Of a DNA stretch of 64,000 bases, positions 1 through 64,000 are shown one piece after another. Position 1 is the first letter of the stretch. Every line of letters begins with the position of its first letter. The translations under genes and the position numbers were made by a program. The notes below the pieces were generated by a model. It did no database searches, was not told where the DNA came from, and saw nothing but the letters and a program-made list of their open reading frames with translations. This DNA comes from Casimicrobium huifangae (GTDB lineage Bacteria > Pseudomonadota > Gammaproteobacteria > Burkholderiales > Casimicrobiaceae): the NCBI RefSeq assembly GCF_009746125.1, contig NZ_CP041352.1:585847-649846 (forward strand), read 5' to 3'.

Positions 1-356
1 TTCCCCAGCGCAGCTAGACCATTTCATTGAGGTTTTAGCTTCGAAGCCGATGCCAACATCCAGGCAGCTTTCATCGAAACGCGGCCTTCCAGTTGGCCCC
101 AACGGCCATCGGCTCAGCCGCCTGCCAGCCGCGCTAAAGTCTCCAGGCAAGCGAGAGAAATTGGTGCAAGTCATGCGTACAGTAAGCGCTGAAGTGTCAA
201 GCCATGCGACTGACCGGCCATAGCGGTGGATCTCCGTTGGTAGCGATTGAGCTCCAACGTTGAGCGTCACCATCTGCGCCTTGACTCAGATAGCCGCATC
301 GCGGTTCCCGCAAACAAGACGGCGTAACAGGCATGGCGCGCCAACGGCAAACTTGA
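1..356. other. no gene recognised
   Basis: I see no convincing coding region in this left edge. The short open frames here overlap one another and the start of the next gene, and none resembles a known family. It may hold the promoter of the acetyltransferase gene that follows, but no clear -35/-10 pair stands out. Confidence 0.5.
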
Positions 357-1043
357 TTGCACTTGCCAATTGACCCATCACAAGAAACTTCAACAGGAGC
401 GCATCTGAACGGCCCGAGCCCTCTGAACAAGCATCCGATGGCGGGATTTCCGCAGGTGTGCTTCATCAAGAACACCGTGACGAATCCGAACATCGTTGTT
501 GGGGACTACACCTACTACGACGATCCGGAAGACTCGGAGAACTTTGAACGCAATGTTCTCTATCACTTTCCGTTCATTGGCGACCGTCTGGTCATCGGCA
601 AGTTTTGTGCGATCGCGCGTGGCGCAAAGTTCATCATGAACGGCGCCAACCACAAGGTCTCTGGCATCTCCACGTATCCGTTCTATATCTTCGGCAACGG
701 ATGGGAAAAGGTCATGCCTCAGCCTGGTGATTTGCCGTACAAAGGCGATACGGTCATCGGGAACGACGTCTGGATCGGGTATGACTGCCTGATCATGCCC
801 GGCGTAAAGATTGGCAATGGAGCGATCATTTCGTCACGGTCTGTTGTCGTGAGCGATGTGCCACCCTACACCGTCGTCGGGGGCAACCCGGCAAAGGTAA
901 TCAAGGAACGTTTCCCTGCCGACGTGGTGCAGGCGCTTGAGGAAATTGCCTGGTGGGACTGGCCCATCGAGAAAATTTCAAGACACCTGGCCGTGATCGT
1001 GTCCGCAGATGTTGAGGCGTTGCGAGCGTGTGTCCGCAGTTAG
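357..1043 (+). CDS. Vat/CatB-type xenobiotic O-acetyltransferase
   Basis: This is a left-handed beta-helix acetyltransferase of the Vat/CatB family, which moves acetyl from acetyl-CoA to a hydroxyl of a small molecule such as streptogramin A or chloramphenicol. Family hallmarks are visible: GPSP near residue 19, FIKNT near 36, VGDYTYYDD near 48, and NGANHK at 95-100, whose His99 matches the usual catalytic histidine. Hexapeptide repeats follow (VIGNDVWIG, IMPGVKIGNGAII) and then VVGGNPAKVI. About 228 residues is slightly longer than Vat enzymes. The start is a TTG, chosen because the next in-frame ATG at 438 would remove the conserved GPSP segment; a second TTG lies at 363. It appears monocistronic. 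The true substrate cannot be read from sequence, so calling it a resistance gene would be inference. Confidence 0.85.
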   Translation: MHLPIDPSQETSTGAHLNGPSPLNKHPMAGFPQVCFIKNTVTNPNIVVGDYTYYDDPEDSENFERNVLYHFPFIGDRLVIGKFCAIARGAKFIMNGANHKVSGISTYPFYIFGNGWEKVMPQPGDLPYKGDTVIGNDVWIGYDCLIMPGVKIGNGAIISSRSVVVSDVPPYTVVGGNPAKVIKERFPADVVQALEEIAWWDWPIEKISRHLAVIVSADVEALRACVRS

Positions 1044-1432
1044 GGAGACGCTGCGCGTCGGGGACTTGTTCAGCGTTTCCTGGCTGCTGATCGCAACGTC
1101 ACGGCGCAAAAGAAGTTCCGCACGTTGCGTTCACGAAGCTGCGAATCGCGATCCATGTGATGTGTTGCGCGCCGCCGGCTACGGCGTCAGTGAACGCAAG
1201 AGTGCCTTTCATGGCGAACATCGCACGCAGAAGAACCAACATGCTGTCAGTTGCGGCGTCCGAGGCGCGGTTTAGAGGCGGCTGATCTGAGTCGGTAAAG
1301 TGTAGTTCGGATGCAGCGGTATCGCCAACGCCGGTTCCGCCGATAGCGGCTCCCGATTTCATGGCGGTAGCTCACGGCCCTGCCTGTGATCGCCCTGATG
1401 GCAAACTACCCGTCCAACTCCGTGAGCCACCC
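1044..1432. other. intergenic, no gene recognised
   Basis: The stretch between the acetyltransferase and the flavodoxin-fold gene holds only short overlapping open frames on both strands without family resemblance. I see no strong hairpin or repeat. It could be decayed coding sequence, but nothing proves it. Confidence 0.45.
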
Positions 1433-1987
1433 ATGCCCAACTACCTTTTTCTTGTCACCTCCACCCGTGAACCAGACCATCTGGGCAACAGCGAATGGCT
1501 GGCTCGCAAGGCCGCAGCCGCACTCCCGGCGACCGCGCTGCAAACCTGGCTGCATCTCGCGCACATGAGCTTGCCGCCGTTCGTCGATCTGCGGCATACC
1601 GTCGGCACCTACCCGATGCCCGAGGGCGATTTGCGTACGCTGCTGGACGCGACGATGGCTTGCACTGATCTTGTACTGGTGACGCCGGTGTACTGGTACT
1701 CGTTCCCCAGCAGCCTGAAGACTTACCTCGACCACTGGAGCGCCTGGCTGCGGGTGCCGGGCCTGGGCTTCAAGGACGCGATGGCGCGGAAGCGCATGCA
1801 TGTGATAACCACCAGCGGTGACCGCGCCAAGGCGCAGCCGATGTTCGATTCGGCGCGGCTGTGTGCGCAGTTCTGCGGCATGGCCTATGGCGGCGAACTG
1901 TGGGGCAAGGGCGGGCCGCCGAATGCAGTGCAGAGCGATGCCGCGGCCATCGCGCAGGCGGCGCAGTTTTTCAAGACAGCCGGCTGA
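1433..1987 (+). CDS. flavodoxin-fold NAD(P)H-dependent oxidoreductase
   Basis: This is a 184-residue protein of the NADPH-dependent FMN reductase/flavodoxin-like family, expected to be a soluble FMN enzyme that reduces quinones or similar acceptors. The start MPNYLFLVTS is a beta-strand leading into the phosphate-binding loop region. The segment VLVTPVYWYSFPSSLKTYLDHW is the usual flavin-contact region of this family, with the P-x-Y-W-x-S-x-P-x-x-L-K pattern. The ATG at 1433 was chosen because the upstream frame does not look coding and residue 2 begins the first strand of the fold. No partner gene is adjacent, so the substrate is unknown. Confidence 0.8.
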   Translation: MPNYLFLVTSTREPDHLGNSEWLARKAAAALPATALQTWLHLAHMSLPPFVDLRHTVGTYPMPEGDLRTLLDATMACTDLVLVTPVYWYSFPSSLKTYLDHWSAWLRVPGLGFKDAMARKRMHVITTSGDRAKAQPMFDSARLCAQFCGMAYGGELWGKGGPPNAVQSDAAAIAQAAQFFKTAG

Positions 1988-2111
1988 AATTCACCAGATG
2001 CGTCGGCAAAATCGTTGCGATTGCGTCTGTCCAAGTGCGGCTGAATCAGTCGCAGCAGTCGTCGCCGCAAGGCACTGACTGCATCGCCAACAAAATAACG
2101 CCGGGGAACTC

Positions 2112-4127
2112 ATGTCATCTGCCAGCCAATGCCGTTTTCGGCGCCTCCCGCCCTTGCTTGGGGCCTCCGTTTCCGCGCTGCTCGCGTGCGCCGCACTGGC
2201 GGGCGCAACGAGTGAGTTTGACGAGCCACTCGTCGAACTGCACGCGCACGATTGCGCCACCGAAGGCCATGCGCCGCCCGCAGCTGATCGCGGAAAGGCG
2301 GCGACGGTGCCGACGCTGGTGAACTACGCGCTGACACCGACGGTGATCCCGTCCACCGCCACCGGGACCGTGCGGCTTGCCACCCGCATCGACGGCCCGG
2401 CGCCGACCTCGGTGCAGCTGGTGTCGAACTGGGGCACGACCTACAACCTGGTGGATAACGGTACCAGCGGCGACGCGACGGCAGGCGATGGCGTGTACTC
2501 GGTGCTGCTGCCGGTGCAGCAGATCCTTTCGCGCCGGACCACAGACGACGTGTTCCGCGTGGACATCGGCTTTATCGACGTCTACTCGGGTTCGACGCGG
2601 ACGATGCGCGTCAACGGTTCCGCGCAGGTGCGTGCACCGGAAATCCCGGCGGTGACAGTGAAGTCGCTTGGCGCCAATGCGCAGATGTCGCAGCACATTC
2701 TTAATGTCTCGCCGGCAGCGCTGTTCCGCACCCACAATCTCACGACGCCTGATATTGCGTCGGTGGCGCAGGTGGCGTACCAGTATCTCGCCGATCAGTT
2801 CGACTTTGTGAATATCGTGTTCGATCGCGCGCAGATCGAGAGCCGCTACCACTTCTATACGCGCAACGCCGTGAGCGGAATTGGCGGGTCGCTGGTCAAC
2901 AACAATGGTCAGTACGGCGGCAGCAGCAAGCTGATCGGCATCACCGTGTTCCCGCTGTCGGACTATTTCGACGGCGCCTCGCCCGCTCACCAGCACGAGT
3001 TGGGGCATCAGTGGATCAACTTCCTCGCCAACAGCACCACGTCGAGTGGCTCGCCGCACTGGCCGGCGTCAACGATGGCGGCTGACATCATGGGCCTGTC
3101 GATTCCGGGCAGCGGCGCGGGTGGCAATTTTGGCTGCAAACTGACGCCGGAAGGCAACGGGCTTCGTACCGCTGCGCTGAGTGCCTCGCGTGCAATGAGC
3201 TTCAACCCGCTCGATCTCTACCTGATGGGCCTGATGCCAGCGTCCGAAGTGCCCGATCAGTGGGTGGTGACCGACAGCAACTTCGGCGCCAACTGGGCGA
3301 CGCTCTGCGACGGCCGCCTGTTGACCAGCGGCTTCACACGATTGACCGTCAACGATGTGATCGCTGCCAACGGCACTCGCTCGCCCGCCTACACATCATC
3401 GCAGCGCACCTTCCGGGTAGCGACGGTGGTGGTGTCCGACGGCCTGCTGTCGGCCGATGCGATGGCGTTCTACAACTATTTTGCGCAGCGGATGGAGGCG
3501 CGTGAACGCTTGCCGATGCATGAAGGGTTCAGCAAGCAGCTCAGTGCGCCATTCTTTGTGGCCACGGGTGGTCGTGGCGCACTGATTGCCACGGTCGATA
3601 CCGCTGTCGTGGTGCCGACGCGCCTGACCGTCGTGGAATATTTCCACGCCGGGCTCAACTATTACTTCATGACTTCGCGCGACAACGAAAAGGCGTTGCT
3701 GGATGGCGTTCCGGCCTGGGCGCGAACGGGCGTGACCTTCCCGATGCTGGCCTACCCGGAGCCGGCGGTGAGCGGCAATGTGCGCTTCTACTTCGACAAG
3801 ATCGCGAAGGGTGGCACCCGCGGCAGCCACTTCTATACGATCAATACGGCCGACGTCACGGCGCTGACGGCGCTGAACCCGACCAACGCCGCCATCGCGC
3901 AGAAGCCGCAGAACGAAGGCGTGGACAGCTTCGCCTATCGTCCGAATGGCAGCGGTGTCAGCGCCACCTGCGCCGCCGGGCAGGTGCCTGTGTATCGCCT
4001 GTTCCGCGGCAGCAAGTTCCCGGACGATCCGAACCATCGCTTCACCACATCACTTGCGGTGTACAACCAGTTTGTGGCGCAGAACTGGGATGGCGAGGGC
4101 GTGGCGTTCTGCGTGCCGGCGAATTGA
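2112..4127 (+). CDS. secreted HELGH metalloprotease with DUF5648-like C-terminus
   Basis: A 671-residue exported protein with an N-terminal signal peptide (hydrophobic run at about residues 13-31 ending ALAGA). Residues about 65-180 look like an Ig-like or choice-of-anchor domain. A catalytic region contains HELGH at 295-299, the zinc-binding HExxH signature, followed by a conserved SFNPLDLYLMGL segment near 345 that is common in secreted zinc-protease-like proteins. The last 160 residues resemble the DUF5648 repeat module (VEYFHAGLNYYFMTS near 515, and a terminal HRFTTS plus GVAFCVP). It is probably secreted, possibly by the type II system encoded later in this window, but that link is inference. 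The third zinc ligand is not identified with certainty. The 306-residue protein at 22320 shares the same C-terminal type. Confidence 0.8.
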   Translation: MSSASQCRFRRLPPLLGASVSALLACAALAGATSEFDEPLVELHAHDCATEGHAPPAADRGKAATVPTLVNYALTPTVIPSTATGTVRLATRIDGPAPTSVQLVSNWGTTYNLVDNGTSGDATAGDGVYSVLLPVQQILSRRTTDDVFRVDIGFIDVYSGSTRTMRVNGSAQVRAPEIPAVTVKSLGANAQMSQHILNVSPAALFRTHNLTTPDIASVAQVAYQYLADQFDFVNIVFDRAQIESRYHFYTRNAVSGIGGSLVNNNGQYGGSSKLIGITVFPLSDYFDGASPAHQHELGHQWINFLANSTTSSGSPHWPASTMAADIMGLSIPGSGAGGNFGCKLTPEGNGLRTAALSASRAMSFNPLDLYLMGLMPASEVPDQWVVTDSNFGANWATLCDGRLLTSGFTRLTVNDVIAANGTRSPAYTSSQRTFRVATVVVSDGLLSADAMAFYNYFAQRMEARERLPMHEGFSKQLSAPFFVATGGRGALIATVDTAVVVPTRLTVVEYFHAGLNYYFMTSRDNEKALLDGVPAWARTGVTFPMLAYPEPAVSGNVRFYFDKIAKGGTRGSHFYTINTADVTALTALNPTNAAIAQKPQNEGVDSFAYRPNGSGVSATCAAGQVPVYRLFRGSKFPDDPNHRFTTSLAVYNQFVAQNWDGEGVAFCVPAN

Positions 4128-4159
4128 TACGAGGGCTTTGCGTTAGAAAACTTCATAAC

Positions 4160-4275
4160 GGCTCAGTGGCGAAAGCCCCATTCCCACTGGGCTAAGCGCG
4201 GAAAAATGCCTGATGTCGACTTCTGGCGTTTTATGGGGTTTTGCCCTTTGCGCACGCCATTCGACTGCAAAGCTG
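4160..4275. repeat. TCGA-centred palindromic intergenic repeat, copy 1
   Basis: First of five related elements. It is centred on GTCGAC at 4215-4220, with arms such as ACTGGGCT on the left and GCAAAGCTG at the right end. Its right arm, read as reverse complement, shares CAGCTTT and CGCAAAGGGC with copy 5. It sits between the metalloprotease and trmL, which converge here, so it might also act as a bidirectional transcript end. Confidence 0.65.
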
Positions 4276-4294
4276 AGTGCCCAGCAGTGCGTGC

Positions 4295-4768
4295 CTAGCC
4301 AGCACCCTCGAAACCCAGCTGCCGCCAGGCTTCGTAGACCGTTACCGCGACCGCGTTGGATAGATTGAGGCTGCGGATTGCCGGGCGCATCGGCAACCGC
4401 AGTTGCCGCTCGGGCGTGAAATCGGCAAGCACGGTCGCCGACAGGCCACGCGCTTCCGAGCCAAACACAAAGGCATCGTTGTGCTGGAGCACCGTTTCGT
4501 GCGGCGAGCGGACGCCGCAGGTCTCGATGGCGAACCAGCGCGTCACCCCCTGCGTCGCGAGCGCGGTCTTGCAGGCCGACCAGTCGTCGTGCACCTGCAT
4601 GGTGGCGTATTCGTGATAGTCGAGCCCGGCGCGACGCATGCGGGCGTCGTCGAGCGGAAAGCCAAGCGGGCGCACCAGATGCAGCGTAGCGCCGGTGTTG
4701 GCGCACAGGCGGATGACATTGCCGGTATTGGGCGGGATCTCCGGCTCCACCAGAACGACGTGAATCAC
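4295..4768 (-). CDS. trmL: tRNA (cytidine(34)-2'-O)-methyltransferase TrmL
   Basis: This SPOUT-class methyltransferase of 157 residues methylates the 2'-OH of the wobble base in certain tRNA-Leu species, using SAM. Typical TrmL features are the start [27 protein letters not shown] near 122, and the knot region [20 protein letters not shown], which binds SAM and ends in the conserved [10 protein letters not shown]. Length matches the family (about 155 residues). It lies upstream of nothing obviously functionally linked and is separated from comF by 34 bases on the same strand, so the two may be co-transcribed. Confidence 0.95.
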
Positions 4769-4802
4769 GGCGCTAACCCTTCGCTAATCACTGCACTGCG
4801 CA

Positions 4803-5579
4803 TCAAGTCACTGCCCGGTTGAATTTCACGGTCCGCTCGCGCCGCCGCAGCGGCTGCACGCGTGCCAGCACCAGCGCATCCACCTGCGCGGCCCCGGCAG
4901 CTAGCGCTACGCGGGCCAGCTCGTTCAGCGTGGCGCCGGTGGTGAGCACGTCATCAACCAGCAGCACTGATTCACCTGCGAGTGAACGCGTTGCCGCGAA
5001 GGCGCCGCGAACGTTGCGCCGCCGCTCGATCCAGTTCAGCCGTTGCTGCACATCGGTCTCACGGATGCGGACCACGGCATTGTTGTCAACGTGCAGATCG
5101 GCGTCGGCGAAGCGGCGCGCAAATTCGCGCGCGATCAACAGCGCCTGGTTGTAGCCGCGCGCTTGCAACCGCTCTGGCGCCAGTGGCACCGGCAGCAAGG
5201 TCGCGCCGCGGGCGAACGGCCAGGCGTGCCCGTCCAACGCATCCTCGGCCGCCCAGCGGTACACCGCAAACGCATGCCTGTACTTGGCGGCGAGCAGGGC
5301 CGCATCAAACGGGAAGGCATATGACCACGGCGCCAGCAGGCGCTGCCACTGCGGCGGGCGTTTCAGGCAGCGGCCACAGACCTGGCCATGCACCGATGCC
5401 AGCTGACAACGCGGGCAGGCATCGGCGCCAACACGCGGCAGCGACGACGCGCAGGGCTCGCAGATGGCCTCCGGCCCGGCGTCGCCGCAGAGCAGGCAGC
5501 TTTGCGGCAAGGCACGATCACGCACGCGCGCCAGCACCGGCGCGGCGGCACGGCGGACATCCTGATACAGCGTGCGCAA
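4803..5579 (-). CDS. comF: ComF-family phosphoribosyltransferase-like protein
   Basis: A 258-residue ComF/GntX-type protein. The N-terminus has a four-cysteine zinc-finger-like segment (CLLCGDAG, CEPC, CPRC, CGRC within residues 28-73), and the C-terminal half is a type I phosphoribosyltransferase fold with the PRPP-binding motif VLLVDDVLTTGAT near residue 205. ComF is needed for DNA uptake in naturally transformable bacteria, but homologues are common in species not known to transform. The start appears to be TTG (5577-5579), since no ATG lies near the beginning of the conserved region. It is divergent from bioH, an arrangement common in betaproteobacteria. Confidence 0.9.
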   Translation of the reverse strand: MRTLYQDVRRAAAPVLARVRDRALPQSCLLCGDAGPEAICEPCASSLPRVGADACPRCQLASVHGQVCGRCLKRPPQWQRLLAPWSYAFPFDAALLAAKYRHAFAVYRWAAEDALDGHAWPFARGATLLPVPLAPERLQARGYNQALLIAREFARRFADADLHVDNNAVVRIRETDVQQRLNWIERRRNVRGAFAATRSLAGESVLLVDDVLTTGATLNELARVALAAGAAQVDALVLARVQPLRRRERTVKFNRAVT

Positions 5580-5656
5580 TAAAATCGTTGGCTCCTGTCG
5601 GTTCGGACCCTAAGCTCGCGCTGGCGCGACGCTGGCCGGATGTGACCGATTTTCCC

Positions 5657-6508
5657 ATGTTGCCCGAGCCCGATTGCCGAGAGATGCTGCTGCCGTCACT
5701 ACCTGTTGAAACGATCGCTGCCGAGGGCGCTGCAGGCCGCGATCAGGCGACGCCGGTCGATCTGCTGCTGTTGCACGGCTGGGGCTTGCACAGTGAATTC
5801 TTTCGGCCGTGGGCATCGTTACTGGCACCGCAATGCCGCATTCATCTGATTGATTTGCCCGGCCACGGACACAGCCCTGCGGTCGAGCCCTACACACTGG
5901 ATGCGATGGCTGCAGCAGTCGCGAACGCGATGCAAGCAGTGGCGCCGACTTATGCTGTAGCTGGATGGTCACTCGGCGGCGCTGTAGCGCTACGGATGGC
6001 GATCGACTTTCCAGATGCCGTCAGCCATGTTGTCACGCTGGCGTCGTCGCCACGCTTTCTGCGCGCGGACGACTGGCAGCACGCCACTACGCCGCATGCG
6101 CTGGAGCTGTTGCGCGCCGGGCTTGCCCGCGACTACACCGGCACGCTGGCGCAGTTTTTCGAACTCAACATGGCAGGAAAATTCCGTGACCACGCCGACG
6201 CGCTGGCAGCGCTTGCAGTGAAACGTCCCGCCGTGCGTCCCGAGGTGCTGGCGCCGGGCGTCGCGCTGACCTCCGGCGTTGATTTGCGAGACGAGGTGGC
6301 AGCCATCCGCGCACCGCTGCTTGCCATCTCCGGTCGCCTTGATCGACTCAGCTACAGCCAGTCGAGTGCCTGGCTGGCACGCGCGACTGGTGGTCAGCAC
6401 GTCGAACTGCCACATGCGGCGCATGTGCCGCATCTGTCGCATGGCGACGAGGTGGCCGCGCATGTACTGGCGCATCTGTCGTTGCCGCCCGGAGGCACCA
6501 GCGCTTGA
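5657..6508 (+). CDS. bioH: pimeloyl-ACP methyl ester carboxylesterase BioH
   Basis: An alpha/beta-hydrolase of about 283 residues that removes the methyl group from pimeloyl-ACP methyl ester, ending the disguised fatty-acid route to pimelate in biotin synthesis. It shows LLLLHGWGLHSEFF (oxyanion region), the nucleophile elbow GWSLGG, the acidic residue in SGRLDRLS and the histidine in HAAHVPHLSH. The start is uncertain. I chose the ATG at 5657; the ATG at 5684 and a GTG at 5642 are alternatives, and none has a strong ribosome-binding site. The reading frame stays open for about 675 bases upstream, but that part is antisense to comF and does not look coding. It overlaps bioC by four bases. Confidence 0.93.
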   Translation: MLPEPDCREMLLPSLPVETIAAEGAAGRDQATPVDLLLLHGWGLHSEFFRPWASLLAPQCRIHLIDLPGHGHSPAVEPYTLDAMAAAVANAMQAVAPTYAVAGWSLGGAVALRMAIDFPDAVSHVVTLASSPRFLRADDWQHATTPHALELLRAGLARDYTGTLAQFFELNMAGKFRDHADALAALAVKRPAVRPEVLAPGVALTSGVDLRDEVAAIRAPLLAISGRLDRLSYSQSSAWLARATGGQHVELPHAAHVPHLSHGDEVAAHVLAHLSLPPGGTSA

Positions 6509-7437
6509 ATCCGAATCCGCTTGACCGGCAGGCCGTGCGCACCCGCTTTGGGCGCGCGGCGGCGACCTATGCTGAAGCCGCTGTGGTGCAACGCGAAGTA
6601 GGCAGCCGTCTGCTTGACCGCTTTGATGTCATGCGTCTGACGCCGACGCGCATCGTGGACGCCGGCTGCGGCCCCGGCACGCACACTGCTGCACTGGCGG
6701 CGCGGTTTCCGGCTGCCACGATCACGGCCGTTGATCATGCGGCGGCGATGGTGGAGCGAGCCGTGCCTTCCGTAGCAGCCCCCGAGACATCGTGGCTCGG
6801 GCGGCTGCTGGGACGCGGCCAGGCGATGGCCGCGCCAACGATCGAAGGCGTCGTATCTGACTTGCGGAGCATGCCGCTGGTGCGCGAAAGTTGCGACGTG
6901 GTGTGGAGCAATTTCGCGCTGCAATTTGTGGATGATCTCCCGGCCCTGTTTGCCGAGTGGAGCCGCGTGCTGAAGGTGGGTGGCGTGCTGATGTTCACCG
7001 CGCCCGGACCAGACACCATGATCGAGCTGCGCCGTGCGATCAACTTGGCGGGCGACGATGCTGCATGCCGGGTACACCAGTTCGCCGACCTCCATGACAT
7101 TGGCGACATGCTGGTACACGCCGGCTTCGCCGATCCGGTGATGGACATGGAGGTCATCACGCTGGAGTACGCGAGCGCGGACGCCCTGTGGCGCGACCTG
7201 CGCGCGATGGGTGTTACCAACACGCTGGCTGCCCGGCCGCGCGGGCTGATGACGCCGCGACGGCTTGCTGCAGTTGCTGCAGCGCTTGACGCCGGGCGGC
7301 GCGGCGGTGGGCCGATCCGCATCAGCGTCGAGGTGGTCTATGGGCATGCCTGGAAGGCTGCTGCCAAAAAGACCGCAGAGGGGCATGGCATCGTGCGCAT
7401 CGACGACATCCGGCGCGGACCGCGCACGACGAAGTGA
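6505..7437 (+). CDS. bioC: malonyl-ACP O-methyltransferase BioC
   Basis: A SAM-dependent methyltransferase of 310 residues that methylates malonyl-ACP so that fatty-acid synthesis can build pimelate. The N-terminal FGRAAATYAEAAVVQREVG is typical of BioC, followed by SAM motif I (IVDAGCGPGTHTAAL near residue 50), CDVVWSNFALQFVDD and a GGVLMFTAPGPDT segment. The TTG start at 6505 overlaps the TGA of bioH (TTGA), which indicates translational coupling. No other biotin genes are in the window. Confidence 0.92.
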   Translation: MNPNPLDRQAVRTRFGRAAATYAEAAVVQREVGSRLLDRFDVMRLTPTRIVDAGCGPGTHTAALAARFPAATITAVDHAAAMVERAVPSVAAPETSWLGRLLGRGQAMAAPTIEGVVSDLRSMPLVRESCDVVWSNFALQFVDDLPALFAEWSRVLKVGGVLMFTAPGPDTMIELRRAINLAGDDAACRVHQFADLHDIGDMLVHAGFADPVMDMEVITLEYASADALWRDLRAMGVTNTLAARPRGLMTPRRLAAVAAALDAGRRGGGPIRISVEVVYGHAWKAAAKKTAEGHGIVRIDDIRRGPRTTK

Positions 7438-7441
7438 CCGG

Positions 7442-9691
7442 CTAACGCCGTTGTCCGCGAACGGTCAGCAACACCCGGTCAAGTTCGGTCCCTGCGCTGT
7501 CGAGCAGTCGAATCACGTGATCGCCCGGCTGCGGGCTCCATCGAACAGGTAATGTGGCGCAACCCAGCGATGTGTCGTTGACCTGCCAGCAGCCCGCGCG
7601 AGCCGAGTCGCCGCTGGCGAGCTGGATCATCTGGCGGCCAGCCGGAATATCCGGATCCAGTGCAACGATGGTGCCATCAGTCGGCGCCGTGATGCGGGCG
7701 CCAACGCCCTGCGCTTCGCGTACGGCAACCAGCGTCGTTGCTGGCTCGGTGCCGCGCACGAACCACTCGTCGCGCGTGGCTTCGATGCGACCTTCGTCGG
7801 CGGTGAATTGGACCCGGCGCTTGACGAGCCCGGCAGGTGGATCGCGAAAACGGCTGGTCCCCAGCTTCGCTGCCGCCGCTTCCATCACATCCGCCCAGAT
7901 CGGCCCGGCCCCTGTGATGCCGGTGACGTTGTGCATTGGTGCGCCACTCGCGTTGCCGACCCAGACGCCGACGGTGACGTGCGCGTTGAACCCGACTGAC
8001 CAGTTGTCGCGCATGTCCTTGCTGGTCCCGGTTTTCACCGCGGCCCAGTGCGATAGCGCGAGCGGGTTGTCGAAGCCGAAAGTGACATAGCGCGCACCGC
8101 GATCAGAGAGCATGTCGGCGAGCAGCCAGGCAGTGTTCTCCGAAAAGAGGCGTGTGACTTTTGTCGGAGCGGCTTCGCCACGACCCGATTCATTCGGGCA
8201 GACGCTGGTCGCGGTAGCGCCGCTCCGGCAGGTAAAGATAGGGCTGGACCACTTCCCGCCATTCGCAATGGCACGATAAGCATTGGTCAGGTCCAGCAAG
8301 GTCACGTCCGCGCTGCCGAGCGCGAGCGAGAAACCGTAGTGATCGGGATCGTTGATCAGCGTGCTGAGCCCGGCACGACGTAGCAACGCATGGGCAGGGG
8401 CCACCCCAACCAGTGTCAGCGCGCGGATCGCCGGGACATTCAGCGAGGACGCGAGCGCCGTACGCACGCTCACTGGTCCGACGTACTCATGCGCATAGTT
8501 CTGCGGTGTGTAGGCGCCGCCGCCGACATCGACGGAGAACGGCGAATCGTCAAGAAGCGTTGCCGCCGTGAACAGGTTTTGCTCAATGCCCAGACCGTAG
8601 ATGAACGGCTTCAGCGTCGAGCCCGCCTGGCGCGGAGAGCGCGCAGCATCCACTTCACCCGCCGCCGACAACCGGCCCGAGGAGCCAACATAGGAGAGTA
8701 CCTCGCCACTCGCATTGTCGATCACCACGACCGCTGCATCGTGAGCGTTGCGACCGCCGAGCTGCTGCAGATGCTTGGCGATGGCGTCGCGCGCCGCGAG
8801 TTGCAGATCACGGTCAATGCTGCTTTGTGTGGCCGGTGCGGGCAGCAGGCGCGCAAGGTGCGGCGCAATCATCTCGCCCTGATCGCGCAGATTGCCTGCG
8901 CTGCCCCAGCGATCCATGACATAGGCAATCTGGGCGCAATCAGCCCGCGCATCAAGGCCACGCATGACCTCGCAGGCACGCCGCTCAACGGTTGCACGCG
9001 GCGCCTGCGGGGCGCGGATCAGCGCCGCCAGCACCGCTGATTCGGTGGCGTTCAAGCCATGCGGCGCTTTGCCGAATAGCACCTCCGCAGCTGCGCCGAC
9101 GCCCTGAATCTCGCCGCGAAAGAACACGCTGTTGAGATAGGTTTCAAGAATCTGCTGCTTTGTCCAGGTGCTTTCCAGTGACCATGCTGCCTGCGCCTGA
9201 TCAATCTTTTGCTGCACGCTACGGCCGTCCGCTGCGCGAGCGAGCGTGCGATCCATCATTGCCGCCACCTGCATCGAGATGCTGCTGGCGCCACGCACCA
9301 CACCACCTTGCCGCAGATTGGTGATGACGGCGGCGGCAGCCGCGCGCAGATCGACGCCACCATGCTCGAAGAAGCGCTTGTCTTCGGAAGCCAGCACCGC
9401 CTCAATCAGTGCCGGTGATGCTTCATCAAGTGTGACCCAGCGCGTGCGACGCACCTTGTCGTCGCTACGGATGTGGTGAATCACTGCACCATAGCGATCA
9501 TGAATCAGCCGTTCGCTGGGTACGTGTGCCGCGCGTACGCTGTCGAACGCAGGCACAGCTGCGTGGGTCGCCAGCGCGAGCGACAACGCGGCGACCCCGG
9601 CGAAGGTGGCGACGAACACCTTGCTGCTCGTCCTGCCGCCGGGACCCCGCGTTCGCGGGGACGACCGCTGGTGACTAAGGTTCAATTTCAA
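7442..9691 (-). CDS. pbpC: penicillin-binding protein 1C
   Basis: A bifunctional peptidoglycan synthase of 749 residues: an N-terminal membrane anchor (about residues 26-46), a GT51 transglycosylase domain with the catalytic region LASEDKRFFEHGGVD, then a penicillin-binding transpeptidase domain with SxxK in GSTLKPFIYG, SLN, and KTGTSKD, and a C-terminal BiPBP_C domain with a Cys pair (AGCWQV, LGCATL). The start appears to be a TTG at 9691, overlapping the end of the alpha-2-macroglobulin gene by 17 bases; a downstream start is possible. Pairing with a periplasmic alpha-2-macroglobulin is a known pattern (pbpC with yfhM in E. coli) and suggests a joint role in envelope repair and protease defence. 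Confidence 0.95.
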   Translation of the reverse strand: MKLNLSHQRSSPRTRGPGGRTSSKVFVATFAGVAALSLALATHAAVPAFDSVRAAHVPSERLIHDRYGAVIHHIRSDDKVRRTRWVTLDEASPALIEAVLASEDKRFFEHGGVDLRAAAAAVITNLRQGGVVRGASSISMQVAAMMDRTLARAADGRSVQQKIDQAQAAWSLESTWTKQQILETYLNSVFFRGEIQGVGAAAEVLFGKAPHGLNATESAVLAALIRAPQAPRATVERRACEVMRGLDARADCAQIAYVMDRWGSAGNLRDQGEMIAPHLARLLPAPATQSSIDRDLQLAARDAIAKHLQQLGGRNAHDAAVVVIDNASGEVLSYVGSSGRLSAAGEVDAARSPRQAGSTLKPFIYGLGIEQNLFTAATLLDDSPFSVDVGGGAYTPQNYAHEYVGPVSVRTALASSLNVPAIRALTLVGVAPAHALLRRAGLSTLINDPDHYGFSLALGSADVTLLDLTNAYRAIANGGKWSSPIFTCRSGATATSVCPNESGRGEAAPTKVTRLFSENTAWLLADMLSDRGARYVTFGFDNPLALSHWAAVKTGTSKDMRDNWSVGFNAHVTVGVWVGNASGAPMHNVTGITGAGPIWADVMEAAAAKLGTSRFRDPPAGLVKRRVQFTADEGRIEATRDEWFVRGTEPATTLVAVREAQGVGARITAPTDGTIVALDPDIPAGRQMIQLASGDSARAGCWQVNDTSLGCATLPVRWSPQPGDHVIRLLDSAGTELDRVLLTVRGQRR

Positions 9692-12600
9692 ACACCGGAT
9701 TGCCCAATTGGCCGTTCACTTCCGGCGCATACATTGCCTCGGCGTGTGTCGGCGGCAAAGCGAATTTACCGGGTGTCGTCAGCCGGATTTCGTACGAGAA
9801 GCTGTGCTGCCCCTTGTTGGCCCACTCGAACGACGAACGCACATTGGTGAAAGTGCGCTCGATGTAACGGTAGCCTCCCCACGTGCGCGGCGGCTCCGAA
9901 ACATTGCCAAGCTTCGATAGTCCGCCCAGCACCGTGCTGCCCGCTGGCACCGGATCATCCACCGCCAGCCAGCCAAGCCCAGCCTTGTTGTCGGCGGTGA
10001 CGGTGACCTGAATCACGTCGCCGACGCTGTAGCGCCCAGCGCGTTTTTGTTGCACTGGCTTGAACGATTTGCTCAGATTCAGGCCATTGTCAACCTTGCC
10101 GCTGAGCGGCACCGGCCCACGCAGCTGGGCGCGAGCCCATGGTTCGCCTTTGCCGAGATGCTCGATGGCAACGGTGCCGCCGGCAGCTGGCCGATCAGTC
10201 CACGCGAATGTCGCTTCGCCTTCGGTGACTGCGGCATCCCACACCACTTCCTTGGTCTCACCGTTGTAGGTGATGCGCGTGCGGCCGTCGGCGGCCGCCT
10301 GCTTGTTGTGGCGCTCCAGTGCGTAGGCAGCCCAGAGATTGGCCTGCGTGCTGTAGAAGTAGCCGCCGCGCTGCATGCGGTTGTTGAGGCCGCGCAGCAG
10401 CGGGATGCGGAACTCGGCCAGCTCACGTGCATCCATGCTCAGGCGGAACATGCGCGCCATTGTGTAGTCATCGCTGCGCATGAAATACCAGCGGTCATCG
10501 CTGCGTGCTACGGTCGCAACTGAGGAGGCAACACGGATGTTGTCGCGCAGTTCCTTGATTGCTGCAGCACGCTGTGCGTCGCGGTTGGGCACGTCCTTCG
10601 AGCGATTGAGGATATCGACCCAGTCGGCCAGCGATGCCGCTGTGAGCTTCACCGGATCGACACGGACCGTATCAAGCAGCCGCTTCGAGGCGCGGTCATA
10701 ACGCGACAACGCTTCCAGCGCGATGAGCTTTTCCGAAAGCAGGTAGTAGCTGTCGTTGGGCAACCACGAACGGTTGGTCTTCACCTCACCGGCTACATAG
10801 CGCTCAAGACCATAGAGCATGCGGTTACGCGCTTCATCAGGAATTTTCCAGCCCGCTTCATGGGCGCCCGACAGCACAAACGCGGTCAACACCGGGTAAC
10901 CCTCGTTGCTGTCGCCGGGGTAGTAATTGGCGAGGCCTGATGCAGAGAGATAGTTCGGCAACGAATTGGCGATGATTTCCCAAAGGCCTTCGTTCCTGGT
11001 GCCCATCGTCTTCGTCATCCGCTGCTCGAGGCAGGCAAACGGATAGCGTTCGAAGTAGGCGCGGATGCCGCTGGTGTCAGCGCCGTAAGTGCGTGCGAGC
11101 GAGACGATGAGGTCACCCTTTGCCGTTGCCGTGTCGGATTTCAGCGAGATTGAAGCGCGGCCTTTGACTTCTGCGTTGGCGTCAGCCAGTGTCCGCAATG
11201 GCAGCGGCGTCTGTAGCGCCTGCTTGATGCGCAATGCATCGCCGCGCGGCCTGCCTTTCTCGGTGGCAGCGAAATTCCACGTGACCTCCTTGCCATCGGC
11301 GGGTGCCTTGACATCCCAGGTGATCACGGCGCTCTGGCCCGCCTCGATGCGCTGCTCGCGCTTTGGCAAGGCGGCACCGTTCATTTCGGCGGTCACGTCT
11401 GCGACGATCGGCCGCGTGGTGCTGTTGCGCAGCGTCACGCCGGAGCGGTATTCGTCGCCATTGCGGGTGACCGCGGGCAGCCCCGAGAAGAGTTGCAGGT
11501 CGCGAGTCGAACGGATGCTTGCCTCACCGGTGCCATAGCGATCACCTTCGGCGGCGTTGCTGCGATCGGCGACGGCCACGATGCGGAAGCGCGTCAGCGA
11601 ATCGTTGAGCGGCACTTCGACAGTCGCCTCCCCGTTGGCGTCGGTCATGACGCTGCCCTGCCACAGGATCAAGGTGTCAAACAGCTCGCGCGTACCGGCG
11701 CCGCGACCGCCGGAGCCGCCCGGCGGCAGCGCTTTGCGGCCGAAGTGACGCTTGCCGATCACTTGCATCTGGGCGGTCGCAGTGGTCACGCCATAGTCGC
11801 GGCGCTTCATCATCGATTCCAGCAGTTTCCACGTCGCGTTGCCCTGCAATTCCAGCAGCGCTTCGTCGATGGCGAACACCGCCAGCTCGGCGCCGTCGCC
11901 GGGGCGATTGTTGTTGCTGCGTGCCACCTTGATTTTTACGAGCGACTTTTCACGCGTCTGATACTCGGTCTTGTCAGGCGTCACCGTCACATTGAGGCCG
12001 TAGCGCTGCCAGTTGACATCGATGTTGGCGATACCCAGTTTGAACGCGGGTTTCGCCAGATCGACCAGTGCTGTGGGTGCCGGTGCACCGACCCGCCCGC
12101 GTACCAGCAGTGCCGACACGTACGCGTTTGGCGCCCATTCCTCCTTGACCGGCACCTCGATCACGGCGGACTTGCCGGAGAGCTTGGTCACGAAGCTCGA
12201 CAGCACGTTGCCGTCGCGTTCCACCGTCACCAGCACGTTGGCTTCGCGGAACGGCATGCGCACCTGGAAGCGCGCCTTTTCGTTCGGCTCGTAGCGCTTC
12301 TTCTCGGGCAGCAAGTCAATGCGGTCCGAACTTTCCGAACGGAACATCCAGTCGTCGCCGTTCGATGCCCACATCGACGTGCCGGCACTGGCCACGCGGC
12401 CACCGCTGTCGGTGACTTCCGCAGTGAACTGGATTTCTCCCGAAGCGGAGACGCTGCTGGTACAGGTGAACTTGCCGCTGCGATCCGATGTGCCTTCGCA
12501 CAGCACGCCAAGATCGCTCTTGCGTTCGCTGGATTCGTAACTGTAGAAGCCACCGATGTTGCGCTTGCGATAGCTGTCCCAGGTACGGTTCAGGCCTTTG

Positions 12601-14954
12601 ACCTTGAATTTCACGCCACCAACCGGCTTGCCAGTGACATCCGTGGTGATGATGTCGTAGACCAGCTTTTCGCGAGCCATGGCCCAGTCCGACGTCTTGA
12701 TGCCGATCAGCACCGCCGAGGGCCACACCGTGGTGCGCGCCTGTGCCGTATAGATCTCGCCGTTCGGGTCCTTGTATTCCATGTCGGCAATCAGCGAATG
12801 CGGGCGTTCGACCTTGGGCGTCGCCATCGTCACCCGCGCTGCGCCGGCGTTGGAAAGCGTGACCGTCTGGTCCTCACCTTCCGGTTGGGCGCCACGGCGG
12901 CCGCGCCGCCCGCCACTTTCCCCGTCGTCCTGATAGACGCTGAAGCTGTAGTCGGGCAGGCTGTCGAAGCCGGGCCAAGTGCGGGCGTCGAATCGCGAAC
13001 GCACGGTGACGATATCGCCGCTGGCCGGACCGCCCGACAGGAACGACAGACGCACATCGACATTCGCGTTGTCGCCGCCCACCACATTGGCCGTGGGAAT
13101 GCTGATTTCCGATTTGTAGACGGGCAAGCGGAAATCCGCCACCGTGAAACGGGCCGTGGTGCGGCCGTTAATTTCCACCCGATACTGCCCACGCCTGGCG
13201 TTGCCCGGCAGACGCAACTCGGTCATCGCATTGCCGCGCGCGTTCCAGTCCAGCGAGAGGGTGCTGCGCTGGTTGTTGCCCTCGTTGACCACTGAGAGAT
13301 TCTTCGGCAACTTGCCGATGTCAGGGGCGCCGGTGCCAAAGCGCTTCAGGTCACGTGCATAGTGCTTCATGTGCACGGTCTCACCCGGACGCAGCAGATT
13401 GCGCGGCAGGATGGTGTGGAAGGCCTGTTTCGCATTGTTGCCGTCGCCCTCGTAGTCATACTCCCACGGCAGGTTGAAGCGCCAGGATTCGATACCGCGC
13501 GTCCAGTCGCTGCGGGTGAAGGCGATGTCGTCACCTGCCTGCGCGAAGACAAAGCTCGGGCAGGACTCCTTGTTTTTCGTTGCCTTCGGCGTCAGCCGTG
13601 CCGTGCCTTCGCGATCAGTCTTGCCGGCCGCCAATTCCACGCCCTTGCAATCGCGAATGCGCACAGTGGCGTCTGCTACCACGCTAGCGTCGTTGAGATG
13701 CGTGACCCAGACGAACGCGCCGCCGCTCCCGGTCTTGACGTGTACGGCCAGATTGGTCACCAGCGCCATCGTGCGCACGTACATCGCGCCCTTCTTCTCC
13801 AGCAGCGAGGCACCAAGGGCGGTTGATTCTGCTTCGACCACATGCAAGCCCGGTTCCGCAAGCGGCAATCCAACCACTTCGAACTCTTTCGGTCCGCCCG
13901 GCTTGGGTAGCGGCAGCGATTGCGCCTGTGCGTTGCCCTTGAGCAGGGAACGACCGCGCATGTCGTCCTCACCCTTCGGGCGTTCGCCGAAGTCGGCGTA
14001 GTCCGACTCCTCATCATCCATGGAGCGATCGCTCTGCTGGAAGCCGAGTGTTCGCGCGTACCAGCGAATCATGTCCTGCTCGCCGGTCAGTCGCAACTTG
14101 CGGACGATGGCGGCGGTGCCGGCCCCCGCCGTACCGGCCTCGAGATTGCGCACCGTGATCGGCAACGCCGGATCGGCCTGCCGCTCCAGAATGCCGAAGC
14201 TGCGCGGAAACTTCACCAGTGGCGGATAGGCGCCGGTTCGCACGGTGTAAGTGCGCTTGACGGTCAGCGCCGTGCTGGTGCCGGCTTCTTTCAGGTTCGG
14301 TGGCAGCACCAGCGTAAAGCGGGTTTCCGGCGGTAACTTGCCGAAGGTGATGCCGTCGCTGTCGTCGCTATCCTGCTTGGGCGCGTAGAGCTTGCCCGCA
14401 TCGTCGCGCAACCGGAAGCGTGCCGAATCCTTCGGGTCAATCGCTCGCTGGAAGCCGACGCGGACCGTTGACAGCGGGTTGCAACCGGCGTCCTTGTTCT
14501 CGCGGCTGCAATTCACCTCCAGCCAGTCGCCGGAGCGCACCTTGAAGCGCATGATCTCAACCGCCTGCTTGGTGTTGGCCGTTGGCGAATCCCAGCGAAT
14601 GGTGACGTCGGCGCCACTCGGGAAGTTTTGCGTGCAGCGGAACGCAATCCAGTTTTCGGTGTTGCTGATCCCTGCCGCACGCAACACTTCGATACGCCGG
14701 TTACCACCGACGGGCCGCACGTTGTCAACCGAGCGCACGCCTTCAACCTCGCAGAACACATGCGCCACAAAGGTCTTGGCGTCGACCGGCCCCTTGGCAC
14801 GGAAGAGGAACATCTGCTGTTCGTCGATGTCGTTGCTGCCGTTGCTCGGCCGTGTTTCGGCCAGCGCCGGCAGGTCGGCGGCGGTTGCCGTCGGGATAAA
14901 TAGCGGCAGGGCCGCGACGCCGACCAGGACGGTGGCGAGGAGTGAACGCAACAT
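9675..14954 (-). CDS. thioester alpha-2-macroglobulin family protein
   Basis: A 1759-residue bacterial alpha-2-macroglobulin (YfhM/ECAM type), a periplasmic broad-range protease trap. The signal peptide (MLRSLLATVLVGVAALPLF to TATAA) fixes the start at the ATG complementing 14952-14954; the frame is open about 450 bases further upstream but that part lacks family character. MG domains fill the N-terminal two thirds. The thioester motif CLEQ is at residues 1308-1311 (11022-11033) inside YPFACLEQRMTK, so the covalent-trapping form is intact. Unlike E. coli YfhM, there is no lipobox cysteine right after the signal, so it is probably soluble in the periplasm. pbpC overlaps its 3' end. Confidence 0.93.
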   Translation of the reverse strand: MLRSLLATVLVGVAALPLFIPTATAADLPALAETRPSNGSNDIDEQQMFLFRAKGPVDAKTFVAHVFCEVEGVRSVDNVRPVGGNRRIEVLRAAGISNTENWIAFRCTQNFPSGADVTIRWDSPTANTKQAVEIMRFKVRSGDWLEVNCSRENKDAGCNPLSTVRVGFQRAIDPKDSARFRLRDDAGKLYAPKQDSDDSDGITFGKLPPETRFTLVLPPNLKEAGTSTALTVKRTYTVRTGAYPPLVKFPRSFGILERQADPALPITVRNLEAGTAGAGTAAIVRKLRLTGEQDMIRWYARTLGFQQSDRSMDDEESDYADFGERPKGEDDMRGRSLLKGNAQAQSLPLPKPGGPKEFEVVGLPLAEPGLHVVEAESTALGASLLEKKGAMYVRTMALVTNLAVHVKTGSGGAFVWVTHLNDASVVADATVRIRDCKGVELAAGKTDREGTARLTPKATKNKESCPSFVFAQAGDDIAFTRSDWTRGIESWRFNLPWEYDYEGDGNNAKQAFHTILPRNLLRPGETVHMKHYARDLKRFGTGAPDIGKLPKNLSVVNEGNNQRSTLSLDWNARGNAMTELRLPGNARRGQYRVEINGRTTARFTVADFRLPVYKSEISIPTANVVGGDNANVDVRLSFLSGGPASGDIVTVRSRFDARTWPGFDSLPDYSFSVYQDDGESGGRRGRRGAQPEGEDQTVTLSNAGAARVTMATPKVERPHSLIADMEYKDPNGEIYTAQARTTVWPSAVLIGIKTSDWAMAREKLVYDIITTDVTGKPVGGVKFKVKGLNRTWDSYRKRNIGGFYSYESSERKSDLGVLCEGTSDRSGKFTCTSSVSASGEIQFTAEVTDSGGRVASAGTSMWASNGDDWMFRSESSDRIDLLPEKKRYEPNEKARFQVRMPFREANVLVTVERDGNVLSSFVTKLSGKSAVIEVPVKEEWAPNAYVSALLVRGRVGAPAPTALVDLAKPAFKLGIANIDVNWQRYGLNVTVTPDKTEYQTREKSLVKIKVARSNNNRPGDGAELAVFAIDEALLELQGNATWKLLESMMKRRDYGVTTATAQMQVIGKRHFGRKALPPGGSGGRGAGTRELFDTLILWQGSVMTDANGEATVEVPLNDSLTRFRIVAVADRSNAAEGDRYGTGEASIRSTRDLQLFSGLPAVTRNGDEYRSGVTLRNSTTRPIVADVTAEMNGAALPKREQRIEAGQSAVITWDVKAPADGKEVTWNFAATEKGRPRGDALRIKQALQTPLPLRTLADANAEVKGRASISLKSDTATAKGDLIVSLARTYGADTSGIRAYFERYPFACLEQRMTKTMGTRNEGLWEIIANSLPNYLSASGLANYYPGDSNEGYPVLTAFVLSGAHEAGWKIPDEARNRMLYGLERYVAGEVKTNRSWLPNDSYYLLSEKLIALEALSRYDRASKRLLDTVRVDPVKLTAASLADWVDILNRSKDVPNRDAQRAAAIKELRDNIRVASSVATVARSDDRWYFMRSDDYTMARMFRLSMDARELAEFRIPLLRGLNNRMQRGGYFYSTQANLWAAYALERHNKQAAADGRTRITYNGETKEVVWDAAVTEGEATFAWTDRPAAGGTVAIEHLGKGEPWARAQLRGPVPLSGKVDNGLNLSKSFKPVQQKRAGRYSVGDVIQVTVTADNKAGLGWLAVDDPVPAGSTVLGGLSKLGNVSEPPRTWGGYRYIERTFTNVRSSFEWANKGQHSFSYEIRLTTPGKFALPPTHAEAMYAPEVNGQLGNPVFEIEP

Positions 14955-15124
14955 GGGAGAGGTCTCGCTGGCTGTGACGTTGATGTGTTGTGGCTGCTGT
15001 GCAGCGCGGTATTGCTGTTTGATGCATCTGGCGCATCTGGTTCTACCCGGATTCGGCGGCGCGCGCAATCGTCCATTCGTGCTAAGCCGGGACGCCACAA
15101 CCGCCCTGTCGCTACACTCGTTAC

Positions 15125-17272
15125 GTGACCGCCGCCGACGCCCCTGATCAGACGTATTTGCCCCCCGCTTTGCGACCCAAGCTCGCCAAACTGGGCATTC
15201 AGCATTTGCGCGATCTGCTGCTGCACTTTCCGCTGCGCTATGAAGACCAGACGCGGGTGCGACCGATTGCCGAACTGGTGGCAGGCGAATCGGTGGTTGT
15301 TGAAGGCGTGGTGGAGCATTCGGAGACGGTATTCCGGCCTCGCCGCCAGTTCGTGGCGCTGCTGCGCGCAAAGGGCGACGACGGTGGCAACAATTTCGCG
15401 CCACGGCTGACGCTGCGCTACTTCAACTTCTATCCGTCCATCACCCAGGCGCTGAAGATCGGGGCCAGCGCACGCGTATTCGGCGAAGTCCGCGATGGCC
15501 GCTACGGCCTGGAAATGGTGCATCCAGTCTTCAAAAAGGCGGAGGAGGTCGCTGGCAGCGATCACAGCGAAGATCGTCAAGAAGGCGGCAAAGATTCCCC
15601 CTCGCGTCGCCTGACGCCCATCTACCCGGCCGCCGCCGGCGTGCCGCAGGCCGCGCTGCGCACGCTGGCGAGCAAGGCGCTGCGTGTGGCGGACTGGCAG
15701 CGCGACCTGTTGCCGCGCGACATCATTGCGGCCGCTAGCTTGCCGGGATGGCGGCAGACCTTGACTACGCTGCACCTGCCTACCAACGGCGAATCGGCGA
15801 TGGCGCTGGAAAGCCGCAGCCACCCGGCGTGGCGGCGGGTCAAGTTTGATGAGCTGCTGGCGCAACAGATGGCCTTGCGCGACGCCAAGGCGCTGCTCGC
15901 AAAGGAGCACGCAGCGCCGGTCAACGCCTCTGGCCTGCTGTCAACCCTGTTACGGCAACGCCTGCCGTTTCGCCTGACGGCGCCGCAGGAGCGGGCCCTG
16001 ACCGAGGCCTTGCAGGACATGGCGCGCGGCCAGCCGATGACGCGGCTTCTGCAGGGGGATGTCGGCAGCGGCAAGACGGTCGTCGCCGCACTGGCGGCGC
16101 TCGCGGCGGTAGAGGCCGGGCAACAGGTGGCCTTCATGGCGCCGACCGAACTGCTCGCGGAGCAGCACTTCAACAAGCTGAGCCACTGGCTGGCCGAACT
16201 GCCCGTGACCATCACCTGGCTTACGGGGAGCCTCCCGGCAGGCGAGCTCAAAGCAGCACAAGCCGCCTGCAGGCGCGGCGAAACGCACATTGCCGTCGGC
16301 ACCCACGCGCTGTTCCAGAAGAAGGTGAACTTCGCGCGACTGGGGCTGGTGGTGGTCGATGAGCAACATCGCTTCGGCGTTGAGCAGCGGCTGGCGCTGC
16401 GCAGTCGCGGTCAGGCCGACACGGACCGCGTGCTGGCGCCCCATCAGCTCATGATGAGCGCGACACCCATACCGCGCTCACTGGCGATGAGTTACTACGC
16501 CGATCTCGACGTGTCCGTCATCGACGAACTGCCGGGCGGAAGGCAGCCGATTACCACCAAACTGGTGAGCGAGCAGCGGCGTGACGAGATCGTTGGCCGC
16601 ATTCACGACGCCGTGCGCGCTGGAGCCCAGGCCTACTGGGTGTGTCCGCTGATTGAGGAAAGCGAGAAGCTGGCGTCACAGGACATTGAGTTGCAGAACG
16701 CCACCGCGCTGCATGGAGAGCTGACTGCCGCGATGCCCGACGTGCGCGTGGCGCTGCTGCACGGGCGCATGAAGGCCGACGAGAAGGCCGCGATCATGGC
16801 GGACTTCGCCGCCAATCGCGTTCAGGTGCTGGTTGCGACCACGGTGATCGAGGTTGGCGTCGATGTGCCGAATGCAAGCTGGATGGTGATTGAGCATGCC
16901 GAGCGCTTTGGCCTGGCGCAATTGCATCAATTACGGGGTCGCGTAGGGCGCGGGAGCGTTGCATCCACCTGCATCCTGTTGTTCACCGACAAACTCTCCG
17001 ACACCGCCAAGCAGCGCCTGAAAGTGATCTACGAAACCACTGACGGCTTCACCATCGCCCGCGAGGATCTGCGTATTCGCGGTCCCGGCGAACTGCTCGG
17101 CCCAAGGCAATCGGGCCTGCCGTCGTTACGCTACGCCAATATCGAGGAAGACATCGATCTGGTCGAGGCGGCACGCGACGCCGCACCGAAAATCGAGCAG
17201 CATCCGGATTTCAACAAGACCGCGTTCCTGGAACGCTGGATCAGGCATCGGGTGGAGTTTGCGAAGGCGTAA
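15125..17272 (+). CDS. recG: ATP-dependent DNA helicase RecG
   Basis: A 715-residue branched-DNA helicase that reverses stalled forks and processes recombination intermediates. The wedge/OB domain is at about residues 50-150. The Walker A motif is GDVGSGKT near 310, the DEAD-box variant VVDEQHRFGV near 410, then MSATPIPRSLAMS, and the C-terminal helicase motifs TTVIEVGVDVPNA and QLRGRVGRG. The start is a GTG at 15125. The length is slightly above the usual 690. It is divergent from the alpha-2-macroglobulin gene, with a 170-base gap that should hold both promoters. Confidence 0.96.
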   Translation: MTAADAPDQTYLPPALRPKLAKLGIQHLRDLLLHFPLRYEDQTRVRPIAELVAGESVVVEGVVEHSETVFRPRRQFVALLRAKGDDGGNNFAPRLTLRYFNFYPSITQALKIGASARVFGEVRDGRYGLEMVHPVFKKAEEVAGSDHSEDRQEGGKDSPSRRLTPIYPAAAGVPQAALRTLASKALRVADWQRDLLPRDIIAAASLPGWRQTLTTLHLPTNGESAMALESRSHPAWRRVKFDELLAQQMALRDAKALLAKEHAAPVNASGLLSTLLRQRLPFRLTAPQERALTEALQDMARGQPMTRLLQGDVGSGKTVVAALAALAAVEAGQQVAFMAPTELLAEQHFNKLSHWLAELPVTITWLTGSLPAGELKAAQAACRRGETHIAVGTHALFQKKVNFARLGLVVVDEQHRFGVEQRLALRSRGQADTDRVLAPHQLMMSATPIPRSLAMSYYADLDVSVIDELPGGRQPITTKLVSEQRRDEIVGRIHDAVRAGAQAYWVCPLIEESEKLASQDIELQNATALHGELTAAMPDVRVALLHGRMKADEKAAIMADFAANRVQVLVATTVIEVGVDVPNASWMVIEHAERFGLAQLHQLRGRVGRGSVASTCILLFTDKLSDTAKQRLKVIYETTDGFTIAREDLRIRGPGELLGPRQSGLPSLRYANIEEDIDLVEAARDAAPKIEQHPDFNKTAFLERWIRHRVEFAKA

Positions 17273-17284
17273 TGGCCTGCTCGC

Positions 17285-17872
17285 CTACTTCTGGTTCAGC
17301 TTTTCAGCTCGCTGTCTGGCCTCTGCAAGCGTGGGTACACCAAGCCGCTTGCGCTCTTCATCAGTAACCGCCGTCTCGTCAATTGCGTAAAGCTCCCAGC
17401 GCGCGTCGGCAGTCTTGGCTCGTGTGAACTGCGTGCCATACCACTGCGGTTTGCCCATTCTCATCAGCAGCCGATCCCAGGATGCGGCGGATAGCCAGTT
17501 CGCGCTGGTCGCAGTCGCATCAATGGTCGCGCTGATCGTTGCCAGTGCGTGGGCAAGGCGGATGTCGGCGAGATCAGGGCCGTGCTGGCAGACCAGCGCT
17601 GCATTGAAAAAGTCCACTGCAGTTCTCAGTTCGCCAGTGGCCACCAATTCGCGCACCCGCTTGAGGCGGTCGCGATCCCGCTGTCCTACCTTGGACCAAT
17701 CGATATTCGGGCCGGGCTTGCGATCTTCCTGATCTGCCACCTTGATGGCCTGCAGCTCAGCGTGATCCCTGGAACTACCAGGAAGAGCTGGCGGATTGGT
17801 GGCAACCGGCGCACAAGCTGCAAGTGCCAGAGCAAGTGACATCATGAGAAGAATCGCAGCTCGCCTTGACAT
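17285..17872 (-). CDS. predicted lipoprotein of unknown function
   Basis: A 195-residue protein starting MSRRAAILLMMSLALALAACAP, with a lipoprotein signal whose lipobox is LAAC. The mature part is hydrophilic and helical, with residues about 100-140 rich in Ala and Ile (LAHALATISATIDATATSANW). It ends in a helix with many charges. A PWYGTQF-like segment (KPQWYGTQFTRAK) suggests similarity to DUF6624-type domains often seen in such exported proteins, but this is weak. The ATG at 17872 was chosen because it gives a perfect lipoprotein signal. It lies downstream of the toxin-antitoxin pair on the same strand. Confidence 0.7.
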   Translation of the reverse strand: MSRRAAILLMMSLALALAACAPVATNPPALPGSSRDHAELQAIKVADQEDRKPGPNIDWSKVGQRDRDRLKRVRELVATGELRTAVDFFNAALVCQHGPDLADIRLAHALATISATIDATATSANWLSAASWDRLLMRMGKPQWYGTQFTRAKTADARWELYAIDETAVTDEERKRLGVPTLAEARQRAEKLNQK

Positions 17873-17910
17873 GCGTTGTTCTCCCTGCGTGTGTTCGTCC
17901 GTCGTCCCGT

Positions 17911-18423
17911 TCAAAGCTGGACGAGGTGGTGAGACGCCGCACCCCGCACGGCATCCAGCGGAATGTTCTGGTCAAACGTCATCAGCGTGCCGCCGTGCTT
18001 CACTGCCAGTGCAAGCAGGTAAAGGTCGGTGATTTGCTGGTGTCCGTGCACGCGGTTGAAATCGACTACCTCATCATCCCGCAGCGAAACGTCGTCCGCC
18101 CAGAATTCGTGATCGAGTGACTTGCACGCGTGCTTGAGCTGCTCGCGCACGCGTTGCAACCCGAGCGCGCCGCGGCGCCCGTAGCTTGGCAGATTGAGCA
18201 CGCGAATCACGCCGTTCTCAACCAGCGGACAGGTTGCGATGCGGATGCCGGGTATTTCGATGAAGGCGTTGGCTCGGGCTGAAGCGACGTGCGCATCGTC
18301 AAACAGCGCTACCCAGACATTCACGTCAAGCAGGCAGCGCGACGGCTGCAAGTAGCGGGCGTCCGGTTCCCGTGCCTCAGTGCGTACCGCGTTGGTGGGA
18401 CGCACTGTCGTCCGGTTGGCCAC
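17911..18423 (-). CDS. vapC: PIN-domain toxin (VapC-like)
   Basis: A 170-residue PIN-domain ribonuclease, the toxin of a type II toxin-antitoxin pair. The metal-binding acidic residues are visible: CLLDVNVWVALFD near residue 30 (first Asp), CPLVENGVIRVL (Glu) and ITDLYLLALAVKHGGTLMTFD (last two Asp). The first 28 residues (basic, Pro/Arg) precede the PIN fold; the annotated GTG start at 18423 lies one base after the antitoxin stop codon, which supports coupling but leaves a long N-terminus. The target RNA cannot be predicted. Confidence 0.87.
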   Translation of the reverse strand: MANRTTVRPTNAVRTEAREPDARYLQPSRCLLDVNVWVALFDDAHVASARANAFIEIPGIRIATCPLVENGVIRVLNLPSYGRRGALGLQRVREQLKHACKSLDHEFWADDVSLRDDEVVDFNRVHGHQQITDLYLLALAVKHGGTLMTFDQNIPLDAVRGAASHHLVQL

Positions 18424-18424
18424 G

Positions 18425-18664
18425 TCAGATACCTTCGCGCTCCATCAATTCGCGTACATGCTCAACCGTGATGACTTCGTCGCGAGCGGGCAACAATGCG
18501 AAGCGACCGCGCAGCGGGGGCGTTGCCGACGGGGCCGACGCGCGGGCCTGAGCGCCCGCCCGTACGAGGATGGAAACGGCGTCACCCAACGACAACTTCT
18601 CGCGATCAGCCAGATGGCGGGCGACGTGGAATGCGTCTTCGGCTAAGTTAAGGGTGGTTCGCAT
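18425..18664 (-). CDS. vapB: antitoxin of a VapBC-type pair
   Basis: A 79-residue antitoxin. The N-terminal MRTTLNLAEDAFHVARHLADR is a ribbon-helix-helix DNA-binding pattern, and the C-terminal part (LLPARDEVITVEHVRELMERE) would wrap the toxin. The start at 18664 was chosen because RHH antitoxins typically begin MRTTLN; two more ATGs lie 9 and 12 bases upstream and no Shine-Dalgarno sequence precedes any of them, so the transcript may be nearly leaderless. The toxin follows directly. Confidence 0.82.
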   Translation of the reverse strand: MRTTLNLAEDAFHVARHLADREKLSLGDAVSILVRAGAQARASAPSATPPLRGRFALLPARDEVITVEHVRELMEREGI

Positions 18665-18677
18665 ATAAAGCATCATA

Positions 18678-18692
18678 TCATCATATTGATGA
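18678..18692. promoter_or_regulatory. candidate VapBC operator (inverted repeat)
   Basis: TCATCATATTGATGA is a perfect 6-base inverted repeat with a 3-base spacer, 13 bases upstream of the antitoxin start. Overlapping TATGAT-like -10 boxes on the minus strand lie at the same spot. RHH antitoxins bind such palindromes to repress their own promoter, so autoregulation is the natural reading, though untested. Confidence 0.55.
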
Positions 18693-18725
18693 CGCTAGGC
18701 GTGTCTCCCAGATGTCCTGTAAGAC

Positions 18726-18830
18726 CTAGGGCGGGACGCTAGCGGTCCCGCCGTATGCTGTGTCGTGCGGTCATAGTCGGATGGCGCTGTGCTGCTGCGT
18801 TCGGCGGAACCGCTAGCGTTCCGCCCTACG
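18726..18830. repeat. paired GCTAGC-loop hairpins (BIME-like)
   Basis: Two perfect 8-bp hairpins lie about 50 bases apart in opposite orientation. The first is GGCGGGAC/GTCCCGCC (18730-18737 and 18745-18752) with loop GCTAGCG. The second is GGCGGAAC/GTTCCGCC (18803-18810 and 18818-18825) with loop CGCTAGC. The reverse complement of the second matches the first closely, including a flanking GTAGG or CTAGG. The stems differ by compensating changes, as in REP elements. Confidence 0.65.
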
Positions 18831-19056
18831 GCGTTACAGGGCGGTGGCCCCGATGTTGGAGCAACGGTTGATTCGCGGGCGAACCCGGCCCCGCAAGTGC
18901 GCGGTATCGGCGAGCCTACGGAGTCTGTGACCTAAAATCACAACAAATGCACCTGTAGCCACGCCCACCTGCTTCGTCATCCCGGTTTCCGGATGAAGTA
19001 GTGTTGCGCGTGGCTTTTTCCGTTTTTGCCCGGCGTTTCGCCGACTAAGTTGCGTC
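18831..19056. other. prfA upstream region
   Basis: Non-coding stretch before prfA. It holds a TAAAAT hexamer at 18933-18938 that could be a -10 box without a good -35 partner. A hairpin of TCATCC with GGATGA (18977-18996, imperfect) sits in the probable leader. No gene is seen; hemA, often next to prfA, is not here. Confidence 0.35.
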
Positions 19057-20136
19057 ATGAAAGACACTTTCCGCGTCAAACTTGAACAGCTCGACCGCCG
19101 TCTGGTTGAGGTGGAGAGCCTGCTTTCCGATCCGGCGGTAGTCAACGACATGAACCGCTTTCGCGCGCTGTCAAAAGAGCGCAGCGATCTGGAGCCGGTC
19201 GCCGCCCTGTTCAAGGAGTTCACGTCGCGCGAGGGCGATCTCGCCGCCGCGCAGGAGATGCTGTCCGATCCTGATATGAAGGAGATGGCGCAGGAGGAGA
19301 TTGAGACCGCGAAGGCCGACATTGATCGCCTCGACAAGGAGCTCACCATTGCGCTGTTGCCGAAGGACCCGAACGACGAGCGCAACATCTTCCTCGAAAT
19401 CCGTGCCGGTACCGGCGGCGATGAGTCCGCACTGTTCGCGGGCGATCTGCTGCGTATGTACACGCGCTTTGCCGAGCGCCAGCGCTGGCAGGTGGAGATC
19501 GTGTCAGCCAACGAGAGCGAACTCGGCGGCTACCGCGAAGTGATCGCGCGCATTGTGGGCCAGGGCGCGTATTCGCGCATGAAGTTTGAGTCCGGCACCC
19601 ATCGCGTGCAGCGCGTGCCGGAGACCGAGGCGCAGGGTCGCATTCACACCAGCGCCTGCACCGTGGCAATTCTGCCCGAGGCCGATCCGGTGAAGGACAT
19701 CACGATCAATCCGTCCGACCTGCGCATCGACACCTTTCGCGCGTCCGGCGCTGGCGGGCAGCACATTAACAAGACCGATTCGGCGGTGCGCATCGTGCAC
19801 ATCCCGACCGGCGTGGTGGTGGAGTGCCAGGACGGCCGCTCGCAGCACCAGAACAAGGCGCGTGCGATGGAAGTGCTCGCCTCACGCCTGCTCGAGCGCG
19901 AGCGTGAAGCGGCGCATGCCAAGGAGGCTGGGTTGCGCAAGTCGCTCGTCGGCTCGGGTGACCGCAGCGAGCGCATCCGCACCTACAACTACCCGCAGGG
20001 GCGGATGACCGATCATCGCATCAACCTGACGCTCTACAAGCTCGACATGATCATGGACGGCGACATCGGCGACATGGTGGACGCGCTACGGTCGGAGTAT
20101 CAGGCTGAACAAATGGCTTCGATGGAGAGCGCCTGA
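19057..20136 (+). CDS. prfA: peptide chain release factor 1
   Basis: Release factor RF1, 359 residues, which reads UAA and UAG stop codons and triggers peptidyl-tRNA hydrolysis on the ribosome. The GGQ motif is in [16 protein letters not shown] near residue 231, and the start [12 protein letters not shown] and [20 protein letters not shown] are typical. The length is normal. It is followed by pyrF, then prmC (which methylates the GGQ glutamine), so the usual prfA-prmC pair is split. Confidence 0.97.
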
Positions 20137-20140
20137 CGGC

Positions 20141-20315
20141 GCAGGACGAAGGACGAATGACGACGCTCCCGGCGGTCGCTAGGACGCAAAGCTCGGCCAC
20201 CTTTTTTTGAGAAGAGGGATAGAAGTGATCGCGATTGGCACATGCAGAACCTTTAACTACGCAGAGACACGCAAGCCACGCTTTGCGTCATTCGTCATTC
20301 GTCACTCGTCCTCGG
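20141..20315. repeat. long inverted repeat of GACGAATGAC-like units, copy A
   Basis: The left arm (20141-20166) carries AGGACGAAGGACGAATGACG; the right arm (20285-20313) carries the complementary GTCATTCGTCATTCGTCACT. A nested 9-bp pair ACGCAAAGC (20184-20192) with GCTTTGCGT (20280-20288) extends the stem. The region ends 10 bases before the pyrF ATG. A second example with the same units is at 23955-24044. Confidence 0.6.
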
Positions 20316-20325
20316 TGGAACCGCA

Positions 20326-21135
20326 ATGACGTTCCAACAAAAACTTGACGCCGCCTGGAAAAAATCCCGCTCGCTGGTCTGTGTGGGGCTGGACCCGGAG
20401 AAGAAGCGCCTGCCCGAGCGCCTGTTCAATCGGCCCGACGCCATCTTTGCGTTCAACAAGGCCATCATTGATGCCACGCACGACATCGTCTGCGCCTACA
20501 AGCCGCAGTTCGCGCACTACGCGGCGGTGGCGGCGGAGGATCAGCTCGCCGCCACGATTGACTACATCCACGACCGCTATCCCGGCATCCCGGTGATTCT
20601 GGATGCCAAGCGCGGCGACGTTGGCAGCACGGCGGAGTTCTACGCCATCGAGGCCTTCGAGCGCTACGGCGCCGACGCGGTGACGGTGAACCCGTATCTC
20701 GGTGGTGACTCCATCGCGCCGTTCACCAAGTACGCCGATCGCGGCACCATCCTGCTGTGCCGCACGTCGAACGCTGGCGGCGCTGATTTGCAGGAACAGA
20801 TGCTCGACGGCGAACCGCTCTACCTGCGCGTCGCCAAGCTCGCCGCCACGCAGTGGAATGCGAACAAAAACATCAACCTCGTGGTCGGTGCGACCGTGCC
20901 GCAGGTGATTGCTGATGTGCGCAAGGCCGTGGGCGACATGCCGCTCTTGGTGCCAGGCGTTGGCGCGCAGGGCGGCGACATGAAGGCCACCGTCGCCGTG
21001 GGTCGCGACAGCAAAGGCACCGGCCTCGTCATCAACGCGTCACGTTCGGTGATCTACGCGTCCGGTGGCGACGACTTTGCCCATGCCGCGCGCGGTGCGG
21101 TGGAGCAGATGCTGGAAGATGGTGCGGTGATTTGA
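20326..21135 (+). CDS. pyrF: orotidine-5'-phosphate decarboxylase
   Basis: OMP decarboxylase of the longer type 2 form (269 residues), which makes UMP in the last step of de novo pyrimidine synthesis. The signature PVILDAKRGDVGSTAEFYA near residue 86 holds the catalytic Asp-Lys-Asp residues, and VTVNPYLGGDSIAPF and PLLVPGVGAQGGD are characteristic. The start ATG follows the inverted repeat, leaving only 10 bases, and no good ribosome-binding site is seen. Confidence 0.95.
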   Translation: MTFQQKLDAAWKKSRSLVCVGLDPEKKRLPERLFNRPDAIFAFNKAIIDATHDIVCAYKPQFAHYAAVAAEDQLAATIDYIHDRYPGIPVILDAKRGDVGSTAEFYAIEAFERYGADAVTVNPYLGGDSIAPFTKYADRGTILLCRTSNAGGADLQEQMLDGEPLYLRVAKLAATQWNANKNINLVVGATVPQVIADVRKAVGDMPLLVPGVGAQGGDMKATVAVGRDSKGTGLVINASRSVIYASGGDDFAHAARGAVEQMLEDGAVI

Positions 21136-21284
21136 CGAACCGGCTCGATGAGATTTCCGTTCGTGGTGAGCCCGTCGAACCATGAACGCACGGCGCATGA
21201 CGTACAAGTCATGCGTAGCGCAGGATCAATTGCGCAAGAGACTTGGGCACCAGAAAAAATCGATGGTAGAGCAAAAGTGTCTAT

Positions 21285-21402
21285 CAACTCGACAGCAGAA
21301 AGCCCATCCAGACTCGGCTTTGTGCGTGAAATGATAAAAAGTCGACATTTGCTATTTTATTGCGACGAGCCCAATACTAATGCGGTTTACGATAAAAAGC
21401 TG
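21285..21402. repeat. TCGA-centred palindromic intergenic repeat, copy 2
   Basis: Centred on GTCGAC at 21341-21346, ending AAAAAGCTG at 21394-21402. The reverse complement of its right arm closely matches the left arm of copy 3 (shared CAGCTTTTTATCG, CCGCATT, TGGGC, AAATAGCAAAT). Its own left arm has drifted. It ends 17 bases before the prmC start. Confidence 0.75.
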
Positions 21403-21419
21403 TTGCCTCACTAGACATC

Positions 21420-22253
21420 GTGCCAACCATCCGCGACGCCCTGCCAGATAACCGCCTGCCGCGCCTCGAAACGCGGATGCTGCTCGCGCACGCGCTCGGT
21501 CACGCGCGACCGGCGAACGCGCACGCCTGGCTGGTTGCTCGCGACACCGAAACGCTGCCCGCAGACGCGACCATGCACTTCAACGCGCTCATCGAACGGC
21601 GAATTGCCGGCGAGCCTATCGCCTACCTGATCGGCCACCGCGAGTTCTACGGTCGTGATTTCGCCTGCTCGCCCGCCGCGCTGATCCCACGGCCGGAGAC
21701 GGAGCTGCTCATTGATCTGGCGCTCGCCGAACTGCCCGCCGATTTCAGCGGCCACATTCTCGATGTCGGCACTGGTACCGGCTGCATCGCCATCACGCTG
21801 GCGCTGGAGCGACCGCAAGCGCACGTCACCGCGCTTGACGTGTCGCCCGACGCCCTCGCACTGGCGCGTGCCAACGCCGCTGCGCTTGGGGCCGGCAACG
21901 TCCGCTGCGTCGAAAGCAACTGGTTCGCCGAACTCGATGCCAGCGCGCAATTCGACCTCATCGTCAGCAATCCGCCTTACATCGTGCCGGGCGACGCCCA
22001 TCTCACCCAGGGCGATCTGCGCTTCGAGCCCACCGTTGCCCTCGCCGACGCGGTGGACGGCCTCGAAAGCTATCGCCAGCTCGCAATAGGCGCGCACCGG
22101 CATCTCGCGCCGGGCGGCTGGCTCATGGTTGAACATGGCTACGATCAGGGCGAGAGCGTTCCCAGTCTCTTGCGCACCGCCGCATTCGCCGACGTTGCGC
22201 TGCACTGTGATCTGGCCAAGTTGCCCCGGGTGACGACGGCGCGATACCCGTAG
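21420..22253 (+). CDS. prmC: release factor glutamine methyltransferase
   Basis: PrmC (HemK), 277 residues, methylates the glutamine of the GGQ motif in RF1 and RF2 using SAM. Motifs are IGHREFYGRDF, IPRPETELLIDLAL, the SAM loop ILDVGTGTGCIAI and the catalytic NPPY in LIVSNPPYIVPGD. The N-terminal helical domain (RLETRMLLAHALGH) binds the release factor. Start GTG at 21420. The C-terminal TAG overlaps a short REP-like inverted repeat. Confidence 0.95.
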   Translation: MPTIRDALPDNRLPRLETRMLLAHALGHARPANAHAWLVARDTETLPADATMHFNALIERRIAGEPIAYLIGHREFYGRDFACSPAALIPRPETELLIDLALAELPADFSGHILDVGTGTGCIAITLALERPQAHVTALDVSPDALALARANAAALGAGNVRCVESNWFAELDASAQFDLIVSNPPYIVPGDAHLTQGDLRFEPTVALADAVDGLESYRQLAIGAHRHLAPGGWLMVEHGYDQGESVPSLLRTAAFADVALHCDLAKLPRVTTARYP

Positions 22254-22312
22254 CGCGCAGCCATTCGGCGGACCCGCAAGCGTTCCGACCAGTGCGCCAA
22301 GGCGCGTGCTAC
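22250..22312. repeat. degenerate REP-like inverted repeat
   Basis: GTAGCGCGC at the prmC stop codon and GCGCGTGCTAC at 22302-22312 are outer arms, and an inner CGGCGGACCCGCAAGCGTTCCG resembles a decayed version of the hairpins at 18726-18830. The match is imperfect. Confidence 0.35.
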
Positions 22313-22319
22313 TTTGAAA

Positions 22320-23240
22320 CTATTGCGCAGGCGAACAGAACGCTATGTTCTCGTCAACGTAACCGTTAGCAGCGAGCATCGATATCGTGTCAACGTTCAT
22401 CTCATATCGATGCAGAAAGTCTGCCTGATTGAACAACCGGCGCACTGGCGTCGAGCCTAACGGGCAAGCGCCGTTAGTCGCAGCGAGCACGTAAATTGGC
22501 CCCCACGACGGCGCCACCTGCTCAACGAAACCAACCCGCAGCAGCGCATCTCGTTCTGCGACTGACGTCGTATAGAAAAACCGCGACGGACTTGCGTATT
22601 TCAAACTGTACAGACGCTGTGCTGCGGATGGCACAGGGGAGCGCAATGCGGACCATCCGTAAAAGGAGGGATTGGACTCAGCGCCGCTGGAAGGCAAAAG
22701 GGACCCGGAGCCGGACAGATTCTGCGCATCGACCGTTGATAGATAAAACGGCGCTCCATTCGGTCCGTTGATCGTCATGACCTTTACTGGCGTGTTTGAA
22801 CTGGTCGGTACAGAGAGGGTTGCTTCGCCCGATTCGGCAACAGCGGACCGATATACAAGTACTGCTGCCCAGATGGTTTGCGTTATCCCGACTTGCAAAG
22901 TTGTCATCCCCGGCGGAAGCCCCAGGACGCGAACTCGGGAGGATGATCGCGGAGTGCAGACAACCGGGTCCGTGACGTCCAGATGCGACAGAACAATCGT
23001 TACCGTCTTGCTTCCAGCAAGCGACGATTCGGTAGTAGCTTGTGCAACGATTGGACTGGCTCGCGCGATGCAGTATTCCCGCGAATACTGAACAACAACG
23101 TCAAATGGTTGATACGCAACGAGTTGCGCGGGTTCAGTGGTGACTGTCAATGCGCTTGCTCCACTCGTGGCGAGCAGCGCTGCAAGGGCCGTCAGAGCTC
23201 GACTTGAGGTGCAAATGCGCATAAAGAAATTCTGGTTCAT
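22320..23240 (-). CDS. exported protein with DUF5648-like C-terminus
   Basis: A 306-residue protein with a signal peptide (hydrophobic RALTALAALLATSGASA, cleaved near residue 30). Residues about 30-150 are beta-rich and contain cysteines (YCIARAS, VVCTPR). The last 120 residues (RLYSLKYASPSRFFYTTS, GACPLGSTPVRRLFNQADF, HRYE, ENIAFCSP) resemble the DUF5648 repeat, as in the protease at 2112-4127. No enzyme motif is seen. Its composition is less GC-rich than its neighbours, which could point to a recently acquired or loosely constrained gene. Confidence 0.7.
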   Translation of the reverse strand: MNQNFFMRICTSSRALTALAALLATSGASALTVTTEPAQLVAYQPFDVVVQYSREYCIARASPIVAQATTESSLAGSKTVTIVLSHLDVTDPVVCTPRSSSRVRVLGLPPGMTTLQVGITQTIWAAVLVYRSAVAESGEATLSVPTSSNTPVKVMTINGPNGAPFYLSTVDAQNLSGSGSLLPSSGAESNPSFYGWSALRSPVPSAAQRLYSLKYASPSRFFYTTSVAERDALLRVGFVEQVAPSWGPIYVLAATNGACPLGSTPVRRLFNQADFLHRYEMNVDTISMLAANGYVDENIAFCSPAQ

Positions 23241-23367
23241 CAGACGTTCACTTTACAACAAGGTCAGTCGATAAGCGTTGGGCAAGTACAACCATCCAGA
23301 TGGGGGCGCCACAGAAGCATTGTCTTTACTACTCCAGGTTGCAACGCGACCAAAGAGCTAACCGCAT

Positions 23368-23946
23368 TCACCGAATTGCTTCGACACAGAAATTGGCTAC
23401 CGTTACAACGTACGCCGCAAACTCACCAATCGCATGATCGCTCCCCTCAATGATGTGCTGCCGAGCCCCGGGGTAGTGGTCACGCATCTGGCGCCAGTCG
23501 AGCACTTCGTCGCCGGTGGCGGCTAGCAGGAAGTAGCGTTCCGGTTGCGTGATGTGTTCGATGCGCAGATCGAGCAGTTCTTGCAGGTGTTCGGCGCGCC
23601 ATTCGAAGGGTTCGCTGGAGTGGTACATCGTGTGCTCACCCACGTAACCCGCGAGGTCGTCGGCGGGCAGCACGGCGGGGTTCAACAGCGCGGCGCGGCA
23701 GCCGTAGCGCTCGGCGAGCCAGGTGGCGTAGTAGCCGCCGAGTGAGGAGCCAATCAGCGCCCAGTCGCGCGCCGCATCGCCTCGATCCTCGATGAACTCA
23801 CACGCCAGCGCCATCGCAGCCGCCGGGCTCGCGGGCAACTGCGGGCACACAAAGCGGTGGGACGTGGCTGCAAAGTGTGCCGCCATCAGCCGCGCCTTCA
23901 TCGATTGCGGGCTGGAGCGGAAGCCGTGCAGGTAGAGGATGTTCAT
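23368..23946 (-). CDS. YqiA/YcfP-family alpha/beta-hydrolase esterase
   Basis: A 192-residue UPF0227-type hydrolase. It starts MNILYLHGFRSSPQS, has the nucleophile elbow LIGSSLGGYYATWLAE near residue 65, the acid in LLAATGDEVLDW and the histidine in EGSDHAIGEF. The substrate of the family is not settled; esterase activity is known. The ATG at 23946 fits the family start. It is divergent from ychF across an inverted repeat. Confidence 0.88.
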   Translation of the reverse strand: MNILYLHGFRSSPQSMKARLMAAHFAATSHRFVCPQLPASPAAAMALACEFIEDRGDAARDWALIGSSLGGYYATWLAERYGCRAALLNPAVLPADDLAGYVGEHTMYHSSEPFEWRAEHLQELLDLRIEHITQPERYFLLAATGDEVLDWRQMRDHYPGARQHIIEGSDHAIGEFAAYVVTVANFCVEAIR

Positions 23947-23954
23947 TTGCTGCG

Positions 23955-24044
23955 CAGGACGAATGACCAATGACGAAGGACGAAAAAGTGATGACCGGGA
24001 GCGTAACGCGTTTTCGTCACTCGTCCTTCGTCATTCGTCCTTGC
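23955..24044. repeat. long inverted repeat of GACGAATGAC-like units, copy B
   Basis: The left arm AGGACGAATGACCAATGACG, then AAGGACGA (23956-23983), is complementary to the right arm TCGTCACTCGTCCTTCGTCA, then TTCGTCCTT (24015-24043). The central loop is GC-rich (AACGCGTT). It uses the same units as copy A at 20141-20315 and lies between the esterase gene and ychF. Confidence 0.65.
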
Positions 24045-24099
24045 AGCGCGGCCCAACTCCTACAATTATCGAAACAACTCAACAAAGCGCCTTAATATC

Positions 24100-25197
24100 A
24101 TGGCTGTCCAATGCGGCATCGTCGGGCTTCCGAACGTCGGCAAGTCCACTCTTTTCAACGCGCTGACCAAGGCGGGCATCGCTGCGGAGAACTATCCCTT
24201 CTGCACCATCGAACCGAACAGCGGCATCGTGGAGGTGCCGGACCAGCGGCTCAATCAGCTGGCGGACATCGTGAAGCCGCAGAAGGTGGTGCCAGCCACG
24301 GTGGAGTTTGTGGACATCGCTGGTCTGGTGAAGGGCGCGTCGAAAGGTGAGGGCCTGGGCAACCAGTTCCTCGCCAACATCCGCACCTGCGACGCCACCG
24401 CCCATGTGGTGCGCTGCTTCGAGGACGATAACGTGGTGCACGTCGCGGGCAAGGTCTCGCCGATTGATGATATTGAGGTGATCAACACCGAGCTGGCACT
24501 GGCCGATCTGGCCACCGTGGAAAAGGCGATCCTCAAGTACAGCAAGCTCGCCCGCGCGGGCGGAGACAAGGAAGCGCAGCGCATGATGGGCGTGCTGGAG
24601 AAGTGCCAGAAGGTGCTCGATCAGGGCAAGGCGGTGCGCTCGATTGACTTCTACGCGGAAGAGAAAGCGGTGCTCAAGCAGCTCACGCTGATCACCGCGA
24701 AGCCAACGATGTATGTGGCCAACGTGGCGGACGCCAACGACCTTGCGCACAACAAGCACTATCAGGCCGTGGTTGCCTACGCCGCAACAGAAAAGGCGCC
24801 GGTCGTGGCCGTCTGCGCCAACATGGAAGCCGAAATCGGTGACATGGACGACGCCGACAAGATGGAGTTTTTGAAGGACCTCGGCCTTGAAGAGCCGGGC
24901 CTGAATCGCGTCATCCGTGCCGGTTACGACCTGCTTGGGCTACAGACTTACTTCACGGCTGGCGTGAAGGAAGTGCGTGCCTGGACCATCCACAAGGGCG
25001 ACACGGCGCCGCAGGCCGCAGGCGTGATCCACACCGATTTCGAGAAGGGCTTCATCCGCGCCCAGACCATCAGCTTCGCCGATTTCATCCAGTACAAGGG
25101 CGAACACGGCGCCAAGGAGGCGGGCAAGATGCGCGCCGAAGGCAAGGAATACGTGGTGCAGGATGGCGACGTGTTGAACTTCCTGTTTAACGTGTAG
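24100..25197 (+). CDS. ychF: redox-regulated ATPase/GTPase YchF
   Basis: YchF (OLA1) of 365 residues, an Obg-family P-loop nucleotidase that prefers ATP and binds ribosomes. Motifs: [14 protein letters not shown] (P-loop) at residues about 8-21, [20 protein letters not shown] (G3) and the C-terminal TGS domain with [15 protein letters not shown] and the ending [15 protein letters not shown]. Length and both termini match the family. Confidence 0.97.
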
Positions 25198-25222
25198 CGG
25201 TAAGACCGCAAAAACAAAAAAA

Positions 25223-25245
25223 AGGACGCTCGCGCGTCCTCTTTT
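25223..25245. terminator. bidirectional intrinsic terminator
   Basis: AGGACGC and GCGTCCT form a 7-bp stem (25223-25229, 25234-25240) followed by CTTTTGTT, with an A-rich tract on the other side giving a T-run for the minus strand. It serves the convergent ychF and metK genes. Confidence 0.85.
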
Positions 25246-25265
25246 GTTGCCGAACGAATTGCGAG

Positions 25266-26447
25266 TTACTTCAGCCCAGCTGCTGAGCGAAGCGCTGCTG
25301 CCTTATCCGTCGCTTCCCAGGTGAACTCCGGCTCGTCGCGGCCGAAGTGGCCGTAGGCGGCAGTCTTTTCGTAGATCGGGCGCAGCAGGTTGAGCATCTG
25401 GATGATGCCCTTCGGCCGCAGGTCGAAATGCTCGTTGACCAGCGCGGCGATCTTTTCGTCGGAGATCACGCCGGTACCTTCGGTGTAGACCGTCACGTTC
25501 ATCGGCTTGGCGACGCCGATGGCGTAGGCCACCTGCACCTGGCACTGCTTGGCGAGGCCAGCGGCGACCACGTTTTTCGCAACATAGCGCGCGGCGTAGG
25601 CGGCCGAGCGGTCCACCTTGGACGGGTCCTTGCCGGAGAACGCGCCGCCACCGTGCGGGCAGGCGCCGCCGTAGGTGTCAACGATGATCTTGCGACCGGT
25701 GAGGCCGCAGTCACCTTGCGGACCGCCGATGACGAAGCGGCCGGTCGGGTTGACCAGATAGCGGGTGTTCTGCAGCCATTCCTTCGGCAGCACTGGCTTG
25801 ATGATTTCCTCGATCACCGCCTCGTAGAAGCTCGCCTTGAGTTTGGTCGGAGACTCGCTCTGGTCGGGGCTGTGCTGGGTGGAGAGCACCACGGTGTCGA
25901 TCGAATGCGGCTTGCCGTCCACGTAGCGCATGGTGACCTGCGACTTCGCGTCGGGCCGCAGGAATGGCAGGCGCCCGTCCTTGCGCAGCATTGCTTGCCG
26001 TTCGACGAGGCGGTGCGCGTAATAAATAGGCGCCGGCATGAACACCGGCGTTTCGTCGCAGGCGTAGCCGAACATCAGGCCCTGGTCGCCGGCGCCGGTG
26101 TTGAGGTGATCGTCACTCGCGTGATCGACGCCCTGCGCGATGTCGTTTGACTGCTTGTCGTAGGCCACCAGCACTGCGCAGCCCTTGTAGTCGATGCCGT
26201 ACTCGGTGTTGTCGTAGCCGATGCGCTTGATGGTGTCGCGCGCGACCTGGATGTAGTCCACATGCGCATTGGTGGTGATCTCGCCGGCGAGCACCACGAG
26301 GCCGGTGTTGGTGAGCGTTTCGGCAGCGACGCGCGAGCGCGGGTCCTGCTTGAAGATGGCGTCGAGGATGGCGTCCGAGATCTGGTCTGCCACCTTGTCC
26401 GGGTGACCTTCGGAGACCGATTCGGAGGTGAAGAGGTAGTCGCTCAT
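25266..26447 (-). CDS. metK: S-adenosylmethionine synthetase
   Basis: MetK, 393 residues, makes SAM from methionine and ATP. Seen are [19 protein letters not shown] at the start, [12 protein letters not shown] near residue 117, the P-loop-like [18 protein letters not shown] and the C-terminal [12 protein letters not shown] terminator-like hairpin lies in the leader just upstream of the start codon. It is divergent from the acyltransferase genes. Confidence 0.97.
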
Positions 26448-26464
26448 GAGTAAACCTTTGCCTG

Positions 26465-26502
26465 AAAAATCACACCGGTTCGACTGTGGCGAGCCGGTGA
26501 TT
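26465..26502 (-). promoter_or_regulatory. terminator-like hairpin in the metK leader
   Basis: On the minus strand, AATCACCGGCTCG pairs with CGAACCGGTGTGATT (one two-base bulge) and is followed by TTTTT, ending about 18 bases before the metK ATG. This is the shape of an intrinsic terminator inside a 5' leader and could be an attenuator. I do not recognise a known SAM or SAH riboswitch in the upstream leader. Confidence 0.5.
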
Positions 26503-26684
26503 CCTGCGGTTTCACGAGCGGCGACGCTTTAGCGGAACGGTCGCGCGGCGCCAAGGCCACCAGCGCCCGCCCCGCAAGTAGTCGAATAACTCAGCGGACG
26601 CCACCTAGAATTGTATTGCAGCTTGCAGGCGGGCGCCGACCGGACGGGGCCGTTCAGTGAGCCAACAACAAAGACCACAACGCC

Positions 26685-27554
26685 TTGTCCACGTTCCTCT
26701 CACGCATCGCCTCTGCGCTGGCCGGCTGGCTGGCGCGGCGCCCGCTCGCGACGCAGTCGCGCATTGGTGGTGCGCTGGGGCGACTGATGCTGCTTTCGGG
26801 TGGCATGCGCAACCGGCTGCGCACCTATCTCGCGCAGGCGGGCTACGGCGACCAGGTGACGCTGACGCAGGCGGCGGCCGGCATTGGCCGCATGGCGGTA
26901 GAGACAGCGGGCCTGTGGCGCACGCCGGATGCGGTGGTGCTCGCGCGCTTGAAGGTGGTTGACGGCTGGGATGCCGTGCTTGCGGCGCACGAGGCGAAGC
27001 GCGGCGTGATTTTTTTGACGCCGCATATGGCGACGTTTGAGATTGCTTCACTGTTCATTGGCTCCCAGATGCCGCTGACCGTGATGTTTCGCCCGCCGCG
27101 CGTGGCGTGGGCCGAGCCGATGATGCGCGCCGGGCGCGACCGCATGCAGATCAAGTCGGAGCCGGCCGAGATGAGCGGCATTCGCGCCATGCTCAAGGCG
27201 CTGCGGCGCGGTGACGCGATTGGCTTGCTGCCCGATCAGGTGCCCGATCCCGGCAAGGGCGGCGAGGGCGTATGGGCACCGTTTTTTGGCCGGCCGGCGT
27301 ACACCATGACGCTGGTGCAGAAGCTCGCCAAAACCACCGGTGCGCTGGTGGTGATGGTGGGGTGCGTTCGCCTGCGCGACGCCGCGGGTTACCGCATCGT
27401 GTTCACGCCGCTGGCGCCGTTCAGCGATGATGTGGTGACGGCGGCTGGCGAGCTGAATGCGGCTGTCGAGGCTGCGATTGCAATCGCACCCGAGCAGTTT
27501 CTGTGGAGTTACAACCGCTACAAGGCGCACGCTGGCGCAGGGGCACCGTCATGA
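26685..27554 (+). CDS. LpxL/HtrB-family lipid A acyltransferase
   Basis: A 289-residue inner-membrane acyltransferase of the LpxL/LpxM family, which adds secondary acyl chains to Kdo2-lipid A from acyl-ACP. The catalytic HX4E motif is in LTPHMATFEIAS near residue 110, LLPDQVPDPGKGGEGVWAPFFG is the conserved binding segment, and the C-terminal QFLWSYNRYK matches the family. The start is TTG at 26685. It overlaps the next acyltransferase by four bases (ATGA), so the two are coupled. Confidence 0.88.
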   Translation: MSTFLSRIASALAGWLARRPLATQSRIGGALGRLMLLSGGMRNRLRTYLAQAGYGDQVTLTQAAAGIGRMAVETAGLWRTPDAVVLARLKVVDGWDAVLAAHEAKRGVIFLTPHMATFEIASLFIGSQMPLTVMFRPPRVAWAEPMMRAGRDRMQIKSEPAEMSGIRAMLKALRRGDAIGLLPDQVPDPGKGGEGVWAPFFGRPAYTMTLVQKLAKTTGALVVMVGCVRLRDAAGYRIVFTPLAPFSDDVVTAAGELNAAVEAAIAIAPEQFLWSYNRYKAHAGAGAPS

Positions 27555-28465
27555 CGTTTGCCGGCGCAATCACGCTCATTGGCAGCAAGCTGCTCGCCTT
27601 CGTGCCGCTACGGCTGATCGCGGCGGTCAGCGGGCCGCTGTCAACGCTGGGCTGGTGGCTGGCGAAATCGCGCCGTCGCGTGGCGCTGACCAATCTGCGC
27701 TTGTGCTTTCCGGAAAAGTCCGACGCCGAACGCGAGGCCATCGCGCGCGGGCACTTCCGTGCCTACGTGCAGGCGGCGCTGGAGCATGGCTTTCTGTGGA
27801 ACGCCAGCGGTGAGCGCATCCGGCAATATGTGACGCTGCACGATGAGCAGCAGTGGCGGCGCTTTCGCGAAGGCGAGCAGCAGCGGCCCGTCGAAACCAC
27901 CAATCACAAGCCTGTGATTTGGTTGTGCCCGCACTTCATTGGCCTGGACGCCTGCGCGATCCGAATTTCGGTCGATACTTCGGCGTGTTCGATCTACAGC
28001 ACGCAGAGCAATCCGGACATTGATCGCATGTTTCTTGAGGGCCGCACTCGTTTTGGGCAGTCGACGATCATTGCCCGCACCGAGGGTGTGAAGCCCATCG
28101 TCCGCGCCATGCGCGAGGGGCTTCCGTTCTACTATCTGCCTGATATGGATTTCGGTTTGCGCGATTCGGTGTTCGTTCCCTTCTTCGGCGTCAATGCAGC
28201 GACGATCACGGGCGTCTCGCGTCTGGCCAAACTGACCGGTGCAGCGGTGGTGCCAGTGATCGCTACGCAACGACCGAAAGGTGCTGGCTACGACGTGCGC
28301 TTCTACCCCGCGTTCGATAACTTTCCCTCGGGCGACGATGTGGCTGACGCGCGGCGGGTGAATGCCTTCATCGAGGATCGGGTGCGCGAGAACACGGCGC
28401 AATACCTGTGGACGCACAAGCGCTTCAAGACCCGCCCACCCGGTGAAGCGAGCCTTTACGGATGA
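27551..28465 (+). CDS. lpxL: LpxL/HtrB-family lipid A acyltransferase (second)
   Basis: A 304-residue homologue of the preceding gene, probably the main lauroyl/myristoyl transferase. It has a hydrophobic N-terminal anchor, RRRVALTNLRLCFPEKS (typical of LpxL), the HX4D motif in LCPHFIGLDACAI near residue 125, YYLPDMDFGLRDSVFVPFFG, and QYLWTHKRFKTRP. The ATG at 27551 overlaps the previous stop. Which chain each enzyme adds cannot be told from sequence. Confidence 0.9.
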   Translation: MTFAGAITLIGSKLLAFVPLRLIAAVSGPLSTLGWWLAKSRRRVALTNLRLCFPEKSDAEREAIARGHFRAYVQAALEHGFLWNASGERIRQYVTLHDEQQWRRFREGEQQRPVETTNHKPVIWLCPHFIGLDACAIRISVDTSACSIYSTQSNPDIDRMFLEGRTRFGQSTIIARTEGVKPIVRAMREGLPFYYLPDMDFGLRDSVFVPFFGVNAATITGVSRLAKLTGAAVVPVIATQRPKGAGYDVRFYPAFDNFPSGDDVADARRVNAFIEDRVRENTAQYLWTHKRFKTRPPGEASLYG

Positions 28466-28472
28466 AGCACGG

Positions 28473-29507
28473 ATGAAACGACCCAACGCGCCCTTCATCG
28501 AACCCGCTACCGCCGATAACGTGACGCGCGCAGTGGCGTGGCTGCGGGCCGGGTCGCTGATCGGGTTGCCGACCGAGACCGTGTACGGCCTGGCTGCTGA
28601 TGCCGGCAACGCTGACGCGGTCGCGAAAATTTTCGCGGCGAAGGGCCGACCCGCGGACCATCCGCTGATCGTGCACGTGGCGTCGGCCGAGGCGGCAAAG
28701 GCATGGGCCGCGTCGTGGCCCGCTGCTGCCGACAAGCTCGCTGCTGCGTTCTGGCCCGGCCCGATGACGCTTATCGTCAAACGCGCCTCGCACGTGCTCG
28801 ACGCTGTCACCGGCGGGCAGGACACCGTGGGACTGCGCGTGCCGTCGCATCCGGTCGCGCAGGCGGTGCTGCGTGAGTTTGCCGGCGATGGCGCCGTGCC
28901 CGCAGGCGTGGCCGCACCGTCTGCCAACCAGTTCGGGCAGGTGAGCCCGACCACCGCGCAGCATGTGGCCGAGGAATTCCCCGATCAGTTACTGCTGGTG
29001 CTCGATGGCGGCGCCAGTGAGGTCGGTATCGAGTCCACCATCATTGACGTCAGCGGCGCTGCACCGCGCGTGCTGCGGCCGGGTCGCGTTCGTGCGGGCG
29101 ACATTGAGCGTGTGCTTGGCGTGCCGCTTGGCGAGGCCACTGACGACGCGCCGCGCGTGTCCGGCGCGCTGGCATCACACTACGCGCCGCGCACGCAGAC
29201 GCTGATGCTGGCAGAGCCCAGGCTCAGGATGCAGCTGCGCGCATTCCGCAACGCCAAGGCAGCGCAGCCGATGCGCTGCGTGATCACGCATTCGTTCGAT
29301 GCCGAGCCGATGGAGCGGCTGCGTACCATTCGCCTTGCCGCCGACGCTGAGACTTGGGAATTCGAGCTTTACGCGCTGCTGCGCGAGCTTGATCAGGAGC
29401 GTTACGGCACGCTGATCGTCGAAACTCCGCCGGAGACGCCGGAATGGGATGCAGTGAACGATCGGCTGCGACGCGCAACGCACGGCTCGTCGCCTGACGA
29501 TCTGTAG
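28473..29507 (+). CDS. L-threonylcarbamoyladenylate synthase (Sua5 type)
   Basis: A 344-residue enzyme that makes threonylcarbamoyl-AMP for t6A37 in tRNA. The TsaC/YrdC domain (residues 10-205) shows GLPTETVYGLAADAGN, IFAAKGRPADHPLIVHV, FWPGPMTLIVKR and APSANQFGQVSPTTA, and a C-terminal Sua5 domain (from SGALASHYAPRTQT, about residue 230) follows, so this is the long Sua5 form rather than short TsaC. It starts eight bases after the lpxL stop and may share its transcript. Confidence 0.93.
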   Translation: MKRPNAPFIEPATADNVTRAVAWLRAGSLIGLPTETVYGLAADAGNADAVAKIFAAKGRPADHPLIVHVASAEAAKAWAASWPAAADKLAAAFWPGPMTLIVKRASHVLDAVTGGQDTVGLRVPSHPVAQAVLREFAGDGAVPAGVAAPSANQFGQVSPTTAQHVAEEFPDQLLLVLDGGASEVGIESTIIDVSGAAPRVLRPGRVRAGDIERVLGVPLGEATDDAPRVSGALASHYAPRTQTLMLAEPRLRMQLRAFRNAKAAQPMRCVITHSFDAEPMERLRTIRLAADAETWEFELYALLRELDQERYGTLIVETPPETPEWDAVNDRLRRATHGSSPDDL

Positions 29508-29553
29508 CCTGCGACGGCACTACCGACAGCCACAGTCGCGACAATTCGTGCGC

Positions 29554-30717
29554 ATGAAAATCGTTCTCGCTCCCGACTCGTTCAAGGGTTCGCTCTCGGC
29601 CGAGAGCGTCTGCGACGCACTGCAGACCGGCCTCAAGCGGGTGCTGCCCGCTGCCGAAATCGTTCGCCGGCCCATGGCTGACGGCGGTGAGGGAACGCTC
29701 GACGCGGTGGTCACCGCGCTGGCGAGCAGCGGCGGCGCGCGCCGCAAACAGGCGCTGGTGAAGAACGCGGCCGGGCAGTCCGCCGAGGCGGCCTATGCGC
29801 TGATCAAGCATGGCATTTACGAAGCGGCGGTGATCGAGGTGGCACAGATCGTCGGCATTGAGGACGCGCACAACATGGCGATCCCGGTGGCGGATCGTTC
29901 CAGCTACGGCGTGGGCGAGCTGATCCGGCTGCTGCTCACCGAGGGCATCCGGCACTTTTTTGTCGGCTTGGGCGGCACCAGCAGCAACGATGGCGGCGCC
30001 GGGCTGCTGGCGGCGCTGGGTGTCAAATTCACCGGCACCTTCCGGCGCGAGATTGCGCCGTCGCCGAACGGTCTTGCCAAGCTCATTTCGGTGGACGTCA
30101 CCGGCCTTGACGCGCGGCTGGCCGACTGCGAGATCACGCTGCTGTCGGACGTGAACAATCCGCTCACTGGTGAGCGTGGCGCTACGGCGATTTTTGGCCC
30201 GCAAAAGGGCGTGGCGATGCACGACGTGGCGAAGCTCGACGCCGTGATCGACGCCTACGCCGACCGCCTTGAAGCGGCGCTGCAACGGCACGCGAAGGAC
30301 AAACCGGGTGCCGGCGCGGCGGGCGGTTTGGGTTACGCGCTACAACTGCTCGGGGCGAAGTTTGAATCGGGCGCGCAGACGGTGGCGCGACTGACCGGCC
30401 TGGCCGACGCCTGCAAGGGCGCCGACTGGCTGATCACCGGCGAAGGCCGCAGCGACGCACAAACGCTGCTCGGCAAGACACCGTTCGCCGCCGCGCAAAT
30501 TGCCCGCGAGTACGGCAATGCCGGTCTCAAGGCCACGCTGCTGAGTGGTGGCGTGGACGCCACGGCGCTCGCTGCGTTGAATGAAACCTTCAACGGCGGC
30601 TGCTTCTCTATCGTCCCCGGCCCGATGGCGCTCGATCAGGCCGTCATCCGCGCGCCGGAGCTGCTGGCGAACGCCGCCGAGCAGATTGCCCGGATCGCCG
30701 GTCTGCACGCGCGCTGA
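29554..30717 (+). CDS. glycerate kinase (GarK/GlxK family)
   Basis: A 387-residue glycerate 2-kinase of the GarK family, phosphorylating D-glycerate with ATP. Motifs: MKIVLAPDSFKGSLSA start, PMADGGEGTLDAVV, GLGGTSSNDGGAGLLAALG, and LITGEGRSDAQTLLGKTP near residue 290. The ATG at 29554 is preferred over a GTG six bases upstream because KIVLAPDSFKGS is the conserved beginning. No glyoxylate genes are adjacent. Confidence 0.92.
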   Translation: MKIVLAPDSFKGSLSAESVCDALQTGLKRVLPAAEIVRRPMADGGEGTLDAVVTALASSGGARRKQALVKNAAGQSAEAAYALIKHGIYEAAVIEVAQIVGIEDAHNMAIPVADRSSYGVGELIRLLLTEGIRHFFVGLGGTSSNDGGAGLLAALGVKFTGTFRREIAPSPNGLAKLISVDVTGLDARLADCEITLLSDVNNPLTGERGATAIFGPQKGVAMHDVAKLDAVIDAYADRLEAALQRHAKDKPGAGAAGGLGYALQLLGAKFESGAQTVARLTGLADACKGADWLITGEGRSDAQTLLGKTPFAAAQIAREYGNAGLKATLLSGGVDATALAALNETFNGGCFSIVPGPMALDQAVIRAPELLANAAEQIARIAGLHAR

Positions 30718-30723
30718 GGCAAG

Positions 30724-30841
30724 CAGCTTTTTATCGCGAGCCGCATTGGCTATGGGCGTAATGCCAGAAATAGCAAATAGTCGATAACTGCTATTTTGAT
30801 CCGGTAAGCCCAGATCGAATGCGGCTTAAGCCAAAAAGCTG
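30724..30841. repeat. TCGA-centred palindromic intergenic repeat, copy 3 (best preserved)
   Basis: A 118-base element with perfect 9-bp termini CAGCTTTTT (30724-30732) and AAAAAGCTG (30833-30841), symmetric around TCGA at 30781-30784. Without gaps the two 59-base halves share further blocks: AGCCGCATT, TGGGC and AAATAGCA. It lies between the convergent glycerate kinase and YfcG genes. No open frame spans it and no target duplication is obvious. Confidence 0.85.
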
Positions 30842-30906
30842 ACGCTCGGTTGAGGGGGCGAAAATTCGCCGCGCACGGCACTCAACGAGTAAGGGCGCGC
30901 CATCCG

Positions 30907-31632
30907 CTACTTCTTCTGAATCCCGAACAGCAGCCGCCGCGCTTCATCACCCGCCTGGCCAGTGGGCGTCGTGTTCATGTCTTTCGCGATCTGGTAAGCG
31001 CGCTGGGTGGCGGGCCGCGCCTTGATCGTTTCGAACCAGCGCTTCAGGTTCGGGAAATCATCGAGATTCATCTGTTGCCGTTCATGCGGCACCACCCACG
31101 GGTAGCAGGCCATGTCGGCAATCGAATACTGGCCGGCGAGGAATTCGCGATCGGCAAGACGCTTGTCCATCACCGCGTAGAGCCGCGCCGTCTCGTTGAC
31201 GTAGCGGTTGATCGCGTAGGGCAGCTTCTCCGGCGCGTAAGTGCCGAAGTGGTGGTTCTGCCCGGCCATCGGCCCCAGGCCGCCCATCTGCCAGAACAGC
31301 CACTGGATCGCCTCCTTGCGCCAGTAGAGCGACTTGCGGTCAAGAAATTTCTTCGATTTGTCGGCAAGGTAAAGCAGCATGGCGCCGCTCTCGAAAATGG
31401 CGAAGGGTTCGCCTTCCGGCGCGCCACGGCCACCAGCCTGCTCGGGCTGCATCGGCTTGTGGTCGATCAGCGCGGGGATGCGGTTGTTCGGAGAGATTTT
31501 CAGGAAGGCGGGATCAAACTGTTCGCCCTTGCCGATGTTCACCGGGATCACGCGGTATTTCAGCTTCGCTTCCTCGAGGAACATGGTGATCTTGTGGCCG
31601 TTGGGGGTGGTCCAGTAGTAAAGGTCGATCAT
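30907..31632 (-). CDS. yfcG: YfcG-type glutathione S-transferase/disulfide oxidoreductase
   Basis: A 241-residue Nu-class GST, which uses glutathione to reduce disulfides and peroxides. It starts MIDLYYWTTPNGHKITMFLEE, with the N-terminal thioredoxin fold containing the TPNG segment used by the family, ISPNNRIPALID and IFESGAMLLYLAD (glutathione gamma-glutamyl contact), and the C-terminal helical domain. The ATG at 31632 fits the family; the frame is open further upstream but is not conserved. Confidence 0.92.
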   Translation of the reverse strand: MIDLYYWTTPNGHKITMFLEEAKLKYRVIPVNIGKGEQFDPAFLKISPNNRIPALIDHKPMQPEQAGGRGAPEGEPFAIFESGAMLLYLADKSKKFLDRKSLYWRKEAIQWLFWQMGGLGPMAGQNHHFGTYAPEKLPYAINRYVNETARLYAVMDKRLADREFLAGQYSIADMACYPWVVPHERQQMNLDDFPNLKRWFETIKARPATQRAYQIAKDMNTTPTGQAGDEARRLLFGIQKK

Positions 31633-31840
31633 GGCTGGCGGGCGAGCTCGGGTTGGCAACGCCGGAATTGTCACGCAAGGGCCGTGCTTTGTCGTCCATG
31701 AGGTTGAGCAACGGCGTAAGCGCGCCGCCGACGGCAGCGCAATCCGCCACTGACTGCGGCGATGTCATCGCAATGACCCCCAGGCCCGTTACTTGCTTGA
31801 AATGATCGTGCAGCGGCCCCATATCTGAACCACGGAGAGC

Positions 31841-32146
31841 ATGATGCAGATGATGACCAGCCCAACCCAGTTCCCGGCGAACGTGCCCATGTTCGATTCG
31901 CTGACCGCAGCGATGAACGAGGCGCAGTTTGTCCAGGTGGACGACGCGGTGTTCACGGCGGACTACCTGCACGCCCCGGATGAGTTCACCCGGCCCGATG
32001 ACGTGCTGGTGGAAGGCTCGCGCGACGATCAGGAATTGCTGCTGCTGCAGCGCGACTTCGATGGCGCCAAACTGATTGGCGATGGCGAGATCTACCTGCG
32101 CGACGGCACCCTGATCCGCTTCCTGCGCCCTTCGGCCGTGCACTGA
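31841..32146 (+). CDS. protein of unknown family, first gene of a YgiBC-like module
   Basis: A 101-residue acidic protein I do not recognise. It has no signal peptide or membrane segment; the last 50 residues (DDQELLLLQRDFDGAKLIGDGEIYLRDGTLIRFLRPS) look like a compact beta-rich domain. A ribosome-binding-like GGAGAG precedes the ATG. It is on the same strand and 94 bases upstream of the DUF1190 gene, suggesting a shared function with the following ATP-grasp enzyme. Confidence 0.6.
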   Translation: MMQMMTSPTQFPANVPMFDSLTAAMNEAQFVQVDDAVFTADYLHAPDEFTRPDDVLVEGSRDDQELLLLQRDFDGAKLIGDGEIYLRDGTLIRFLRPSAVH

Positions 32147-32240
32147 GCCCGGCGCGGGCAACCCGCGTTGACACACCCCCAGCGCCCGCGTAAAACAGCC
32201 GGCAGGAAGGTTTTCCAGACCAGATTTGGGGCAGGGTGGC

Positions 32241-32729
32241 GTGGTGGATGACGAGAGCAGATCAACACTGACCGAGCAGTCAGGACCGCAGGGCGTACAC
32301 GCGTCATCGGCAGGAGCACCAGCTGCATCGGCCCCTTTCGCCCGCAAGCGCAGTGTGCACCTCACGCTGGTGCTGATCAGTGCCGCCGGGCTCGGCGGCC
32401 TGGCCGGTTGCGGCAATCTCGAGAACAACGAGCGCGTCAATCGCGATGTCTACGCCAACATGGAGGCGTGCAAGGCAGATTGGGGCAACCCGGGTGATTG
32501 TGAGGAAATTCCGGCGCAGCGCTCGGCGACCGGCACCAGCAGTTACTACGGGCCGCGTTACTTCTCGCGCACTGGCAGCACCACCGGCTACAGCAGTACC
32601 ACTCGTCCCGGCTCACGCTCGTCCGGCACGGTATCGTCCACGCCGTCGCGTGGCGGATTTGGGGCGTCAGCGTCGCGTCACGGCGGCAGTTCGTCGTCGT
32701 CGTCCTCTTCGCACTCGTCGGGGGGTTAG
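32241..32729 (+). CDS. DUF1190 (YgiB/YjfM-like) lipoprotein
   Basis: A protein of about 162 residues. The hydrophobic run LTLVLISAAGLGGLAGCG ends in a lipobox (LAGC), then ENNERVNRDVYANMEACKADWGNPGDCEEIP, the conserved Cys-containing core of DUF1190. The C-terminus is low complexity: Ser/Gly/Thr-rich with a run of eight serines. The start is unsure: a GTG at 32241 (with GGCAGGGTGG upstream) or a TTG at 32226; both leave an unusually long stretch before the hydrophobic run. It abuts the ATP-grasp gene without a gap, as ygiB-ygiC and yjfM-yjfC do in E. coli. Confidence 0.78.
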   Translation: MVDDESRSTLTEQSGPQGVHASSAGAPAASAPFARKRSVHLTLVLISAAGLGGLAGCGNLENNERVNRDVYANMEACKADWGNPGDCEEIPAQRSATGTSSYYGPRYFSRTGSTTGYSSTTRPGSRSSGTVSSTPSRGGFGASASRHGGSSSSSSSSHSSGG

Positions 32730-33869
32730 ATGCGACGCCAACACGTAGCCAAGCGCGACAACTGGCAAAAGCGCTGCGAAGACGCGGGCTTCAGTTTCCA
32801 TTCCATTGACGGCCTGTACTGGGACGAGGGGGTCTGCTACCACTTTACGCGCCGCGAGATCGAGGATCTCGAGAAAGCCACCAAGGAGCTCTACGACATG
32901 TGCATGGCTGCGGCCGAGCACATCATCGAGAAGGAACGCTTCAAGGAACTGGCGATTCCGGAGTCCGCCTGGGCGCTGATCCGCGAAAGCTGGGATGACG
33001 ATCATCCTTCGCTGTTTGGTCGCTTTGATCTGGCCTGGGACGGCAATGGCCCGCCCAAACTGCTCGAATTCAATGCCGACACCCCGACCTCGCTGATCGA
33101 GGCCAGCGTCGCGCAGTGGCACTGGCTTGAGGACGTGAAATCCAAACTCGGGCCGAACGCTGACCAGTTCAACAGCCTGCATGAGGCGTTGATCGAGCAG
33201 TGGAAGTGGCTCAAGGCCGAGCACGGCTACGGTCACGTGCATTTCACCTGCGTCGGTGACAGCGAAGAGGACGGCGGCAACCTCGACTACCTGCGCGACA
33301 CCGCCATACAGGCCGGCGTGCAGGCGCCGTGGATTGCGGTGGAAGAGATCGGCTGGAGTGAGGGCGACCTCGCCTTTGTTGACATGGATAACCAGCGCAT
33401 CGAGACGCTGTTCAAGCTCTACCCTTGGGAGTGGCTGCTGGCGGATGAGTTCGGCAACAACATCCGCAAGACCAACATGCGCATCATTGAGCCGGCGTGG
33501 AAGATGACGCTGGCCAACAAGGGGCTGCTGCCGATCCTGTGGGAGCTTTACCCCAATCATCCGCTGCTGCTGGAGGCCAGCTTCCAGCGCCACAAGGTGC
33601 TGGGTGATTACGTCAAGAAGCCGCTGCTCTCGCGAGAAGGCGCCAACGTCGAAATCTACAAGGGCGGCGAGGTGATCCGCGCCGACGGCACCTATGGCGA
33701 GGAAGGCTACGTCTACCAGCGCTACACGCCGATCCCGAGTTTTGAAGGCAACTTCGTCACCATCGGCAGCTGGATCGTGGGCGACGCACCCGCCGGCATC
33801 GGCCTGCGCGAGGACGCCACCGAGATCACCATGAACACGTCGCGGTTCATTCCGCACTACTTCGATTAA
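32730..33869 (+). CDS. ygiC: glutathionylspermidine synthase-like ATP-grasp ligase (YgiC/YjfC)
   Basis: A 379-residue ATP-grasp enzyme related to the synthetase domain of glutathionylspermidine synthase, which joins a peptide carboxyl to an amine with ATP. Seen are RFDLAWDGNGPPKLLEFNADTPTSLIEAS near residue 95, LAFVDMDN, and KPLLSREGANVEIYKGG with EEGYVYQRYTPIPSF, which hold ATP- and Mg-binding residues. Like E. coli YgiC and YjfC it lacks the amidase domain. The true substrate is unknown. Confidence 0.88.
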   Translation: MRRQHVAKRDNWQKRCEDAGFSFHSIDGLYWDEGVCYHFTRREIEDLEKATKELYDMCMAAAEHIIEKERFKELAIPESAWALIRESWDDDHPSLFGRFDLAWDGNGPPKLLEFNADTPTSLIEASVAQWHWLEDVKSKLGPNADQFNSLHEALIEQWKWLKAEHGYGHVHFTCVGDSEEDGGNLDYLRDTAIQAGVQAPWIAVEEIGWSEGDLAFVDMDNQRIETLFKLYPWEWLLADEFGNNIRKTNMRIIEPAWKMTLANKGLLPILWELYPNHPLLLEASFQRHKVLGDYVKKPLLSREGANVEIYKGGEVIRADGTYGEEGYVYQRYTPIPSFEGNFVTIGSWIVGDAPAGIGLREDATEITMNTSRFIPHYFD

Positions 33870-33904
33870 CAGTCGCCGACCGCAACACTTTCCAGAGGCT
33901 CGAA

Positions 33905-34318
33905 ATGACCTACACGCTCAACGAATCGATTCGCTACTTCGACGACTTTCTGATCTATTTCGCCGTTGCGCTGGTGCTGCTGGTAGCGTTCACACTGATC
34001 TACACCAAGGTCACGCCGTACAACGAAATTGCGCTGATCCGCGATGGCAACACGGCGGCAGCGATCTCGCTTTCCGGTGCGCTGATTGGTTTTGCGCTGC
34101 CGCTGGCCAGCACGGTGGCCAACGCCGTCAACCTGATCGATCTGGTCCTGTTTGCCGTTCTGGCGACCGTGGTGCAGCTGGTGGTATTTGTCTTTGCACG
34201 AATGCTGATGCCAGGGCTGACTGCGTCGATCGAAGGCGGCAATGTCGCCAAAGCCACGTTTCTCGCGGCGGTATCGCTGGCGGTGGGCATGCTCAACGCT
34301 GCGGCGCTGGTTTACTGA
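33905..34318 (+). CDS. DUF350 membrane protein (YjfL-like)
   Basis: A 137-residue inner-membrane protein with four predicted membrane helices: about residues 14-34, 53-75, 78-98 and 115-136. It carries the typical DUF350 segments YTKVTPYNEIALIRDGNTAAAISLSGALIGFALPL. It lies 35 bases after the ATP-grasp gene. In E. coli DUF350, DUF1190 and the GspS-like enzyme also co-occur (yjfLMC), supporting a common membrane-linked role. Confidence 0.88.
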   Translation: MTYTLNESIRYFDDFLIYFAVALVLLVAFTLIYTKVTPYNEIALIRDGNTAAAISLSGALIGFALPLASTVANAVNLIDLVLFAVLATVVQLVVFVFARMLMPGLTASIEGGNVAKATFLAAVSLAVGMLNAAALVY

Positions 34319-34368
34319 GCAGGATTGACGCGGCCCGGTTGCTCGCCGCTGGGTCGTGGTGTTTGTAG

Positions 34369-34471
34369 GCGCGAGCTTGCTCGCGCAGGGCAACGTAGCG
34401 CGCATCAGTGCGCGCCCGCAGAGCGTATCGCTGACGAAGCCGCCGTGGGGCCCGGCTGCGAGCGGCCGGGC
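34369..34471. repeat. cluster of three REP-like hairpins
   Basis: Three strong stems in tandem: GCGCGAGC/GCTCGCGC (34369-34376, 34379-34386), GCGCGCA/TGCGCGC (34398-34404, 34409-34415) and GCCCGGC/GCCGGGC (34450-34456, 34465-34471). GTAG flanks the first two on the left and CTAC the third on the right. They sit between the convergent DUF350 and TANGO2 genes and may end transcripts. Confidence 0.55.
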
Positions 34472-35262
34472 TACGGTGCAGGCGGTGACTGGATGCGGAA
34501 GTTGAAGGCGAGCGTGTCCTGCGGTTCGCCACCCACACCGAAACCGGCTTCACGCATCGTGACCTGATCGCCAATCACGCTGAGCACCGTGGACGCCCGC
34601 GTGCCATAGTTGTCGCTAACGATAAAGATGCTGCCAAGCATGCGTTCCACCGGGAAAGGCACGCCCGTGTTGGGCAACTGCGCGTTGGGCGTCGGCGTGG
34701 CGTTTTGCAGCAGCCGCAACAGGCGCGTGTTGCGCTGCGCGGGGTCGCTTTCAGCGAGCGCGTGCCGGAACCCCTGCCGCATGCGCAAAAGCTTGGGCCA
34801 GGGGGTGTCCAGCGATGCATTGGAAAGGCCATGCACGCCGGGTTCGACGGCATGCGCTGCACCCTCCTGCGAGTTGGCGAACCACAGTGAACGGGCCGAA
34901 GCGCCGACTTCGCCGCAGAGCAGGTTGAAACCCTCGTAGCGCCCGGCGTCCGCCATCGTGGCATGGGCGAAGTTCGCAGCAGACTGCACGCCCTCCAGAA
35001 ACTGCCGCACCAGGGCACCGCGCGATGGCGCCCCCTGCTTGCGCAGCGCCGGATTGCGGATATTGGTGACCATGGCAAAGCGCCCATGCCGAGTGATACC
35101 CAGCCATACGCCACCGCTGCGCTGGTCGCGCCCCGAGAGCACCTCGTCGCCCGGCCACCAGTGCATGCGCTCGGTGGGCCGCTCGTAAAACTCGTCACGA
35201 TTGGCCGCGAGCAGCAGCGGCTGGTCGGACTCAGGCGCCCAGCGGAAGGTGACGATGCACAT
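34471..35262 (-). CDS. TANGO2/NRDE-family protein
   Basis: A 263-residue NRDE (TANGO2) protein, a broadly distributed family linked in recent work to heme handling, with an Ntn-hydrolase-like fold. It begins MCIVTFRW with Cys2 near the usual position, followed by LLLAANRDEFYERPTERMHWW, carrying the NRDE motif near residue 21. Then GGVWLGITRHGRFAMVTNIR. Length is typical. The C-terminus overlaps a REP-like hairpin. Confidence 0.88.
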   Translation of the reverse strand: MCIVTFRWAPESDQPLLLAANRDEFYERPTERMHWWPGDEVLSGRDQRSGGVWLGITRHGRFAMVTNIRNPALRKQGAPSRGALVRQFLEGVQSAANFAHATMADAGRYEGFNLLCGEVGASARSLWFANSQEGAAHAVEPGVHGLSNASLDTPWPKLLRMRQGFRHALAESDPAQRNTRLLRLLQNATPTPNAQLPNTGVPFPVERMLGSIFIVSDNYGTRASTVLSVIGDQVTMREAGFGVGGEPQDTLAFNFRIQSPPAP

Positions 35263-35284
35263 CGCTGAAATTATGGCGTGATCG

Positions 35285-36826
35285 TCAATCCAGCAATTTC
35301 AACCGCTGCACCTTGCCCGACGGGCCCTTTGGCAGTTCATCGACGAAGCGGAACACGCCCGGCGTCTTGTAGCGGCCGAGAGCCTGAATGCAATGTTCGC
35401 GAAGCGAAGCTTCGTCGGTGGTCACACCCGGCTTGAGCACCACGGCGGCGAGGATTTCCTGGCCGTAGTTCTTGTCCGGGATGCCCACGGCGGCGGCTTC
35501 GAGCACGGCCGCGTGCGTCAACAGGGCCTCATCAATCTCGCGCGGCGCGATGTTCTCGCCGCCCTTGATGATGAGCTCCTTGATGCGGCCGGTGACGAAG
35601 TAGAAGCCGTCGCCGTCGCGGTGACCGAGATCGCCAGTGCGCAACCAGCCATCAGGGGTAAGTGCCTCGGCGGTCTTGTCGGGGGCGTTCCAGTAACCCG
35701 CCATCATGTTGTCGCCGCAGAGCTGCAGCTCGCCGGTGGCGTTGTCAGGCAGCACCTCGCCGCTTTCCACGGCAACCACGCGAGCCTGCACACCGCAGGG
35801 CAGGCCGGGCGTGCCGTATTTGCGTTGGCTCGCGTCCTGCGGGTTGCAGAACACCACGGACGCACACTCGGTCATTCCCATCGCTTCGATCACGCCGATG
35901 CCGAAGCGCTGTTCGAAGGCCCGATGCTGGTCCGGCGGTAGCGGAGCCGACGCCGAGCGGGCGAAACGGATGAAGGGGCGGGCGGGTGCCGGCGCATCGC
36001 CTTCGGCCGCTGCATTGAGCAGATAGGCAATGATGGTTGGCACCACATTGATCCATGTCGGTTGCCAGGCATCGACCCAACCCCACCAGGCCGAGGCCGA
36101 GAAGCGGTGCGGCGCCACGATGCTGCCGCCGCTGACGAATGGCGACAGCGTGGCGATGCACTGGCCGTTGATGTGATACAGCGGCAGCGACGACAGCACG
36201 CGATCAGCGGGCGTCAGTTGATGCCACGCTGCCACTGTGCGCGCAGCGTGCAGCAGGTTGGCGTGCGTCAGCAGCGCACCTTTCGGCTTGCCGGTGGTGC
36301 CGGAGGTGAACATCAGCAGCGCCGGGTCGTTCGCCTGCGGGGCCGCGCTTGCGCCGGCGTTGGTACGCAGTGGCAGTTGCGATGCGAGCGGTACGTCGAC
36401 GTCGATGTTCACCACAGCGATGCCGGGCGTGGCACCGGCAGTTGTCGGCAGCAAGGCAACGGCCGCGGCCAGCGTGGCCGCTTGCTCGCCGGACACGAAC
36501 ACGCAGCGCACTTCGCTATGCGCCAGCACGTACGCAAGCTGTGGAGCCTGCGACAGCAGATTGAGCGGCACCGTGACCCGCCCGGCAATCATGGTCGCGA
36601 GAAACAGCGCGCTGGTGGCGAGCCCGTTGGGCAGCAGAAATCCGACGTGCGCGCCCGCGCCGATGCCCTGCGCCGTGAGCAGCGCGTCCAGCGCCGCCAC
36701 GTCAGCGCCGAGAGCGCCATAGGTGTGTTGGCGCCCGGTTTCCGGTGCCAGCAGCAACGGCGCATCAGGCCGCTCGTGCTGGTGCTGGGCGAAAACGTCG
36801 GCGAGGGTGGTGGCGGGGACGGTCAT
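35285..36826 (-). CDS. sauT: acyl-CoA ligase, probable sulfoacetate-CoA ligase (SauT-like)
   Basis: A 513-residue AMP-forming ligase that would make an acyl-CoA via an acyl-AMP. Motifs: LMFTSGTTGKPKGALLTH near residue 180, GMTECASVVF, GWLRTGDLGHRDGDGFYFV and GRIKELIIKGGENIAPREID. Next to a CoA-acylating dehydrogenase and xsc, as in the sau genes of Cupriavidus necator, it is best read as activating sulfoacetate; by itself the sequence only proves the ligase fold. I chose the ATG at 36826; the frame extends to a TTG at 36871 inside the palindromic repeat. Confidence 0.75.
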   Translation of the reverse strand: MTVPATTLADVFAQHQHERPDAPLLLAPETGRQHTYGALGADVAALDALLTAQGIGAGAHVGFLLPNGLATSALFLATMIAGRVTVPLNLLSQAPQLAYVLAHSEVRCVFVSGEQAATLAAAVALLPTTAGATPGIAVVNIDVDVPLASQLPLRTNAGASAAPQANDPALLMFTSGTTGKPKGALLTHANLLHAARTVAAWHQLTPADRVLSSLPLYHINGQCIATLSPFVSGGSIVAPHRFSASAWWGWVDAWQPTWINVVPTIIAYLLNAAAEGDAPAPARPFIRFARSASAPLPPDQHRAFEQRFGIGVIEAMGMTECASVVFCNPQDASQRKYGTPGLPCGVQARVVAVESGEVLPDNATGELQLCGDNMMAGYWNAPDKTAEALTPDGWLRTGDLGHRDGDGFYFVTGRIKELIIKGGENIAPREIDEALLTHAAVLEAAAVGIPDKNYGQEILAAVVLKPGVTTDEASLREHCIQALGRYKTPGVFRFVDELPKGPSGKVQRLKLLD

Positions 36827-36865
36827 GACAGGAAGCGACGGCAGGGTGGGTGACCGCCAGTGAGG

Positions 36866-36986
36866 CAGCAACTTTTCGAAGAAAGCCTCATTCTAATTGG
36901 GCTCCGCACTGCAAAATGCCAAATGTCGACTATTGGCCATTTCGCCGTTCAAGCCCAACAAGATCAGGGCTTCAGTGAAAAAGCTG
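36866..36986. repeat. TCGA-centred palindromic intergenic repeat, copy 4
   Basis: Centred on GTCGAC at 36925-36930, with left end CAGCAACTTTTC and right end GTGAAAAAGCTG. Inner pairs are AATTGGGCT with AAGCCCAAC and AAATGCCAAAT with ATTGGCCATTT. Its right arm codes for the last residues of the sauS-like gene (stop at 36964-36966), and it lies within the minus-strand catabolic cluster. Confidence 0.75.
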
Positions 36987-38400
36987 CTCCGTTGCGACCG
37001 GTCTCCGCGAGATACGCACCGAGCAGCGCGTCAGCACTTGCATTGCGCGGGGCGATCGGCCGTGCGATGCGGGTGATGTTGAGGAAATGCCGGTAGCCAA
37101 GGTTCTCGGAGAAACTGTTGCCGCCCCAGGTGCCGCACCCCATCGACAGCGAAAACGGCAGGCCGTTATCGAAGCTGCCGCCGGTGGCAATGCAGTGCGC
37201 CTGATTGACGATCACACGGGCGACCGGGAGCGTGAGCCCCAGTTGCAGCGCCAGCGCGTCTGCCGCTTCCGGCGCGGCATGCAGCCCGACCGAGTGGCCA
37301 GCGCCCTGATGGCTGTAGATTGCTGCCACCTGCGCGGCTGCGGCGTCGAAGCCGTCGGCGCGGTAAACGGTGAGCACCGGCGACAGTTTCTCGCCGGAGA
37401 ACGGAAATTCTGGCCCGACGCCGCTTTCCTCAACCATCAGTACGCGGGCGTTGGCGGCACGCGCAAGGCCGGCCGCCAGCGCGATGTCGCCGGCTGTCTT
37501 CGCGGTGAGGTCGCCCGAGAGCTTGCCCGCCGGGAACAGGGCGGCTTGCAGTTGCGCCTTTTCGTCGCCACTGAGCAGTACGCAACCCTGCGCTGCCAGC
37601 GCCGCGAACATCGGCTGATACACGGCCGCCTCGATCACGACGCTGTTCTCGCTGGAGCAGCTGGTGGCATTGTCGAACGTCTTGGAGCGCACGATGCGCT
37701 CGGCCGCCGCGGCGAGGTCCGCACTGCGATGCACGATTACCGACACATTGCCGGCGCCAACGCCGAACGCCGGCGTGCCGCTCGAATAGGCGGCCTTGAT
37801 GTTGGCCTGCGAGCCGGTGGCGACGACCAGGTCCACCTGCTGCAGCAGTTCGTTGGTCAGCGCCTTGTTGACCGGTGCGGGCAGCAGTTGCACCAGGTCA
37901 CGTGGCGCGCCGATGCGGTCGAATTCTTCATGCACGTAGCTGAGCAACAGCGCGGCCGTGGAACAGCCCTTGGGCGACGGCGCGAGGATGATGGCGTTGC
38001 GGCCCTTCATCGCATTGATGATCATGTTGGCCGGCGTCGCGCCGGGGTTGGTCGAGGGTGTGATAGCCCCCACCACGCCGGCCGGCCGTGCGATTTCGGT
38101 GACGCCGAGCGCCGCGTCGTCAGCAATGACGCCAACGGACTTGGCGCCGCTCAGATCGCGGATCAGGCCCAGCGTCTTGCGATGGTTCTTCTGGATCTTG
38201 TCGGGCACATTGCCGAGGCCGGTGTCGCGTACCGCCAGCTCCGCCAGTGCGCGGTTGCGAACGGGCTCCATGATCGCCCACGCAGCCGCCGCCACCAGGC
38301 GGTCGGCGCCGGCCTGGTCATAACCATCGGCGATCGTTTGCGCAGCCCGTGCCTTCGCGACTAGCCCGGCAATGACCTCTGCTTCACGAGATTGCGACAC
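36964..38400 (-). CDS. sauS: CoA-acylating aldehyde dehydrogenase, probable sulfoacetaldehyde dehydrogenase (SauS-like)
   Basis: A 478-residue acylating aldehyde dehydrogenase that would reduce an acyl-CoA to the aldehyde. The family signature is AITPSTNPGATPANM near residue 115, PSPKGCS, and the catalytic cysteine in NATSCSSENSVVIE near residue 245. The neighbours ligase and xsc make sulfoacetyl-CoA to sulfoacetaldehyde the expected reaction. The start is GTG at 38400, three bases after the stop of the binding-protein gene. The C-terminal residues lie in a palindromic repeat, so the tail may differ from relatives. Confidence 0.82.
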   Translation of the reverse strand: MSQSREAEVIAGLVAKARAAQTIADGYDQAGADRLVAAAAWAIMEPVRNRALAELAVRDTGLGNVPDKIQKNHRKTLGLIRDLSGAKSVGVIADDAALGVTEIARPAGVVGAITPSTNPGATPANMIINAMKGRNAIILAPSPKGCSTAALLLSYVHEEFDRIGAPRDLVQLLPAPVNKALTNELLQQVDLVVATGSQANIKAAYSSGTPAFGVGAGNVSVIVHRSADLAAAAERIVRSKTFDNATSCSSENSVVIEAAVYQPMFAALAAQGCVLLSGDEKAQLQAALFPAGKLSGDLTAKTAGDIALAAGLARAANARVLMVEESGVGPEFPFSGEKLSPVLTVYRADGFDAAAAQVAAIYSHQGAGHSVGLHAAPEAADALALQLGLTLPVARVIVNQAHCIATGGSFDNGLPFSLSMGCGTWGGNSFSENLGYRHFLNITRIARPIAPRNASADALLGAYLAETGRNGAAFSLKP

Positions 38401-38403
38401 TGT

Positions 38404-39405
38404 CTAGTTGTCCACTTTCGCGCCCGAGGCTTTCGCCACCTTCGCCCAGCGCTCCATCTCGGCTTTCACGAACTTGCCGAATTCGGCTGGCGGCATTCCG
38501 CCCGCATCCGCCGCCGCGTTGGCCCAGTTGGTTTTGATGGCCGGGTCTTCCAGCGCCTTGACGATTTCCTTGTACATCTTGTCCACGATGTCAGGCGGTG
38601 TGCCCTTCACGGCCCACACGGCGTACCACTGCGAGACTTCGCTGTTCGGGAAGCCCTGCTCGGCGAGCGTCGGGATGTCTGGATATTGCGGCGAGCGTTG
38701 CGCAGCCATCAGGCCGAGCGGGCGCGCCTTGCCGGAGCGGATTTGCGCGGCGGTGGCGCTCATGCCGTCGATCAGCACATCCAGCGAGCCGCCGAGGAAG
38801 TCCTGCATCGCCGGGCCCATGCCTTTGTAGGGCACGTGCACGATATCAACACCCTGTCCGAGCTTGAACAGCTCACCGGTCAGGTGTTGCGACGTGCCGG
38901 AGCCGGGCGAGCCGAAATTGAGCTTGCCGGGATTGGCCTTGGCGTAGTCGACCAGGTCCTTGACCGTCTTCACATTGGGCAACTTGTTCGGCTGCGCCGC
39001 GATGACGAAAGGCATGATCGCCAGCAGCGTGACCGGCACGAAGTCCTTCTCGATGTCGTAGGAAAGCTTCGGGTAAATCGACGGTGCGATGCTGTGATGC
39101 ACGGCGCCAATCAGAAAGGTGTAGCCATCCGGCGCCGCGCGTGCGGCTTGGGCTGCTCCCACGGTGCCACCGGCGCCGCCGATGTTCTCAACGATGAACT
39201 GCTGGCCAGTCTGCTTGGTCAGCTGCGCCGACAGCGGACGGGCGAAGGTATCGGTACCGCCGCCAGCGGGGAACGGATTGATCAGCTTGACCGGTTTGGT
39301 CGGCCAGGCCTGCGCCTGCGCCGTTTGCGAAAAGCTCAAAGCGACCAGCGCCACGCCCGCCAGCGTGGCAGAGATGGATCGCGCAACATACGACAGACGG
39401 GACAC
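38404..39405 (-). CDS. tripartite tricarboxylate transporter (Bug/TctC) solute-binding protein
   Basis: A 333-residue periplasmic binding protein of the Bug/TctC family. The signal peptide ends SQTAQAQA, followed by the family hallmark WPTKPVKLINPFPAGGGTD, VENIGGAGGTVGAAQAARA, and KLNFGSPGSGTSQHLTGEL. The start is a GTG at 39405 supported by a strong GAGGAGG six bases upstream; the upstream codons are not part of it. No TctA/TctB membrane genes are present, as often for orphan Bug proteins. In this cluster sulfoacetate or a related anion is the probable ligand, but that is inference. Confidence 0.88.
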   Translation of the reverse strand: MSRLSYVARSISATLAGVALVALSFSQTAQAQAWPTKPVKLINPFPAGGGTDTFARPLSAQLTKQTGQQFIVENIGGAGGTVGAAQAARAAPDGYTFLIGAVHHSIAPSIYPKLSYDIEKDFVPVTLLAIMPFVIAAQPNKLPNVKTVKDLVDYAKANPGKLNFGSPGSGTSQHLTGELFKLGQGVDIVHVPYKGMGPAMQDFLGGSLDVLIDGMSATAAQIRSGKARPLGLMAAQRSPQYPDIPTLAEQGFPNSEVSQWYAVWAVKGTPPDIVDKMYKEIVKALEDPAIKTNWANAAADAGGMPPAEFGKFVKAEMERWAKVAKASGAKVDN

Positions 39406-39502
39406 AACTACCTCCTCGTGTGAAACGGCTTTGCGGCGCAATGGCGCCAGTCAATTTGCCCAGGCGATTGCAACGCTTCACTGCTGATACTAGCTGACCG
39501 CG

Positions 39503-39515
39503 ATGACGACGTCAT
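39503..39515. promoter_or_regulatory. palindrome upstream of the binding-protein gene
   Basis: ATGACGACGTCAT is a 6-bp inverted repeat with a one-base centre, about 100 bases upstream of the Bug gene start, in the 196-base gap before xsc on the same strand. It may be an operator or be chance; nothing else supports it. Confidence 0.25.
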
Positions 39516-39601
39516 TGGCGCAATCCCTGCCAGCACTCATCGAGCAGCGTTGTTGCAGAAGCAATCCCTCCTGACTGCCTCTGCGGATCGCGCTGACAAC
39601 G

Positions 39602-41449
39602 CTAGCGTTTGATCTCGGTGTGCTTGTACTTCTGCAGGAAGCGTGTTGGCAGCGCCAGCGCATCACGGCGGAACGGGTCGCCCAGCTCCTTGGTCACCAT
39701 CACTTCGAGGATGGTGGTTTTGCCGCGCTTCTGCGCCTCGCAGGCCTCGCGCAGCGCCGGGCCGACGTCGGAAAGCTCGTCGATGCGCAGGCCCTCAGCG
39801 CCCATGGCTACGGCCACGTTGGCCCAGTGCGGCTGGTTGTCGAGACCGACGCCGAGATAGCGGCGGTTGTAGAAATCGACGTGATTCTTCTTCTCGGCGC
39901 CCCACTGGCCGTTGTTGAACACCACTGCGGTGACGGGGATGTTCTCGCGCACGCAGGTCTGCACCTCGTTGAAGCTGATGCCCCACGCGCCGTCGCCGAC
40001 ATAGGCGATGGCTGGCCGGTCGGGCGCCGCCAGCTTGGCGCCGATGATGGTCGGAAAGGCGTAACCGCAGTTGCCGAAGCTCATCGCTGCGAACATCGAG
40101 CGTGGCTCGTTGAAACGCAGATAACTGTTCGACACCGAGCAGATGTTGCCGATGTCGGTCGACACCATCGCGCGGGCGGGCATCGCTTTTTCCAGCTCGC
40201 GCAGCATCTGCCGTGGATGCATGTAGCGGGATGCAGCGGAGACCTCCAGCGAATAGGCGTCACGCTCCTGCGTCCAGCCGTCGAGCTCTTTCTCCCAGGT
40301 CTTCTTTTCTTTGGCAACGGCTGCGAGTCGTGCGTCGCGGTTGCCGTGGCAGACGAGTGACTTGCCCTTGAGCCGCGCCGCGAGCGCCAGCGCAGCCGCG
40401 CGGGCATCGCCGCAAATGCCGACCGAGATTTTCTTCACAAGTCCCAGCATCTTGGCGTCGGCGTCAATCTGGATGATCTTCGCGTTTTTCGGCCAATAGT
40501 CGAGACCATGCTGCGGCAGCGTGCCGAACGGCCCCAGCCGGGTGCCGAGCGCGAGCACCACGTCGGCTTTGCTGATCAACTTCATCGCAGCCTTCGAGCC
40601 CTGATAGCCGAGCGGGCCACACCACAGCCGATGCGCGGCCGGGAAGCTGTCGTTGTGCAGATAGCTGTTGCAGACGGGAGCGTCAAGCAGTTCGGCGAGT
40701 TTGACTGCAGCGTCCATGCCGTTGGCCATGATCACGCCGCCGCCAGCAAGAATGACCGGGAACTTCGCCTTCGAGAGCAGCTCGGCGGCGTCATCCAGCG
40801 CCTTTTCACCACCGACGCCGCGCTCAACCACGATCGGCGACGGAATTTCGTATTCACCATCACCGTAGAAAAAGTCGCGCGGAATATTCAGCTGGGTCGG
40901 CCCCAGCTCGATGTGGGCACGGTCGAAAGCGCGCGCGGTCAGCTCCGCCATGCGCAACTTGTTGTTGACATGCGACTGGAACTTGGTGATCTTGGAGAAG
41001 ATCGGCAGTTGCTCGGTCTCCTGAAAACCGCCGAGGCCCAGGGTCATCGAGCCGGTCTCCGGGGTGATGACTACCACCGGCGAGTGAGCCCAATAGGCCG
41101 CCGCAGTCGCAGTGACGAAGTTGGTTATGCCGGGGCCGTTCTGCGCGATGCAGACGCCGTGTCGTCCGGAAACGCGCGAGTAACCATCGGCCATGTGGCC
41201 AGCGCCCTGCTCGTGCGCCACCGAGATGAAGCGGATACCAGCGCTCGGGAAGAGGTCAAGCGCGTCCATGTAGGCCGACCCGACGATGCCGAACACGTCG
41301 GTCACGCCCTGTGCGACCAGCGTTTCGACAAAGGCTTCGGACGGCGTCATGCGCGTCTTGCCTTGGGTGACACGACGATCGACTTTCGGGGCGGCGGGTG
41401 CGCGGCGCTTGGCGGTCGGAGCGGGTTTCTTCTTCGTAGCTTTTGTCAT
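39602..41449 (-). CDS. xsc: sulfoacetaldehyde acetyltransferase
   Basis: Xsc, 615 residues, is a thiamine-diphosphate enzyme that turns sulfoacetaldehyde plus phosphate into acetyl phosphate and sulfite. Near-diagnostic segments: TPSEAFVETLVAQGVTDVFG, GSAYMDALDLFPSAGIRF, HEQGAGHMADGY, GYQGSKAAMKLISKADVVLALGTRLGPF and the TPP motif GDGAWGISFNEV to NNGQWGAEKKNHVDFY. It carries about 35 extra basic/Ala/Pro residues before the conserved MTPSEAF. The ATG at 41449 is preferred; an upstream ATG adds eight residues. It is divergent from an IclR gene, with the palindrome at 41534 between them. Confidence 0.95.
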   Translation of the reverse strand: MTKATKKKPAPTAKRRAPAAPKVDRRVTQGKTRMTPSEAFVETLVAQGVTDVFGIVGSAYMDALDLFPSAGIRFISVAHEQGAGHMADGYSRVSGRHGVCIAQNGPGITNFVTATAAAYWAHSPVVVITPETGSMTLGLGGFQETEQLPIFSKITKFQSHVNNKLRMAELTARAFDRAHIELGPTQLNIPRDFFYGDGEYEIPSPIVVERGVGGEKALDDAAELLSKAKFPVILAGGGVIMANGMDAAVKLAELLDAPVCNSYLHNDSFPAAHRLWCGPLGYQGSKAAMKLISKADVVLALGTRLGPFGTLPQHGLDYWPKNAKIIQIDADAKMLGLVKKISVGICGDARAAALALAARLKGKSLVCHGNRDARLAAVAKEKKTWEKELDGWTQERDAYSLEVSAASRYMHPRQMLRELEKAMPARAMVSTDIGNICSVSNSYLRFNEPRSMFAAMSFGNCGYAFPTIIGAKLAAPDRPAIAYVGDGAWGISFNEVQTCVRENIPVTAVVFNNGQWGAEKKNHVDFYNRRYLGVGLDNQPHWANVAVAMGAEGLRIDELSDVGPALREACEAQKRGKTTILEVMVTKELGDPFRRDALALPTRFLQKYKHTEIKR

Positions 41450-41533
41450 GGCTGACCTTTGTGGTGAAGTCATCTGGAATGGCGGAAGTTTGCGCGTGGC
41501 CGGAATTCAGGCATGATGAGCGGCGCGAAAAAC

Positions 41534-41548
41534 GAATCTCAGAGTTTC
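41534..41548. promoter_or_regulatory. candidate IclR operator
   Basis: GAATCTCAGAGTTTC is a 15-base near-palindrome (GAA, CTC, central A, GAG, TTC; one mismatch) between xsc and iclR, ending six bases before a possible iclR -35 box. IclR proteins typically bind such short palindromes near their own start. This is sequence-based inference. Confidence 0.45.
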
Positions 41549-41553
41549 ATTTT

Positions 41554-41581
41554 TTGCCGATAAGGTTGGTTTGTGCATAAT
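41554..41581 (+). promoter_or_regulatory. candidate sigma-70 promoter of iclR-pta
   Basis: TTGCCG (41554-41559) and CATAAT (41576-41581) are 16 bases apart and 28 bases before the iclR ATG. They are a fair -35/-10 pair and are adjacent to the operator-like palindrome. Confidence 0.4.
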
Positions 41582-41609
41582 GCGCCTTCGAATAACTTAG
41601 GGTCATAAG

Positions 41610-42398
41610 ATGTCGGCAGAACAGGACGAGGCGCACCGCGACGGTCGCGAGGCGGGATCAGCGGCGCTCCGCTCGCTGGCGGTGATGGAATTCGTTGCCA
41701 ACAGCGAACGCTCTGTGAGTCTGACCGAGATCATGCAGGCGGTCAGCCTGCCGAAGCCAACGGTATTTCGCATCCTGACCACGCTGGAAGAAGCTGGCAT
41801 GCTGTTGCGCGAGCCCGACGCCAAGCGCTATGTGCCGGGCGAACGGCTGGCCAACCTGGCCGCCAACGTGCTGCTGCATTCGCCGCATCGTTCAGCGCGC
41901 CGCGCCATTCTTGAAGAGCTGGTGGAGAAGGTGGGCGAAACCTGCAACCTGACCATCCCCAATGGCCACTACGTGATGTATCTCGACCGTGTCGAGTCGT
42001 CATGGCCGCTGCGCATCAATCTGCACGCGGGTTCCAAGGTGCCGCTCTATGCCAGTGCCAGCGGCAAGCTGTTCCTCGCCCACTCGCCGAAGCGGATGCG
42101 CGACCGTCTGTTGACCAGTGCGCCGCTGATCGCGCACACGAAAAACACCTTGACGTCGCTGCGGCAACTGGAGCTGGAGTTCACCAAGATCCGCCGCAGC
42201 GGATACGCGGTGGACAACGAGGAATATCTGGCCGGCATTTGCTGTCTGGCGGTGCCGGTGATGAACGACCAGGAGCGCGTTGTTGCGGCCGTGGCGGTAC
42301 ATGGGCCGGTGTCGCGGATGAATGTGGCGCAGGCGGTTGAGTTTTATCCGGCGCTGAAAGAAGCGGCGGAGCAGATCGGCCAGACGCTCGACTGGTAG
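41610..42398 (+). CDS. IclR-family transcriptional regulator
   Basis: A 262-residue IclR regulator. The N-terminal winged helix-turn-helix is at residues about 15-80 (SLTEIMQAVSLPKPTVFRILTTLEEAGML) and the C-terminal ligand-binding domain includes GHYVMYLDRVESSWPLRINLHAGSKVPLYASASGKLFLA and a Cys-containing YLAGICCLAVPVMND. Divergent from xsc and 10 bases upstream of pta, it is the likely regulator of the sulfonate genes. The known C. necator system instead uses a LysR-type SauR. Confidence 0.92.
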   Translation: MSAEQDEAHRDGREAGSAALRSLAVMEFVANSERSVSLTEIMQAVSLPKPTVFRILTTLEEAGMLLREPDAKRYVPGERLANLAANVLLHSPHRSARRAILEELVEKVGETCNLTIPNGHYVMYLDRVESSWPLRINLHAGSKVPLYASASGKLFLAHSPKRMRDRLLTSAPLIAHTKNTLTSLRQLELEFTKIRRSGYAVDNEEYLAGICCLAVPVMNDQERVVAAVAVHGPVSRMNVAQAVEFYPALKEAAEQIGQTLDW

Positions 42399-42408
42399 CG
42401 GCTGCATC

Positions 42409-43347
42409 ATGCCGTCACTGACGACCGGTACTCACCCGCGGTTGCTGGCACTGATCGAGCGGGCGCAGGCGCAGACACCGATGACCACTGCGGTTGTCTA
42501 TCCCTGCGAGGCATCGGCGCTGAAAGCCACGCTGGACGCGGCCGCATTCGGCCTGATTCGACCGGTGCTGTATGGCCCCGTGAGCGAGCTGCGGACCATT
42601 GCTGCGAAGGCCGAGCTTGATCTGGCCGCTGATACCGTTGACTTCGTTGAATGCGGCCCCTTACCGGTCGATGCGGCGCGGCGGGCCGTCGCCGACGCAG
42701 CGGGCGGCGCCATGCAGGTACTGATGAAGGGCAGCCTGCACAGCGACGAGCTTCTGAGCGCTGTCCTCGCCCGCGATGGCGGTTTGCGCGGCGCCCGTCG
42801 GTTGACCCACACCTTCGCCTTCGACGTGCCGCGTTATCACAAATTGCTGGGCGTCACCGATGCCGTGGTCAACATCAGCCCGGATCTGCGCACCAAGACG
42901 GATGCCGCTGTGGCGGCCTGCGAAGTGTTCCGGCAACTCGGCGTCGCGCGCCCCAAGCTGGCCGTCGTCACCGCCATCGAAACGGTCAATCAGGCGATTC
43001 CGGCCACGCTTGACGCCCGGGAGCTGGTTGCCCTGGCCGGGCAAGGCATGTTTGGCGATGCCGTTGTCGAAGGCCCGTTTGGCTTTGACAATGCGATTTC
43101 AGCGGCGGCAGCGCGAACCAAGGGGCTGGTTTCAACGGTCGCTGGCGACCCGGACATCCTGCTGGTGCCGGATCTCAACGCTGGCAACATCCTCTACAAG
43201 AGCCTCATTTATCTGGCCGGCGCCGAGTGTGCTGGCGTGGTGCTTGGCGCCCGGGTGCCTGTGGTTTTGACCAGCCGGGCCGATTCGGCTTTCAGCCGCA
43301 TCGCGTCCTGCGCGCTCGCCAATATCCTTGCGCTGGATCAAGCGTGA
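42409..43347 (+). CDS. pta: phosphate acetyltransferase (PTA/PTB family)
   Basis: A 312-residue phosphate acyltransferase catalytic domain, converting acetyl phosphate plus CoA to acetyl-CoA. Segments MQVLMKGSLHSDELLSAVL, THTFAFDVPRYHKLLGVTDAVVNISPDL, GPFGFDNAIS and DILLVPDLNAGNILYKSLIYLAGAE are typical of the short PTA/PTB class. Next to xsc it completes sulfoacetaldehyde to acetyl-CoA. It could in other settings be a phosphate butyryltransferase, but xsc makes acetyl phosphate the expected substrate. Confidence 0.9.
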   Translation: MPSLTTGTHPRLLALIERAQAQTPMTTAVVYPCEASALKATLDAAAFGLIRPVLYGPVSELRTIAAKAELDLAADTVDFVECGPLPVDAARRAVADAAGGAMQVLMKGSLHSDELLSAVLARDGGLRGARRLTHTFAFDVPRYHKLLGVTDAVVNISPDLRTKTDAAVAACEVFRQLGVARPKLAVVTAIETVNQAIPATLDARELVALAGQGMFGDAVVEGPFGFDNAISAAAARTKGLVSTVAGDPDILLVPDLNAGNILYKSLIYLAGAECAGVVLGARVPVVLTSRADSAFSRIASCALANILALDQA

Positions 43348-43532
43348 AGGCCAATTTGTTAAACTTCCAAGGTTTTTCGGGGCTCCGCCGCGATAGTGAT
43401 CTGAACCGATCTGCAGTACGGCTGCAGTAGCAGACAGGCGGGGGCGCGTTTCTGTACCAGCACCGGAGCAGTGCTGGCCATTACGGGACACGGAGCTGCA
43501 CCAGCAGCTGGCCGTGATATTGGGGTGTAGTC

Positions 43533-44756
43533 GTGCGAAACGGGATGGATTCGGTGGAAACTGGCAAACAAAACTGGCGCGCCCATGCGTCCAGCAAATG
43601 GGCGTCTGCGACGCGCGCGTCGGCCCTTGGTGCGGCGATGTTGCCGTTGATCGCAAGTGCCGATTGGAAGATGAACCTGCAAGCGCCGAATTCCTCGGTG
43701 GCCCAACAGATGTTCGACCTGCACACGCTGATCACGTTGATCTGTGTAGTGATCTTCGTTGGCGTATTTGGCGTCATGTTCTACTCGCTCTACGCCCACC
43801 GCAAGAGCAAAGGGCACAAGGCCGCCCAGTTCCACGAAAGTGCGACGGTAGAGGCGGTCTGGACCATCGTTCCGTTCTTCATCCTGCTGGCTATGGCCTT
43901 CCCGGCCACCAAGGCTGTGCTGGATATGCGCGACAGCTCCGCGCCGGAAATGACGGTCAAGATCACCGCTTACCAGTGGAAATGGGGCTATGACTATCTG
44001 AACGATGGCTTCGGCTTCGTTTCCAACCTGTCGACGCCACTGGCGCAGATCAAGGGCGGCGAGAAAAAGGGTGAAAATTACCTTCTGGAAGTGGACAATC
44101 CGTTGGTGGTGCCGGTCGGCAAAAAAATTCGCGTGCTGTTGACGGCAAACGATGTGATTCACGCCTGGTGGGTTCCAGCGTTGGGCGTCAAGCAGGACGC
44201 GGTGCCGGGCTTTATTCGTGACGCGTGGTTCCGGGCCGACCGTCCCGGCATTTATCGCGGCAACTGCGCTGAGCTGTGCGGCAAGGAGCACGGGTTCATG
44301 CCCATCGTGGTCGAAGTCAAGACTCAGGCTGACTACGACAAATGGCTCGCAACGCAGAAAGACAAGTACGGCGTCGGCAAGGCGGCGGCAACCGCTGTGG
44401 TCGTCGACACCAAGACCTACACGCGGGATGAGCTGGTCGCGCACGGCAAGACCGTCTATGAGGGGTTGGGTGGCTGTCAGGGCTGTCATCAACCGACTGG
44501 CAAGGGCGTCCCCGGCACCTTCCCGGCGCTGGATGGCTCCAAGATTGTGAACGGTGGCAAGGATGGGCAGATTGCACTCCTTCTCAACGGCAAGCCGGGC
44601 ACCGCAATGGCCTCGTTCAAGCATTTGAGCGATAAGGATCTGGCTGGCGTGATGGCTTTCACTCGCAGCACCTGGTCGAACAAGGCGGCGGAATTCGCGC
44701 AGCCGGTTGACTTTGCCAAGGCTCGCAATGGCGGTCAGCTACCGGCTGGATCGTAA
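43533..44756 (+). CDS. coxB: cytochrome c oxidase subunit II with fused cytochrome c (caa3 type)
   Basis: A 407-residue oxidase subunit II. The signal region ends near LIASADW; two membrane helices (about 65-90 and 105-130) precede the CuA cupredoxin domain, with the CuA ligands in CAELCGKEHGFM near residue 247, and DVIHAWWVPALGVKQDAVPG. A C-terminal cytochrome c domain has the heme motif CQGCH near residue 314. Start GTG at 43533 or ATG at 43545. It opens the cox operon. Confidence 0.95.
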   Translation: MRNGMDSVETGKQNWRAHASSKWASATRASALGAAMLPLIASADWKMNLQAPNSSVAQQMFDLHTLITLICVVIFVGVFGVMFYSLYAHRKSKGHKAAQFHESATVEAVWTIVPFFILLAMAFPATKAVLDMRDSSAPEMTVKITAYQWKWGYDYLNDGFGFVSNLSTPLAQIKGGEKKGENYLLEVDNPLVVPVGKKIRVLLTANDVIHAWWVPALGVKQDAVPGFIRDAWFRADRPGIYRGNCAELCGKEHGFMPIVVEVKTQADYDKWLATQKDKYGVGKAAATAVVVDTKTYTRDELVAHGKTVYEGLGGCQGCHQPTGKGVPGTFPALDGSKIVNGGKDGQIALLLNGKPGTAMASFKHLSDKDLAGVMAFTRSTWSNKAAEFAQPVDFAKARNGGQLPAGS

Positions 44757-44805
44757 GCGCAGCTAGCGACCAAGAGATAAAGAGAATTCAGGAGCAGGCA
44801 AGAAA

Positions 44806-46410
44806 ATGGCAAGCATTCCGCACGATCCAGCGCATCACAATCCCGGCCACGACGATCATCATGATCATCATCCGACCGGCATCACACGCTTTCTGACGAC
44901 GACCAATCACAAGGACATCGGCTCGATGTACCTGTGGTTCAGCTTCGCGATGTTCATTTCCGGCGGCATCATGGCGCTCTTGATTCGTGCCGAGCTGTTC
45001 GAGCCCGGTCTGCAGGTTGTGCGTCCGGAACTGTTCAACCAGTTGACGACGCTGCATGGCATCGTGATGATCTTCGGCGCCATCATGCCGGCCTTTGTGG
45101 GCTTCGCGAACTGGATGCTGCCGCTGCAGCTCGGTGCGCCTGATATGGCCTTTGCCCGCATGAACAACTGGTCGTTCTGGCTGCTTCCGCCAGCCGCGAT
45201 CCTGCTGATCGGTTCATTCTTTGTCCCAGGCGGCGCTGCGGCTGGTGGCTGGACGCTCTATCCTCCGCTTTCAGTGCAGGCGGGGATGGGCATGGACATG
45301 ATGATCTTTGCGGTGCACATCATGGGTGCCTCGTCGATCATGGGCTCGATCAACATCATCACCACCATCCTCAACATGCGCACTCCTGGCATGACGATGA
45401 TGAAGATGCCGATGTTTGCATGGACCTGGCTGATCACGGCCTTTCTGCTGATTGCAACCATGCCTGTTCTTGCTGGTGCGGTGACCATGCTGCTGACCGA
45501 CCGTCACTTCGGTACCACCTTCTTCAACGCTGCTGGTGGCGGTGATCCGGTCATGTTCCAGCACATCTTCTGGTTCTTTGGTCACCCCGAGGTTTACATC
45601 ATCGCATTGCCGGCCTTTGGCGTTGTGTCCCAGATCATTCCGGCGTTCTCGCGCAAGCCGCTGTTCGGCTACGCGTCGATGGTCTACGCGACTGCCTCAA
45701 TCGCAATCCTGTCGTTCATCGTATGGGCACACCATATGTACACGACGGGCCTGCCAGTGGCCGGGCAGCTCTACTTCATGTTCGCTACCATGCTGATCGC
45801 CGTGCCCACCGGCGTCAAGGTATTCAACTGGCTCGCAACAATGTGGCGCGGTTCGATTACGCTCGAAACACCGATGCTGTTTTGCCTCGGCTTCCTGTTC
45901 CTGTTCACACTGGGTGGCTTCACGGGCCTTGTGCTGTCGCTGACGCCCGTGGACATCCAGCTGCACGACACCTACTACGTTGTCGCCCACTTCCACTACG
46001 TGATGGTCGCGGGCGCGCTGTTCTCTGCATTTGCGGCCGTGTATTACTGGGGCCCGAAGTGGACTGGCTGGATGTATGAGGAGAAGCTCGGCAAGATCCA
46101 CTTCTGGTGGTCGCTGATCGCTTTCAACATCACCTTTTTCCCGCAGCACTTCCTCGGCTTGGCCGGCATGCCGCGCCGTATTCCGGACTACTCAATGCAG
46201 TTTGCCGAGTGGAACATGGTGTCCTCGGTCGGTGCCTTCCTGTTCGGAACGGCGCAAATCTTCTTCATCATCATCGTCATTCGCATGATCACCGGCAAGA
46301 GCGGCGTGCGTGCGGCCGCCAAGCCGTGGGATGGGGCGGAAGGGCTGGAGTGGACGGTGCCGTCGCCCGCTCCGTATCACACCTTTGAGACGCCGCCCGC
46401 ATTCAAATAG
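44806..46410 (+). CDS. ctaD: cytochrome c oxidase subunit I
   Basis: Subunit I, 534 residues, with about 12 membrane helices, holding heme a and the heme a3-CuB centre. The His-rich N-terminus ([16 protein letters not shown]) precedes the core. [17 protein letters not shown] has the CuB histidine and Tyr-type region, [10 protein letters not shown] the next CuB histidines, and [16 protein letters not shown] the heme ligands. It reduces O2 at the end of the aerobic chain. Confidence 0.97.
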
Positions 46411-46412
46411 CC

Positions 46413-46556
46413 ATGACCGCTGCCAGCAGCAAATCAGTGACAGTCAGTGACGCGGCGGAGGCCACGCGCCGCCGCCGCAACCTGATCACCGGTTGGATTC
46501 TGGGTGCGGTGGCGCTTACTATCGCCCTTTCGGTCTGGTACGCCAGAACGCACTGA
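46413..46556 (+). CDS. small cytochrome oxidase assembly peptide
   Basis: A 47-residue peptide starting MTAASSKSVTVSDAAEATR, with a basic RRRR run at residues 19-22 and one membrane helix (ITGWILGAVALTIALSVWYA, 25-44). It begins two bases after the ctaD stop and precedes ctaG. Similar tiny single-helix proteins occupy this position in many betaproteobacterial cox operons. It is too short for most automated calls but has a sensible start and operon context. Confidence 0.75.
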   Translation: MTAASSKSVTVSDAAEATRRRRNLITGWILGAVALTIALSVWYARTH

Positions 46557-46572
46557 GGGCAGCTGGTTTCCC

Positions 46573-47154
46573 ATGTTTTCGTTTGACAACAAAGTCACTT
46601 TGCGCAAGCTGGCCGTATTCGTTGCGGTCATGTTCGCGTTCGGCTTTGCGCTGGTGCCTATCTACAAGAAGATTTGCGAAGTCACTGGCGTCAACGATTT
46701 CATGAAACCGGAGCAGGTCAAAAATACCCAGGTCGATACGTCACGAACCGTTCGTGTGGAATTCGACGCCAATACGCAAAATCTGCCGTGGTCGTTCAAA
46801 CCTGCGGTGACCTCGATGAACTTGCATCCGGGTGAGCTGGCGTCGGTGGTGTACGAGGTTCGGAACAAGACGTCGCGGGCCATGACGGGGCAGGCAGTGC
46901 CGAGTTATGGGCCAAGCAGTGCGGCGGAATATTTTCGCAAGCTGGAGTGCTTCTGCTTCACCAAGCAGGCTTTTGCGGCTGAAGAGTCGCGTCAGATGCC
47001 GGTTGTCTTCGTGGTCGATCCGAAATTGCCCAAGGACGTCAACACCATCACACTGTCCTACACATTTTTTGAACTGCCGGGGTCCGGGCCTGCCGCTGTC
47101 GTAGCACCCCCTGGCAAACTGGAATCCGGTGCAACTGCATCGGCACCCGGTTAA
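46573..47154 (+). CDS. ctaG: cytochrome c oxidase assembly protein CtaG/Cox11
   Basis: A 193-residue Cox11 homologue that delivers copper to CuB of subunit I. A single N-terminal membrane helix (LRKLAVFVAVMFAFGFALVPIYKKICEVTG) is followed by a periplasmic Ig-like domain with the copper motif KLECFCFTKQ (CFCF). The ATG at 46573 fits the family start MFSFDNK; the open frame extends further upstream. Confidence 0.93.
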   Translation: MFSFDNKVTLRKLAVFVAVMFAFGFALVPIYKKICEVTGVNDFMKPEQVKNTQVDTSRTVRVEFDANTQNLPWSFKPAVTSMNLHPGELASVVYEVRNKTSRAMTGQAVPSYGPSSAAEYFRKLECFCFTKQAFAAEESRQMPVVFVVDPKLPKDVNTITLSYTFFELPGSGPAAVVAPPGKLESGATASAPG

Positions 47155-47186
47155 ACCTTTTCGATACCTTACCTAGCGAGCTCACG

Positions 47187-48047
47187 ATGAGTGCTTCTCC
47201 AGCTGCCAGCAGTGGCAAATATTTCGTACCCTCCCCGTCGCACTGGCCGCTGGTCGGCAGCGCTGCACTGTTGACGCTGGCGTTTGGCGCTGTCGGCAGC
47301 ATGAACAGCCTGCCCTGGGGGCTGCCAGTACTGGGCGCCGGTTTCGTGATCCTGCTCATCATGCTGTTCGGCTGGTTTGGGACTGTGATCCGCGAGAGCG
47401 AAGGTCGTCTGTACGGCAAGAACGTTGACACCTCGTTCCGCTGGAGCATGAGCTGGTTCATCTTCTCCGAGGTGATGTTTTTTGCGGCATTCTTCGGCGC
47501 CCTGGGCTATGCCCGCCTGCACTCGGTGCCGGACCTCGGCAGCGTGGACGCAAAGATGCTCTGGCCCGATTTCGCGGGTACCTGGCCCACCGCCGGCCCG
47601 TTCATCAAGGAAGTGTTCTCGCCGATGGGCGCATGGGGCATCCCGGCGATCAATACCGCGCTGCTGCTGACTTCGGGCATCACCCTGACCATTGCGCATC
47701 ATGCGCTTATCGCTGGCAACCGCAGCAAGCTGATTCTCTGGCTGGCTGCCACGATCGTTCTCGGCGCGGTCTTCCTGACGCTCCAGATTTACGAGTACAT
47801 GCATGCCTACAGCGAGCTGAACCTCAAGCTCACGACCGGCATCTTCGGCTCGACGTTCTTCATGCTGACCGGCTTTCACGGCTTTCATGTGACGGTTGGC
47901 GCCATCATGCTGGCGGTGATTCTGGTGCGTGCGATCCGCGGCCATTTCGATGCCGAGCATCATTTCGCATTCGAGGCGGCCGCCTGGTACTGGCACTTCG
48001 TTGACGTCGTGTGGTTGGGCCTGTTCGTGATCGTCTACATGCTGTAA
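47187..48047 (+). CDS. ctaE: cytochrome c oxidase subunit III
   Basis: Subunit III, 286 residues with seven membrane helices. Typical segments are KYFVPSPSHWPLVGSAAL at the start, SWFIFSEVMFFAAFFGALGYAR, and FHVTVGAIMLAVILVRAIRG with HHFAFEAAAWYWHFVDVVWL at the end. Length normal. Ends before a strong hairpin. Confidence 0.96.
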   Translation: MSASPAASSGKYFVPSPSHWPLVGSAALLTLAFGAVGSMNSLPWGLPVLGAGFVILLIMLFGWFGTVIRESEGRLYGKNVDTSFRWSMSWFIFSEVMFFAAFFGALGYARLHSVPDLGSVDAKMLWPDFAGTWPTAGPFIKEVFSPMGAWGIPAINTALLLTSGITLTIAHHALIAGNRSKLILWLAATIVLGAVFLTLQIYEYMHAYSELNLKLTTGIFGSTFFMLTGFHGFHVTVGAIMLAVILVRAIRGHFDAEHHFAFEAAAWYWHFVDVVWLGLFVIVYML

Positions 48048-48067
48048 TCGTTCACGGTCATCCTGGC

Positions 48068-48089
48068 AAGGCGGCCTTGGGGCCGCCTT
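48068..48089. terminator. terminator hairpin after ctaE
   Basis: AAGGCGGCC and GGCCGCCTT form a perfect 9-bp stem with loop TTGG, followed by CGCATTTG. It ends the coxB-ctaE block and could also stop the convergent DUF2909 transcript, though the T-run is poor. Confidence 0.65.
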
Positions 48090-48143
48090 CGCATTTGTGG
48101 TTGGGTCAAACAGACTGACCGCAGGCGTTCCGGGCGGCTGGAA

Positions 48144-48350
48144 CTAGCGACCGATCCCTTGCGGACCGATCCAGCCGAATTTGTATCCCGCCATCAGGAA
48201 AATGAACAGGCCGACCGAGATTGCGACGCGTATCGTCAACGCGCGCAGCATGCGCTTCGACCCCTGGCCGCGGTCACGGAACAGGAACACCAGCGCCGAC
48301 GCCATTGAAGCGATGATCGCGATGAGACAAAGAATGACCAGCCAGCGCAT
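48144..48350 (-). CDS. DUF2909 twin-transmembrane protein
   Basis: A 68-residue protein with two membrane helices (about 3-23 and 44-63) joined by the conserved FRDRGQGSKRMLRALTIRVAIS. This family regularly lies, in opposite orientation, between subunit III and surf1 genes in betaproteobacteria. Its role is unknown, presumably in oxidase assembly. Confidence 0.88.
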   Translation of the reverse strand: MRWLVILCLIAIIASMASALVFLFRDRGQGSKRMLRALTIRVAISVGLFIFLMAGYKFGWIGPQGIGR

Positions 48351-48373
48351 CCAGATATTTTAGAGAGACCCGA

Positions 48374-49150
48374 GTGAGTCTGCCCGATCCCGAACTACGT
48401 GCGAGCAGCACGGCCGAGGAGCCGGCGCGCAGGGCATTTCGACCACGCTGGTGGGCGGCACTGCTCACGATCGCTGTCGTTGCACTGACGGTCCGTCTGG
48501 GCAACTGGCAGGGCGAGCGCGCCAGCTATCGTCAGCAGCAACAGCAATTGCAGGAGCGGGGTCGTGCGATGTCACCCCTCGCCGCGGACGGCTTGGCGCG
48601 GATTGCCGAGCTCGGCGATGCAGATCGGTACCGTCCGGTCAGGATGGACGTCAAGTTCCTCCCCGACACGATACTTTTCGCCGACAACCGGATTTCTGAC
48701 GGGAAGGCGGGCTACGGGGTGTTGCAACTGATTGCTGCTCAAGGCGACGAAGGCAACCCCGCACCGCATTACTACCTGCTCGACCGCGGCTGGATAGCCG
48801 CACCGCCGGTCCGCGAGAAATTGCCCGACGTTGAATCACCGGCGGGCGTTGTCAGCATTGAAGCACGACTGAATCTGCCGCCGTCGCGTAACCCGGGCAC
48901 CGCCGCGAACGATGACAGCGCGCGGCTCAACTATGTCAACATTGACGAACTGACGAAGCGCTGGCGCCACCAGATCCCGCCTTTCGTACTGGAACAGACG
49001 GGCGGACCGGGTTTTACCGGTGTCGATCGCCCTGCCGCCGGCACCAACTACGAGAAGAACCTGATCTACCAGATGCAGTGGTATTCGTTCGCCGCGCTCG
49101 CCGTGGTGTTGTTTGTGGTTCTGAGTTTTCGAAAACAGGTCTCGCGTTGA
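48374..49150 (+). CDS. surf1: SURF1-family cytochrome oxidase assembly protein
   Basis: A 258-residue SURF1 protein with membrane helices near both ends (about 27-45 and 235-252) flanking a periplasmic domain. FLPDTILFADNRISDGKAGYGVLQL, YYLLDRGWIAAPP and NYEKNLIYQMQWYSFA are conserved. It helps insert heme a into subunit I. Start GTG at 48374. Its TGA overlaps the next TTG start. Confidence 0.92.
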   Translation: MSLPDPELRASSTAEEPARRAFRPRWWAALLTIAVVALTVRLGNWQGERASYRQQQQQLQERGRAMSPLAADGLARIAELGDADRYRPVRMDVKFLPDTILFADNRISDGKAGYGVLQLIAAQGDEGNPAPHYYLLDRGWIAAPPVREKLPDVESPAGVVSIEARLNLPPSRNPGTAANDDSARLNYVNIDELTKRWRHQIPPFVLEQTGGPGFTGVDRPAAGTNYEKNLIYQMQWYSFAALAVVLFVVLSFRKQVSR

Positions 49151-49671
49151 AGTCTTCAACCAAAATGATTGTTCTCGTCGCGCTGGTTTGCGCGGCGCCG
49201 TTTGTCTCCGCATGGGTGGCCTACTACTTCATCAAACCCGAAGGTGGCAAGAGTTATGGCGAACTGCTTCCGGTTCTACCGGTCATGAGTGAGCAGGATC
49301 GCGTACTGCTGGGTGATGATGTGGTGAAAGGCAAATGGCTGCTGATTCAGCAGGAGCAGGCTCTTTGCGACACTGCTTGCGCCGAGGCGCTATACGCGAC
49401 GCGACAGGCGCGAACCATGCTGGGACGCGAGAGGGATCGTGTCGTCCGCGTGCTGACGATTCAGAACCTGCAACCGGAAATTGCATCGCAACACCCGGAT
49501 CTGCTGACCAAAGCGGGCGCTGGCAAATTCGACCGGATTGTGCCGCAGCAACGTGGACTGGTGCTGATTGATCCGCTCGGCAACCAGGTGATGCTCTGGC
49601 CGAAAAGTCCGGACATCAAAAAGCTGAATCAGGACCTGAGCCGCCTGATGCGGGCGTCAAGGATCGGATGA
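49147..49671 (+). CDS. Sco-like membrane-anchored copper/thiol protein
   Basis: A 174-residue protein with an N-terminal membrane anchor (MIVLVALVCAAPFVSAWVAYYFI) and a thioredoxin-like domain containing CDTAC near residue 77, resembling the CxxxC copper site of Sco proteins. It occupies the place of the hypothetical oxidase assembly protein between surf1 and ctaB genes. The TTG start at 49147 overlaps the surf1 stop; an ATG 18 bases later is an alternative. It overlaps ctaB by four bases. Confidence 0.78.
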   Translation: MKSSTKMIVLVALVCAAPFVSAWVAYYFIKPEGGKSYGELLPVLPVMSEQDRVLLGDDVVKGKWLLIQQEQALCDTACAEALYATRQARTMLGRERDRVVRVLTIQNLQPEIASQHPDLLTKAGAGKFDRIVPQQRGLVLIDPLGNQVMLWPKSPDIKKLNQDLSRLMRASRIG

Positions 49672-50567
49672 CGGCGATGCAGCAGCCAAGCCCGGCCGCC
49701 AGCGCCGCCTGGCACGACTACTGGGTAGTCACCAAGCCGCGCGTCACGGCGCTCGCGGTATTCACCTCATTTATCGGCATGCTGCTGGTGGACAAAGGTT
49801 TCCCGCCAGCAACCGTTGTCATCGGCGGCTGCATCGGCATCGCCCTGCTGGCAGGCGCCAGTTTTGCCATGAACTGCCTGCTCGAAGCGGCTGTCGATGC
49901 CCGCATGAAGCGCACTGATTGGCGACCGTCCGCGCAGGGGCGACTGAGCACCGCGCAGATCGTGATCTTTGCGCTCTTGCTTGGCGTGGTTGGCAGCGCG
50001 GTACTGATCACCACGACCAACGTGCTGACCTGGGCGCTAACCCTGGCCACGTTCTTTGGCTACGCGTTTATCTACACGCTTTATCTAAAGCCCAATACGC
50101 CGCAAAACATCGTCATCGGCGGTGCTGCGGGCGCGATGCCGCCAGTGCTGGGCTGGGCAGCGGTGGCCAACGACGTATCGGCGCCGGCGCTGCTGTTGTT
50201 CCTCATCATCTTTGCCTGGACGCCACCGCACTTCTGGGCGCTCGCACTGTATCGCCAGGAAGACTACGAGAAGTCGGGTTTGCCAATGCTGCCAGTCACC
50301 CACGGGCGTGAGTTCACCATCCTGCACATGCTGCTCTACACCTGGCTGCTGCTTGCGGTGTCGCTGTTGCCAGTGTCGATCCGGATGAGTGGCATCGCCT
50401 ACGGCGTCGTCGCACTAGGTCTGGGGCTGCGCTTCGTTTACCTGGTCTGGCAATTGCGCCGCGAGTACAGCGATGCGCGCTCGAAGGGCGTGTTCCGCTA
50501 TTCGCTCACCTATCTGGCGGCGTTATTTGCGGTGTTGCTGGCGGACCATTACCTGTCCTGGCTATAA
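49668..50567 (+). CDS. ctaB: protoheme IX farnesyltransferase
   Basis: CtaB/CyoE, 299 residues, a polytopic UbiA-family prenyltransferase making heme O from heme B. The first Asp-rich region is NCLLEAAVDARMKRTDWRP near residue 62; the second region has FAWTPPHFWALALYRQEDYEKSGLPMLP. Heme O normally goes to CtaA (heme A synthase), whose gene is usually just upstream but is absent here. Confidence 0.95.
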   Translation: MTAMQQPSPAASAAWHDYWVVTKPRVTALAVFTSFIGMLLVDKGFPPATVVIGGCIGIALLAGASFAMNCLLEAAVDARMKRTDWRPSAQGRLSTAQIVIFALLLGVVGSAVLITTTNVLTWALTLATFFGYAFIYTLYLKPNTPQNIVIGGAAGAMPPVLGWAAVANDVSAPALLLFLIIFAWTPPHFWALALYRQEDYEKSGLPMLPVTHGREFTILHMLLYTWLLLAVSLLPVSIRMSGIAYGVVALGLGLRFVYLVWQLRREYSDARSKGVFRYSLTYLAALFAVLLADHYLSWL

Positions 50568-50633
50568 CGTCATGCCGGCCCGCGTGTCGGGCCGTGAACA
50601 TAGCTACGGGAAGCGGATCGGATCGAGGTGAGC

Positions 50634-50798
50634 CTACAGCTCCACCATTTCGAAATCGTCCTTGCGCGCACCGCATTCCGGGCAGGTCCAGTTCATCGGG
50701 ATATCGTCCCATTTGGTGCCGGCCGCGATGCCATCTTCCGGCCAGCCGACGGCTTCGTCGTAGATCCAGCCGCAGATCAGGCACATGTACTTTTTCAT
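50634..50798 (-). CDS. rubredoxin
   Basis: A 54-residue rubredoxin with iron ligands in [12 protein letters not shown] (CxxC) and [14 protein letters not shown] (CPxC). It carries single electrons at a mononuclear Fe site. The ATG at 50798 is the family start; upstream codons are not conserved. It is divergent from gspE. Confidence 0.94.
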
Positions 50799-50903
50799 GA
50801 CTTTTCGAACGATTCCACTTTCAGGTAAACCAATCAATTTTAGGTGAATGGCGCTGAACCATCGCCGCTCATTAGAATCAAAGGTTGACCAAGACAAGAC
50901 GGG

Positions 50904-52670
50904 GTGAGGCTGGTGGAGACCGCCGTACACGAAGCCACAACAGCCCAGGCAGCTACACCGCCCGCCGCACGGGGGCGCCTCAAACTTGGCGCCATCCTGC
51001 TCGCTCGTGGCAAGATCGATGAAGCCGAGCTGGATCGTGCGCTGCGCCTGCAGGCGGCTTCATCGCGCCCGGAAAAGCTCGGCAGTCTGCTGAGCACTCT
51101 CGGCATCGTTTCTGCCCGTGATGTGGCAATGGCCATTGCCGAGCAGGGCGGCGTTACCTATGTGGAAGCTTCCGCCTTCCCTGAAATTCCGATTCTCGAA
51201 GAGCGCATTTCTGCCCGCTTTCTGCGCGACGCGCGGGCGCTCCCGCTGGAGGAAGACGAGGATTCACTGACCATCGCCGTCGCCGATCCGTTCGACGATT
51301 TTGTGCGGCACTCATTCGAGTTGATCTCCAACCGCCAGATCCATCGAGTAGTGGCGATTGGCGCTGACATCGACGCTGCTATCGAACGCCTCTATGGCAG
51401 CGGTCGCACCGCAGTTGCCCAGCTCGCACAAGGCGATCTCGAAGCCCGCATCGATACCGATGCGCTGGGTGACGATGTCCAGCAGTTGAAGGACCTCGCG
51501 TCAGAGGCACCGGTCATCCGACTGGTGAGCCTGCTGATCACCAACGCGCTTGAGGCGCGGGCATCCGATATTCACGTCGAGCCGTTCGAGAACCGGCTGA
51601 TCGTGCGCTACCGCATTGACGGCGTGCTGCACGAAATCGAGTCTCCGCCCAAGCGTCTCGCCGCGGCGGTGATCTCGCGCATCAAGATCATGGCGAATCT
51701 CGACATCGCCGAGCGCCGCTTGCCGCAGGACGGCCGCATCCGCCTGCGTATCCAGGGCAAGGACATCGACCTGCGCGTCTCGACGGTACCCACCATGCAC
51801 GGCGAGAGCGTGGTGATGCGTATTCTCGACAAGGGCGGCGTTGCGCTGAACTTCGAAAAGCTCGGCTTCGCACCGGACATCCTCGCCAAATTCAAGGCGG
51901 CACTGGCGCAGCCGAATGGCATCCTGCTGGTGACCGGCCCGACCGGCTCCGGCAAGACGACCACGCTTTACACCGCGCTCGACGGCCTCAACCAGCCTGA
52001 CGTGAAGATCCTCACCGTCGAGGATCCGGTCGAGTACCAGATGGCGGGGATCAACCAGATTCAGGTCAAGCCGCAGATCGACCTCACTTTCGCCAACGCG
52101 CTGCGCTCGATCGTCCGGCAAGACCCGGACATCATCATGATCGGCGAAATCCGCGACCTCGAAACCGCCGAGATCGCCGTGCAGGCGGCGCTGACTGGTC
52201 ACCTCGTGCTCTCGACCTTGCACACCAACGACGCCCCGGCGACGGTGAGCCGTTTGCTCGACATGGGCGTCGACGACTACCTCCTAACGAGCACCCTTGT
52301 CGGCGTGCTGGCGCAACGCCTGGTGCGTACGCTGTGCACCAGCTGTCGCGAACCGCACACACTCGACGAAGCGACAGCAAAGGACATCGGCCTGCACCGG
52401 GTGACGCCGGAGCCTCGCCCTGTTGTCTACAAGGCGGTGGGCTGCGGGCAGTGCAGCCACACCGGTTTCACCGGGCGCGTCTGTATCGCCGAGATGATGC
52501 CGCTGACCGAGCCGATTCGTCGTCTCGTGATGGGCAAGGCCAATGCCAGTGAGCTGCGCAAGGCCGCGCTCACTGAAGGCATGCTGCCGATGTACGACGA
52601 TGGTTTGCGCAAAGTGGCCGCAGGCGTGACGACGGTCGAAGAAGTGCTGCGCGCCACGCGCGAGGGCTAA
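50904..52670 (+). CDS. gspE: type II secretion ATPase GspE
   Basis: A 588-residue secretion ATPase that powers the T2SS from the cytoplasm. The N-terminal MshEN-type domain is at residues about 20-150. Walker A is [16 protein letters not shown] near residue 347, the Asp box/Walker [17 protein letters not shown] near 405, and a tetracysteine zinc site is [10 protein letters not shown] with CGQCSHTGF near 475-510. The start is GTG at 50904. It leads the gsp operon. Confidence 0.96.
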
Positions 52671-52673
52671 GCG

Positions 52674-53909
52674 GTGGCACTGTTTGCTTTTGAGGCGGTA
52701 CGCCAATCCGGCGAGCCAGTATCTGCGCAGGTGGAGGCCGCCACTGAGGCCGAAGCGGTGGAACGGGTGCGCGAGCAGGGTCTGATCCTGCTCAAGATTC
52801 AGACCGCCGCCTCCGCTGCAATCGCATCGCACCAGAAAAAGTCCGGCACATTCGGCCGGTTATTCGCCTCGCGCAAGATCACACGCGACCAGATCGTCAG
52901 CTTTACCCGCGATCTGGCCAACCTGATCGGTGCCGGGTTGCCGCTCGATCGCGCCTTTGAGCTGTTGGTCGGCCTTGCCGATACGGGACCGCAGGCAGCG
53001 CTGCTGCAGGACCTGCGCGACCGCGTGCGCGGTGGCAAGGCGCTGTCGCAAGCGCTGGCAGAGCATCCCAAGCACTTCGATCGCCTGTACGTGAACATGG
53101 TCCGCGCTGGCGAAGCAAGCGGAACGCTCGGGCCCGTGCTGGCGCGCATTTCGGAGTTTCAGGAACGTAGCGCCGAGCTGCGCTCCAGCGTGCAATCAGC
53201 GCTGCTTTACCCGATCGTGCTGGTTGGCGTGGCCGTTGTGGCGGTGCTGACCATGATCTTTTTCGTGGTGCCGAAGTTCGAGGCGACCTTCCGCCAGTTC
53301 GGCAAGGCATTGCCGCCTGCCACCGAGAATCTGCTAGCACTGTCGCACTGGCTGCGCGACGACGGCTGGATGCTGCTGATTGGTGTGGCGGCGCTGGTGA
53401 TTCTGGTTCGCGGCCGCCTGCGTACGCCGCAGGGGCAGTTGAACTGGCACCGCCGCAAGCTCACGTTGCCGGTGATGGGGGATCTGTTCAGCAAGATCGA
53501 AGTGGCGCGTTTCGCCCGCACCCTGGGCACGCTTTTGGGCAACGGTGTCAGCCTGTTGCCAGCGCTCACTATCGTCAAGGACACCGTGGAGAATCGCGCG
53601 CTGGCCGGTTCGCTGGACGGTGTGCTGGCGCGGCTGAAGGCCGGGCAGGGCTTCGCACGACCGCTGATGGAGACGGGCCTTTACCCCAAGCTGGCGGTAC
53701 ACATGGTTGCCGTGGGTGAGGAAACGGGCCGTCTTGACAGCATGCTGATCAAGGTGGCGGACGTCTATGACCAGGAGGTCAACACCGCCCTCAAGCGGGC
53801 GCTGGGGCTGCTGGAGCCGGTGCTGATCCTGACTCTCGCGGTGGTCGTCGGCGGCATCATCTTCTCGCTGATGAGTGCGCTGCTGGGTCTAACGGAATTT
53901 AATGTCTAG
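52674..53909 (+). CDS. gspF: type II secretion inner membrane protein GspF
   Basis: A 411-residue polytopic protein of the T2SS inner-membrane platform, with two T2SSF domains (KITRDQIVSFTRDLANLIGAGLPLDRAFELL and VARFARTLGTLLGNGVSLLPAL) and three membrane helices, the last near the C-terminus (LILTLAVVVGGIIFSLMSALLGL). Start GTG three bases after gspE. A palindromic repeat follows before gspG. Confidence 0.95.
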   Translation: MALFAFEAVRQSGEPVSAQVEAATEAEAVERVREQGLILLKIQTAASAAIASHQKKSGTFGRLFASRKITRDQIVSFTRDLANLIGAGLPLDRAFELLVGLADTGPQAALLQDLRDRVRGGKALSQALAEHPKHFDRLYVNMVRAGEASGTLGPVLARISEFQERSAELRSSVQSALLYPIVLVGVAVVAVLTMIFFVVPKFEATFRQFGKALPPATENLLALSHWLRDDGWMLLIGVAALVILVRGRLRTPQGQLNWHRRKLTLPVMGDLFSKIEVARFARTLGTLLGNGVSLLPALTIVKDTVENRALAGSLDGVLARLKAGQGFARPLMETGLYPKLAVHMVAVGEETGRLDSMLIKVADVYDQEVNTALKRALGLLEPVLILTLAVVVGGIIFSLMSALLGLTEFNV

Positions 53910-53954
53910 CCGTTGGTCACAAAATATGGCGTGGCGCAGCGAAGTAGCGAGAAC

Positions 53955-54070
53955 ACCTTTTAAGCAAGATACCCATTTGATAAGGGCTTAAGCCCAACAT
54001 TTTCGTTAAGTCGACTTTTGCCTAATTTGGCTATCTAGCCCTTTGCGAAAGCCGTTTTACGAGAAAGCTG
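53955..54070. repeat. TCGA-centred palindromic intergenic repeat, copy 5
   Basis: Centred on GTCGAC at 54010-54015 and ending GAGAAAGCTG at 54061-54070. Its right arm read backwards starts CAGCTTTCTCGTAAA and contains CGCAAAGGGC as in copy 1. GGGCTTAAGCCC is an inner palindrome on the left side. It interrupts the gsp operon between gspF and gspG. Confidence 0.7.
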
Positions 54071-54149
54071 ATGGCAAAATGCCCTGAGCACCAGCAGTTT
54101 CCTCCCGATTTTCCTGTTAACACCCGCAGCATCGACACCGGAGATTTAC

Positions 54150-54578
54150 ATGAAAAACAACAAAACCCAGCGCGCGCAGCGCGGCTTCACGCTGATGGAG
54201 CTTCTCGCGGTCATCGTGATCATTGGCGTGCTCGCCGCCACGATCGGCAGCCGCTTCCTCGGTCAGACTGAAAAAGCCAAAGCGGGCGCTGCGAAGGCGG
54301 AGATGGGCCAGATCGTGCAGGCGCTTGATCTTTTCAAGCTTGAAGTAGGCCGTTACCCAAATGCACAGGAAGGTCTGGAAGCCTTGATCAAGAATCCGGG
54401 CAACTTGCCCAACTGGAGCGGGCCGTATTTCCGCAAGGACAACATCAAGGATCCGTGGAGCAACGACTATAAGTACACGGTTCCGGGGCCGAACAACACG
54501 CCGTTTGAGTTGAAGTCACTCGGCGCCGATGGCAAAGAGGGCGGCGAGAATGAAAACGCCGACATCGTCAAAAGCTGA
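54150..54578 (+). CDS. gspG: major pseudopilin GspG
   Basis: A 142-residue pseudopilin. The class III signal RGFTLMELLAVIVIIGVLAA is processed after Gly12, with Glu at position 5 of the mature protein. The pattern KAEMGQIVQALDLFKLEVGRYPNAQEGLEALI and DPWSNDYKYTVPG is diagnostic of GspG. It forms the T2SS pseudopilus shaft. It opens the second half of the operon after a repeat-bearing 240-base gap. Confidence 0.96.
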   Translation: MKNNKTQRAQRGFTLMELLAVIVIIGVLAATIGSRFLGQTEKAKAGAAKAEMGQIVQALDLFKLEVGRYPNAQEGLEALIKNPGNLPNWSGPYFRKDNIKDPWSNDYKYTVPGPNNTPFELKSLGADGKEGGENENADIVKS

Positions 54579-54604
54579 CCTTCTGCTGGTGTAGCGGACG
54601 AATC

Positions 54605-55135
54605 ATGACTGTGGCCGGAAACTCGCCCGCCCTGAGCGGTGGCGAAGCACTCACGGCCGTCCAGCGCGACAACCGACGGCCGCGCAAGCACCACCTCCGC
54701 GTGGCCGGCTTCACCATGCTCGAGTTGCTGGTGGTCATCGTCCTGATCGGCGTGCTCGCCGCGATCTCGCCACCGATATTCTCCAATGGCGTCAGCGCTG
54801 CCGAGCATCGGGCGCTGGCGCGCAGCGTTGCGCAGACGTTGCGTTTCGCGCGCAGCGAGGCGGTCGCCAACCGCACCGACGTTGGCGTCGAATTCAACCT
54901 GCAGGACCGTACCTTCCAGTTGCCCGACGGCAAGCGCAAGGGCAAGTGGCCGGAGAACATCGCACTCGAATTGACGACCACGGCCGCTGAGACAGTGGAT
55001 GAAAAGCGCGCCTACGTACGTTTCTACGCCGACGGTGGTTCGACCGGTGGGCGCGTCACGCTCAAGTACAAGGAGCGTGAGTACCGCATCGACATCAGCT
55101 GGCTGACCGGCCACATTGCGATTGAAGAGGCATGA
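54605..55135 (+). CDS. gspH: minor pseudopilin GspH
   Basis: A 176-residue protein with the pseudopilin motif VAGFTMLELLVVIVLIGVLAAIS at about 33-55. It has a hydrophilic leader of about 34 residues before the cleavage site, long for a prepilin; a shorter in-frame GTG (54701) would leave only three. The rest resembles GspH (RTDVGVEFNLQDRTFQLPDGK). It is followed by gspI with a four-base overlap. Confidence 0.88.
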   Translation: MTVAGNSPALSGGEALTAVQRDNRRPRKHHLRVAGFTMLELLVVIVLIGVLAAISPPIFSNGVSAAEHRALARSVAQTLRFARSEAVANRTDVGVEFNLQDRTFQLPDGKRKGKWPENIALELTTTAAETVDEKRAYVRFYADGGSTGGRVTLKYKEREYRIDISWLTGHIAIEEA

Positions 55136-55557
55136 ACCGCACTTCGCAGCGCAAGGCTCGCGGCTTCACGCTGCTGGAGGTGATCGTCGCCGTGGTCATT
55201 GCAGCGTTGTGCCTGTCGGCCCTGGCGCAGGTGTTCGCCACTGGTGTCCGCGCCGCCGGCACGGCCAGTGACTACACGCGGGCGGTGACGCTGGCGCAAT
55301 CGCTGCTCGCTGGTGCTGGAGTGGAAAAGGCGCTCGAAGACGGAGCGGAAGGCGGCACCACTGCAGATGGCAAGCTGGCCTGGACACTCACCGTTACGCA
55401 GGAGCCGACGGAAGACGCTGACGCGCTGGTGCGGCCGCCGCTGGAACTCAAGCGCGTCATTGCGCGGGTGAGCACCGTCGAGGCCGACGCCAGCGTTACG
55501 CGCCCACGTGTGGTGGAACTCAGTACCTTGCTGGCGGTGCCGAGGCCTACGCCATGA
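55132..55557 (+). CDS. gspI: minor pseudopilin GspI
   Basis: A 141-residue pseudopilin with RGFTLLEVIVAVVIAALCLSALAQVF after an 11-residue leader. It forms the tip complex with GspJ and GspK. It overlaps both neighbours by four bases (ATGA). Confidence 0.9.
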   Translation: MNRTSQRKARGFTLLEVIVAVVIAALCLSALAQVFATGVRAAGTASDYTRAVTLAQSLLAGAGVEKALEDGAEGGTTADGKLAWTLTVTQEPTEDADALVRPPLELKRVIARVSTVEADASVTRPRVVELSTLLAVPRPTP

Positions 55558-56267
55558 TGGCCGCGCACCCAATCCTCCGACGCTCTCGCGGCTTCACGCT
55601 GATTGAGCTGCTCGCCGCGATTACCCTGCTCGCGCTGCTGACAGCGATCCTGATGGGGACTGTGCGCGGCGCCGAGCGCTCCACCTCGGCCGCCACCGAG
55701 GTCGGCGAGCGCACCGAGCAGTATTCGCGGACGCAGGCGTTTCTGCGTGAGCATCTGGCGGGTGTGCTGCCCATGCGGTGGCGTCGTGAAGTGGGGCAAC
55801 CGCTCAAGTTCGCCGGCCGCGCCGACAGTCTTGTTTATCTGGCGCCGATCACTTCGCAAATTGCCACTGGCGGCGTCAACTGGTGGCAGTTGACGGTGGC
55901 GAAGTCGTCGGGTAACACGCCGCGCGGGCAGCTGGTGTTGCGCCGCGCCGCCCCTGATCCGGAAGAAAAGGTCGTGCCTGAGATCCCGGCCGCCGATGCC
56001 ATCACGCTGGCCGACAACATTGAGTCGCTGACACTCGCTTACTTCGATCCGGGTGACGATCCGCTCAACAACCCCGATGCCGGCACCTGGCGCGACAGTT
56101 GGGACGAGAACGCGCGCATGCCGACCATGATCCGGGTGCGCGTGGTCGAGCAGGGTGGCCGCCAATGGCCCGATTTGACCGTCGCGCTCAAGCTGACGCA
56201 GGCGCTCGGCTGCAATTTCGACTTCCAGCGCCAGCGCTGCATCATCCAGGGCGTAGCCAATCGATGA
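55554..56267 (+). CDS. gspJ: minor pseudopilin GspJ
   Basis: A 237-residue pseudopilin with RGFTLIELLAAITLLALLTAIL near the start. The rest is beta-rich as in GspJ (RREVGQPLKFAGRADSLVYLAP, ENIESL-type segments near 160). It ends with the small Cys-containing LGCNFDFQRQRC. It overlaps gspK by four bases. Confidence 0.9.
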   Translation: MMAAHPILRRSRGFTLIELLAAITLLALLTAILMGTVRGAERSTSAATEVGERTEQYSRTQAFLREHLAGVLPMRWRREVGQPLKFAGRADSLVYLAPITSQIATGGVNWWQLTVAKSSGNTPRGQLVLRRAAPDPEEKVVPEIPAADAITLADNIESLTLAYFDPGDDPLNNPDAGTWRDSWDENARMPTMIRVRVVEQGGRQWPDLTVALKLTQALGCNFDFQRQRCIIQGVANR

Positions 56268-57238
56268 AGCGGACGCGCCGAAATCGCGCAGGAGCAAAAC
56301 AGGACGGCATCGCGCTGATACTGGTGCTCGGACTGGTCATCTTCCTGACCGTGGTTGCGCTCGCCTTCAGCGATAACCAGCGGGTCAGCACCCAGATTGC
56401 CAGCAATACGGTGCAAATCGCGAGGGCACAGGCCGCTGCCGATGGCGCCGTGCACCGCATGGTTTATGAGCTGGCCCGCCCGCGCCCGGTTGATGCCCAG
56501 GCCGCGCTGGCGCAATGGAAAGCTGACGGCGTGGTCCACCAATGGGCTGAAAACGGCTTGCAGATCGCCGTTTCGGCCAAAAGTGAGGCTGCTAAAATCG
56601 ATTTGAACTTTGCCGCTGAGCCGCTACTCAAACAGGTATTCGTTTCGGGTGGCGCCAGCGAAGAAGAAGCCGATGCAATTGTTGCGGCCGTCAAGGACTG
56701 GACCGACGCTGACAATCTGAAACGGCCTAATGGGGCAGAAGCTGACGACTATCGTACCGCTGGCAGAAAAGTGCTGCCGGCGAACGACTTTTTCATCGCA
56801 ATCGAGGAACTACAAAACGTGCTCGGCGTAAGCCCGAAACTTTACAACGCGGTTGCGCCCTTTTTGACCGTGAACGCGCGTTCGCCGGGTATCGACCCGC
56901 AGACCGCATCGATCAACGTCATGCGCCTGGTGCCGGGTATCGATGTGACGCAAGCACAGGCATGGATTGAGCAACGCGATCAGGCGTTGCGCGACGGTCT
57001 GACACCGCCACCGCTGCCGTTCAGCAGTCCTTACTTTGGCGGTGGACAGGCCGCCGTTCGCATCCGCGCTGACGTGGTGACGGCTGCCGGCGTTCGAGCG
57101 TCGCGCGAGGCAAGCGTGCGTCCGCAAGGGGTGCAACGCGGGCGGCCGCAGTTTTACCTGTGGCAGCGCGGCTGGCCAGCGGATGCGCTGCCGGTGAGCA
57201 ATCCGGAATCCACCTCCGTTGAGGCTGTCCGTGGCTGA
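56264..57238 (+). CDS. gspK: minor pseudopilin GspK
   Basis: A 324-residue tip pseudopilin. The N-terminal DGIALILVLGLVIFLTVVALAF lacks the Glu5 of other pseudopilins, as usual for GspK. A helical insert (EEEADAIVAAVKDWTDADN) and the segment FFIAIEELQNVLGVSPKLYNAVAPFLTV follow, typical of its alpha domain. The ATG at 56264 overlaps the gspJ stop. Confidence 0.92.
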   Translation: MKRTRRNRAGAKQDGIALILVLGLVIFLTVVALAFSDNQRVSTQIASNTVQIARAQAAADGAVHRMVYELARPRPVDAQAALAQWKADGVVHQWAENGLQIAVSAKSEAAKIDLNFAAEPLLKQVFVSGGASEEEADAIVAAVKDWTDADNLKRPNGAEADDYRTAGRKVLPANDFFIAIEELQNVLGVSPKLYNAVAPFLTVNARSPGIDPQTASINVMRLVPGIDVTQAQAWIEQRDQALRDGLTPPPLPFSSPYFGGGQAAVRIRADVVTAAGVRASREASVRPQGVQRGRPQFYLWQRGWPADALPVSNPESTSVEAVRG

Positions 57239-58595
57239 CGTGCCAGGATCTTTGCCGGGTTCGCCGGCCGCCGTCAATCAGGCGGTTGGCGAGTTTCTGC
57301 GCTGGTGGAAGCAGCATCTGCTTGAGTGCGTGCCGGCATCCATGCGTGTCCGCATGGCGCAGGCGCGTCGTCCGGCTATGTGGTCAGCAACAGATGATCG
57401 CTTCTGGCCGCCTGCGGCGGGCATGAGCGACAGCAAACCGTTTTCGCACTCGGCGGCGGCCCAGCGAGGCAGCGGTGATGTCGCGCTGGTCGCTGGCGAA
57501 TCCAACGGTTTCCGTCGCGACGTGGAACTCCCGCTGGCGGTGGAGTCTCGTCTGGCGCAGGTGCTCAGCTACGAAATTGACCGGCTTACCCCGCTGCGAG
57601 CGAGCGAGCTTTACTATGATTTCCGGGTCAAAAGCCGCAATCCTGCCGCCGGCGTGTGCACGGTCGAGTTGGCGGCGGCCCCGCGCTCACGTGTCGCGCC
57701 AATGCTGGAAACGGCGAGGCAGCGGAATCTGAACGTGACCCGACTGCTGTTGGCGCCCTCCGATGTCGATACATCGTTCGACCTGCTGGCAACCACGCGG
57801 ACGGCTGATGAGGCGGCCGAGCGATACGGCTGGGTGAATCCGGCTTTGCTGGTTCTGTGCGCTTTGCTCGCGCTGGCTCTGGTGGTGGTACCGCTGTGGC
57901 AGATGCGGCAGCAAGTGATCGATTTGATGCCGGTTGAAACCAGTGCCCGCGCCGATGCCGAAATTGCCAGCGCCATGCAGCGTCAACTCGACAAGCAGAT
58001 TACCGAGTACAACCTGCCGCTCGCCCGGAAGCACTCGTCGCCGCTGGCGATTCAGGTGCTTGACGATCTGAGCAAGCGTTTGCCGGAAGACACTTGGGCG
58101 CAATCGCTGGAAATCCGCTCGGTACCGAATCAGAAGACGCGCGAAATTGTTTTGCAAGGCGAGACCGGCAGCGGTGGCAAATTGCTGCAGATCGTTCAGG
58201 AGTCGCCGCTGATCAAGGATCCTGCGTTCAAGGCTGCGATGACGCGCGTTACCCCAACTGCGGAGCGGTTTCACATCGCTGGTGAACTGGTTGCCGCTGA
58301 ACTTCCCAGGCAGCTACAACTCTCCGATGCCGCAGCGGTGACTACGGTTCCGGTTGCGCCAGCGCTGCCCGCAGGGGCGCCCGCAGCTGGCAAGAGCGCA
58401 GCTCCCGCTGCGGTTCCTCCGGCGGCTGGCAGTTCGCAGCCACCGGTCACGGCAGTAACCCCGCCGCCCGCAGCTCCCGCCGCGGCCGTTCCTGCTGCCG
58501 TGCCGGCAGCGGGCTCTGCTCCAGACTCACGCCGGCCGCCAGTGACGTCTCCCGCAGCACCGCCGACACCGCCCGCCCCGGAGAAGAAGCCATGA
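57231..58595 (+). CDS. gspL: type II secretion protein GspL (PilN-like)
   Basis: A 454-residue protein with a cytoplasmic N-terminal part (actin-like fold: LAVESRLAQVLSYEIDRLTPLRASELYYDFRV), one membrane helix (PALLVLCALLALALVVVPLW, about 205-225) and a periplasmic ferredoxin-like PilN domain. The last 85 residues are a Pro/Ala-rich linker (PAPAL, AVPAAVPAAG, PPTPPAPEKKP) not seen in classic GspL. The GTG start at 57231 overlaps gspK by eight bases; a TTG at 57219 is possible. Confidence 0.82.
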   Translation: MADVPGSLPGSPAAVNQAVGEFLRWWKQHLLECVPASMRVRMAQARRPAMWSATDDRFWPPAAGMSDSKPFSHSAAAQRGSGDVALVAGESNGFRRDVELPLAVESRLAQVLSYEIDRLTPLRASELYYDFRVKSRNPAAGVCTVELAAAPRSRVAPMLETARQRNLNVTRLLLAPSDVDTSFDLLATTRTADEAAERYGWVNPALLVLCALLALALVVVPLWQMRQQVIDLMPVETSARADAEIASAMQRQLDKQITEYNLPLARKHSSPLAIQVLDDLSKRLPEDTWAQSLEIRSVPNQKTREIVLQGETGSGGKLLQIVQESPLIKDPAFKAAMTRVTPTAERFHIAGELVAAELPRQLQLSDAAAVTTVPVAPALPAGAPAAGKSAAPAAVPPAAGSSQPPVTAVTPPPAAPAAAVPAAVPAAGSAPDSRRPPVTSPAAPPTPPAPEKKP

Positions 58596-59209
58596 CCTTG
58601 CCGACCGGCGTGCGCGGGCGCATGCTTGCTGCATTCCTGCTGCTCGTGGCTGCGCTGTTGGTCGTTGCTGCGGTCGCCGTGCCAGCTTATGTCCTGTATA
58701 ACCGCTATGACGCCGCCCGCACTGCGGCGGAAGAACGAATTGACCGCTACCGAAGGGTGGCGGCATCGCGCGCGGACCATCAGCGTGCCCTTGAAGTACT
58801 CAAGGCACGCGAGTCGAGCCGGTTTTTCCTGAAAAACTCCGCGCCCAATCTCGGTGGCGCGGAATTGACCGACATCGTACGGCCTGCCCTCGAAAGCAGC
58901 GGTGCACGCCTGACCTCCATCCAGCCTGTTACCGTCAAGGACGAGGCCGGATTCCGCCTGTATTCACTCAATGTCGGATTCAATGCGACACCAGCCGCAC
59001 TTCAAAAGACCCTCTACACCCTGGAAACTGCGGTTCCTTATCTGTTTCTTGAGAGCGTGACCCTTCGCGCTACCGTTCCACGCGGTTACAAACCACCGCC
59101 AAATCAGGAGCCGGAGGTTTCTGCACAGGTAGAAATTCAAGCCTATGGCCCCAAAGATCCGGCGCGCAATACGCGACAAACCGGCGGCGCGCCAGGAGCC
59201 CAGAAGTGA
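58592..59209 (+). CDS. gspM: type II secretion protein GspM (GspM_b type)
   Basis: A 205-residue bitopic protein with a membrane helix (RMLAAFLLLVAALLVVAAVAVP, about 10-33), a coiled coil (EERIDRYRRVAASRADHQRALEVLKARES) and a ferredoxin-like domain with ALQKTLYTLETAVPYLFLESVTL. The order matches the shorter GspM_b type rather than E. coli-like GspM. It overlaps gspL and the next gene by four bases each. Confidence 0.85.
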   Translation: MTLPTGVRGRMLAAFLLLVAALLVVAAVAVPAYVLYNRYDAARTAAEERIDRYRRVAASRADHQRALEVLKARESSRFFLKNSAPNLGGAELTDIVRPALESSGARLTSIQPVTVKDEAGFRLYSLNVGFNATPAALQKTLYTLETAVPYLFLESVTLRATVPRGYKPPPNQEPEVSAQVEIQAYGPKDPARNTRQTGGAPGAQK

Positions 59210-59964
59210 GCACTTCGCTGTTCAATTTGCGCAACGGCCTGATCGGATTGGCGATAGCGCTCGCAATTGGCCTTGGCTTCGAGACTGATTGGGGCGCGGG
59301 TTTGATGTCGCAGACGCCGACATCCCGCAGTGTCACCGGCAAGCACGATGTGGCCAGTGTGTTGCCCGACTTCCGCCTTGGTTCCGAGCCCGGCATGTAC
59401 TCGCAAATCGTCGAGAAACCGCTACTCAATCCGTCGCGCAAGCCGGCACCCACACAAGCGGTTGCGGCGGCCACTGAGCCACCCAAACCGCAGATTCGGC
59501 GCGGCCTGTATCAGCTTGTCGGGGTTACCGACCTGGGCAGCGTGAAGATTGCACAAGTGCGCGAGGTTGCGTCCAATCGGATCAAGAGCGTACGCGAAGG
59601 TGATCAGTTGCAGGAATTGACGGTCAAAAAGGTGAGCGCGTCGCAATTGGTGCTGGCATTTCAAAGTGACACTGACGTCGTAGAGTTGCCCAAATTCACG
59701 GCGTCTGGTCGTGTGCCGCAGCCAGCGCCGCCACCAGCACCGCCCCCGCCAACGCCAGTGGCCGCCAGCACGCCTGCTGCCACGCCGCCGCCACAGCCGC
59801 AACCAGTTTCTGCGCCCATGGCAGCCGTCAACGCCGCTGGCGCACCTCCTGGCGAACGCAGTGCTGTGCTGTCTGCGACGCCATTGCCCAATGGCCAACC
59901 ATACACCGCTGCGAATGCCGATGCTTTCATCGAAGCACGGCGTCGCGCCCGCTTCGGCCAATGA
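59206..59964 (+). CDS. GspC/GspN-like inner membrane clamp protein
   Basis: A 252-residue bitopic protein with an N-terminal membrane helix (NGLIGLAIALAIGLGF) and a homology-region-like domain (RRGLYQLVGVTDLGSVKIAQVREVASNRIKSVREGDQL, about 100-160), similar to GspC HR that docks on secretin GspD. Then a Pro/Ala-rich tail (PAPPPAPPPPTPVAAS). It has no PDZ domain. The gene just before gspD in this operon type is variously called gspN or gspC. Start GTG at 59206. Confidence 0.75.
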   Translation: MSTSLFNLRNGLIGLAIALAIGLGFETDWGAGLMSQTPTSRSVTGKHDVASVLPDFRLGSEPGMYSQIVEKPLLNPSRKPAPTQAVAAATEPPKPQIRRGLYQLVGVTDLGSVKIAQVREVASNRIKSVREGDQLQELTVKKVSASQLVLAFQSDTDVVELPKFTASGRVPQPAPPPAPPPPTPVAASTPAATPPPQPQPVSAPMAAVNAAGAPPGERSAVLSATPLPNGQPYTAANADAFIEARRRARFGQ

Positions 59965-62324
59965 ATCCGGAATCAGACGACAAGATGCAATCCGAACAAG
60001 GCGCTCCGACGTCCCACAAGTCCAATCACGCAACCAAAGCGCTTGGCAAAGTTCGCTGGTCGTTGGCATGTGGTGCAGTTGCCGCATTGTCATCGCTGTT
60101 GGCAGCGTGCGGCCAGGCGCCGACCAAGCCGGAAAGTACTGTCACAACCCTCGCCCCGCGTGTTGCCGCCAGCCAGCCCAAAGCTGCTGGTCTGGCGGAC
60201 GCGGAGGCGGCGCGTGATCGTGAGGCAATTGAGGCCAGTCGCAAATCTGCATTGCAACCGTTCGTTTCGCTCGGATCGGGAGAGCTGGTGCGGCCGCCGC
60301 GGCGGGCATTGCCACAACCGGCCGACGCGGGCCCCCCGCTGAGTCTGAACTTCGAGAATGGTGATGTGCGGGAGCTGGTCAAGAACATCATCGTTGACAC
60401 CTTCCAGGAAAACGTCATCATCGACCCACGGGTGACGGGCACGGTGACGATTCGGACACCCAAAGGCTTGGCGCGCAACGAATTGATCCCGGTGCTGGAC
60501 ACTTTGCTCCGCAGTGTCGGATTTGTGTTGCTCAAAGATGGCAGCACCTGGCGGGTACTACCCGCGGCAGAAGCCGTTCAGGGCACAACAACACCAAGAC
60601 CCAACGTACGCAACATTGGTCCCGGTGCTGGTGTCGTGATTCTTCCGGTCAAATATGTCGGCGCCAAGGAATTGCAACGCCTGATTCAGCCGTTCGTCAA
60701 AACACCCGAGGCATCGATCCGGGTAGATGAAGTCCGCAATCTGCTGTTTCTGTTCGGAACGGAGAATGAGATCAGACATATGGTCGAGATCGCCGAGATG
60801 TTCGACGTCGATCTGCTCTCCGGCATGTCGTTCGTGATTTATCCGTTGCAGAGTGCAGAGGTCAAGTCGGTGGTTGCCGACTGGGAGCGCATTTTCCCGG
60901 CGGCATCCAATCCACTTGCAGGTCTTGTCCGCCTGATTCCGATCGAGCGCATGAATGCGCTGCTGGTGATTTCGCCGAATCCCGAAGTCATTCAGGAAGC
61001 GAAACGCATGCTCGAGAGGCTGGACAACGGTAACGACGCGGGTGGCGGGGCCAGGCTGTACGTCTACAACGTGCAGTACACCCAGGCCGAGAAGCTTCAA
61101 GCCACCCTGCAGCAGGCGATGAGTGGCCGCGCAGCTCCATCGCAGGCGAGCGTCGCCCCTGGGCAGACGCAATCAACACTGAGCGCACCGTTGTCGCCGA
61201 TTCCCGGTCAGGGCCTTGTGACGCCGGGAAACCTCTCGAATCAAAGCGTTGCGGCGACACAGCCGATACGGCCAGTCGTTCCGGTAAGTGCGGGCAGCGC
61301 CAATCAGGCCGCTGCGCTTGCCAGAAATGCCACGGTGATTGCTGACAAGGACCGCAACGCACTATTGATCGTGGCGACGCCGTCGGAATACAGTGCCATT
61401 GAGTCGGCCATCAAAAAGCTGGACACCCCTCCAAAAATGATTGCGATTGAAGTGCAGATCGCTCAGGTAGCCCTGACCGGTGAGCTTCAGTTTGGAATCT
61501 CCGGAATGTTTAGCGGCAAGCCGGAGTCTCCGCTCAATCGTTTGACGTCAGAAGGCGGTGTCGGTGTTCTGGGCGCTGCAAGCGGATCATCGTCAAGCTC
61601 TTTTAGCTACACGTGGCAGGGGGCAGCGGCAAAAGCCATTCTGAGCACCTTGCAGACAAAGGGGCAATCGCGCACGATTGCCTCCCCGACACTTTTGACG
61701 CTGGACAACCAGAAGGTCAGCTTCACCAACGGCACTCAGATTTCCGTACAAACGCAAAGTACGGTCGCAACGACGACGACGACCGCGACCAATTCGTATC
61801 AGTACATAAACACGGGTTTGACGATCAACATTACACCTCGGGTCAGCGGCGACAATGTCTTCCTCGAGATTCAGCAGCAAAACAGTAACGCGCAGCCGCG
61901 AAACGATGGCAACCCAAATCCGGACATCATTCAGAATTCCCAGCAAACCACAGTGATGGTTGCGAACGGGGACACCATGTTGCTTGGTGGGCTCTTCCAG
62001 GACAACAGCAGCTTCGGTAGCTCCGGCCTACCTCTCGTTTCGACTATTCCAGTCGTCGGCGGACTGTTTGGAAACCAGGGCTGGAAGTCAAGCCGATCCG
62101 AGCTGGTGATGCTGGTGACGCCGCGCATCATGTCGACGGTTGCAGAGACCCGAGGGGTGGTTGATGAGCTCCGGGGCAAACTGCGCGCCCTGGAATCGTT
62201 TGTTCCCGAGGTGAACACCACCAACTTGCCGACCTCGGCTGACGGTCAGAAGGCGCGCAACAAATCGGAGTTAGGTGAGTACTCACGCTCGCTGCGAGTT
62301 CCAGTAGAGTTGCCCGTGCAGTAG
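59961..62324 (+). CDS. gspD: type II secretion outer membrane secretin GspD
   Basis: A 787-residue secretin. A lipobox-like LLAAC at Cys50 follows a long N-terminal stretch, so it is probably lipidated. N0/N1-type domains: LNFENGDVRELVKNIIVDTFQENVIIDPRVTGTVTIRT and VLPVKYVGAKELQRLIQPFVKTPEASIRVDE. The secretin core has TMLLGGLFQDNSSFGSSGLPLVSTIPVVGGLFGNQ and SELVMLVTPRI. It forms the outer-membrane gate of the T2SS. Confidence 0.95.
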   Translation: MNPESDDKMQSEQGAPTSHKSNHATKALGKVRWSLACGAVAALSSLLAACGQAPTKPESTVTTLAPRVAASQPKAAGLADAEAARDREAIEASRKSALQPFVSLGSGELVRPPRRALPQPADAGPPLSLNFENGDVRELVKNIIVDTFQENVIIDPRVTGTVTIRTPKGLARNELIPVLDTLLRSVGFVLLKDGSTWRVLPAAEAVQGTTTPRPNVRNIGPGAGVVILPVKYVGAKELQRLIQPFVKTPEASIRVDEVRNLLFLFGTENEIRHMVEIAEMFDVDLLSGMSFVIYPLQSAEVKSVVADWERIFPAASNPLAGLVRLIPIERMNALLVISPNPEVIQEAKRMLERLDNGNDAGGGARLYVYNVQYTQAEKLQATLQQAMSGRAAPSQASVAPGQTQSTLSAPLSPIPGQGLVTPGNLSNQSVAATQPIRPVVPVSAGSANQAAALARNATVIADKDRNALLIVATPSEYSAIESAIKKLDTPPKMIAIEVQIAQVALTGELQFGISGMFSGKPESPLNRLTSEGGVGVLGAASGSSSSSFSYTWQGAAAKAILSTLQTKGQSRTIASPTLLTLDNQKVSFTNGTQISVQTQSTVATTTTTATNSYQYINTGLTINITPRVSGDNVFLEIQQQNSNAQPRNDGNPNPDIIQNSQQTTVMVANGDTMLLGGLFQDNSSFGSSGLPLVSTIPVVGGLFGNQGWKSSRSELVMLVTPRIMSTVAETRGVVDELRGKLRALESFVPEVNTTNLPTSADGQKARNKSELGEYSRSLRVPVELPVQ

Positions 62325-62372
62325 TCAGTTACAAGCAATTAATATATTCAGTTGTTAACGGTGTCCACATAT

Positions 62373-62855
62373 ATGTTGCGAAATTACAACGAACCGGCTT
62401 TTGCTCGATCGCTTTCTGCGGGTTTGAACAGCGCCTCGTCTTGGCGCAGGGCCGTATGCGGGTCAGTTTTTTTTGCTTTGTTCGCTGGTCTGACGGGTTG
62501 CTCTACCGTGCCTAAACTTGCGGAGGACAGGGCGTTCTGGGAGGCTCGCGTTGCGGAGCGGGCCAAGGCGCGCTGGCAACTGGTCATTGAGAACAAGTAC
62601 GCTGAGGCGTATCAGTTCTTCTCGGAGGCGTCTCGGCAGGGATTGACCGTCGAGACTTTTGAGCGTCAGATGCGGAGCGTTGGCGTGAAAAGCGTAACCG
62701 TCAAGTCGGTTCAATGCGGCGCCGAGCGGTGCCAGGCGAACCTTGAAACCGTGGTGGAATACGCCATACCGCGTATCGGCCGCCGCTCAATGCCACTCCC
62801 CGTTGACGAGGTGTGGGTTGTGAGCAACAAGGATGCGCACATTGTTCGCAGGTAG
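62373..62855 (+). CDS. predicted lipoprotein downstream of gspD
   Basis: A 160-residue protein with a hydrophobic run (AVCGSVFFALFAGLTGC) ending in a lipobox LTGC at about residue 43, which is late for a lipoprotein signal. The mature domain is small, with helix ENKYAEAYQFFSEASRQGLTVETFERQMRSVGVK and a Cys pair (QCGAERC), and no known catalytic motif. The ATG at 62373 was chosen; a TTG at 62352 lies upstream, and no good ribosome-binding site is seen. It may be a T2SS accessory, but this is only by position. Confidence 0.65.
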   Translation: MLRNYNEPAFARSLSAGLNSASSWRRAVCGSVFFALFAGLTGCSTVPKLAEDRAFWEARVAERAKARWQLVIENKYAEAYQFFSEASRQGLTVETFERQMRSVGVKSVTVKSVQCGAERCQANLETVVEYAIPRIGRRSMPLPVDEVWVVSNKDAHIVRR

Positions 62856-62923
62856 CTGGACACTGAATCGCGACTGGGGTATTATTTTCCCAGCAAAAGA
62901 ATATGTATTGCTGTTGGTTCTAA

Positions 62924-62933
62924 AGTGATCACT
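62924..62933. promoter_or_regulatory. palindrome upstream of the last gene
   Basis: AGTGATCACT is a perfect 10-base palindrome about 33 bases before the start of the last gene; CTGGG and CCCAG (62874-62878, 62889-62893) form another inverted pair further up. These could mark a regulated promoter. No clear -35/-10 pair is seen. Confidence 0.3.
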
Positions 62934-62965
62934 CAAAAACTCAGACAGAGGAGTCAAATCTAACT

Positions 62966-64000
62966 ATGATTACGTTCAAGCAAAAAGCACTGTTTTCCGC
63001 TATCGCGGGTGCAGGTGCTCTCGCTCTGACGGGTGCCGCCAATGCCGTGTACGTCAACCATGACGGTCTCGGCCAAGTGCTGGTTTATCCCTATTACACG
63101 GCCCGCGACGGCGTCGCGACGCTGTTGTCGGTGGTCAACACCACGAACAACGCTAAGATCGTTAAGGTTCGCTTCCTGGAAGGCAAGAACTCCCAAGAAG
63201 TATTGGACTTCAACTTGTTCCTCTCGCCGTTCGACGTGTGGACGGGCGCTGTTCTGCCAGCAGGCCAAGCTGCTGCAGACCTGCTGCCGGGCTACACTGC
63301 TCCGGGCCCGCTGGGCGGCGGCATGCTGGTAACTGGTGATCGTTCGTGTACCAACCCGAAGATCCCGGCTGTTGGCGCTGCTTTCCGTAACTTCCAGTAC
63401 TCTGCGGATACGACGGTTGCTGCCAACCAGGCAATGGACCGCTCGATGGAAGGCTACGTCGAGATGATCGAAATGGCCGAAATCGTTTCGACTTCTTCGC
63501 TGTGGGCTGACGTCAAGCACACCAAAGCCAACAGCTGGACTCCGAGCTGCGCCCTCGTGTCGCACGCTTCCGTGTCGGCTAACGCGGCTGCATGGTTGAC
63601 CGGTCCCCGTGGTGGTCTGTTCGGTGCCGGCACGCTCCTGAATGCGTCGGGTGGTACCAACACTGGTTACGATGCTACGGCGCTTAACGACTTCTGGTCG
63701 TCTGCCAGCACCTCCCAGTACACGCAACCGGGTTCGACGCTTCCCAGCTTGAACAGTGCCGATGGCCTGACGTCTATCGTTCAGAACGGTTCCAATGTTT
63801 ACATCACGAACTGGGCAGCTTCGTCTTCCTCGCTGCGTGGCGCTGATGCGGTTTCGACCGTGATCATGCACTCCAAAGTGATGAACGAATACGCTCACAC
63901 CGATGATGGCGTGGTTGGTACCGACTGGGTCATGACGATGCCGACGAAGCGTTTCTACGTGTTCCCGGCTCCGGTTCGTCGTCCGTTCCAGACCGCCTGG
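62966..64000 (+). CDS. exported surface-type protein of unknown function, cut by the window end
   Basis: An open frame of 345 codons running off the window. The start ATG is preceded by CAGAGGAG at 62946-62953. The signal peptide MITFKQKALFSAIAGAGAL ends in TGAANA. The mature protein begins VYVNHDGLGQVLVYPYYTARDG and continues VATLLSVVNTTNNAKIVKVRFLEGKNSQEVLDFNLF, then LSPFDVWTG. This pattern occurs in exported proteins of many Gram-negatives, but I know no function for it. Codon choice (CGT, AAC, GGT, CTG, TTC) suggests strong expression. Nearby T2SS genes hint that it may be a secreted substrate; that is inference. Confidence 0.8.
   Translation, partial: MITFKQKALFSAIAGAGALALTGAANAVYVNHDGLGQVLVYPYYTARDGVATLLSVVNTTNNAKIVKVRFLEGKNSQEVLDFNLFLSPFDVWTGAVLPAGQAAADLLPGYTAPGPLGGGMLVTGDRSCTNPKIPAVGAAFRNFQYSADTTVAANQAMDRSMEGYVEMIEMAEIVSTSSLWADVKHTKANSWTPSCALVSHASVSANAAAWLTGPRGGLFGAGTLLNASGGTNTGYDATALNDFWSSASTSQYTQPGSTLPSLNSADGLTSIVQNGSNVYITNWAASSSSLRGADAVSTVIMHSKVMNEYAHTDDGVVGTDWVMTMPTKRFYVFPAPVRRPFQTAW

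Follow-up and report, generated by a model that had tools for sequence, protein, structure and literature searches.

A 118-bp dyad-symmetric intergenic element, evenly spaced along the chromosome of Casimicrobium huifangae, as a possible chromosome-organising site

The chromosome of Casimicrobium huifangae carries a family of two-fold symmetric elements of fixed length, built from conserved boxes, which are evenly spaced (strongly so in this one genome), lie between genes, keep their positions among relatives and undergo a turnover of their motif from species to species. In the genomes searched, the element is restricted to one genus of Burkholderiales. We propose tentatively, rating it at slightly less than an even chance, that it is the site for a large symmetric nucleoprotein complex dividing the chromosome into units of about 10 kb, with a binding protein and a function that we infer. 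With less confidence still, the elements may represent a previously undescribed class of chromosome-organising site, a 118-bp dyad found every 8–12 kb chromosome-wide, read by a rapidly diversifying putative protein and acting as boundaries of supercoil or loop domains; our literature searches returned no title or abstract opening describing such a family.

The source genome (G000) is a single contig of 4,465,898 bases (4.47 Mb), and the window is the whole stretch of 64,000 nt from it that was analysed. A sequence-only reading of the window had described five palindromic repeats there, and all five were found when the sequences were read, aligned and folded (Table 1). Its coordinates are near-identical to those given by the profile, except that copy 4 starts at 36869 and not at 36866. 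As it had also noted, all five copies end in AAGCTG and are centred on GTCGAC, replaced by GTCGAT in copy 3, and copy 3 has 9-bp perfect termini. In our folding, copy 3 reaches -47.5 kcal/mol. This copy starts 6 bp past the stop codon of a predicted gene ending at 30717.

Table 1. Copies of the 118-bp element in the window, and the boxes of copy 3
Feature	Position in window	Mirror position	Strand	Positions in element	Evidence
Copy 1 of the 118-bp dyad element	4159/4160-4275		+		Profile match, 67.3 bits; profile includes window copies
Copy 2 of the 118-bp dyad element	21285-21402		+		Profile match, 65.1 bits; profile includes window copies
Copy 3 of the 118-bp dyad element	30724-30841		+		Profile match, 84.2 bits; profile includes window copies
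Copy 4 of the 118-bp dyad element	36869-36986		+		Profile match, 80.9 bits; profile includes window copies
Copy 5 of the 118-bp dyad element	53954/53955-54070		+		Profile match, 72.3 bits; profile includes window copies
Copy 3, left end box CAGCTTTT	30724-30731	30834-30841		1-8	Logo, 126 copies
Copy 3, left inner boxes, consensus CC.CATT...TGGGCT	30741-30758	30807-30824		18-35	Logo
Copy 3, A/T-only box	30768-30770	30795-30797		45-47	Logo
Copy 3, central TCGA (dyad centre)	30781-30784			58-61	Logo; five partial elements end there

The window also holds other features. Another repeat, a GACGAATGAC-type sequence of 31 nt, occurs in copies of mutually inverted orientation at 20282-20312, 23956-23986 and 24011-24041, and a GC-rich 32-nt inverted repeat (88% complementary, 38-nt gap) at 18727-18828. 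Directly after copy 5, at 54150-56267, four consecutive ORFs have starts that read GFT(L/M)(M/L/I)E, which we take to be a prepilin-like motif, perhaps of a type II secretion or pilus cluster.

The repeat family extends far beyond the five copies. A BLAST search of the source genome with copy 3 returned 23 matches, mostly weak; two of these loci are window copies 2 and 3, and of the other 21, 19 match a profile of the five copies, two only half. A first scan covered 1.264 Mb, made up of the window and 60 dispersed stretches of 20 kb, and yielded 102 matches at E<1e-3, 91 of which span about 95 model positions or more, with a best match of E=0.52 in the reversed sequence. A symmetric model run on 1.60 Mb (1.604 Mb) of the genome gave 136 matches at E<1e-3, 126 of them full (116-118 bp), and the reversed-sequence control gave none at this threshold (best E=0.45). 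Extrapolation from these 136 matches predicts about 379 elements genome-wide, and the mean of 1.63 per 20 kb in the 60 stretches, taken by itself, about 365, so that some 365-380 copies are expected. A model-free pattern, consisting of CTTTT, TCGA and AAAAG at fixed distances, is matched 123 times in the genome and its reversal 0 times. Element counts given here are from profile scans, and genes from a simple purpose-made predictor.

The symmetrised logo of the 126 full copies reads CAGCTTTT, GAAA, CC.CATT, TGGGCT and an A/T-only box, mirrored about the centre AAAAGTCGACTTTT. Five kinds of box thus occur on both sides of a sixth, the central one; their spacing is fixed and indels are few. Sequence variation is far from uniform: GGGC at positions 31-34 is 92-98% conserved and 99-100% of symmetrised copies have A or T at positions 46-47, with a pairwise identity among full copies averaging 53% and reaching 70% in the best pair. 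The information content of this logo, about 81 bits, far exceeds what is needed to mark some 370 places in 4.5 Mb; this excess could reflect several proteins or a replicating ancestry. Ten matches to the full symmetric model are partial, of which five end at position 61-62 (or its mirror), the far edge of the central 4 bp, one at 69 and four elsewhere. A half model, whose reach is limited to its 61 positions, found six complete halves outside longer matches, scoring 30-44 bits, compared to a median of 29 bits for half-matches overall, and two insignificant matches; by eye, unrelated sequence begins in the six just past TCGA or one base later. Because these half elements break off near the central TCGA, the element seems to be built from two separable half-sites sharing it, on the evidence of few half elements.

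Most matches in the source genome (127/136) lie between two predicted genes, the midpoint of two falls within a weak gene prediction and seven are at stretch ends; matches inside a predicted gene amount to 0/34 in G011, 2/25 in G006 and 4/26 in G002, three relatives from the same genus. In the source genome, convergent gene pairs are enriched at elements (38/127 vs. a background of 82/543) and divergent pairs are depleted (18/127 vs. 140/543), and between co-directional genes (n=71) the element is at a median of 45 bp from the upstream stop and of 95 bp from the next start. Convergent pairs are not enriched in G011 (6/34 vs. 25/144), where divergent pairs are frequent at elements (14/34 vs. 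41/144), and they make up 5/23 of the pairs in G006 and 5/21 in G002.

Elements are spread along the chromosome more evenly than expected by chance. In 584 contiguous kb of the source genome, 48 elements show a mean spacing of 12.2 kb with a CV of 0.55, compared to 0.96 +- 0.13 for random placement in the 217 intergenic regions that measure 100 bp or more (P ~5e-5), and only 2 of the 47 intervals are below 4 kb, vs. 12.2 expected. Likewise, counts in the 60 separate 20-kb stretches are under-dispersed, with a variance of 0.68 around the mean of 1.63, and 0 of 20,000 Poisson simulations gave a value as low. The trend is common to the three relatives, being significant in G006 (CV 0.54, P 0.006), borderline in G011 (CV 0.71, P 0.064) and not significant in G002 (CV 0.71, P 0.15). 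The longest gaps within the 584 kb comprise 36 kb of core genes, among them those for Lon, GMP synthase, a DnaX-type protein and alanine racemase by Pfam (10 of 27 predicted genes scanned), and 31 kb with an integrase-bearing island. A strict rule of one element per 10 kb does not hold, because the 36-kb gap contains core genes, and the idea that long gaps are acquired islands was rejected for this largest gap. The 31-kb gap is likely such an island, containing an integrase, AbiV and a STAND NTPase (8 of 32 predicted genes scanned). The island (L159:4122-5180 and L141; genome 691.7-722 kb, outside the window) has a tyrosine integrase (Phage_integrase and Phage_int_SAM_4) and, near it, an AbiV-like protein, a metallophosphatase-STAND NTPase and small ORFs; it has no 118-bp elements inside and looks like a defence or integron-like island.

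The sequence model matches 16 of the 17 genomes of the genus, including its own, none of 13 genomes from outside the genus and, with stricter filters that lose weak matches, none of 43 other family members. A model made from G006 and G002, using 40 of their 50 listed copies, matches seven of nine genus members and none of 31 other family genomes, from sister genera. The simple pattern is found in 24 out of 200 genomes of the order (five of the genus), with more than two matches only in the source genome (123) and in G008 (5), and reversed controls reach 3; its counts in the 17 genus genomes are 181, 151, 123, 121, 119, 112, 96, 94, 92, 25, 6, 5, 1, 1, 0, 0 and 0. A strict pattern, with a sensitivity of 7 out of 40 distinct known copy sequences, retrieved 40 stretches from the genomes of 84,980 species, all of them in the three metagenome assemblies JAFEDD (titled Proteobacteria), JAPUER (Betaproteobacteria) and JANXNO (Burkholderiales). 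No plasmid matches copy 3 by blastn. The 2.6-Mb genome G016, from the same genus, has no element by either model or by the simple pattern; the element was possibly lost there, and genes absent from this genome could point to the putative binding protein. Elements in G014 and G010 have a TTCGAA centre replacing GTCGAC, a further species version.

Comparison of gene borders indicated that elements keep their places among relatives. At the border of copy 3, 17 loci were compared with the model from the source genome: five (G000, G011, G005, G001 and G015) have an element at E<1e-3, and G007 (E 0.008), G012 (E 0.08) and G004 (E 0.4) give weak matches, with ends and centre visible by eye; the other nine loci (G013 included, one locus incomplete) show no usable match to this model. 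The source genome has an element at 16/22 borders with an element in G011, vs. 2/160 without; the corresponding values are 9/13 vs. 6/124 for G006 and 4/16 vs. 8/84 for G002, and the distinct sites behind these counts, in the fetched stretches, are 11, 8 and 3, respectively. The ortholog table was entered by 95/123, 69/81 and 52/64 reciprocal best hits (at least 50% identity), and its gene-side slots are not independent. Identity to the source genome at 4-fold codon sites is 0.63 for G011, 0.41 for G006 and 0.44 for G002 (first 60 pairs only).

The 11 orthologous pairs of elements from the source genome and G011 are 0.62 identical, compared to 0.60 for unrelated pairs, the latter in their better orientation; box positions are 0.80 identical and spacers 0.45, a contrast that partly restates the family consensus. 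Shared borders together with spacers of such low identity fit a history in which the place was kept while the spacer sequence was lost, and replacement in place may also account for them. With the same reservation that the contrast partly restates the consensus, boxes kept at fixed spacing between drifted spacers were seen at orthologous places (11 pairs with G011, 8 with G006 and 3 with G002), as would be looked for in an architectural site. The distant relatives G006 and G002 have their own consensus each, with matching ends in register; their models were grown from weak seeds and extended to 118 positions, with length partly imposed, and reversed controls of the final models gave E values of 4.9 or higher. 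Correlations among the four species are 0.68-0.97 for the A/T profile of the element and 0.27-0.91 for its information profile. Hundreds of sites in one genome appear to shift their motif together, many of them in place and without visible copy-and-paste.

The sequence-only reading saw in the repeats hairpins whose arms vary with the structure kept, and offered a mobile non-autonomous element, a structured RNA or a protein-binding repeat as their nature. Copy 3, with a self-complementarity of 0.61, is above typical and ranks 8 out of 126, which explains its hairpin look. Nevertheless, the compensating stem changes that the reading itself had pointed to were sought and not found: RNAalifold on 22 copies retained four pairs only, with a covariation term of -0.01; the full hairpin pairs in 60.7% of cells in these copies vs. 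60.1% with the 3' letters shuffled among copies, the observed value being reached in 137 of 500 shuffles, and in 126 copies arm identity is 0.514 within a copy vs. 0.511 between copies (permutation p=0.28). Pairing falls to 33-45% when partners are slid by 1-3 columns, as expected of any dyad consensus. As the arms are no more alike within than between copies, the symmetry is a property of the common pattern and not of a selected hairpin, and a long-hairpin structure was dropped. Copy 3 folds well and elements are near stop codons in the source genome, as could be expected of a family of structured RNAs or terminators; however, with no covariation, no hit to Rfam at gathering thresholds anywhere in the window and a symmetric box pattern that has no strand, we give this possibility hardly any credence.

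Of the three options, the protein-binding repeat is supported, indirectly, by boxes at fixed spacing about a dyad and by the lack of within-copy covariation. We infer protein binding, the kind of protein and a domain function. Each element would be a recognition site in double-stranded DNA, neither RNA nor active transposon, and a two-fold symmetric composite whose two 61-bp half-sites would have the central TCGA in common. It would be bound by a large and symmetric assembly of protein, either several dimers or one dyad enzyme spanning about 118 bp, with contacts at fixed distances to the centre and to the end, inner and A/T boxes. An intergenic site kept every 8-12 kb would divide the chromosome into roughly 10-kb units, with the bound complexes as putative topological or looping anchors (domain boundaries), and the recognition motif would co-evolve with the protein to give species-own versions, largely at the same places. 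The boundaries of the supercoiling domains of about 10 kb in bacterial chromosomes are usually regarded as mobile and not tied to a given sequence; if our proposal is true, sequence-marked, evenly spaced sites across the genus would make domain boundaries directly mappable and removable.

The best named candidate for the protein, by length, symmetry and 4-bp centre, is DNA gyrase. The elements could be strong sites for gyrase or another type II topoisomerase, spaced out near gene ends, where the enzyme would wrap some 118-130 bp symmetrically and make cuts staggered by 4 bases at TCGA, although we see this as unlikely. A geometry of this type, with 118-bp symmetry and a TCGA centre, is seen in the element and would fit the E. 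coli gyrase motif, which passages of PMC6379681 describe as symmetric and of about 130 bp; the shorter distance to the upstream stop than to the next start at the 71 co-directional pairs and the five of ten partial matches ending at the far edge of the central 4 bp also agree with it. However, the strongest period of the arms is 7.5 bp (0.128), with only 0.075 at 10.75 bp, the G/C period reported for gyrase, and a gyrase-like G/C period was rejected as the main arm period; the whole element has periods of 9.75 and 7.75 bp of similar strength (0.108 and 0.105, respectively). Additionally, a slowly evolving enzyme would hardly be expected to have sites with sharp boxes and with a motif that changes from species to species. 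An old MITE family that was mobile in the past, REPIN-like or other, would account for intergenic placement, two inverted halves, singlet halves, hundreds of copies and an information content beyond the need of a binding site, and has in its favour a slight excess of 2-bp flanking repeats (0.198 vs. 0.129 expected, 106 copies). Nevertheless, flanking repeats of 3 bp are at 0.019 vs. 0.016 expected, and there are none at the tested lengths of 4-9 bp (106 copies), so that no target duplication of 3 bp or more exceeds chance. The genome does have four RAYT-like (PF01797) matches, three above the family cut-off, but none is flanked by elements, the nearest lying 4.0, 4.3, 2.5 and 3.2 kb away. A best pair of 70% identity among the 126 full copies, the missing compensatory excess, complete halves that are not decayed (30-44 bits vs. 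a median of 29), gene borders shared with relatives, and 0 matches in viral contigs by the strict pattern (which catches 7/40 known copies) argue in the same direction, as does even spacing, REPINs being randomly distributed in extragenic space according to passages of PMC3116915. Membership in the REPINs was rejected on the four features tested (copy identity, compensatory arms, RAYT flanking and random distribution), and a once-mobile origin of this sort appears improbable to us.

The remaining two readings concern a tag and a relic. Species-specific versions of an intergenic sequence found across the whole sampled chromosome recall a DNA uptake sequence, a tag by which DNA is recognised as self in natural transformation and which is evenly spread and differs in dialect among species, and CAGCTTTT and AAAGTCGA are indeed more frequent than expected outside full elements (77 vs. 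39 and 56 vs. 31, respectively). Known uptake sequences have 10-12 bp, whereas the element has 118 bp and about 81 bits, and one copy per 12 kb is sparse. Out of 10 box words counted outside full elements, with the six half elements left unmasked, CAGCTTTT, CAGCTTTTT (an extension of CAGCTTTT) and AAAGTCGA are enriched about 2-2.5 fold and the other seven are at or below expectation (e.g., AGTCGACT, 5 vs. 15); furthermore, the 10-mers with the strongest over-representation lack the boxes. Since most boxes are not enriched outside the element, and two short ones about twofold, we consider an uptake tag very unlikely. An ancient ERIC-like intergenic repeat, without present function, would agree with the similar size and imperfect palindromic look of the element, and with the fact that the putative binding protein was not found. 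Such a relic is quite unlikely, given that some positions are nearly invariant and others random, that spacing is even, and that gene borders are shared where 4-fold codon sites are about 41% identical.

Compared with known systems, the proposed chromosome-organising site shares symmetry, a length of about 120-130 bp, a 4-bp centre and, in the source genome, placement close to 3' ends with the E. coli gyrase motif and the strong gyrase site of Mu, and differs from them in its sharp boxes and in that 10.75 bp is not its main arm period. REPINs and BIMEs are likewise intergenic, with inverted halves, hundreds of copies and some singlets, but the element has no near-identical copies, compensatory arms or RAYT flanking, is evenly spread and shares its borders among relatives. 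DNA uptake sequences from Neisseriaceae and Pasteurellaceae are also genome-wide and have species dialects; these are short words in far more copies, with a strongly over-represented short core, whereas the element is a 118-bp composite and most of its boxes are not enriched alone. The ERIC elements of enterobacteria are imperfect palindromes of about 120 bp between genes, as in our case, although copies of the element average 53% identity and have nearly invariant boxes, even spacing and species versions within one genus. The matS sites bound by MatP, and others of this type, are, as proposed here, dispersed chromosomal sites for an architectural protein; however, they are confined to one macrodomain, instead of extending along the whole chromosome, and the element is about ten times longer. 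Lastly, 400-500 supercoiled domains in E. coli and domains of 10 kb in bacteria are reported in the abstracts of PMC3820752 and PMC3420936, compared to about 370 elements at 12 kb here, and it is this closeness in number and spacing that leads us to favour a chromosome-organising anchor as the possible role of the element, within the tentative terms given above.
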